A stretch of 36,788 nucleotides of DNA, from the NCBI GenBank assembly GCA_949745625.1, contig CATJZR010000035.1:1-36788 (forward strand). Direction: 5' to 3'. Positions within the stretch are counted from its first letter, which is position 1. Each line of letters starts with the position of its first letter. The position numbers and the translations under genes are program-made. This document shows, piece by piece, positions 1 to 36,788 of this stretch. The stretch is from an uncultured Eubacteriales bacterium. GTDB taxonomy: Bacteria; Bacillota; Clostridia; Christensenellales; Borkfalkiaceae. The notes below the pieces were generated by a model, which saw nothing but the letters and a program-made list of their open reading frames with translations, searched no databases and had not been told where the DNA came from.

Positions 1-725
1 ACTTCTACGCCCTTGCGGCGTGTTTTGTTGTGCTGGTAACTACCATAATCGCGTCGCGGGTGCCGTTCGGCAGTGTAATGCGCTCGATAAAGGCAATAAT
101 CGTTCTGCTTATTTTTACCGCCGTTCTAAATTTGTTTTTCCACGGCGGCGAGCATCTTTTGGTTCAGTGGGGCATAATAAAAATTTACCGCGAGGGAATA
201 ATATTTACGGTATTTTTCGTGTTCAGACTGTTTTTCCTCGTAATGGGCTCGGCGCTGCTTACGCTTACGACAACACCGGTGGAACTTACGGACGGAATAG
301 AAAGCCTGCTGACGCCGCTCAAATGGGTACGTTTCCCGGTGCACGAACTTGCGCTCATAATGTCAATCGCGCTTCGGTTTATACCGACGCTTATCGACGA
401 AACCAACCGTATTATTTCCGCGCAGAAGGCGCGCGGCGCAGACTTCGAAAGCGGAAATATTTTCAAGCGCATAAAGGCTATCGTTCCCATACTCATCCCT
501 TTGCTTATCAGCGCGTTCAGGCGCGCTGAGGAACTTGGCGACGCAATGGATGCCCGCTGCTATTCGGGCTCGAAAAACAGAACCAAATATAAAAAGCTTA
601 AATTCGGCTGGCGCGACATAATAATCGTTTTGTTGTTCGCCGCGTTGATTACGGGTGTGGTATTGCTTAATATTTATGCGCACCGCATATTCCCCGCAAT
701 ATACGAATATATAAGGTTAAGCTGA
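1..725 (+). CDS. ecfT: Energy-coupling factor transporter transmembrane protein EcfT (5' truncated by window edge)
   Basis: Frame is open to the left edge (FYALAACFVVLVTTIIASRVPFG...). Multi-TM protein with the EcfT coupling motifs AQKARGADF and DAMDARCYSG. Followed directly by truA, a common order in Firmicutes. Confidence 0.88.
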   Translation, partial: FYALAACFVVLVTTIIASRVPFGSVMRSIKAIIVLLIFTAVLNLFFHGGEHLLVQWGIIKIYREGIIFTVFFVFRLFFLVMGSALLTLTTTPVELTDGIESLLTPLKWVRFPVHELALIMSIALRFIPTLIDETNRIISAQKARGADFESGNIFKRIKAIVPILIPLLISAFRRAEELGDAMDARCYSGSKNRTKYKKLKFGWRDIIIVLLFAALITGVVLLNIYAHRIFPAIYEYIRLS

Positions 726-1471
726 TGAGATACGCGTTGCTTTTATCTTATGACGGCACGCATTACGGCGGTTGGCAGATACAGAAAAACACCGTTACCG
801 TACAGCAGAAGCTTGCCGCCGCGCTCGAGGAAACTCTTGGCAGTAAGATTGCCGTTACGGCAAGCGGAAGGACGGATAGCGGCGTGCATGCAAGGGCGCA
901 GGTCTGCCACTTTGATGCACAGACGTCAATTCCCGCCGAAAAGCTTGCCGACGCGCTCAATGCACGGCTTCCTGACGATATAAGCATTTTGCGGTCTGTC
1001 GCCGCACCCGAGGGCTTCGACGCGCAGTCGGGCGCAAAGAAAAAAACCTACTGTTACAGGATTTATCTTTCTCAGCGCAGGCAGCCTTTAAAGGACAGGT
1101 ATTTCGTACAGATTAAATACGGCGTCGATTTGCCAAAGCTTTTGCAGGCGGCGGCTATGTTCGAGGGCGAGCACGATTTCAAGGCGTATTGTGCTGCGGG
1201 CTCGCAGGTAAAAACCACCGTGCGCAGGATTTACGGAATAGAGGTAAAGACGGACGGAGACGACGTTGAGATATACGTCACGGGCAACGGCTTTTTGTAC
1301 AATATGGTTCGCACGCTTGTGGGGACTATGCTTTATTACGCTGCGGGCAGGCTCGAAAAAGAGGATATTGACCGTTCGCTAAGCGAGGGCGACAGAAACA
1401 GAGTTGGTAAAACCATGCCCGCTAAGGGGCTTACGCTCGAAAGCGTAGATTACGGGTTAAAGCTTTTTTAA
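725..1471 (+). CDS. truA: tRNA pseudouridine(38-40) synthase TruA
   Basis: MRYALLLSYDGTHYGGWQIQ..., catalytic ASGRTDSGVHA motif, NGFLYNMVRTLVGTM near the C-terminus. Confidence 0.96.
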   Translation: MRYALLLSYDGTHYGGWQIQKNTVTVQQKLAAALEETLGSKIAVTASGRTDSGVHARAQVCHFDAQTSIPAEKLADALNARLPDDISILRSVAAPEGFDAQSGAKKKTYCYRIYLSQRRQPLKDRYFVQIKYGVDLPKLLQAAAMFEGEHDFKAYCAAGSQVKTTVRRIYGIEVKTDGDDVEIYVTGNGFLYNMVRTLVGTMLYYAAGRLEKEDIDRSLSEGDRNRVGKTMPAKGLTLESVDYGLKLF

Positions 1472-1545
1472 CAATAATTTCACCTAAATGTTTTAATATC
1501 GCCATTAACGGAAAATATAATAATAGTAAAAACAACGGAGATTAT

Positions 1546-2376
1546 ATGGATTTTTTCAAATACACGTCTATTGCCGTAGAGTTTGCACCCAAGGAGCTAT
1601 GGGTGCAGCTCCTTCTCGGCGGACTATGCTTTGCCATAGTGTTTATATTCGAAGCTATAGCATTGTATACGATAGCGGTAAGGAACGGCTATAAAAACAA
1701 ATGGATGGCGTTTATTCCATTTTTCAATACCTACTATATCGGCGTGTGTTCCGAGAAAAACAGGTTTTATAACGTAAGCACTAAAACAATAGGTCTTGCT
1801 ACGGCTATTTTAGAGGTCGTGCTGGTGGGGCTTTATACTTTTTCTTTGGTATCAAGTACGCTGATAGACCCCTACCTCGTCGAGGTGGAGGACACCTATT
1901 TAGGAATGTCGGTTATAACCTATCAGATAAACGTCGACGCGGTGCCCGAAAATTTGAAATGGGCTGCCTGGGTGTTTATGTATATGGACAGATATATTCT
2001 GAGAATATTTAACCTCATTTTCATTATTCTCGATATGATACTGCTTATCTGCTTTTTCCAGACTTACGCCAGCCGCCGATACGTTCTCTTTGCGGTCACG
2101 AGTATTCTGTTCCCCATAATGGGTATTCTGTTCTTTATAGTCCGCAATAACAAGGGAGTCACCTATAAGGACTTTGTGCGTGCCGAGCAGGCAAAGCAGT
2201 ACGAGCAGTATCAGCAGTACCGCCAACAGAATTATAACAACCCATATAATCAAAACAATAATCAGAACCCTTATAACCGCAACAATTCCCAAAGCGGAAG
2301 CGACCCGTTTGACGGGCTCGGCGGTACGGGAGGCAATGCGGGCGGTGACCCGTTTGACGATTTTGATAAAAAATAA
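1546..2376 (+). CDS. Hypothetical multi-TM protein with Q/N/Y-rich C-terminal tail
   Basis: Long ORF with GGAG Shine-Dalgarno upstream of ATG; hydrophobic segments then low-complexity YEQYQQYRQQNYNNPYNQNNNQNPYNRNNSQ tail. Confidence 0.8.
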   Translation: MDFFKYTSIAVEFAPKELWVQLLLGGLCFAIVFIFEAIALYTIAVRNGYKNKWMAFIPFFNTYYIGVCSEKNRFYNVSTKTIGLATAILEVVLVGLYTFSLVSSTLIDPYLVEVEDTYLGMSVITYQINVDAVPENLKWAAWVFMYMDRYILRIFNLIFIILDMILLICFFQTYASRRYVLFAVTSILFPIMGILFFIVRNNKGVTYKDFVRAEQAKQYEQYQQYRQQNYNNPYNQNNNQNPYNRNNSQSGSDPFDGLGGTGGNAGGDPFDDFDKK

Positions 2377-2380
2377 AATT

Positions 2381-2406
2381 AAGGTGCGTGTATGCGCACC
2401 TTTTTT
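2381..2406 (+). terminator. Rho-independent terminator
   Basis: AAGGTGCG-tgtatg-CGCACC followed by T6. Confidence 0.85.
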
Positions 2407-2407
2407 A

Positions 2408-2436
2408 TTGCGGAAAAACCGATAAAATGTTATAAT
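2408..2436 (+). promoter_or_regulatory. Sigma-A type promoter of mnmE
   Basis: TTGCGG - 17 nt - TATAAT, located just after the terminator; -10 ends 7 nt before the mnmE ATG. Confidence 0.7.
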
Positions 2437-2443
2437 CGGTTCT

Positions 2444-3748
2444 ATGGATATTATATCGGCAATAGCGACGGCTGCGGGAGTAGGCGGTGTGGCTATAATA
2501 AGACTGAGCGGAAGCGGCTGTCTGGATTTGGCACAAAAAATGTTCAAGCCCTTCGGCAAAACTGCGGTGAGAGATTTCATACCCAACTTAATGTATACGG
2601 GCAGCATAGACGGCGGCGACTTCGAGGATTACGGAATGTGTGTGTATTTCAAGGGACCGAAGTCGTTTACCGGTGAGGACACTGTCGAGTTTCACTGTCA
2701 CGGCGGGGTGCAGATTACGCGCGGTTTGCTTAAAAGAACGCTTCTGCTCGGCGCGCGGCTTGCGGACAGGGGCGAGTTTACCAAACGCGCCTTCGTAAAC
2801 GGCAAGCTGTCGCTGTCTTCGGCAGAGGGTATGATAAATATGATTAACGCCGACAGTCTTGCCGCATTGCGTGCGGGAAGTATGCTTTATGGCGAAAAGC
2901 TGACTGCGGAAATAAAAGATATACAGCAAAGGCTTACCGATATTTTGGCGCGTATTGCCGTGGATATAGACTATCCGGAGGAGCAGAGCGATGACGGCTT
3001 TGCCGAGGTGTGTTCGCTGGTAGCCGAGCTTTCGTGCAATCTCGATGCACTGGCTTCGACCTATGACACCGGCAAAAGAATAAAAAACGGCGTTACCGTT
3101 GCGCTATGCGGAAAACCCAACACGGGCAAAAGTTCTATTTTAAATGCGCTTTTAGGTTACGACAAGGCGATAGTTTCCTCTCAGGCGGGGACCACCCGCG
3201 ATGCGGTAGAGGGCGAAACGGAAATAAACGGGGTCAAGTATAATCTTATAGATACCGCAGGTATCCGCTCCCGTGCAGGCGAAGTAGAAAGCATGGGAAT
3301 AGAACGCGCAAAAAAAATTATTTCGTCTGCAGATTTAATTCTTTCCGTTACCGACGGAAGCGGAAAAGCGGAAATCGGCGAATGTAGCGGGCCAGTGATA
3401 GAGGTTTTCAATAAATGTGACGTGAACAGTCCGAAAGGACATTTCGACGTTGCGGTTTCCGCAAAGACCGGTGAGGGTATAGAGCAGCTTAAAAAATTGA
3501 TATCCGAAAAGTCGGTCGGGGAAACTGCGCTTGATAAAGCCTATATTATAGAAGAGCGGCATTACGATGCGCTCAGGCGGGCAAACGGTGCGTTGAAGTC
3601 TGCGGTTGCAAACTTAGACGGGCTTTCGCCGGATATGCTCTCAATCGATTTAAAGGACTCTTGGGACGCGCTCGGCGAAATTACGGGAGAAACGGCCAAC
3701 GAGGAAATTATAAGCACCGTATTTGCAAAATTCTGCGTCGGCAAATAA
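2444..3748 (+). CDS. mnmE: tRNA uridine-5-carboxymethylaminomethyl modification GTPase MnmE (TrmE)
   Basis: MDIISAIATAAGVGGVAIIRLSG N-terminus, G1 GKPNTGKSS, DTAGIR, C-terminal FAKFCVGK (FCIGK motif). Confidence 0.97.
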   Translation: MDIISAIATAAGVGGVAIIRLSGSGCLDLAQKMFKPFGKTAVRDFIPNLMYTGSIDGGDFEDYGMCVYFKGPKSFTGEDTVEFHCHGGVQITRGLLKRTLLLGARLADRGEFTKRAFVNGKLSLSSAEGMINMINADSLAALRAGSMLYGEKLTAEIKDIQQRLTDILARIAVDIDYPEEQSDDGFAEVCSLVAELSCNLDALASTYDTGKRIKNGVTVALCGKPNTGKSSILNALLGYDKAIVSSQAGTTRDAVEGETEINGVKYNLIDTAGIRSRAGEVESMGIERAKKIISSADLILSVTDGSGKAEIGECSGPVIEVFNKCDVNSPKGHFDVAVSAKTGEGIEQLKKLISEKSVGETALDKAYIIEERHYDALRRANGALKSAVANLDGLSPDMLSIDLKDSWDALGEITGETANEEIISTVFAKFCVGK

Positions 3749-3788
3749 CCGCTTGATTTTTTTGATATAAAATGTTAAACTTTAACCG

Positions 3789-4763
3789 ATGAAATTTACC
3801 GAGCTTAAAAACGACTTGCCTAACGGCGCAAGAAGCATATACCTTCTCGAAGGCGACGACGCGTATTTTCGTATGAAGGGCGAAGATATGATAAAGTCTG
3901 CATTCGTGTCTATGCCCGAGTTGAATTTTACCGTAATGGACGGTGCCGCTCTCAAAGGCAACGCCCTTACGACGCTTGTTTCCGCAATAGAAAGCGTACC
4001 GTTTATGTCTGAAAAACGGCTCGTCAAGGTTACGGAATTTCACCCGAGCGACGCCGAATATGAAAAATATCTTAAAAAGACTTTTGATAATTTTCCTCAC
4101 GAAACTATTTTGCTTATAGTAAATTCCGAAGGTAAAAAAGGCGTAGAGTTAAAGCGCAAGGCGTGCGTTACGTTTGTAGACTGTAACTGTGCCGACGAGG
4201 AAACAGTTGCAAAATGGGCATATATAACGCTTAGAAACGCAGGCGTTTCCGTATCCGTCGAGGTGTGCACTTTAATAGCGCGGTATTGCCGCTGCAACAT
4301 GTCGCGCGTTGCACTTGAAGTCGAGAAAATAATCGACTATAAAAAAGAGGGCGAGCTGACGCGGGCAGAGGCGGACGCGCTTGTTTACAAGGACAACGAT
4401 TATAGAATTTACGAAATGACCAACGCCGTTGCCCGCCGCGATTTTGATACGTTTTCCGCAATCCAGACGGAGCTTTGTCGAAAATCCGGCGATGAAACTG
4501 CCGTGCTGTCGGGGTTGTTTTCGTACTTTAAAAATTTACTTACCGTGTTCGAGTCGGGCGGTAGCGACAGGCAACTTTCCGAGCTGCTTAAAATGAAAGA
4601 ATACGGCGTAAAAAAAAGCCGAGAACAGGCGCGCGCAATAGGCGCCGACAAACTTAAAAATTTGACGGCGGAAATTTATTCCGCTTTGACGGAGATAAAG
4701 TGCGGCAATCTAACGCCGCAAAGCGCCCTTCAAGCGGTAAACTGTAAAATATTTTTCACTTAA
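3789..4763 (+). CDS. holA: DNA polymerase III subunit delta
   Basis: N-terminal IYLLEGDDAYFRMKGEDMI, VKVTEF, and HolA-like C-terminal domain (FSYFKNLLTVFE...). Confidence 0.88.
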   Translation: MKFTELKNDLPNGARSIYLLEGDDAYFRMKGEDMIKSAFVSMPELNFTVMDGAALKGNALTTLVSAIESVPFMSEKRLVKVTEFHPSDAEYEKYLKKTFDNFPHETILLIVNSEGKKGVELKRKACVTFVDCNCADEETVAKWAYITLRNAGVSVSVEVCTLIARYCRCNMSRVALEVEKIIDYKKEGELTRAEADALVYKDNDYRIYEMTNAVARRDFDTFSAIQTELCRKSGDETAVLSGLFSYFKNLLTVFESGGSDRQLSELLKMKEYGVKKSREQARAIGADKLKNLTAEIYSALTEIKCGNLTPQSALQAVNCKIFFT

Positions 4764-4766
4764 AGT

Positions 4767-4797
4767 AAAATAAAGCGTATGAAACGCTTTATTTTTT
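4767..4797 (+). terminator. Rho-independent terminator between holA and cdaA
   Basis: AAATAAAGCG-tatgaaa-CGCTTTATTTTTT hairpin plus T tract. Confidence 0.8.
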
Positions 4798-4847
4798 CTT
4801 TTTTAAATTATATAATATTTAATGTAATTTATTGTCGGAGAATAGCG

Positions 4848-5672
4848 ATGGCGCAATGGGAAGTAATTAAACAGAATATAATAAACAATTTCGGCAACGG
4901 GTTTGCAGACAGATGGTTTACCTACGTATTACAGCTTATATTGTTTTCTATTTTGTACTATCTTATATTCAAGGTGCTAAGAAACAACAAGGCGGATAAA
5001 TTCGTCGGAATAATCGTGTTTTTTATAGTGCTTATGGGGGTTGCCGTTGCATTCTCGGATAATTTAAATCCCGGATTTATGTTCATAATCGTCGCAATGA
5101 TTGCGCTTTTGGTGTTTACAATGTACCATACGGAAATCAAGCGTTCTCTGCTTGACGCAGGCGTCAAAAAGAGTAAGGCGGAGCCCGTAACCGTAACGGG
5201 GGTCGAGCTGATTATGGACGAAATTGTCCGTGCGGTTCAGAATATGTCAAAAAACGATATCGGCGCGCTTATGGTTCTTTCCAACGACAACCTGCCCGAC
5301 GGAATTATCGAAAGCGGCACTAAAATCAATGCGCAGATAACATCGCAGATGATAGAGGCTATTTTCTATCCCAAAGCACCGCTGCACGACGGCGCGCTCG
5401 TTATAGAGGGAAATAAGCTTTACGCCGCAGGCTGCTTTTTGCCGCTTGCGCAGGACGAAAGATTGCCAAAGGAAATGGGTAGTCGCCACCGCGCCGCACT
5501 CGGTGTAACGATGGTGGCAAGCGTAACCGCGATAGTCGTTTCCGAAGAAACGGGAATTATTTCCATAGTGAAAAACGGCGTTATCAAAAAGAAGTATGCC
5601 GACGCAACCGATATAAAGGAAGCGCTCAGCGATTATTACTGGTCCGATTTAACTGCGGAATCCGTTATTTGA
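4848..5672 (+). CDS. cdaA: Diadenylate cyclase CdaA/DacA (c-di-AMP synthase)
   Basis: Three TM segments then DAC domain motifs DGALVIEGN and SRHRAALGV. ATG at 4848 has a GGAG Shine-Dalgarno; the 4779 ORF-track start lies inside the terminator hairpin. Confidence 0.95.
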   Translation: MAQWEVIKQNIINNFGNGFADRWFTYVLQLILFSILYYLIFKVLRNNKADKFVGIIVFFIVLMGVAVAFSDNLNPGFMFIIVAMIALLVFTMYHTEIKRSLLDAGVKKSKAEPVTVTGVELIMDEIVRAVQNMSKNDIGALMVLSNDNLPDGIIESGTKINAQITSQMIEAIFYPKAPLHDGALVIEGNKLYAAGCFLPLAQDERLPKEMGSRHRAALGVTMVASVTAIVVSEETGIISIVKNGVIKKKYADATDIKEALSDYYWSDLTAESVI

Positions 5673-5684
5673 CAGGTGAATTAA

Positions 5685-5792
5685 ATGAAAAAGTTCGGTA
5701 AATTTTTAAAAGATTTTTTCACTAAGAATATCCCCGTAAAGCTGCTTGCCCTGGTGCTTGCCGCGCTTACGGTGTTGTTTATAAATATATAG
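5685..5792 (+). CDS. 35-aa micro-ORF resembling only the N-terminal signal-anchor of CdaR/YbbR
   Basis: MKKFGKFLKDFFTKNIPVKLLALVLAALTVLFINI*; AGGTG Shine-Dalgarno, 12 nt after the cdaA stop, in the position where cdaR/ybbR normally follows cdaA. Confidence 0.6.
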   Translation: MKKFGKFLKDFFTKNIPVKLLALVLAALTVLFINI

Positions 5793-5797
5793 CGCTC

Positions 5798-5832
5798 TGC
5801 CCGCATCGCGGATTGATAACGCGATGGGGGCA
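5798..5832 (+). other. Stable hairpin in the cdaA-lysC intergenic region (terminator or leader structure)
   Basis: TGCCCGCATCGCG-gattgataa-CGCGATGGGGGCA: 13-nt arms with one mismatch; no clear T tract follows. Confidence 0.55.
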
Positions 5833-5898
5833 ATTTACTGTTATAGTAACTGTTATGCGACAAAATTCATATCTTGTAATAGTAAAGGTTGATGTGCA

Positions 5899-7218
5899 AT
5901 GTCGGTAAAGGTATGTAAATTCGGCGGAACGTCTATGGCGGACGCCAATATAATCAGAAGCGTAAAAAGCATAGTCGAAAGCGATTCGGAGAGGCGTTTT
6001 GTCGTCGTGTCTGCGCCAGGTAAAAGATTTTCGGGCGATAAAAAAATTACCGATTTGCTTTTTGCATGCCATAAAGAGCTTGTTAAAATCGGAAGTTGCC
6101 GAAAAAGCTTTTCGGCGGTTCGTTCGCGTTTTACGGATATTGCCGCACAGCTTGGGCTTAATGTCGATTTAAATAGCGTACTTGACTCAACGCTTGAAAG
6201 GATAGAGCGCGAAAAAAGCGAACAGTTTACCGCTTCGCGCGGGGAATATCTATGCGGTCTCGTCATAGCGGAATACCTCGGCATGCCTTTTATTGACGCA
6301 GAGGACGTTATTTTCTTTAATGATAACGGCACGCTTAACGCCGAAAAATCGTATCGCGCGGTTGCTGCTGCGTGTAGAGAGGGCAGGGCTGTCGTACCCG
6401 GCTTTTACGGCGTTGACGAAAACGGAAAAGTGAGGACCTTTTCCCGCGGAGGTTCGGATATTTCAGGCGCGGTAGTCGCGCGTGCGGTGAACGCGTCGCT
6501 TTATGAAAACTGGACGGATGTTTCCGGCTTTCTAGCGTGCGACCCGCATATAGTAGACAGTCCCGCACCCATAGAAGCGCTGTCGTATAAAGAGCTGCGC
6601 GAGCTCAGCTATATGGGAGCAAACGTGCTACATGCGGAATCGATTTTTCCGGTGCGCAAGGCAAATATTCCAATTCAGATAAAAAACACCTTTCGTCCCG
6701 AAGATACGGGCACGACTATCGTACCGACATCGCGGTATATGCCGAGCGGCAGAATTGTAACGGGCATCGCTGGCAAAAAAAGCTTTACCGTAATTTATAT
6801 AGAAAAATCGCTTATGAATTCGGAAATCGGCTTCGTACGCAAGGTACTTTCTTTGGTGGAAGCCGAAAACGTGTCTGTCGAGCATATCCCTACGGGGATA
6901 GACACGATGTCTCTTTTGATTGAGGACGGCGAATTGACCGAGCTTAAACTTGGCAGAATACTCGAAGGGATAAAGTGCGAGGTCGAGCCGGATATTATCA
7001 GGGTAATGGAAAATATCGCGCTTGTTGCAACGGTTGGCCACGGAATGTCTTCTTCCGTAGGTACCTGCGCGCGGCTGTTCAAGGCCATTGCGGAGGCTGA
7101 AATAAGTATAAAGCTTATCGATATGGGTTCGAGTGAGCTCAATATCGTCGTAGGCGTTAAAAATGAAGATTACGAACGCTGCATAAAGTCGATTTATAAC
7201 GAGTTTTTCGGCGGTTGA
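5899..7218 (+). CDS. lysC: Aspartate kinase
   Basis: KVCKFGGTSMADA, SRGGSDISGAV, ENWTDVSGFLACDP, C-terminal ACT domains. Confidence 0.94.
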   Translation: MSVKVCKFGGTSMADANIIRSVKSIVESDSERRFVVVSAPGKRFSGDKKITDLLFACHKELVKIGSCRKSFSAVRSRFTDIAAQLGLNVDLNSVLDSTLERIEREKSEQFTASRGEYLCGLVIAEYLGMPFIDAEDVIFFNDNGTLNAEKSYRAVAAACREGRAVVPGFYGVDENGKVRTFSRGGSDISGAVVARAVNASLYENWTDVSGFLACDPHIVDSPAPIEALSYKELRELSYMGANVLHAESIFPVRKANIPIQIKNTFRPEDTGTTIVPTSRYMPSGRIVTGIAGKKSFTVIYIEKSLMNSEIGFVRKVLSLVEAENVSVEHIPTGIDTMSLLIEDGELTELKLGRILEGIKCEVEPDIIRVMENIALVATVGHGMSSSVGTCARLFKAIAEAEISIKLIDMGSSELNIVVGVKNEDYERCIKSIYNEFFGG

Positions 7219-7227
7219 GGTGGTTTA

Positions 7228-7449
7228 ATGGTATTACTTGCTGGTGACGTAACCAAGGGACAAGTTGTCGCTCTGATTTTGCTTTGCGTGGTGCTGTTTC
7301 TTTTTATAGTATTTGACATTTATCTCGTGCTATCGTTGCGAAGAAAAAACAAAAAGCTTGTCAATCGTTCGGGGCCTGTTTCCGACGACAAAAGAGGGAC
7401 AAGCACTCTTGAAGATAAAACCGACGCGTCGGAAACGGAGAACTTATGA
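7228..7449 (+). CDS. Small single-TM protein of unknown function
   Basis: 73 aa, one hydrophobic helix followed by a charged tail; GAGGTGG Shine-Dalgarno; 4-nt overlap with thyA. Confidence 0.65.
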   Translation: MVLLAGDVTKGQVVALILLCVVLFLFIVFDIYLVLSLRRKNKKLVNRSGPVSDDKRGTSTLEDKTDASETENL

Positions 7450-8276
7450 GTAAGGCTGACGAAATATTTATATCGAATATTAAGGATATACTTGAAAATG
7501 GCGTATGGGATACTGATTGCCGCGTCCGTCCGAAATGGAGCGACGGGACAAGCGCACATACCGTAAAAAAATTCGGTATAGTAAACAGGTACGACCTTCG
7601 GGAAGAGTTTCCCATTCTCACAATCCGCCGTACTTTTTTTAAATCGTGCGTGAACGAGTTGCTTTGGATTTGGCAAAAAAAGAGCAACAACATTAAGGAT
7701 TTGAATTCCAAAATATGGAATCAGTGGGCTGACGAAAACGGTTCGATAGGCAAAGCGTACGGCTATCAGCTCGGGCTGAAACATAAATATGCCGAGGGTG
7801 AGTTCGACCAGGTCGACAGGGTGTTATACGATTTAAAGAATAACCCCGCAAGCCGAAGGATAATGACTAATATATATAATTTCGAGGATTTGCACGCAAT
7901 GAATTTATATCCGTGCGCTTATTCAATGACCTTCAACGTGTCGGGCAATACGCTTAACGGAATTTTAAACCAGCGGTCTAACGATATGTTAACGGCGAAT
8001 AACTGGAATGTTGCGCAGTACGCAGTGCTTTTGTATATGTTTGCACAAGTTTCGGGCTTAAAGGCTGGCGAACTCGTACACGTAATTGCCGATGCGCATA
8101 TTTATGACAGGCATATTCCCATAGTTAAGGAAATAATAGAAATGCCGCGACGAAAAGCTCCTGTTTTGAAAATTGACGAATCCGTCAAAAACTTCTATGA
8201 TTTTACAGCCGACAGCTTTTCACTCGACGGCTATGAGTGCAACGAAAAGAAGTACGACATTCCCGTTGCGGAATGA
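7446..8276 (+). CDS. thyA: Thymidylate synthase (ThyA)
   Basis: Catalytic Cys motif LYPCAYSMTFNV, QRSNDM, AQYAVLLYMFAQVSGL, DAHIYDRHI; resembles the B. subtilis ThyA-like subgroup. Confidence 0.93.
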   Translation: MSKADEIFISNIKDILENGVWDTDCRVRPKWSDGTSAHTVKKFGIVNRYDLREEFPILTIRRTFFKSCVNELLWIWQKKSNNIKDLNSKIWNQWADENGSIGKAYGYQLGLKHKYAEGEFDQVDRVLYDLKNNPASRRIMTNIYNFEDLHAMNLYPCAYSMTFNVSGNTLNGILNQRSNDMLTANNWNVAQYAVLLYMFAQVSGLKAGELVHVIADAHIYDRHIPIVKEIIEMPRRKAPVLKIDESVKNFYDFTADSFSLDGYECNEKKYDIPVAE

Positions 8277-8294
8277 CGCTTAGGGAGGAGCTTA

Positions 8295-8795
8295 TTGAAG
8301 GCAATTTTACACGCTGACATCGAGTGGGGTATCGGCAAGCGCAATTCGCTTATGTTTAAAATCCCCGCGGATATGAAATTTTTCAAGGAAACTACTACGG
8401 GCAACGTCGTGGTTATGGGCTCTAATACTCTTAAATCGCTGCCGAACGGCAATCCGCTTAAAGACAGAATAAATATCGTGCTTTTTCCGAACGGTCAAAA
8501 GAGAGAGGACTGTACTGTTGTCGGTTCGCTTGACGAGCTGTTTGCCGAAATTAAAAAATATGATACCGACAGGGTTTTTGTTATCGGTGGGGCAATGATG
8601 TATAAAACGCTTTTGCCTTATTGCAGCGAGGTTCTCGTAACAAAGGTCGATGCGGTTGGCGGGGCGGACGTTTTCTTCGAAAACCTCGATAACAACGATT
8701 GTTTTGCGCTCGTTCGGGAAAGCGAGCCTATGGAAACGAACGGATTTCAAATAAGGTTTACTACATATAAAAATTTGTCGGTAAAGCCTCTGTAA
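8295..8795 (+). CDS. folA: Dihydrofolate reductase
   Basis: TTG start with strong GGAGGAG; WGIGKRNSLMFKIPADMKFFKETTTGNVVVMGSNT, FVIGGAMMYKTLLP. Confidence 0.92.
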   Translation: MKAILHADIEWGIGKRNSLMFKIPADMKFFKETTTGNVVVMGSNTLKSLPNGNPLKDRINIVLFPNGQKREDCTVVGSLDELFAEIKKYDTDRVFVIGGAMMYKTLLPYCSEVLVTKVDAVGGADVFFENLDNNDCFALVRESEPMETNGFQIRFTTYKNLSVKPL

Positions 8796-8800
8796 CCGCT

Positions 8801-9709
8801 ATGAGTAAAAAGGAAAGGATACTTATTTTAATATTGAATGCTCTGCTATGCGTTGCGGTTATAGTTTTTACCGCTACGCTTATGAGCGGTTGGGGCGTTT
8901 TTGTTACGGCGGTCTGTTACGCCTTGCCTTCGGCAGGACTTATTGTGGGCGCCGTTGCTTTTGCTTTGAGTAAGCATGCGCTGCTTAAAAGCTGCTTCGT
9001 TATTATTGTCTGTATGTTCGTAATTATGGGGGCGATAGCTATAACTAGCAAGGTTGCAGGGCTTGAACAATATAAGTCCGATGCCGAAAAAATAGAAAGA
9101 ATAACGCAGCTTATAAGGAATACCGGCGAGTGGGGAATGGTTGTATTTGTTGCAATTCAGATATTACAGGTAGTCATACTGCCGTTACCCGCAATCGTAT
9201 GCTACGTCCCGGGCAGTCGCATTTGGGGCGCAGGCATTGCAACATTGCTTGCATCTGTCGGTGTTATTGTCGGCTCGTCAATAGCGTATTTTATAGGCAG
9301 GTTTTTCGGTAAAAAAGCCGTTATTTGGATAGCTGGCAAGGAAACCACCGAAAAGTATGTTGGATATATCGGTAACAGGGGCAAAGTAATTTTCGTGCTT
9401 ATGCAGATATTACCATTCTTTCCCGACGATATTTTATGTATGATAGCGGGACTTACTTCCATGAGTTTTCCCTTCTTTATTGGCGTTATCGTTCTTGTTC
9501 GCCCGCTTGTTATTGCGGTTTACTGCTTTCTCGGCGACGGCAGTATAATTCCGTTCAACGGCTGGGGTATACCGGTTTGGATAGCAATTTTTGCAGTGTG
9601 CGCGGTGCTTGCCGTTTTATCGTTTAAATATCAGGACAGAGTAGAAAAGTGGCTGATAAAAAAATTCAGAAGAGAAAAGGATAAATCGACGGGAGATAAA
9701 GAGGAATAA
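8801..9709 (+). CDS. TVP38/TMEM64 (VTT/DedA-like) family membrane protein
   Basis: QVVILPLPAIVCYVPGSRIWGAGIATLLASVGVIVGSSIAYFIGRFFGKK, characteristic VTT domain. Confidence 0.85.
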   Translation: MSKKERILILILNALLCVAVIVFTATLMSGWGVFVTAVCYALPSAGLIVGAVAFALSKHALLKSCFVIIVCMFVIMGAIAITSKVAGLEQYKSDAEKIERITQLIRNTGEWGMVVFVAIQILQVVILPLPAIVCYVPGSRIWGAGIATLLASVGVIVGSSIAYFIGRFFGKKAVIWIAGKETTEKYVGYIGNRGKVIFVLMQILPFFPDDILCMIAGLTSMSFPFFIGVIVLVRPLVIAVYCFLGDGSIIPFNGWGIPVWIAIFAVCAVLAVLSFKYQDRVEKWLIKKFRREKDKSTGDKEE

Positions 9710-9773
9710 TCACAAAAATACACACCGATTCATAAACTGAAGTGTACAAAAGTATTACTTAGGAGAAATCAGT

Positions 9774-10547
9774 GTGGAATGGTTTGCAAATTTAGAAGGC
9801 TGGCAACAAGCTTTAATGGCGACTACGTTTACTTGGCTGTTGACTGCGCTTGGCGCGTTGCCCGTCTTTTTCTGTAAAAGCGTAGGTAAAAACGCTTTTT
9901 CGTTTATGATGAGTAGCGCTGCGGGAATAATGCTTGCGTCTACTTTTTTTTCGCTTCTGGTGCCTGCAATGGAAACCGCGACGGATTACGCGTTTTTAAT
10001 ACTTACGTCAGGCTTCGTCCTCGGCGGGCTAACTATTATTCTTACGGATATTATAACTTCAAAGCTGCATATATTTTCGGACAATGCGAAAAAGCAGAGT
10101 TGCGCCGTAATGTGTATTGCGGTAACGGTACATAATATTCCCGAGGGGCTTGCGGTCGGTATAGCTTTCGGTGCGCTTGCGCTCGGAAACGGCGTTGAGG
10201 CGGTAGCGGCGATTATGCTTGCTGTGGGAATAGGTATACAGAATTTCCCGGAGGGTATGTGCGTTGCTTTTCCGCTACGAGCAAACGGAATGGGCAGGTT
10301 TAAATCATTTTTTATCGGTCAGCTTTCGGGTGCGGTGGAAATCGTCGCGGGAGTGTTCGGTGCGTTCGCCGTAACGGTTGCAAGCGGAATTCTTCCGTAT
10401 GCGCTTTCGTTTTCTGCCGGAGCAATGGTGGCGGTTGTCTGCTCTGAGCTTATTCCGGAAAGTTTTGCGGCTGGCAAGGTTAAGGCAACGCTGGGCGTGA
10501 CATTCGGTTTTGCTTTGATGATGATACTCGACCTTGCGTTCGGTTAA
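9774..10547 (+). CDS. ZIP family divalent metal transporter
   Basis: HNIPEGLAVGIAFG and QNFPEGMCVAFPLR metal-site motifs; GTG start with AGGAG. Confidence 0.92.
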   Translation: MEWFANLEGWQQALMATTFTWLLTALGALPVFFCKSVGKNAFSFMMSSAAGIMLASTFFSLLVPAMETATDYAFLILTSGFVLGGLTIILTDIITSKLHIFSDNAKKQSCAVMCIAVTVHNIPEGLAVGIAFGALALGNGVEAVAAIMLAVGIGIQNFPEGMCVAFPLRANGMGRFKSFFIGQLSGAVEIVAGVFGAFAVTVASGILPYALSFSAGAMVAVVCSELIPESFAAGKVKATLGVTFGFALMMILDLAFG

Positions 10548-10554
10548 ACAAAAT

Positions 10555-10583
10555 AAAAGCAGCGGCTTATGTCGCTGCTTTTT
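10555..10583 (+). terminator. Rho-independent terminator after ZIP transporter
   Basis: AAAAGCAGCG-gcttatgt-CGCTGCTTTTT. Confidence 0.85.
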
Positions 10584-10597
10584 AAGTTAAAATTTGG

Positions 10598-10627
10598 GAA
10601 TAATTAGCCGATATTATTCCCATTATA
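10598..10627 (+). promoter_or_regulatory. Putative forespore sigma-G promoter upstream of SDR-spoVA cluster
   Basis: GAATA - 18 nt - CATTATA fits the B. subtilis sigma-G consensus (GHATR - N17-18 - CATNHTA); 5 nt before the ATG and immediately after a terminator. Confidence 0.72.
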
Positions 10628-10632
10628 TTTGT

Positions 10633-11430
10633 ATGGAAAATAAAAGGACTGCGATAGTCGTCGGCGGAAGCTCGGGAATAGGCTGCGAAACCTGCGCCAA
10701 GCTCGTAAGCCGTGGCTGGAACGTAATCAATATTTCCCGGACGCCGTGCAAAATATCCATGATAAAAAATGAAATTGCCGACGTGGTTGCGGGTAGTACG
10801 CTTGCGGACGTAATCACACGCACGGGCGAAGCGTGCGGCAATATCGATGCTATCGTCTACTGCGCCGGCTTTTCGATGGCGGCGCCCATCGAGTGTGCTA
10901 AGGAATGCGATTACAGGTACCTGTTCGACGTAAATTTTTTCGGTGCCCTCAAAGCAATTCAAGCGGTAATTCCTTTTATGAAAGTTAAGGGCGGCAGGAT
11001 AGTTCTGGTAGGCTCTCTCGGCGGCGATTTGCCGATACTTTTCGACTCGTTTTATTCGGCATCGAAGGCGGCTCTCGAAATGCTTGCGCGCGAGGCTTAT
11101 CTCGAGCTTAAACCGTACAAAATAAAGGTAACGGCATTTTTGCCGGGCGGCACGCGGACGGAATTTACTTTCAAGCGCAAGGTTTATTCCGCAGATGAAA
11201 ATATGACTTATTCCCAAAAGGTAACAAGCGCAGTCGAAGCGCTTGCCGACATAGAGCAGAGGGGTATGTCGGCTTCGAGAGTCGCGGACGATATTTTAAA
11301 GGTGTTGTATGCGGACAAGCCGCCCGTGGTCAAGGCAAGCGGTTTTAAAAATTCGGCTTACAGAATAATGTCGCATGTTATGCCGGAAAAGGTTACTCTT
11401 TATTTTGACGACAGGATGTACAGACAATGA
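10633..11430 (+). CDS. Short-chain dehydrogenase/reductase (SDR)
   Basis: GGSSGIG nucleotide motif, YCAG, NVNFFG, YSASKAA active site. Confidence 0.93.
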   Translation: MENKRTAIVVGGSSGIGCETCAKLVSRGWNVINISRTPCKISMIKNEIADVVAGSTLADVITRTGEACGNIDAIVYCAGFSMAAPIECAKECDYRYLFDVNFFGALKAIQAVIPFMKVKGGRIVLVGSLGGDLPILFDSFYSASKAALEMLAREAYLELKPYKIKVTAFLPGGTRTEFTFKRKVYSADENMTYSQKVTSAVEALADIEQRGMSASRVADDILKVLYADKPPVVKASGFKNSAYRIMSHVMPEKVTLYFDDRMYRQ

Positions 11431-11505
11431 GAAAAGAAATTGATTTGACGCGCCGTGACGAGCGTGAAAGCTTGGTTAAAAATATTAACGAATCAGGGGT
11501 TAAAA

Positions 11506-11955
11506 ATGACAGGCAAGACAAAGGAAAATTATAACAGCAATTATCTTAACTACGTTAAAACCCAAATACCGCCCACGCGGCATTTCAAAAACTGTCTTTC
11601 CGCTTTCGGGGTCGGCGGCTTGATTTGCTGTATAGGTCAGTTTATAAGATTTATGCTGGAATATATCGGGTTGTCAGGTGACGAGCTTGCGGGGACAACC
11701 TCGGTCGTGCTTATATTTCTCGGTTGCCTTTTGACGGGACTCGGCGTATACGACAGGATAGGCAGATATGCGGGCGCAGGCTCTATCGTTCCTATAACGG
11801 GATTCGCAAACAGCGTGACCTCGCCTGCAATAGAATTTAAAACGGAGGGTTGGATTTACGGGATGGCTGCAAAGATGTTCACCGTAGCGGGCGCAATCGT
11901 CGTATTCGGGGTTATCTCGGGCGTTATCGTAGGTCTGATATATTATTTTATTTAA
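11506..11955 (+). CDS. spoVAC: Stage V sporulation protein AC
   Basis: YVKTQIPPTRHFKNCLSAFGVGGLICCIGQF...GAGSIVPITGFANSVTSPAIEFKTEGWIYGMAAKMF; AGGGG Shine-Dalgarno before ATG 11506; followed by spoVAD. Confidence 0.94.
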   Translation: MTGKTKENYNSNYLNYVKTQIPPTRHFKNCLSAFGVGGLICCIGQFIRFMLEYIGLSGDELAGTTSVVLIFLGCLLTGLGVYDRIGRYAGAGSIVPITGFANSVTSPAIEFKTEGWIYGMAAKMFTVAGAIVVFGVISGVIVGLIYYFI

Positions 11956-12950
11956 TGAAAAAAGGTAATACTGTTTTTTTTAAAAACAAACCCAGAGTAG
12001 AATCCTTTGCGGCGGTTTGCGGCAGCAAGGAAAAAGAGGGGATTATAGGTCAGTACGCCGATATTGCTCTTGACGACGATATGTACGGCGAAAGCACATT
12101 TGAAAAAGCGGAGTGCAAGATGCTCACCACGGCAATTTCCCAGTGCATGGAAAAGGGAGGCAAAAGCGAAAAGGACGTAGATGTTCTGCTTTCGGGCGAC
12201 TTGCTAAACCAGATAATTTCCGCAAGCTTTGCCGCACGTGATTACGATTTACCGTTTTTGGGCGTGTATTCTGCGTGTTCCACTATGTCGGAAAGTATCA
12301 TGCTTGCTGCAATGCTTGTAAATGCGGGCTACGTAAAGCGCGCAATCGCCGCAACGGGCAGCCATTTTGCCTCGGCTGAAAGACAGTACCGCTATCCGCT
12401 TGAATTAGGCTGTACTCGACCTCCTCAATCTCAGTGGACCGTTACGGGTGCGGGCGGTTGTATGATTGCGGCCAAGGACGAAGGTGTAAAGATAGTCAGT
12501 GCGACTATGGGTAAGGTGTGTGATTATGGCGTTACCGACGTGAACAATATGGGGGCGGCTATGGCGCCCGCGGCGGCGGATACAATAATTCAGCATTTGA
12601 AGGACACAGGCACGCAGCCTTCCGACTACGATATGATTCTTACGGGCGATTTGGGTGCGCTCGGTAGTCGAATAGTCAAGGATTTAAGCTGGGAAAAGGG
12701 GTATGATATTTCAAAGGTTCATGTCGACTGCGGCGAAATTGTTTACAAGGTTATAGAAAGCGAGTTTCAGGGCGGTAGCGGCGCTGGCTGTTCGGCAATA
12801 GTGTTTAATTCGTACGTACTCAAAAAGATGCAAGCGGGACTTTACAAGCGAATTTTGTTTGCGGCTACTGGTGCGCTACTTTCAACTGTTTCGTCTGGAC
12901 AGGGCGAAAGTATCCCCTGCATAAGTCATGCGGTGGAATTGGAGTTATAA
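11955..12950 (+). CDS. spoVAD: Stage V sporulation protein AD
   Basis: Thiolase-fold SpoVAD signature (GVYSACSTMSESIMLAAMLVNAGYVKRAIAATGSHFASAERQYRYPLELG). ATG overlaps the spoVAC stop (TAATG). Confidence 0.95.
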   Translation: MKKGNTVFFKNKPRVESFAAVCGSKEKEGIIGQYADIALDDDMYGESTFEKAECKMLTTAISQCMEKGGKSEKDVDVLLSGDLLNQIISASFAARDYDLPFLGVYSACSTMSESIMLAAMLVNAGYVKRAIAATGSHFASAERQYRYPLELGCTRPPQSQWTVTGAGGCMIAAKDEGVKIVSATMGKVCDYGVTDVNNMGAAMAPAAADTIIQHLKDTGTQPSDYDMILTGDLGALGSRIVKDLSWEKGYDISKVHVDCGEIVYKVIESEFQGGSGAGCSAIVFNSYVLKKMQAGLYKRILFAATGALLSTVSSGQGESIPCISHAVELEL

Positions 12951-12952
12951 TT

Positions 12953-13336
12953 ATGGGACAGGAAATTTTAATGATAGCTTTGGCGTATCTGAAAGCCTTT
13001 GCCGTGGGTGGAAGTATATGCCTTATAGCGCAAATTATAATAAACTTTACCGACCTGACCGCAGGTAAAATTCTGGTTTACTTTATGCTTGCAGGGGTTG
13101 CATTGACGGCTATCGGTGTTTATCAGCCGCTTGTCGACTTCGCCGGCGCGGGGGCGACTGTTCCTATTTCGGGCTTTGGTTACCTCCTTGCCAACGGCGC
13201 GATGAAGGGGGCGGAAAAAGGATTTTTCTATGCTGTTACGGGTTCGCTGTCGGCGGCAAGCGCGGGCGTGACCGCAGCGGTTGTGTTCGCGTTTATAATG
13301 TCTTTAATTTTTAAATCAAGAACTAAGCGCAACTGA
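12953..13336 (+). CDS. spoVAE: Stage V sporulation protein AE (AEB type)
   Basis: AFAVGGSICLIAQIIINFTDLTAGKILV...GAGATVPISGFGYLLANGAMKGAEKGF; third gene of the spoVACDE trio. Confidence 0.93.
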   Translation: MGQEILMIALAYLKAFAVGGSICLIAQIIINFTDLTAGKILVYFMLAGVALTAIGVYQPLVDFAGAGATVPISGFGYLLANGAMKGAEKGFFYAVTGSLSAASAGVTAAVVFAFIMSLIFKSRTKRN

Positions 13337-13352
13337 CATACAATATTGTATG
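13337..13352 (+). promoter_or_regulatory. Putative sigma-E/sigma-K type -10 (CATACAATA) within a perfect 16-bp palindrome at the yunB start codon
   Basis: CATACAATATTGTATG is its own reverse complement; CATACAAT matches the mother-cell -10 consensus; no convincing -35 seen. Confidence 0.5.
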
Positions 13353-14012
13353 GCGAAGAAAAACCGAAAATTTAAGCGTTTCAAAATTATATTCGTGCTT
13401 ATCTGTTTTTTAACGATAGGCACGCTTATATATTTTCAGCGTAACGTGACGCGCGTGCTTATATCGATAAGCGAGGCGACTATTCGTTCGATTACCACGG
13501 TAGCTGTCAACGATGCGATTTATTATACGTTGAATGATGCGATGAGGTACGACGACCTTATCAGTATCGAGCGCGACGGCGACGGCAACGTAACGTCGAT
13601 TACTACGGACAGTCTCAAAATAAACAGAATTGCGCGAGATACCGCTTATCTTTCGCAAGAGAATTTAACCAAAATGAGCGAGGCGGGAATCATGGTCCCG
13701 CTCGGCGCGTTGACGGGAATAGAAGCGCTTGCGGGTTTCGGACAGAAAATAAACATAAAAATAATTCCTATAAGCAATGTGGAATGTCGCTTCGTTTCAA
13801 AGTTCAGACAGGCGGGAATTAACCAGACTCTTCATTCTCTGTATCTTGAAATCGTTTCGGATATTTCTATTATTTTACCGTCGAAAAGCACTAACCTTGC
13901 TTCGACTATCGAGGTTCTTATATGCGAAAGCGTAATTACGGGTAAAATTCCCGATACTTATCTCAACGCCTCGCTTGCGGGGTCCGACAGCGCGCTTGTA
14001 CCGAAAAAATAG
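13350..14012 (+). CDS. yunB: Sporulation protein YunB
   Basis: N-terminal TM then AVNDAIYYTL..., MVPLGALTGIEALAGFGQKINIKIIPISNVECRFVSKFRQAGINQTLHSLYLEI. Confidence 0.9.
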   Translation: MAKKNRKFKRFKIIFVLICFLTIGTLIYFQRNVTRVLISISEATIRSITTVAVNDAIYYTLNDAMRYDDLISIERDGDGNVTSITTDSLKINRIARDTAYLSQENLTKMSEAGIMVPLGALTGIEALAGFGQKINIKIIPISNVECRFVSKFRQAGINQTLHSLYLEIVSDISIILPSKSTNLASTIEVLICESVITGKIPDTYLNASLAGSDSALVPKK

Positions 14013-14037
14013 CCGTTTACGAATTTTTCGTAAACGG
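14013..14037 (+). terminator. Hairpin terminator-like structure after yunB
   Basis: CCGTTTACGAA-ttt-TTCGTAAACGG perfect stem followed by AT-rich sequence. Confidence 0.6.
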
Positions 14038-14062
14038 AATATTTATATTAATGCCGTTGGTG

Positions 14063-14091
14063 TTGACTTGTTTTATCTTTTATGATAAAAT
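14063..14091 (+). promoter_or_regulatory. Sigma-A type promoter for histidine kinase
   Basis: TTGACT - 17 nt - TAAAAT; spacer contains TTTTATC-N6-GATAAAA inverted repeat. Confidence 0.6.
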
Positions 14092-14130
14092 AATTCATAA
14101 TACGATAGAAATTTTAGCAGGTATGCGGTG

Positions 14131-16341
14131 ATGAAACGTATCACGAAATATATTTACGCTATCATTGCGCTTATAGCCATGGCGACGGTCGGAATAGTCG
14201 TCGGAATTTATTCGGTGGTTATAAGCAATATAGTGGAAAATACTACCATAGATAATATCAGCGAAATAGTAACGCACGACAGAAATTCTATTACTATGTT
14301 CGTTGAATATAACTGGGCAAATCTTAAACGGGTGGGCGAGCGATTGAAGCGCCATGCAGGCGAGCTGCGGGACGTTGCGCTTATTAACGAGTATCTCGGG
14401 CACGAAGCTTACGAGTCGAGCTTTGACAAAATTTTCCTGTTAATGGAGGATGGCTCTTACTATACCGACATATCATACAGGGACGAGCACACGCACGATT
14501 ATTATCCATTCAAAGATTTGTTCGACGGCGAGAACGACAAGGTTATCGGATTCGGTAAAATACCGGTAATGAGCTCTGATACTGCGGTTATTTACGGTTA
14601 TAAGCTCAACGAACATGATGTTCTTGCAGACATTACTATCGGCGAAAGCCGCAAAAAGGTTTCGGGCGTAATAGGAATAAGCAAGCGCTCTACGATAGTC
14701 GAGGGGTTGGTAATAGAAAGCTTCGTGGACGATGACGGAACCGTCCGCGGGTACAGCTCGCTGGTCAATTATAACGGCGATTACATAGTCGACAGATACA
14801 ATACCGCAAGTTCGGACGTTGACAATCTGTTCGAGCAGGTTGCCGAAAGCTCTGACTCGGATTTGACTGCCGAGCAGGTAGAAGAAAAAATCAAGAACGG
14901 CGAAACTTTCTGGTTTTATCAGGAAATCGGTGGCGTTCGCAGGTTAAATTATTGCAGTCCATTGAACGGCGACCTGGGTTGGTATTTTTTGTTGTCGGTT
15001 GACGACGATGCTCTTGACGAACAAAGCGTTTCATTTGTGAAAATGGTTGTCGTTGCGCTGAGTATAGTAGTTCTTATAAGTATTGCCGCGTTGGTAATAA
15101 TTCTTATTATGCAGAAGAAGACCGCAAAGGCGTATGCTCAAGAAAAGGCGCAAAGCGAATTCCTTTCGAATATGAGTCACGAAATCCGTACGCCTTTAAA
15201 CGGTATTATCGGACTCAACTATTTGATGATTAACGCAGTCGACAATCCCGAAAAGCAAAAGCTTTTCAGAGAATGGCTGACGAAATCGCACCGAACAGCA
15301 AATTATTTGCTGTCGTTAATCAACGACATTCTTGATATATCCAAGCTGCGCGCAGGCAAGATTGAAATCGCGCAGGAGCCCGTGCTTGTAGAGGCTATTG
15401 TAGACTCGATCTATTCTATGCAGTGCGAAAATATTACGAGCCGGGGAGTAGAGTATATAACCGACGCGAATATTACCGTACCCTGTATTATCGGTGACGA
15501 TATGCGCATAAAGCAGGTGCTTATGAATATTATAGGCAACGCTGCAAAATTTACCCCTGCGGGCGGTTGGATAAAGCTGACCGTAAAGCAGGAGCTTGCC
15601 GACGAAAACCGCGTTATAACATCGTTTATCTGCGAGGACACTGGCTGTGGTATGAGCAAAGAATTCGTTGCAAAGATATTCGATAAATTCACTCAGGAGC
15701 GTAACAGCAATTCTTCGTCTACAAAGGGTACAGGTCTCGGTATGACTATAAGTAAGCTGCTTGTCAACGCAATGGGTGGCGAGATAAAGGTGGAAAGCGA
15801 GCTGGGTAAGGGCAGTAAATTTACTATTACCATACCTGCGGAAATATCGGATATTCCCGATTATATGAAGTATAACGTGGATGACGAGGCAAATCGCATT
15901 GCGGGTAAGCACGCAAAGGATTTCAAGCGCATTAAGGTGCTTATTGCAGAAGATAACGACTTGAACGCAGAAATTCTAACCGAAATTTTACACGATGCAG
16001 GTTTTAACTGCACTCACGCGCCTAACGGCAAAGCTGCGGTTGAAACATTTGAAGAGTCTGCTATAAACGAATACGGCGTCATTCTTATGGATATGCGTAT
16101 GCCGGTGCTCGACGGTTGCGAAGCGGCAAGCGCAATAAGAAAACTTGACAGGGTAGACGCAAAGACTGTGCCCATACTCGCTTGTACGGCAAATACATTC
16201 CAGGAAGATAAGCTGAAAGTGTTTGACAGCGGTATGAATGATATTCTGACAAAACCTATCGACGTTAAGATACTTTTGCGCAAAATGGAATGTATAAGAA
16301 ACGGCAAGAACTCCGACGGTAGTGAAAAGGAGGAGTCGTAA
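14131..16341 (+). CDS. Hybrid sensor histidine kinase/response regulator (extracellular sensor, HisKA, HATPase_c, REC)
   Basis: TM-flanked extracellular ~290-aa region, SNMSHEIRTPLNGIIG H-box, DTGCGMSKEF, GTGLGMTISK, REC domain VILMDMRMPVLDG...TKPID. Confidence 0.93.
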   Translation: MKRITKYIYAIIALIAMATVGIVVGIYSVVISNIVENTTIDNISEIVTHDRNSITMFVEYNWANLKRVGERLKRHAGELRDVALINEYLGHEAYESSFDKIFLLMEDGSYYTDISYRDEHTHDYYPFKDLFDGENDKVIGFGKIPVMSSDTAVIYGYKLNEHDVLADITIGESRKKVSGVIGISKRSTIVEGLVIESFVDDDGTVRGYSSLVNYNGDYIVDRYNTASSDVDNLFEQVAESSDSDLTAEQVEEKIKNGETFWFYQEIGGVRRLNYCSPLNGDLGWYFLLSVDDDALDEQSVSFVKMVVVALSIVVLISIAALVIILIMQKKTAKAYAQEKAQSEFLSNMSHEIRTPLNGIIGLNYLMINAVDNPEKQKLFREWLTKSHRTANYLLSLINDILDISKLRAGKIEIAQEPVLVEAIVDSIYSMQCENITSRGVEYITDANITVPCIIGDDMRIKQVLMNIIGNAAKFTPAGGWIKLTVKQELADENRVITSFICEDTGCGMSKEFVAKIFDKFTQERNSNSSSTKGTGLGMTISKLLVNAMGGEIKVESELGKGSKFTITIPAEISDIPDYMKYNVDDEANRIAGKHAKDFKRIKVLIAEDNDLNAEILTEILHDAGFNCTHAPNGKAAVETFEESAINEYGVILMDMRMPVLDGCEAASAIRKLDRVDAKTVPILACTANTFQEDKLKVFDSGMNDILTKPIDVKILLRKMECIRNGKNSDGSEKEES

Positions 16342-16342
16342 A

Positions 16343-17710
16343 ATGATTAAATCGGTTAAAAAAATTCTTTCATCGCTTTTAATTGCGTTTTTTCTGTTGC
16401 TTGCATGCCTGCCTTGGTTTGTTGGTTGTGGCGAAAAGTCGGTCAAAGAAATAACTATTAAGGTCCCGCGCTCAAGCACGCTTAATAGCGTTGCACGCCC
16501 TGATTTGGAAAGTGTAACCGCTCTTTTGACACACGCAAGCGAGGATTTTGCGGCGCAGTACGGCAAGGAAATCAAAGTCAAGGTGGTTGAATTTGAGTCG
16601 GGTGAGGAAACCAAAGCGGTTTATAACACTTTCGGTACGCCCGACGCGGCGGATATTCTTTACGACAGCTTTTTTAATATGAGCTCTTTTATCCATACAG
16701 GCAATGCCGTTCCTCTCGACGATATTTTATCCGACGAAATGGCTAAGGATTTGAATTCAAAGTATGTGGATAACGGACGCTTCGATAAAAAGCTGTATAT
16801 GATGCCTTATATGGTATCGCAGAATATTCTTATCTATAACAAGCAACTACTCAGGCAGTGCGGACTGGAGGCTTATATCGGTGAGAACGGAGCCATATCC
16901 GACTGGCCGATTGAAGACTGGACGGCAATACTCAACACGCTTGCCGAAAAACTGCCTACGGGGTACGTTCCCACTATGATGTATGCAAAGGACAATGAGG
17001 GCGACACGCATATAATGACGTTGCTGCGCTCGTACGGCAGCGATTTGTTCGACGAGGACGTAAATTTTAAGCTTGACGGCAAAGCGGTAGAGGCGTTGCG
17101 CTGGATTCAGAACGGAGTAACAAACGGTTGGTATTTGCCCGTTCCTTATTTTAAAACTATGTCGGATAACAGCAGTAAGTTTAAAACGGGCGAAATGGCG
17201 TTTTTCAACTTCAATTCGGCGGGTCCCATGTACCGCAGCGTTATTGCCGAAGGGGGGTTGGACAAATACGGATTTGTCAATTATCCCGGAAACAACTGTA
17301 CCTTCTTTTGCGAGGGGTTCGAGATTTTTGATAACGGCGACAGCGAAAAAATAGAAATAGCAAAAGATTTCGTTAAATACTTCTATGCAACCAATAAGTG
17401 GATGGAATGTTCGGCAGGAAGTATTCCCGTAAGCACTAAAGTGCTTGAAAAGTATGAGGATAAGATTCTGCTGCTCGACGCGTTTCTGGATAACGCTGTA
17501 AACGAGGTCGATTTCAGAAGGAACCTTCCTAACTGGCAGGGCGCCGACAATTCCGTCGGTAGCGTATTCCATAAGGAAATAGCAAATTTGCTAATCCGTG
17601 ACGCGAACGGCAATTTTGCGCTTACGCCCGAGGAATGTGCAAGAATTCTTGAAATCAAACTTAACGAAGCAATAAACAGCGGTAGGACCAACAGTCACCC
17701 GCACGACTAA
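16343..17710 (+). CDS. ABC-type extracellular solute-binding lipoprotein (family 1 SBP)
   Basis: Lipobox-containing signal peptide (LPWFVGCG), SBP features (DAADILYDSFFNMSSFI..., YMMPYMVSQNILIYNKQLLRQCGLE). Confidence 0.87.
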   Translation: MIKSVKKILSSLLIAFFLLLACLPWFVGCGEKSVKEITIKVPRSSTLNSVARPDLESVTALLTHASEDFAAQYGKEIKVKVVEFESGEETKAVYNTFGTPDAADILYDSFFNMSSFIHTGNAVPLDDILSDEMAKDLNSKYVDNGRFDKKLYMMPYMVSQNILIYNKQLLRQCGLEAYIGENGAISDWPIEDWTAILNTLAEKLPTGYVPTMMYAKDNEGDTHIMTLLRSYGSDLFDEDVNFKLDGKAVEALRWIQNGVTNGWYLPVPYFKTMSDNSSKFKTGEMAFFNFNSAGPMYRSVIAEGGLDKYGFVNYPGNNCTFFCEGFEIFDNGDSEKIEIAKDFVKYFYATNKWMECSAGSIPVSTKVLEKYEDKILLLDAFLDNAVNEVDFRRNLPNWQGADNSVGSVFHKEIANLLIRDANGNFALTPEECARILEIKLNEAINSGRTNSHPHD

Positions 17711-17814
17711 AACAGAGCTTTAATTGTTTTTTTAATTGACGGTACGGTAAACAGTAATTTAACGTTGCCTGTTTAAACAATAAAGAATTAACATTTCTGA
17801 TAGAGAGGTGCGAT

Positions 17815-18372
17815 ATGGGTATTTGGGATACATTGATTGTTTTACTGTTAATTGCACTAACATTGCCTATTGTTTTTTCGTTTTTTTGGTTTTTTAAGGT
17901 TCGCGGCGAAAAGAAAATTTCATCTCAAGAAGTTATTCGCACTCGTCCACCTAAGACACTTTCTGGATTTTTTCTTGGCTTTGCATTTGTTGTGCTTTTG
18001 GGCGGTATAGCGGCTATTATTTATTGTTGTGTTTCAGATAGTGAAAACACAACTGTTTCGGCGATAATTGCAATATCAGTGTGTGCTGCAGCTTTCTCGG
18101 TGCTTGGTTTTTTTGGATATGCATTTGTTCGCTTTAACTATGTGGTTTCGGATACTGGGGGAATATTTGCATATCGACTTTTTCGAAAAAAAAGATATTA
18201 TCGTTATGAGGATATTGGCTACTTTAAAGATACTATTAATTTGGGTATGATGGGGGGTGTGATAGGTTATGACAAAAACAATGCTAAAATTTTCGCTATA
18301 GAAGCAGTTCATATAGGCGCTTCGGCTGTTGCACAACGATTACGTGAGCACGGAGTTCAAGAAATATTATAA
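17815..18372 (+). CDS. Hypothetical membrane protein, AT-rich
   Basis: ORF with GAGAGGTG Shine-Dalgarno; three hydrophobic segments; visibly T-rich codon choice relative to neighbours. Confidence 0.65.
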   Translation: MGIWDTLIVLLLIALTLPIVFSFFWFFKVRGEKKISSQEVIRTRPPKTLSGFFLGFAFVVLLGGIAAIIYCCVSDSENTTVSAIIAISVCAAAFSVLGFFGYAFVRFNYVVSDTGGIFAYRLFRKKRYYRYEDIGYFKDTINLGMMGGVIGYDKNNAKIFAIEAVHIGASAVAQRLREHGVQEIL

Positions 18373-18466
18373 AAAGGGACTTAATCTAACTAGATAGTAT
18401 TTATACGCTAAATTTCAGTTTATCGCTATAAACTTTAAAAAATAACCCGCTAAATTACAACTGATA

Positions 18467-18645
18467 TGCACCCCAAAAGTTAGACAAACATTTGGAGGTG
18501 CATAATTTATGTCAAGGAAGAAAGAATTTAACGCAAAGTAATCGCCAACGAACGTATTATTTTAAAACTGAAAATGAGTCCTGTGCAATACCGAACTCAT
18601 TCACAATTATAATTATTTATTTTTTTGTCCAAACTTTGGGGTTCA
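18467..18645 (+). mobile_element. Internally deleted IS3-family-like element (remnant, ~179 bp)
   Basis: Left end TGCACCCCAAAAGTTAGACAAA and right end TTTGTCCAAACTTTGGGGTTCA form imperfect terminal inverted repeats; retains an orfA-like start (GGAGGTG...ATGTCAAGGAAGAAAGAATTTAACGCAAAGTAA) and an orfB-like C-terminus (LKMSPVQYRTHS). Confidence 0.75.
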
Positions 18646-18669
18646 CTTCACTTTGGTCGGGTTGTTTTT

Positions 18670-21078
18670 TTATCTTAGCGTTATATTCATTTTGAATTTA
18701 AGGTTGTTAAGTATCTTTTTTACGTATCCGTCAACCTTGTCGTCGATGGGTTCGTCCTTAGGGGTGAAAGTGATTTTGAACGCCATGCTCTTTTTATTTT
18801 TTTCTATCTGCTCGCCTGCGTATATATCGAAAAGGTGCACGTCGGTCACGTATTTGCACGCGGAATAAATTTCCTTTTCTATTGCGCCTGAGGTGACGCC
18901 CAAATCGCAAATCAGTGCCAAATCGCGAGAGTATTCCGCAAACTTCGGAATGGGAACGTATTTTAACGGTTTGGAAAGCTTTTCAAGCGCTTCGTAGTCA
19001 AGCTCGGCTATTACAACGGTTCTGTCAATTGCAAGCTCGTCCGCAACGGTGGGGGCGAGGATTCCGATATAGCCGACGTAATTTTCACCGCACGTAATTT
19101 TAGCAGTTTTCCCGGGATGCAGGAAAGGTTTTTCGAATGACTCGTATTCGAATTTGATATTCAGGTGTGCTGCAATATTGTCTATAACGCCCTTTAAGTG
19201 GAAGAATGTGCAGCTACCCCACATTCCGAGACAAAGCGTTTTTCTTTCAACGGGGAAGTTTTTTATAGGCAGGTCGCCCGCAAGATATATCTTCGCAAGC
19301 TCGAACAGCTTTCCGTTCATGTTTCCGCGGCGCAGATTTCGTACAATTACGTTGACCATAGAAGGAGCGAGGGTGGTGCGCATTACGGATAAATCCTCGC
19401 TTATAGGATTGAGTATTTTTATTGCTGCGCGTTCTGGACTGTCGCTGTCGAATTTCAGCATATCGAAATCTTTTTCGGAAATAAACGAGTAGCTTGAAAT
19501 TTCGTAAAGCCCCTTACCGACCAGCACGTCTTTAATCTTGTTCTCAGCCTTTTGCCTTTCGCTGAGCCCGCCGCTCGTTACTGCTGCGGTGGGAATAAAC
19601 GTCGGAGTTATGTGATTGTATCCGTACATTCTTAGTATTTCTTCCGCGATGTCGGGGTAGTCGTCGACGTCCTCCCTGTAGCGAGGAACGGCAAGCTTCA
19701 TCGTATCGCCGTTTACTGTAACTTTGAAATTAAGGCTTTTTAAAATACTTTCCATTCTCTCTGCGGGTACGGTAATCCCCAACAGAGCGTTAATTTTGTC
19801 TATGCTTACGGTCAGTTGTTTTTCGGCAGTATTAGAATACTCGGTTTTAACGTCGACGTGCACTTCGGTCACTTTTCCGCAGTACAGCGCGTCGATTAAA
19901 TGCAGCGCCCTCAGCATAGCCGTTTCAACCGTATATTCGTTTACGCCCTTTTCGAAAATCGCCGAAGAATCGGAGTGCTGCCCTAATGCTCTAGCGGTGC
20001 GCCTTACGTTGTCACGTGCGAATTTTGCGGCTTCGAAAAGGACCTCGGTAGTGTCTTCGCGTATTTCGCTGTTCAACCCGCCCATAATTCCCGCAAGCGC
20101 ACACGGCTTCGACGCGTCGCAAATGACTAAATTTTCGCTGTTCAGCTCGAATTCGTTTTCGTCGAGCGTGACAATTTTTTCTCCGTTTTCAGCTCTGCGT
20201 ATATTTACAGTCGCGCCGTCGAGCGTTCTCATATCGAATGCGTGCATGGGCTGTCCCTGCTCGAGCAGGACAAAATTAGTTATGTCGACCACATTGTTGA
20301 TGGAACGAATTCCGCAAAGAGCAAGCTTCCTTTTGAGCCATGCGGGGGAGGGGGCGATTTTTACGTCTTTCACGTAATGCGCTATATATCTTGGGCAAAG
20401 CTCGGGTGCGGAGTTCGTAATGTGTACGGACTTTTCGCTATTTACCGTTTTGAAGGAGCAATCGGGAATTTTTATCTGTTTGTTTAAAACTGCGGCAACC
20501 TCGCGCGCAATACCGTAAATGCTTTGGCAGTCGGGGCGGTTTGCCGTAATCGAAATATCGAAAATGTAGTCGTCAAGGCCGAGCTCGTGCTTGACGTCAT
20601 CGCCGTTTTTAAGTGCGGCGGGTAAAAGTAAAATTCCGTTACAGTCAGCGCCCTCGTACATATCGCCGCTAACGCCGAGCTCCACACCCGAGCACAACAT
20701 TCCCTCTGAATCGATACCGCGAAGCTTTCCTTTTTTAATTGTCATAACGCCTTCGACCGTAACGTGGTCTTTTGCGGTTGCGTACACCGTCGCGCCTACA
20801 AGCGCGCAGGGTGCCTTTATGCCTTTTTTTACGTTGTCTGCGCCGCAGCAAATTTGGAAGATGCCTTTTTCGCCGCAGTCAACCTTACAAACGGAAAGGT
20901 GTGTCCCCTCGACTTTTTCACATTCGATAACTTCGCCGACTAGTACACCCGAAATATCTTTACCTATTTCAAGCAGTTCTTCAACCTCGAACCCGCACGA
21001 AAAAAGCTTATCCTGAAGCTCTTTAGCGGTAACATCTATATCTACGTAATCTTTAAGCCAACTTAAAGGTGCTTTCAT
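18670..21078 (-). CDS. pheT: Phenylalanine--tRNA ligase beta subunit
   Basis: MKAPLSWLKDYVDIDVTAKEL; tRNA-binding, B3/B4 and FDX-ACB domains (YSRDLALICD...). Confidence 0.97.
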   Translation of the reverse strand: MKAPLSWLKDYVDIDVTAKELQDKLFSCGFEVEELLEIGKDISGVLVGEVIECEKVEGTHLSVCKVDCGEKGIFQICCGADNVKKGIKAPCALVGATVYATAKDHVTVEGVMTIKKGKLRGIDSEGMLCSGVELGVSGDMYEGADCNGILLLPAALKNGDDVKHELGLDDYIFDISITANRPDCQSIYGIAREVAAVLNKQIKIPDCSFKTVNSEKSVHITNSAPELCPRYIAHYVKDVKIAPSPAWLKRKLALCGIRSINNVVDITNFVLLEQGQPMHAFDMRTLDGATVNIRRAENGEKIVTLDENEFELNSENLVICDASKPCALAGIMGGLNSEIREDTTEVLFEAAKFARDNVRRTARALGQHSDSSAIFEKGVNEYTVETAMLRALHLIDALYCGKVTEVHVDVKTEYSNTAEKQLTVSIDKINALLGITVPAERMESILKSLNFKVTVNGDTMKLAVPRYREDVDDYPDIAEEILRMYGYNHITPTFIPTAAVTSGGLSERQKAENKIKDVLVGKGLYEISSYSFISEKDFDMLKFDSDSPERAAIKILNPISEDLSVMRTTLAPSMVNVIVRNLRRGNMNGKLFELAKIYLAGDLPIKNFPVERKTLCLGMWGSCTFFHLKGVIDNIAAHLNIKFEYESFEKPFLHPGKTAKITCGENYVGYIGILAPTVADELAIDRTVVIAELDYEALEKLSKPLKYVPIPKFAEYSRDLALICDLGVTSGAIEKEIYSACKYVTDVHLFDIYAGEQIEKNKKSMAFKITFTPKDEPIDDKVDGYVKKILNNLKFKMNITLR

Positions 21079-21090
21079 AATTATTTCTCC

Positions 21091-22119
21091 TTAACCCTTG
21101 AACTGTTTTAAAAAGCGCGTGTCGCCGTCATACAATAGCTTTATATTGTTAATGCCGTACTTAAACATTGCAATTCTTTCTATTCCTAGACCGAACGCAA
21201 ATCCGGTGTATTCGTCTGGGTTTATTCCACAGCCCGCCAAAACATGTCTGTTAACCATACCTGCGCCGCCAAGTTCTATCCAGCCCGTGCCCTTACAAAG
21301 TCTGCAACCCTTACCACCGCATTCGAAGCAGCTTACGTCAACCTCGACCGACGGTTCTGTAAAGGGGAAGTAAGAGGGGCGAAGTCTGGTTTTAACTTCA
21401 TTCCCGAATATTTTTTTAACGAATTCGTCAAGCATGCCCTGTAAATCGCATAGAGTAAGTCCTCTGTCGACAACGAGCATTTCCAACTGCGAGAACATAG
21501 GGGAATGGGTGGCATCGTCGTCGCTGCGGTATACCTTACCCGGTGAAAGTATCTTTATGGGCGGTTTTTTATTTTCCATAACCCTAATCTGTCCCGATGA
21601 CGTCTGCGTTCTCAAAAGCAGGTTTTCGGCAAGGTAAAACGTATCTTGCATATCCCGCGCAGGGTGGTCCTTGGGGGTATTCAGTGCGGTAAAATTATAA
21701 TAATCGTTCTCTATTTCGGGGCCCTCGAATATTTCGAAACCCATTCCGAGGAAAATATCTATCAGCTCTCTCGTAACGAGTGTAGTGGGGTGATAGGCGC
21801 CGTCGGACACAACCTGACCGGGCATCGTTACGTCAATCTTTTCTTCGGCGTATCTCTTTGCAAGCTCTATCGTTTTCAAGCCGCTTTCAAGCTTGTCGAA
21901 TCGCTCTTCCGTCCACTGTCTCAATGCGTTCAGAAGCTTGCCCATATTGGGGCGTTCCTCGGGCGGCACGTCGCGCATATTCTTCATAAGGGAAGAAATT
22001 TCGCCGCTTTTGCCAAGAAATTTCATCTTTATTTCCTGCGCGGTGCGACTGGATTTAATTTCCTTGACCGTGTTTTCGATTTGTTCTTCGATTTGTTTGA
22101 TTTTTTCCTTAATATCCAT
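21091..22119 (-). CDS. pheS: Phenylalanine--tRNA ligase alpha subunit
   Basis: [82 protein letters not shown] at 22119 follows the T-box terminator. Confidence 0.97.
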
Positions 22120-22132
22120 AAAAACCTCATAA

Positions 22133-22376
22133 AAATATAATCGCCCCGTGTCAACACAGGGCGATTCAATTCGCTGTACCACCTGATTTCGCGGCATAAG
22201 CCGCCTCGTTCTATCCTTAACGCGGAATTACGGAACGCATTACTTGAAAATCTTTCACGTGTTCGGCTCGCGAGTGAATAACGGTTTTCATTCTTTAAAG
22301 AACCTTTCAGCCCATCGGATTCTTCTCTCTGAAAAGAACGGTTAAAACCGTCTGTCTCGGTCAACGCTTTTAAAAT
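22133..22376 (-). ncRNA. T-box leader (Phe-responsive) upstream of pheST
   Basis: Minus strand: stem I with CAGAGAG and GGGCTGAAAG apical motifs, candidate specifier TTC (22276-22278) 3' of the ACGGTTTT/GAAAACCGT helix, T-box AGGTGGTACAGCG (22172-22184), and terminator AATCGCCCTGTGTTGACACGGGGCGATTATATTTTT. Confidence 0.92.
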
Positions 22377-22383
22377 TAATACA

Positions 22384-22412
22384 ATTATATTAGATAGGTA
22401 AAATAAAGTCAA
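22384..22412 (-). promoter_or_regulatory. Consensus sigma-A promoter for pheST
   Basis: Minus strand TTGACT - 17 nt - TATAAT directly upstream of the T-box leader. Confidence 0.88.
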
Positions 22413-22418
22413 CGCTTT

Positions 22419-22940
22419 TTATAGGTATATTTTACCGCCGTGGCAATCGTAAGCGACGATTGCGGGAAAATCTTCCACGTAAAGCTCAAAAACGCCTTCG
22501 GATAAAAGGTCGTCGAAGGCTATAAGCTCGCTCCGTTTTATTTTGCTCGCGTATAGCGCGCCCGCCCCGCCTATTGCGGCGAAGTACACGGCACGGTTTT
22601 TTATAAGCGCGTTGCGCACATCGTCAGACATTTCGCCCTTGCCGATAATCGCGGCAATCCCGCTATTCAATAGCCGCGGGGCAAATGCGTTCATACGCGC
22701 GGAAGTTGTCGGACCGCAGCTACCGGAAGGCATATCTGATTTAGCGGGGCACGGACCGGCGTAATAGATTACGCTGCCTTCGATTTTAAACGGAAGATTT
22801 TTGTTGCCGTCAAGCAATTCGCAAATGCGCTTATGCGCGCAGTCTCTTGCCGTGAGCACAGTGCCCGATATTAACACGCAGTCGCCTGCTTTTAATTTTT
22901 CAGCCTCTTGCTTTGAAAGGGGCAGGGATATTCTTTTCAT
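22419..22940 (-). CDS. Class I fumarate hydratase (or L(+)-tartrate dehydratase) beta subunit
   Basis: GSVIYYAGPCPAKSDMPSGSCGPTTSARMNAFAPRLLNSGIAAIIGKG; start overlaps the alpha-subunit stop. Confidence 0.93.
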   Translation of the reverse strand: MKRISLPLSKQEAEKLKAGDCVLISGTVLTARDCAHKRICELLDGNKNLPFKIEGSVIYYAGPCPAKSDMPSGSCGPTTSARMNAFAPRLLNSGIAAIIGKGEMSDDVRNALIKNRAVYFAAIGGAGALYASKIKRSELIAFDDLLSEGVFELYVEDFPAIVAYDCHGGKIYL

Positions 22941-23776
22941 ATAACCGCCTTTTGGCAGCGCACACAGTGGCATTGAATATTTACCGCTACAGGCAGACCC
23001 GCGATGTGTGTGGGCGCCCACTCGCAGGTTACGCCGAGAGCGGTAACTTTTCCCTGAAAGCCTTGACAGCCTATTCCTAGGGCATTAATTCTTTTAAGAG
23101 CTTCTTTTTCTATATAGGCAATATCGGCGCGTGCGCTCGGTATACCGATATCCCGCGCCAATGCTTTCTTAGCTAAATATGCACCCGTGTCGAACCTTCC
23201 GCCTTTGCCGACGCCGACGTAAACGGGCGGGCAGGGGCGCGAGCCTGCAAGCTTGACCGTTTCGACAATCACTTCGATTATTCCGTCCGTTCCCTGCGAA
23301 GGGGTAAGCATAAATATTTTGGACGTGTTTTCACTACCGAAGCCTTTGGGCATAAAGGTAATGCTTACGGTGTCCCCGTCGGTAATTTCGGTATGTAAGG
23401 CGGCGGGGGTGTTGTCGCCGGTATTCACGCGGGTCAACGGGTCACAAATCGACTGTCTGAAGCATCCGTCAGCGTACGCTCGTCGCGCGCCTTCGTTCAC
23501 TGCTGATATAAGCGAGCCGCCTTTGATATATACTTCTTGACCGATTTCCATGATTACGACTGCCATACCGGTATCCTGACACACTGGGATATTAAGATTT
23601 TCTGCGGCGTCGCAGTTTTCGATAAGCGTTTTCAATGCAAACGCGCAGGTTTGTCCGTCTTCGTTTGCGTAGGCGGATTTCAGTGCCTTTTTGCAGGGCT
23701 CTGTCAACGAAACGCACGCTTTCAATGCAAGATTATAAATGCAGTTTTCAATAGCTTTACAGTCAATTTTTCGCAT
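22937..23776 (-). CDS. Class I fumarate hydratase alpha subunit
   Basis: CQDTGMAVVIMEIGQEVYI, GFGSENTSKIFMLTPSQG, VYVGVGKGGRFDTGAYLAKKAL; paired with beta subunit. Confidence 0.93.
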   Translation of the reverse strand: MRKIDCKAIENCIYNLALKACVSLTEPCKKALKSAYANEDGQTCAFALKTLIENCDAAENLNIPVCQDTGMAVVIMEIGQEVYIKGGSLISAVNEGARRAYADGCFRQSICDPLTRVNTGDNTPAALHTEITDGDTVSITFMPKGFGSENTSKIFMLTPSQGTDGIIEVIVETVKLAGSRPCPPVYVGVGKGGRFDTGAYLAKKALARDIGIPSARADIAYIEKEALKRINALGIGCQGFQGKVTALGVTCEWAPTHIAGLPVAVNIQCHCVRCQKAVI

Positions 23777-23818
23777 ACCATAATTTTATAACATTTGGCG
23801 GTAAAAGTAAAATATTTG

Positions 23819-23847
23819 TTTACAATAATTTTTTTTTAAGTTATAAT
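23819..23847 (+). promoter_or_regulatory. Sigma-A promoter of CPBP gene
   Basis: TTTACA - 17 nt (contains T9) - TATAAT; 6 nt before the ATG. Confidence 0.75.
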
Positions 23848-23853
23848 TGGATT

Positions 23854-24843
23854 ATGGAAAATAATTCTAACACTTCCGATATGCAGACGGTCAACGTCGG
23901 ACTTAATTCGAAGAACGGCGGTATTTCATTTAGCTTGCTGGCTATAATTTATTGTATATTTACCGCTGCGGCTTCGTTAGTGACGGCAATAATAGCTAAA
24001 TCAATAATGGGCAAGTACGGTTATACCGAAATTTCAGAGGCGCTGGAACACGTTCAAAACACTGACGCATTCGTATACGTAAGCTATATGCTTACGCCGA
24101 TAATGATTGCGCTTTGCGTGCTGTTTACGGTAAAACGCAACAGAATAAGTTTCGGTGCGGTATTTCCCGTTAAATGTAAGCCTAAATATTATTTAATCGC
24201 CGTACTGTTTATTTTCGGACTGCTTTTTTCCGTAAGCTATATAAACGGACTGTCAGTGGAATTTTTCAAGCTTTTCGGTTATAAGCCGAGGGAGTCGTCA
24301 AGCTATTTCCCCGATACCTCTGGCGGACTTATCGTGCCAGTGTTTATCGTAATTGCAATATTGCCTGCTTTTTTTGAAGAGTTGATGTTCAGGGGGCTGC
24401 TTCTTAATTGTTGCGAAAACGGTATGGGAAGCATAAGGGCGATACTCGTTACCGGTTTTTGCTTTTCTCTTTTCCACACCTCGCCGGAACAGACGGTTTA
24501 CCAGTTTATAGCAGGCTGCGCGTTTGCATTTATTGCGGTGCGTTCGGGCTCGGTTCTGCCGTCTGTGCTGATGCACTTTATAAACAATGCGCTTATAGTA
24601 ATTTTCAATGCGTGTAATCTTTTCGACGCGTCGGGAAACCTTATTATGCCGAATACGGCGTTTATAATTGTTACGGTCCTTTCCTCGCTGTCTTTCGTGG
24701 GAGCAGTCGTGTGGCTGGTGTTGGATAAGACTGCAATCAAAAAGTGTGAAAAGGGCGGTGTGAAGGCGTTTTTCTCTTATGCGTCTGTTGCAATCGGCGC
24801 ACTGGGGATTCTCTGGATATTGCTGCTTTTCGGGGTTTCGTAA
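23854..24843 (+). CDS. CPBP family intramembrane glutamic endopeptidase
   Basis: FFEELMFRGLLLNCC (EExxxR), FCFSLFHTSP, VLMHFINNALIVI motifs. Confidence 0.92.
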   Translation: MENNSNTSDMQTVNVGLNSKNGGISFSLLAIIYCIFTAAASLVTAIIAKSIMGKYGYTEISEALEHVQNTDAFVYVSYMLTPIMIALCVLFTVKRNRISFGAVFPVKCKPKYYLIAVLFIFGLLFSVSYINGLSVEFFKLFGYKPRESSSYFPDTSGGLIVPVFIVIAILPAFFEELMFRGLLLNCCENGMGSIRAILVTGFCFSLFHTSPEQTVYQFIAGCAFAFIAVRSGSVLPSVLMHFINNALIVIFNACNLFDASGNLIMPNTAFIIVTVLSSLSFVGAVVWLVLDKTAIKKCEKGGVKAFFSYASVAIGALGILWILLLFGVS

Positions 24844-25280
24844 TGCAGAAAATAAATATCGTCTGCGTCGGTAAAATAAAGGAAAAATTTTACGTTGACG
24901 CCATAGCGGAATACGTTAAGCGCTTATCTCGGTTTGCCAAGGTGGAAATTCGCGAAGTGGCGGAATGTAGAAACTTAAACGAAGAAGCAGAGCTGATTTT
25001 GAAAGCTGCTCGCGGGAAAATTATCGCGCTTTGCATAGAGGGCAAAAAATATTCAAGTGAAGAGTTTGCCGCATACGTGCGCGGTCTTACCGACTTCGGC
25101 AGCGAGTGTACCTTTGTTATCGGCTCTTCGTGCGGGCTTTCCGACAGCGTCAAGAACGCAGCGAGCTTGAAACTTTCGTTTTCGGATATGACTTTTCCGC
25201 ACCAGCTGATGCGTGTTGTTCTCGTCGAGCAAATATATCGCGCGTTTATGATAAACGGCGGAGGCGAATATCACAAATAG
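24843..25280 (+). CDS. rlmH: 23S rRNA (pseudouridine(1915)-N(3))-methyltransferase RlmH
   Basis: INIVCVGKIKEKFY, TFVIGSSCGLS, MTFPHQLMRVVLVEQIYRAFMINGGGEYHK. Confidence 0.96.
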   Translation: MQKINIVCVGKIKEKFYVDAIAEYVKRLSRFAKVEIREVAECRNLNEEAELILKAARGKIIALCIEGKKYSSEEFAAYVRGLTDFGSECTFVIGSSCGLSDSVKNAASLKLSFSDMTFPHQLMRVVLVEQIYRAFMINGGGEYHK

Positions 25281-25299
25281 TTTCGGAATATTCTATTGT

Positions 25300-26031
25300 G
25301 TGATATACGAAGCTATAGAAAAATTTTATAACGGTTACGACGGAAGAAAATGCGTAATAGGCTATTCGTTGAAGTGTAAGGACATATTTGCTTTTCATAT
25401 CGGCGACCCTACGGGCAGACAGTTCATTTCTACGTACGCAATACACGGTAGAGAGTGGATAACCGCAAAGCTTGCCTTAAAGCATATAAAGGCGGGGGTG
25501 AAGAAGGGGGGCGGTTGGATAATTCCGCTAGTCAATCCGGACGGCGCTGCAATCAGCGAAAGTGTGAGAACCATGTGGAAGGCGAACGCGCGCGGTGTGG
25601 ATTTGAATTGCAATTTCGACGCCGATTGGGGCAGCGGCAGGCTTAATACCAAGCGTCGCGGCGGTGAAAACTGTATAGGCGACAGTCCGTTTTCTGAAAG
25701 CGAAACGCGTGCTTTAAAAAATTTTACACAGAAAATCCGACCGTACGTCACGTTCAGCTTCCACACCAAGGGCGAGGAAATTTACTGGCAGTACAACGGG
25801 CTAGGCGATAAGCGTGGCGCGGATATACTCGCGGAGGCGACGGGTTATAAACCAGTAATAATATACGGCTCGGCGGGAGGATATAAGGACTGGTGTATTC
25901 AGAAACTGAAAATTCCCGCATACACGATAGAGTGCGGCGCGGACAGTCTGGAACACCCTATAACCGATATACGCAAGCTTAAAAGGTGCTTTAACGCGCT
26001 TAAAATATTTACGGAAAATTATGCAGAATAA
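25300..26031 (+). CDS. M14 family zinc carboxypeptidase (GTG start)
   Basis: TYAIHGREW zinc motif, NPDG, GVDLNCNFDADWG, SFHTKGEEIYW, YTIECG catalytic Glu. Confidence 0.88.
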   Translation: MIYEAIEKFYNGYDGRKCVIGYSLKCKDIFAFHIGDPTGRQFISTYAIHGREWITAKLALKHIKAGVKKGGGWIIPLVNPDGAAISESVRTMWKANARGVDLNCNFDADWGSGRLNTKRRGGENCIGDSPFSESETRALKNFTQKIRPYVTFSFHTKGEEIYWQYNGLGDKRGADILAEATGYKPVIIYGSAGGYKDWCIQKLKIPAYTIECGADSLEHPITDIRKLKRCFNALKIFTENYAE

Positions 26032-26473
26032 ATTTATGTTAGCCGCGCTGAAATGCGCGCAGCAAGCCTTTGATGACGGCGAGGTGCCGATAGGCGCTGT
26101 GGTCGTTGCCGACGGAAAAATTATTTCCCGCGGGCACAACCGCCGCACGAAAAGACAAATTGCAACCGCGCACGCCGAAATAGAGGCAATAGAAAAGGCG
26201 TGCAAAAAACTTAACAGCTGGCGTTTGCCGGAGTGTGAACTTTACGTTACTCTCGAACCGTGTCCTATGTGTATGGGGGCAATGCTCAACGCGCGAATTA
26301 AAAAAGTTTACTTCGGCGCTTACGAGGCGAAGGGCAGGTCGCTTACGGAGCAGCTTGCCGAGGCGAATCTCGTCAACCATAAGATAGAGGTCGAAGGCGG
26401 AATAATGAAGGAAGAGTGCGCGGGCATACTTTCCGCATTTTTTTCTCAAATGCGTGAAAGAACCAAACAGTGA
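26021..26473 (+). CDS. tadA: tRNA-specific adenosine deaminase TadA
   Basis: ALKCAQQAFDDGEVPIGAVVV, AHAEIEAI, LEPCPMCMGAMLNARI. Confidence 0.95.
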   Translation: MQNKFMLAALKCAQQAFDDGEVPIGAVVVADGKIISRGHNRRTKRQIATAHAEIEAIEKACKKLNSWRLPECELYVTLEPCPMCMGAMLNARIKKVYFGAYEAKGRSLTEQLAEANLVNHKIEVEGGIMKEECAGILSAFFSQMRERTKQ

Positions 26474-26493
26474 CCGATACTTCGGCTTTTTAT

Positions 26494-26522
26494 TTGACTT
26501 TGCAGCGATATAATAATAAAAT
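26494..26522 (+). promoter_or_regulatory. Sigma-A type promoter upstream of prs
   Basis: TTGACT - 17 nt - TAAAAT, followed by ~50-nt leader and GGGAGG. Confidence 0.65.
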
Positions 26523-26579
26523 ATAGTCAGTATCTTTCGCGGATTTACTTTAAGAACCTTCGGGAGGATTATTCTATTA

Positions 26580-27527
26580 ATGATTAATCACGGCAGCGAA
26601 ATCAAAATTTTTTCAGGCTCCTCGAATAGACCGCTTGCGGAGGCTATTGCCTCTAAGCTTAACACTTCGTTGGGTGAAATGGAAATAACGCATTTTTCCG
26701 ATGGCGAAATTTACGTGCGCTACGATGAATCTATTCGCGGTAAGGATGTGTTTTTAATTCAGTCCACGGGTGCACCCGTCAACAACAACCTGATGGAGTT
26801 GCTGATAATGATTGATGCCGCGCGCCGTGCAAGCGCGGGCAGAATTACTGCGGTAATACCGTATTTCGGATATGCAAGGCAGGATAGAAAGGCGCGCTCG
26901 CGCGAGCCGATTACTGCAAAACTTGTTGCAAACTTGATTACCTCCGCCGGTGCGGACAGGGTTATGACTATGGATTTGCACTGCCTGCAAATTCAGGGCT
27001 TTTTCGATATTCCGCTCGACAATCTCGTCGGAGGACCCACGCTTTATAACTATTTTAAACCCAAGGTCGACGACGATTTTGTGGTAGTTTCTCCCGATAT
27101 TGGCTCGGTTGCGAGGGCGAGGAAGGTCGCTACTCGTATGAATGCGAAGATGGCTATAATAGATAAGCGCCGTCCCAAAGCCAACGTAATGGAAGTTATG
27201 AACATTATCGGTGAGGTAGAGGGCAAGAATTGCCTTATGGTCGACGACATGATTGACACCGCAGGGACTATGACGCAGGGCTCGATAGCTTTGAAGGATG
27301 CGGGGGCAAAGGAAATTTACGGTTGCTGTTCACACGGGGTGCTGTCGGGCGCGGCGATAGAAAGACTTTCCAAATCGCCGATAACGCAGCTTGCAATTTT
27401 GGATACAATCAATATTCAGAAGGATAAGCTGTTGCCTTTCTTTAAAATAATTTCTACTGCGCCGATATTTGCGTCGGCGATAGAAAATGTTTATCTTGAC
27501 AGGCCCATGTCAAAAATATACGATTAA
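26580..27527 (+). CDS. prs: Ribose-phosphate pyrophosphokinase
   Basis: IKIFSGSSNRPLAEAIASKL, YFGYARQDRKARSREPITAKLVANL, MVDDMIDTAGTM. Confidence 0.97.
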   Translation: MINHGSEIKIFSGSSNRPLAEAIASKLNTSLGEMEITHFSDGEIYVRYDESIRGKDVFLIQSTGAPVNNNLMELLIMIDAARRASAGRITAVIPYFGYARQDRKARSREPITAKLVANLITSAGADRVMTMDLHCLQIQGFFDIPLDNLVGGPTLYNYFKPKVDDDFVVVSPDIGSVARARKVATRMNAKMAIIDKRRPKANVMEVMNIIGEVEGKNCLMVDDMIDTAGTMTQGSIALKDAGAKEIYGCCSHGVLSGAAIERLSKSPITQLAILDTINIQKDKLLPFFKIISTAPIFASAIENVYLDRPMSKIYD

Positions 27528-27538
27528 AATTAAGAATC

Positions 27539-27567
27539 GCCGCAGTAATTGCGGCTGATTTTGGTTT
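27539..27567 (+). terminator. Weak hairpin terminator between prs and pth
   Basis: GCCGCA-gtaat-TGCGGC followed by TGATTTTGGTTTT. Confidence 0.5.
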
Positions 27568-27574
27568 TGGAAAT

Positions 27575-28150
27575 ATGAAAATTATTGTAGGACTCGGCAA
27601 TCCCGAGGAAAAATATTTAAAGACCTTTCACAATATGGGTTATATAGCCGTCGGTGACGTTGCTTCAAAGCTTAACGTCAAGTTTAAAAAAAAGGAATGC
27701 GAGGCATTCACCGCAGAGGCTAATGTCAACGGTGAAAAGGTCATTCTTGCCAGACCCGTTACTTATATGAACAACAGCGGAAGGGCGGTTAAACAGCTTT
27801 TGGCAAAATATCGCGCGTCCGTTTCCGATTTGATAGTGTTGTACGACGATTATGACATCGCCAAGGGCGGGCTCAGAATTCGTCCATCGGGAAGCGCCGG
27901 CACGCACAACGGTATGCGTTCAATCATTGCGGAAATCGGCACTTCGGATTTTACGCGTATCCGCATAGGCATACGTGACAGCGAAATAAATATCCCCATT
28001 ATCAACTATGTTCTTGCCGAAGTAAGGCGCGATGATTACGAGCTTTTTATTTCCGTATGCGGCAGGGCTGCGGACGCGGCTATCGCCATAGCCTGTGGCA
28101 ATCCTGTGGAAAAGGTAATGACAGAATACAATTTAAACGTAAAGGATTAA
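27575..28150 (+). CDS. pth: Peptidyl-tRNA hydrolase
   Basis: IVGLGNPEEKYLKTFHNMGY, PVTYMNNSGRAV, LIVLYDDYDIAKGGLRIRPSGSAGTHNGMRSI. Confidence 0.97.
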   Translation: MKIIVGLGNPEEKYLKTFHNMGYIAVGDVASKLNVKFKKKECEAFTAEANVNGEKVILARPVTYMNNSGRAVKQLLAKYRASVSDLIVLYDDYDIAKGGLRIRPSGSAGTHNGMRSIIAEIGTSDFTRIRIGIRDSEINIPIINYVLAEVRRDDYELFISVCGRAADAAIAIACGNPVEKVMTEYNLNVKD

Positions 28151-28151
28151 A

Positions 28152-31100
28152 TTGAACGCAAACTTTTTTACTTACAAAAGTATGGGGACGGAATATACCG
28201 CCCTGCAAAACGACATCCGCCTCGGCACGCCGACGGCGGTTTTCGGCGTTTCGGACGCTCATAAATATTTAATAGCGTCGCTTGCCGAACGCAAAACTCT
28301 CTATATAACGGCGGACAGCGTGCTTGCAAACAAAGCGTACGCGTCTATCAGCGCGCTTTCGGGTAAAAGATGCGTGCTTTTACCGGCGAAAGACGAGGTA
28401 GTCCTTTATAAGGACGCGCTTTCGAAGGACGCCCTTTTTAAAAGACTTACCGCTATAGCTGAAATTATAAACGGTGCGGAAATAGTAATTTGCAATATCG
28501 AGGCTGCGATGCAACTGTTTCCTTCGCATCTTCCCTGTCTTGAATTTTGCGTGGGTAACGAATACGACTATCAATCTATTCCGCAAAAGCTTGTTGAAAT
28601 GGGCTATACCCGCATGTATTCCGCAGAGAGCAAGGGTGCATTTGCGGTGCGCGGTGATATACTCGATATTTATCCGGTAAACAGCGAAGAGCCGATAAGG
28701 ATAGACTTTTTCGGCGATACCGTCGAAAAAATCCGCCCTTACGACGCGGTTAGCGGCGAGCGGCTTAAAGAGCTTGAACGCATTACTTTGGTTGGCGCAA
28801 CCGATGCAGTGTTTACTTCCGCAGACGTTGAGACTGTTAAAAACGCTTTGCGCGAAGGTACAAAGAAATGTGCCGACTCCGCTGCATACAATAGAGCGTG
28901 CACTATAGCGGACGACGTGAACATGAAATTCGAGTCGGGCATTCCGTTTGCGGGCGTATCTTTCGTAATGCCGCTTTTAGCGGGAACCTGCACGCTGTTC
29001 GACTTGCTTGGTGATGATACGCAGGTAATATTCGATGAGTGCAAGCTTATAAACGATATAATGAACGGCTTATATAAAGAGCACACCGAACGCGTGCGCG
29101 AGCTTAAAAGGGGAGGAGAGGCTTTCGATTTTTCGCTTGACCAGCTAATGGCGCCACAGACTTTGTCGGAAGAGTTTAAAAAATACCGTACTTTGGCTTT
29201 ACAGACATTTACTACAAGCACGCAGTTTTTTCAGCCGCTAAAGACTTATAATTTCAAATCCGCGCCTTCACCGTCATATCTTAACTCGGTTCCGCAACTT
29301 ATCGTCGATTTGAAGCACTGGCTTTCGAACGGCTACAGGGTGCTGATTTTTACGGGTAATTTGCAGCGTTCGGACAAGCTGTCCGAAATGCTTTCTGAAG
29401 AATATTTACCGCTTTATCCCGTTCCCGACAGGCTGGAAGCGCTTCACGGCGTTGCAGTAACATCGGAGGAAATGCCGCACGGCTTTATTATTCACGAAAG
29501 CAAATTGGTCGTTATCGGCGACGGTGATTTATACACCAAACCGGTGGCGAAGCGCATCCGAAAGAAGCGCGGCGATATGTTTACCGCGCCCGAGATAGGC
29601 GATTACGCGGTTCACGAAAAACACGGTGTCGGTAGAATTACGGGCACGAAAAAAATAGAAACTACAGATGGAATTAAGGAATACGTCGCTATCGAGTACA
29701 AGGGCGGCGACATTCTTTACGTTCCCGTCGAGCAGATGGACGTTCTGTCCAAATATATCGGCGACGGCAATCCGACACTTTCCAAAATCGGCGGCGCGGA
29801 TTTCGATAGGGTGGTTGAACGAGTAAAAAAATCCATTCGCGCACTTGCGTTCGATTTAAAAAAACTTTATGCCGAGCGCGGCGAGAAAAGAGGATTTCGT
29901 TTTCCCGAGCATGCGGCAATGATGCGCGAATTCGAGGATGCGTTTCCTTATGATGAAACCTACGACCAGCTGGCGTCAATAGAAGAGATAAAGGCTGATA
30001 TGTGTTCGGATAAGGTTATGGACAGATTGCTCGTTGGCGACGTAGGCTTCGGTAAAACAGAGGTTGCACTAAGGGCGGTGTATCAGTGTATACTCGGTGG
30101 CAAGCAGGCGGCGCTTATGTGTCCGGGGACCGTACTTTCGGAGCAGCATTTCAATACCGCAATCGAGCGCTTTGCCGACTTCGGTGTTTGTGTTGAAAAG
30201 CTTAACCGCTTCAAAACGCCCAAGCAGCAGGCGGAAACGCTCAAACTCCTTGCGAACGGCGATATCGATTTTATTATCGGCACGCACAGACTGCTTTCCG
30301 AGGACGTGAAGTTTTACGATTTGGGACTTTTGGTTCTCGACGAGGAGCAGCGTTTCGGAGTAGAGCATAAGGAAAAAATCAAACACATCAAAAACGACGT
30401 CGACTGTCTTACGATGACAGCAACGCCGATACCGCGTACGCTGCACATGTCGCTTGCCGGTATAAGGGATATAAGCACTATAAGCACGCCCCCGCAGAAG
30501 CGCCTGCCTGTGCAGACCTACGTCGTGGAGGAAACGGAAACGCTTATCCGCGATGCGTGCATTAAAGAGTTGTCGCGCGGAGGGCAGGTGTTTATTCTCT
30601 ATAACAGAGTGGAAACGATTTCATCTTTTGCCGGAAGAATTGCCGAAATTATTCCCGAAGGAAATGTTTGCTACGCTCACGGCAGAATGGATAGAGATGC
30701 GCTTGAAAACAGCGTATTCTCATTCTACCGAGGTGATAAAAATATTTTAGTAACGACAACTATTATCGAAAACGGCATAGACCTTCCGAATGCAAACACC
30801 ATAATTATAATAGACGCGGACAGGCTAGGTATTTCCCAACTGTATCAGCTGCGCGGGCGCGTGGGAAGGGGTAGTCGCCTTGCAAACGCGTATTTTATGT
30901 TCAAGCCGCAGAAGGTGCTTACTTCGGATGCTGCCGAACGGCTTAAAGCTATTATGCAGTTTACCGAACTTGGTTCTGGCTTCAAGCTTGCAATGCGTGA
31001 CCTTGAAATCCGAGGTGCGGGCAACGTCCTCGGTGCAGAACAGCACGGACACATGGATAAAGTAGGTTATGAGTTGTATTCAAAGCTTTTAAAAGAGGAG

Positions 31101-31565
31101 CTTACGGGCGAAAGCCAGTTTACTGCAGAGCTCGATATAAAGGCTACGGCGTACATACCGGAAGCGTATATCGAGTCGAGCGCAGGAAGAATGGATTGTT
31201 ATAAACAGATTGCCGAAATCCGCACTGTCGAGGACTATAAAAGAGTTTGTCTGTCAATTGAGGATAATTACGGCTCAATGCCCGACGAGGTACTAAATCT
31301 TATGATTATAGCGGTTTTGAAGTCGCTTGCGGCTAAGTTCAACGTCAAAAAAATAGGTGTCGACGGTAACGAGGGGTCGTTGGAGCTTCCGTCAATCAAT
31401 TCGCTCAAAAACGCAGGACTTAAAGCGGCGCTTGACAAATATTCTGACAGAACCTCGCTTTCTATGGCGAAAGCGCCGTCGGTTATATTCCGCCCCCATG
31501 CAAATCCCGCAAAAACGATGCTTGATATGACAAAATTTTTAAAATTTGCTTTAAGTTTTGTTTAA
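28152..31565 (+). CDS. mfd: Transcription-repair coupling factor Mfd (TTG start)
   Basis: DYAVHEKHGVGRI, VERVKKSIRALAFDLKKLYAER, LLVGDVGFGKTEVALRA, DEEQRFGVEHKE, QLRGRVGRG. Confidence 0.97.
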   Translation: MNANFFTYKSMGTEYTALQNDIRLGTPTAVFGVSDAHKYLIASLAERKTLYITADSVLANKAYASISALSGKRCVLLPAKDEVVLYKDALSKDALFKRLTAIAEIINGAEIVICNIEAAMQLFPSHLPCLEFCVGNEYDYQSIPQKLVEMGYTRMYSAESKGAFAVRGDILDIYPVNSEEPIRIDFFGDTVEKIRPYDAVSGERLKELERITLVGATDAVFTSADVETVKNALREGTKKCADSAAYNRACTIADDVNMKFESGIPFAGVSFVMPLLAGTCTLFDLLGDDTQVIFDECKLINDIMNGLYKEHTERVRELKRGGEAFDFSLDQLMAPQTLSEEFKKYRTLALQTFTTSTQFFQPLKTYNFKSAPSPSYLNSVPQLIVDLKHWLSNGYRVLIFTGNLQRSDKLSEMLSEEYLPLYPVPDRLEALHGVAVTSEEMPHGFIIHESKLVVIGDGDLYTKPVAKRIRKKRGDMFTAPEIGDYAVHEKHGVGRITGTKKIETTDGIKEYVAIEYKGGDILYVPVEQMDVLSKYIGDGNPTLSKIGGADFDRVVERVKKSIRALAFDLKKLYAERGEKRGFRFPEHAAMMREFEDAFPYDETYDQLASIEEIKADMCSDKVMDRLLVGDVGFGKTEVALRAVYQCILGGKQAALMCPGTVLSEQHFNTAIERFADFGVCVEKLNRFKTPKQQAETLKLLANGDIDFIIGTHRLLSEDVKFYDLGLLVLDEEQRFGVEHKEKIKHIKNDVDCLTMTATPIPRTLHMSLAGIRDISTISTPPQKRLPVQTYVVEETETLIRDACIKELSRGGQVFILYNRVETISSFAGRIAEIIPEGNVCYAHGRMDRDALENSVFSFYRGDKNILVTTTIIENGIDLPNANTIIIIDADRLGISQLYQLRGRVGRGSRLANAYFMFKPQKVLTSDAAERLKAIMQFTELGSGFKLAMRDLEIRGAGNVLGAEQHGHMDKVGYELYSKLLKEELTGESQFTAELDIKATAYIPEAYIESSAGRMDCYKQIAEIRTVEDYKRVCLSIEDNYGSMPDEVLNLMIIAVLKSLAAKFNVKKIGVDGNEGSLELPSINSLKNAGLKAALDKYSDRTSLSMAKAPSVIFRPHANPAKTMLDMTKFLKFALSFV

Positions 31566-31581
31566 ATTAATGCAAAATGAT

Positions 31582-31610
31582 TTGCTTAAATTTTTTAGAT
31601 ATTATATAAT
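31582..31610 (+). promoter_or_regulatory. Sigma-A type promoter for lipoprotein gene
   Basis: TTGCTT - 17 nt - TATAAT. Confidence 0.7.
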
Positions 31611-31676
31611 TATCATTGATATTTTATATTAGGGTAATTGCGTTCGATTATTCTAACCTGACGGCAGGAGAACTTT

Positions 31677-33800
31677 ATGAAGAAAAAAACGATTGCGGCT
31701 ATTGCATTAACTTCGTGTCTGGCGCTTAGCGCTACGTTCACGGGTTGTTCGCTTGTTTCTACAAACAATAAGCTAGATATGGAACAGGTTATTGCACACG
31801 TCGATATTTCAAAATCCGACAAATTTGATACCGCCGAGCTTGAAATTTATAAAAGCGCGGTATCGTCGTCGCAGATAATAAAGAGGGAGCTTATTTCTTA
31901 CTTCCTCAACGTCGGTTATTCGTATATACAGAATGGTTCGACTTACGAAGAGACCTTCAATATGCTTATCGACGCGCTCGTCGACAATGCTGTGCTCGTC
32001 CAGTATTCCACGGTTGAGTTGCTAAAAGCAAATACTTCGGTTCTTTCCGATTTTACGAGTGAAACCGACGAAGCTAAAAAGTATGAGTTGCTACTTGATA
32101 ATCAAGAGATAAACCTTGCCACGTATAAGCTGTATTCTTCAATCAATTCGGCTATAGACAATTTTGAAAAGGATGTTATAGAAGAAGAGGACGGATACAA
32201 GGGAACTGCAACCAGAACTACTCCGACCAATCTAAATACCGAGCAGGATGATTATTATCCTTCTAAAACGGTTGACGGCAAAGAGGTCCTTGATTACGGT
32301 ATATATACGGGTTACGGCGATTACACTCTTGCAAACAGCGGCGCCTATCAGGACGACGCTTTGGATGGAACAACCCGTTCGACACGTATTAAGGCTTACA
32401 ACAGCTTTTTGAATAATCTGCGCCGCAACAACCTAGTTGACGGCGAAGCCGAAGCGGAAAATCTTACCGATATTCTTAAGCTCAATTATATACAGGTAGA
32501 ATATGTTTCGCAGCTTGAATCGCGCATTATCAATAAATATTACGATATTTACGAGGAAGAGCAGGAAGATAAGCTGCTTACTGATAATTATATAGAAAAC
32601 GTGTATAACGAAGTTTTGGCTTCGCAAACCGAAAATTACAGCAAGTCGGTTTCTTCGTTCGACAGCGCAATGAGCAGTATGTCGTCAAGCTCGTTTATCC
32701 TTTACTCGCCCGAAACGGACGACAGCGATTGGAATATCGAGTATGGCGAGAAGTTTGCGAAATTCGGTTTTATTTACAATATACTTCTGCCGTTCAGCTC
32801 GCGTCAGAGCATCCAGCTTAACGCGCTGAAAAGTATTCAGTCTGCCGACGGCGACGACAATTACTATTTTGCCGAGAGAAACAAGCTTTTAAAGAGCATT
32901 AAAACCGAGGACCAGCGTTCTGCTTGGTTCAACGGAGAAGAGGATTACAGCTTTAAGCCCGAAGAGGGTTTCGAGTATTACAGCGGCGGTAAAGATTATC
33001 GTAGCTATTTGTTCTTCGAGGATAATCTTACAGACAGTGAAGAGGGCGGAAGATACAAAAAGCTTCAAGCTTACGATGGCAGATATTCATATAACGGCCG
33101 CGTAATAGAAAACGAGGACGAAAGCTATACGCTTATTCCGAATAAGCTCGACATAGACGGTATGCTCAATGAATTTTCGGATTACGTTAATTATGTCGTC
33201 GGTTCTGACGTGGTCGAATATAAGAAGACTTCCGGCTATTACGACATTGAAAAGTTCGGCAAGATTGATAACGAGGACGAAATAGACTATTCCAAATTCA
33301 TTTACGCGGAAGGCAAGGTTAAGTTCGATTTTGATAATAAAAATCTTATGAAACCCGATTCTGAACAGTATAAGGCAATGAGTGCGGTTAACGAGCTTCA
33401 GTTTGCCTATACTACCGACACCAGCGTTCTTTCTAACTATATCGGTTATTCGGTTACAGCGTACGATACCAGTTATATCAAGGAATTCGAATATGCGGCA
33501 AAGAAGGCTGTCGGTGACGGCGTAGGCTCGTTCTCGGTTTGCGCAGGCGACTACGGCTGGCATCTGATTTACGTTACAAATGTATTCGATGCTGGCGAGA
33601 CCTACAAAAATCTTGACTGGGTCAACAACGTCAAGGTTGAGGGAACCTTTGAAAATCTGTTCTTTGAATGGATAAAGGGCAACGACCTTTCGGATATAAG
33701 CACTACACAGAGAACGAAAATTCTTAACGACTTTAATAAAGATACTACCGTTACAAAATATCAGAAAAGGTATCAAGACTTGCTTGATTTAGATAAATAA
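31677..33800 (+). CDS. Large PrsA/SurA-like lipoprotein (divergent foldase-type)
   Basis: Signal peptide and lipobox (LSATFTGCS); GSTYEETFNMLIDALVDNAVLVQY resembles SurA-N; C-terminal AGDYGWHLIYVTNVF resembles the parvulin end; follows mfd as PrsA-like genes often do in Firmicutes. Confidence 0.6.
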   Translation: MKKKTIAAIALTSCLALSATFTGCSLVSTNNKLDMEQVIAHVDISKSDKFDTAELEIYKSAVSSSQIIKRELISYFLNVGYSYIQNGSTYEETFNMLIDALVDNAVLVQYSTVELLKANTSVLSDFTSETDEAKKYELLLDNQEINLATYKLYSSINSAIDNFEKDVIEEEDGYKGTATRTTPTNLNTEQDDYYPSKTVDGKEVLDYGIYTGYGDYTLANSGAYQDDALDGTTRSTRIKAYNSFLNNLRRNNLVDGEAEAENLTDILKLNYIQVEYVSQLESRIINKYYDIYEEEQEDKLLTDNYIENVYNEVLASQTENYSKSVSSFDSAMSSMSSSSFILYSPETDDSDWNIEYGEKFAKFGFIYNILLPFSSRQSIQLNALKSIQSADGDDNYYFAERNKLLKSIKTEDQRSAWFNGEEDYSFKPEEGFEYYSGGKDYRSYLFFEDNLTDSEEGGRYKKLQAYDGRYSYNGRVIENEDESYTLIPNKLDIDGMLNEFSDYVNYVVGSDVVEYKKTSGYYDIEKFGKIDNEDEIDYSKFIYAEGKVKFDFDNKNLMKPDSEQYKAMSAVNELQFAYTTDTSVLSNYIGYSVTAYDTSYIKEFEYAAKKAVGDGVGSFSVCAGDYGWHLIYVTNVFDAGETYKNLDWVNNVKVEGTFENLFFEWIKGNDLSDISTTQRTKILNDFNKDTTVTKYQKRYQDLLDLDK

Positions 33801-34612
33801 TGGAAATCTGGCAGGCTATAGTATTAGGTCTTACTCAAGGATTAACCGAATTTCTGCCAGTATCGTCAAGCGGACATTTGGCGTTTATGATGCGAGTGTT
33901 CGGAATACAGCAGGGTGGATTGTTCTTTTCGATAATTTTGCATCTCGGAACATTGGTTGCCGTGTGCGTGGTGTATTACAGGGATATAATCGCGCTTTTT
34001 AAAAAGCCGTTTAAAACCTTGGGTTTTTTGGTAATCGCTTCGATACCCGCTGCGATAGTCGGCTTTTTACTCGAAGACGTGATAGACGAGCATTTGCTCG
34101 GCTCGGCTCATTTGGGAATAATACTCGCCGTATTCTTTACCGTAACGGCGTCTGTATTGTTTGTAACCGAAATTTTTGCAAAAAGGCGTCAAAACGAGCT
34201 TCCGCTTTGTTGGCGTACTATAATCCCTATGGGCGTTGCACAGGCAGTTGCGGTGCTTCCCGGAATTTCAAGAAGCGGTTCGACGATATGCGCCGGTACG
34301 TTTGCGGGCGGAAAAAGCGAAGAGGTTGCGAAATTTTCGTTCTTAATGAGTATCCCCGTAATTTTGGGCAGCTTCGTCGTATCGCTTGCCAAGGGACTTT
34401 ATAAAGGCGAAATACAAGCCGACTTTGCCGCAAACGGCTCTGTATACGGTTGGTGCATAGCTCTCGGTTTTATAATTTCCGCGATTTCGGGTCTTGTTGC
34501 AATAAAAGTTATGCTTAAAGTAATTCAAAAGGCTAATTATAAGTGGTTCAGCTTATATCTCGTGCTTTTGGCAATAGTGTGCATAATTTTATATTGCTGC
34601 AATAGTTTTTAA
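33800..34612 (+). CDS. uppP: Undecaprenyl-diphosphate phosphatase UppP/BacA
   Basis: QAIVLGLTQGLTEFLPVSSSGHL, PGISRSGSTICAGTFAG. Confidence 0.96.
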   Translation: MEIWQAIVLGLTQGLTEFLPVSSSGHLAFMMRVFGIQQGGLFFSIILHLGTLVAVCVVYYRDIIALFKKPFKTLGFLVIASIPAAIVGFLLEDVIDEHLLGSAHLGIILAVFFTVTASVLFVTEIFAKRRQNELPLCWRTIIPMGVAQAVAVLPGISRSGSTICAGTFAGGKSEEVAKFSFLMSIPVILGSFVVSLAKGLYKGEIQADFAANGSVYGWCIALGFIISAISGLVAIKVMLKVIQKANYKWFSLYLVLLAIVCIILYCCNSF

Positions 34613-34619
34613 AATACTT

Positions 34620-34649
34620 AAAAGAACGGTAAATAAACCGTTCTTTTTA
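34620..34649 (+). terminator. Rho-independent terminator after uppP
   Basis: AAAAGAACGG-taaataaa-CCGTTCTTTTT. Confidence 0.85.
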
Positions 34650-34650
34650 C

Positions 34651-34681
34651 TTGACAAATATTTTAGGGGGGGGGGTATAAT
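34651..34681 (+). promoter_or_regulatory. Sigma-A promoter of natAB-like operon with a G10 tract in the spacer
   Basis: TTGACA (34651-34656) - 19 nt including G10 (34666-34675) - TATAAT (34676-34681). Confidence 0.82.
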
Positions 34682-34711
34682 TAAATGGAAAATTCTAAGG
34701 ACGGAGTACAA

Positions 34712-35488
34712 ATGGAAGAAATTTTGAAGGTAGAAAACTTAACTAAGACATTCAAGCTTTCAAAAAAACAGCAAAAGCTTGAGCGTACGCAGACCAAAGT
34801 CAAGGTGGCTGTGGATAAGCTGTCTTTTACGGCTTATAAGGGTGAAATATTCGGTTTGCTCGGTCCGAACGGCGCGGGCAAGACGACTACGCTCAGAATG
34901 TTGGCTACGCTTATTAAGCCGGACAGCGGAGACGCGTTTATTGACGGCAAAAGTATAATCACGCAGGAGGATGAGGTTCGCCGCAAAATCGGATTTTTGA
35001 CCAGCGAATTAAAGCTGGAAGATTTTTTCACGCCGAACTATCTTTTTAACTTTTTCGGCGAGCTTTACGGAATGGAAAAATCAGTGATAGCCGAGCGAAG
35101 AAAACAGCTTTTTGAAAGGTTTGGCATCGATAAGTTTGCGGAAGTGAAATTTTCAAGCCTTTCAACTGGTATGAAGCAAAAGGTTTCGCTTGTGGTATCT
35201 ATCGTTCACGACCCCGAGTTTATCATTTTCGACGAGCCGACTAACGGACTTGACGTGCTTACGGCGAAGGTGGTAACGGATTTTTTAACCGAACTGAAAA
35301 GTGACGGAAAAACGATAATTCTTTCAACTCATATTTTCAGCCTGATAGAAAAGCTTTGCGATAGAGTCGGTATAATAATAAACGGCAAACTTGCAAAAAT
35401 AGACACGCTTGAAAATCTGACAAAGCAGAGCAGTCTTGAAGATACCTTTTTCGGCATTTACAAAGAGGTTGCGGGGGACATATTATGA
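34712..35488 (+). CDS. ABC transporter ATP-binding protein, NatA-like
   Basis: Walker A GPNGAGKTT, signature LSTGMKQKVSL, Walker B FIIFDEPTNGLD. ATG 34712 preferred over 34685 because it has an AAGGACGGAG Shine-Dalgarno and lies downstream of the predicted TSS. Confidence 0.92.
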   Translation: MEEILKVENLTKTFKLSKKQQKLERTQTKVKVAVDKLSFTAYKGEIFGLLGPNGAGKTTTLRMLATLIKPDSGDAFIDGKSIITQEDEVRRKIGFLTSELKLEDFFTPNYLFNFFGELYGMEKSVIAERRKQLFERFGIDKFAEVKFSSLSTGMKQKVSLVVSIVHDPEFIIFDEPTNGLDVLTAKVVTDFLTELKSDGKTIILSTHIFSLIEKLCDRVGIIINGKLAKIDTLENLTKQSSLEDTFFGIYKEVAGDIL

Positions 35489-36621
35489 GAAACGTAATAG
35501 CGGTTTTAAAAAAGGAATTTGCCCGTTTCTTTAAGGACAGAAGAATGGTAATGTCCATTTTCTTGCCAGGAATAATGATTTTTTTGGTATATACCGTAAT
35601 GGGCACGGTAATGGCGGAGGTCAACAAGCCTGACGAAAATTATAAATATACGACCTACGTTGAAAATATCCCGCAAGATTCGGCACTGGCTGCGGTGCTG
35701 AACGCGACGCTTGATTTTAAGGAATACGAATCGGCGGATAAGGCTAAGCAGGCGGTTGCCGATGGCGAGCTGGACCTTGCCATTATATTTCCCGTAAACT
35801 TTAACGAAAACGCTGACGGCGAAGCAGTGCCGAACGTGAGCGTTTATTACAATTTGGCGAACGACAATTCTTCAAACGGTTTCACGATTGTAAGCAGTAT
35901 ATTCGAAGAATTTAAAAAGCCGTCGTTTACGGTCAATAACGGCGAAAACGGCAACCTTGCCGAGGACCGCGCGACCGTAGGCAAAATTCTTTCTATGATT
36001 ATGCCCATGCTGATGTTTTCGCTTTTGGCGTCGGGCTGTATAGCGTTTGCGCCCGAATCGATTGCGGGCGAGAAGGAGCGCGGTACTCTTTCAACCGTAC
36101 TGATTACACCCATAAAGCGGTGGCAGCTTGCCTTCGGCAAAATAATCAGTCTTGCGTGTTTTGCTACTTTAAGCGGACTTTCTAGCTTTATAGGCTTGAT
36201 TTTATCGCTTCCTAAATTTATGAACGGAATAGTTTCGGGCGATACCATGATGTACTATTCGGTGGGCGATTATTTTATGCTGTTTGCCCTTATAATCTCG
36301 GTAGTTCTCGTAATAATTTCCGCGTTTTCGATAGTGTCGGCATTTGCAAAGACTGTAAAGGAGGCAAACTCGCTGATTGCGCCGCTTATGATTGTTATTA
36401 TATTAATGGGTGTCTTTTCGATGTTTACGGCTACTCCTGCGCTCGGAATGTATGCAATACCGTTGCTCGGCAGCGGACTGGCGTTCTCGTCGATAATGAC
36501 GTTTACGGTTTCACCGCTTGGCTTTGCACTGTCTGTTATTTCTAATTTGGCGGTGGCGGCGGTGCTTATCGTACTTTTAAGCTTTATGTTCAAAAGCGAG
36601 CGTATAATGTTCAACAGATAA
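35485..36621 (+). CDS. ABC-2 type transporter permease, NatB-like
   Basis: KKEFARFFKDRRMVMSIFLPGIMIFLVYT...; ESIAGEKERGTLSTVLITPIKR motif typical of NatB; overlaps the ATPase stop. Confidence 0.9.
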   Translation: MRNVIAVLKKEFARFFKDRRMVMSIFLPGIMIFLVYTVMGTVMAEVNKPDENYKYTTYVENIPQDSALAAVLNATLDFKEYESADKAKQAVADGELDLAIIFPVNFNENADGEAVPNVSVYYNLANDNSSNGFTIVSSIFEEFKKPSFTVNNGENGNLAEDRATVGKILSMIMPMLMFSLLASGCIAFAPESIAGEKERGTLSTVLITPIKRWQLAFGKIISLACFATLSGLSSFIGLILSLPKFMNGIVSGDTMMYYSVGDYFMLFALIISVVLVIISAFSIVSAFAKTVKEANSLIAPLMIVIILMGVFSMFTATPALGMYAIPLLGSGLAFSSIMTFTVSPLGFALSVISNLAVAAVLIVLLSFMFKSERIMFNR

Positions 36622-36657
36622 AAAATTAACCGTCCGATAATCGGACGGTTATTTTTT
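36621..36657. terminator. Bidirectional terminator between convergent natB-like gene and SRP RNA
   Basis: AAAAATTAACCGTCCGA-taa-TCGGACGGTTATTTTTT; T tract on both strands. Confidence 0.85.
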
Positions 36658-36659
36658 AA

Positions 36660-36788
36660 TAAGCTGTGCAGTCTTTTTTGCCGCAATATGCCGAAGCGTA
36701 AACTTTACAGGTGGCTACTTCAAAGCTACCTTATGGCACACCGAATTAGCTGTTTAGTGCTGCTATATCCCTATCCTGACACGGTTCG
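36660..36788 (-). ncRNA. ffs: Signal recognition particle RNA, 3' part (5' part beyond window)
   Basis: Minus strand CGAACCGTGTCAGGATAGGGATATAGCAGCACTAAACAGC: GUCAGG/AGCAGC symmetric loop with GNRA tetraloop (GGGA); ~120 nt continue 3', as in the long Gram-positive form. 3' end is approximate. Confidence 0.85.

Follow-up and report, generated by a model that had tools for sequence, protein, structure and literature searches.

Across Bacillota, the gene for CdaR lies behind the gene for an essential cyclase, CdaA, which produces the signal molecule c-di-AMP. In the DNA analyzed here, a stretch of 36,788 nucleotides from an uncultured Eubacteriales bacterium (hereafter, the window), the place of cdaR directly behind cdaA is taken by an open reading frame of 35 amino acids. 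We asked whether this micro-ORF reflects an error or a recent deletion, a decaying remnant of cdaR, or a gene whose product is maintained by selection, and what such a product might do. An earlier note, which was made from the sequence of the window without database searches, had offered two readings: a large deletion that left only the transmembrane anchor of CdaR, or a single-pass microprotein that retains a regulatory role on CdaA. The locus bears on an unsettled subject, because a recent review describes the function of CdaR as unknown (PMC10243994), its mechanism "remains unclear" (PMC8573169), and there is conflict over whether it activates or inhibits (PMC5207132).

The micro-ORF and its neighbors

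The coordinates of the features at the locus are given in Table 1. The micro-ORF encodes MKKFGKFLKDFFTKNIPVKLLALVLAALTVLFINI; the cdaA stop codon occupies positions 5670 to 5672, and the micro-ORF begins 12 nt further downstream. AlphaFold predicts two helices in this peptide, separated by a break at residues 16 and 17. The earlier note had described an ORF of this length in the place of CdaR, with a good Shine-Dalgarno sequence and start codon, followed by a hairpin and then lysC, and our analysis bore out its position, its coding capacity and its surroundings. The two hairpins possibly serve in attenuation or processing ahead of lysC. They had no match in Rfam, and no canonical T-tailed terminator was found directly behind the micro-ORF. 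Searches of Pfam and NCBIfam with the 35-amino-acid peptide gave no usable match.

Table 1. Features at the cdaA locus of the window
Feature	Positions	Strand	Basis or remarks
cdaA, diadenylate cyclase (three membrane helices at the N-terminus, cytoplasmic DAC domain)	4848..5672	+	PF02457, TIGR00159, AlphaFold
Shine-Dalgarno sequence of the micro-ORF, AGGTGA	5674..5679	+	5 nt upstream of the ATG, directly after the cdaA stop; sequence
ORF of the CdaR-anchor microprotein	5685..5792	+	35 amino acids; ATG to TAG, stop included
Lysine-rich helix, codons 3-15, with conserved F12-T13	5691..5729	+	Cytoplasmic side; AlphaFold helix and conservation
Membrane helix, codons 18-34, with conserved stripe K19-A22-A26-V30-N34	5736..5786	+	AlphaFold helix; entropy ~0 at 19, 22, 26, 30 and 34; helical periodicity
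Two adjacent RNA hairpins between micro-ORF and lysC	5798..5888	+	Folding z = -3.4
lysC, aspartate kinase	5899..7218	+	PF00696 (AA_kinase) and ACT

We took position 4848 as the start of cdaA, which fits its relatives; an in-frame ATG is also present at 4779. The DAC domain of the product was recognized with an E value of 1.1e-38 (PF02457), and AlphaFold places helices at residues 4 to 46, 50 to 69 and 75 to 92 ahead of the DAC fold. The NCBIfam model for CdaA (TIGR00159) scored 172.2 bits and missed its cut-off of 188.8, yet it was still the best model by far. Pfam CdaA_N reached only 12.1 bits, under its cut-off, and NF038327, the CdaM model, scored well under its own. Judged by these profile matches, the protein is a divergent CdaA. 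In the window genome, glmM lies far from cdaA (G000:C113), and no c-di-AMP riboswitch (RF00379) was found in the assembly, so this genome no longer has cdaA, cdaR and glmM together in the classic operon, and the assembly holds no such reporter of c-di-AMP.

The short frame is present throughout the genus

The window comes from a MAG of 1.44 Mb that is 86% complete and divided into 209 contigs, and a truncated gene in such an assembly could be the product of a recent deletion, or of an assembly or sequencing error, in a single genome. A search of 60 relatives with the peptide covered 36 further genomes of the genus, and 33 of these encode it in a short frame that follows cdaA. A genus profile built from 32 of those peptides matched in 86 of 93 genus genomes (59 of 61 among those of good quality). 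Six of the seven genomes without a match have no cdaA in the assembly, and the seventh has a contig that ends directly behind cdaA; every sequenced species of the genus with cdaA and downstream sequence carries the peptide. Matches found with the single peptide in two genomes (G005 and G043) were chance matches to unrelated frames and were rejected.

The extracytoplasmic YbbR repeats (PF07949) are absent from the micro-ORF. No full-length YbbR protein was found elsewhere in the window assembly, and the YbbR domain was detected in none of the 93 genus genomes, in a search that was positive in four controls, B. subtilis among them. The earlier note had considered the coding part undamaged, had proposed looking for a full-length ybbR elsewhere in the genome, and had stated that a full-length cdaR in close relatives or a lack of conservation of the peptide would refute it. 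Neither of these refuting outcomes occurred, and the conservation of the peptide agrees with an intact coding part. Within the family, 67 fetched genomes share the truncation, and it recurs in four further families, in independent assemblies, which rules out a recent deletion or an error in one genome; we regard that explanation as having practically no chance of being correct. Most of the genomes surveyed are MAGs, and most named records are gut Clostridia; the pattern spans many independent assemblies.

The peptide descends from the CdaR anchor

Short frames from five families, here called stubs, were aligned by hhalign with the N-termini of CdaR from sister families at a probability of 97.9% (E = 3.8e-13, 32 columns). 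Applied to the order (297 genomes), a stub profile recovered frames of approximately 35 to 85 amino acids in some families and, in others, frames of 417 to 501 amino acids that are CdaR behind cdaA. In the class (391 genomes), the top matches of this profile beyond the order fell on the N-termini of full CdaR proteins encoded immediately after cdaA. Short frames outside the order were excluded from the count in two genomes that had no cdaA on the fetched locus (G596 and G717), and the loci of further ones (G630, second match; G648; G671) were not included in it.

Stubs and full CdaR have in common a basic cytoplasmic helix that ends at N15, followed by K19, A/S22 and A26. Full CdaR has W at position 30, which is retained in several stub families and is V in the window's genus. 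On the strength of these alignments, the product of the micro-ORF is a CdaR-derived N-terminal anchor. It should not bear the name CdaR, because the defining YbbR feature is missing.

Distribution and history of the stub in the order

For 148 genomes of the order we determined what follows cdaA: a full CdaR in 36, a stub in 89 and neither in 23. Full CdaR occurs in families f4, f11, f13, f15, f17, f21, f23, f27, f31 and f33, stubs in f1, f18, f19, f29 and f32, and no gene of either kind in f3, f6, f8, f10, f16, f24 and f30, plus one genus of f32. The CdaA tree was rooted with CdaA of other orders and phyla, all of whose cdaA genes neighbor a full CdaR. Stub and no-gene lineages together form one clade in this tree (SH-aLRT 100), with the no-gene lineages nested inside, demonstrating a single origin of the truncated state; three state changes suffice among full, stub and none. 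The simplest history inferred from the tree would be a single ancient loss of the ectodomain, with the anchor kept in at least five families and the stub later lost on two or more occasions. The first reading of the earlier note, that only the transmembrane anchor was left, therefore holds, but the loss is ancient and predates the split of at least five families. The comparison of cdaA neighborhoods that it had called for places the truncated state as common to the family and not recent.

Among stub genomes, all 89 with a readable downstream gene show strict linkage of the stub to cdaA, while the next gene varies (DUF1015, lysC and others). Within the clade, the usual gene behind cdaA or the stub is DUF1015, even where the stub has been lost (for example, L201:3428-4594; PF06245, E = 8.5e-55); lysC is found there instead in the window and a few other loci. 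Of 94 loci with a stub, 43 show a 4-nt overlap (ATGA) between the micro-ORF and the cdaA stop codon, an arrangement suggestive of translational coupling.

Selection acts on the encoded protein

In 50 aligned cores, the majority base had frequencies of 0.74, 0.91 and 0.50 at codon positions 1, 2 and 3, and synonymous sites were saturated while the protein remained unchanged. The dN/dS ratio (omega) in the closest species pairs was approximately 0.05 to 0.08, indicating strong purifying selection in the test that the earlier note had recommended. Residues K19, A22, A26, V30 and N34 are near-invariant and all lie on one face of the helix. Conservation shows helical periodicity, but at only modest significance (p of approximately 0.01 to 0.05, varying with the stretch chosen). 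These substitution patterns identify the protein itself as the target of purifying selection.

Could the stub nevertheless be what is left of a truncated cdaR, evolving neutrally and without function now? Its complete loss in some relatives, at least two times, and a weak profile match in certain genera of its own family would fit decay. A relic, however, would not persist at such divergence with omega this low, with V30 and N34 invariant in all 50 aligned sequences, with a length held at 32 to 39 amino acids in most, and with the peptide in every genus genome where it could be seen, and for this reason we consider decay largely refuted and very improbable. It is similarly hard to credit that the ORF acts as a translated leader or RNA element, in coupling or in attenuation of the next gene, and not through its protein. 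Such a role would suit the tight coupling to the cdaA stop and the strong RNA structure downstream in the window; it does not suit protein-level conservation in the face of saturated synonymous change, a downstream gene that varies, or the absence of an Rfam match.

The more serious question concerns the partner. The stub could be a conserved membrane microprotein that inherited its position from CdaR and serves a partner other than CdaA, such as a transporter, a membrane chaperone or itself, and no binding data are available to decide the matter. Families f3, f6, f8, f10, f16 and f24, which belong to the same clade, keep cdaA after loss of the stub, so the stub is not indispensable in every background, and the conserved face of small residues would be compatible with self-association as well. 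The strict linkage to cdaA in the face of a changing next gene speaks against another partner, as do the conserved positions, which match those of full CdaR, whose known partner is CdaA (PMC10243994). We consider a different partner, or self-association of the helix, unlikely and do not exclude either.

A putative membrane subunit of CdaA

We favor the reading that the stub is a conserved, single-pass, CdaR-derived microprotein that acts as a CdaA-bound membrane subunit, a natural minimal CdaR, and we assign this a probability of roughly 0.72 in the absence of expression or binding data. It is the best reading because the published contact between the two proteins lies in their membrane domains: CdaR binds CdaA through these domains, possibly through the first CdaA helix (PMC10243994; PMC8573169). 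In addition, a suppressor of a ybbR-null mutation in S. aureus altered the third of the membrane helices of DacA (PMC5207132), and CdaA is active as higher oligomers (PMC8573169). Given this contact and the oligomer requirement, the stub as a CdaA membrane subunit could aid or restrain assembly.

In the mechanism that we propose, the YbbR repeats would have been lost once, in the common ancestor of at least five families, leaving a free-standing anchor. The stub would be made right after CdaA by coupled translation and would most likely insert N-in/C-out; the topology inferred from the AlphaFold model has a basic segment in the cytoplasm, a single membrane span and hardly anything (about one residue) outside. 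The small-residue face formed by the five near-invariant positions may pack against the CdaA membrane helices, as reported for the CdaR anchor, and the packed stub would then help to assemble or tune the membrane cyclase without an outside sensing domain. Thus, of the earlier note's second reading, the retained microprotein gains support from its conservation under purifying selection; its regulatory role on CdaA is an inference, as are binding to CdaA, activation as opposed to inhibition, and modulation of c-di-AMP.

We compared the match to Pfam CdaA_N in ten CdaA sequences per state, with chosen starts; the model matched 7 of the 10 from loci with full CdaR, 4 of the 10 from stub loci and 0 of the 10 from loci with neither. 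This fading would fit a joint change of both membrane parts and is no more than suggestive at these sample sizes. A bolder extension, which we rate as evenly balanced, is that the essential part of CdaR, the one that binds CdaA, is just the helix, that the cyclase of this clade is CdaA plus a helix of ~35 amino acids without an extracytoplasmic sensor, and that some lineages subsequently remodeled the membrane domain of CdaA and lost the helix as well.

Comparison with known systems and implications

Some membrane enzymes and transporters are regulated by single-pass microproteins such as KdpF, AcrZ and MgtR, which are encoded beside their partners or bound to them. The stub resembles these microproteins in size, in its single helix and in being encoded beside its presumed partner; it differs in having arisen by reduction of a known regulator, and we claim no sequence relation. 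We know of no single-pass regulatory microprotein for a diadenylate cyclase. CdaM of mycoplasmas is likewise a membrane-bound diadenylate cyclase without an adjacent YbbR-domain regulator. It belongs to another cyclase family, as the NF038327 score indicates, and to our knowledge has no retained anchor microprotein. Like CdaR, the stub lies directly behind cdaA on the same strand and has the homologous cytoplasmic helix and membrane anchor; unlike CdaR, it has no YbbR repeat, measures 35 amino acids and not 320 to 500, is inferred to expose about one residue outside, and is found in a genome where glmM is elsewhere. Natural CdaA-CdaR fusions in some streptococci demonstrate a CdaR anchor at work beside the CdaA membrane helices, but there the ectodomain is kept and fused, whereas in the stub the ectodomain is lost and the anchor is free (PMC10243994).

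We found no description of such a stub in the open literature; subscription journals and preprints were outside the scope of this search. The stub state, a helix-bearing peptide of 32 to 67 amino acids encoded beside the c-di-AMP synthase gene, characterizes a large group of mostly gut Clostridia and amounts to a natural domain-deletion experiment, in which the outer repeats are gone and the membrane helix is under purifying selection in at least five families. This conservation suggests that the helix is the working core of CdaR, and it predicts that the membrane helix is the part of CdaR that acts on CdaA. Stubs provide minimal natural constructs for testing. They also constitute an unannotated microprotein family, which size cut-offs in gene callers may overlook.

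Variant loci

Ten nearly complete genomes of family f28 (G119, G143, G164, G183, G201, G216, G229, G241, G252 and G263; 0.8 to 1.2 Mb) lack any DAC domain; from this gene content, f28 seems to be a lineage without c-di-AMP synthesis, which was apparently lost. In one f16 genome (G292, C39:45-191), a YbbR match lies at a contig end and is likely contamination or a remnant; sampled cdaA genes of f16 have no adjacent CdaR. At three loci, extra DNA separates cdaA from an intact stub (approximately 460 nt in L045 of G089, 260 nt in L005 of G031 and 51 nt in L006 of G001), so the stub persists without direct overlap. Within the window's genus, L034 (G025) and L170 (G072) encode stubs of ~62 to 67 amino acids in which a charged extension at the N-terminus precedes the conserved anchor. 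The longest stub in the clade, at 128 amino acids (L162 of G365, f32), overlaps the cdaA stop by 4 nt, and its cytoplasmic N-terminus consists of imperfect 'DGYPKTGAYPKT' tandem repeats followed by the same membrane anchor.
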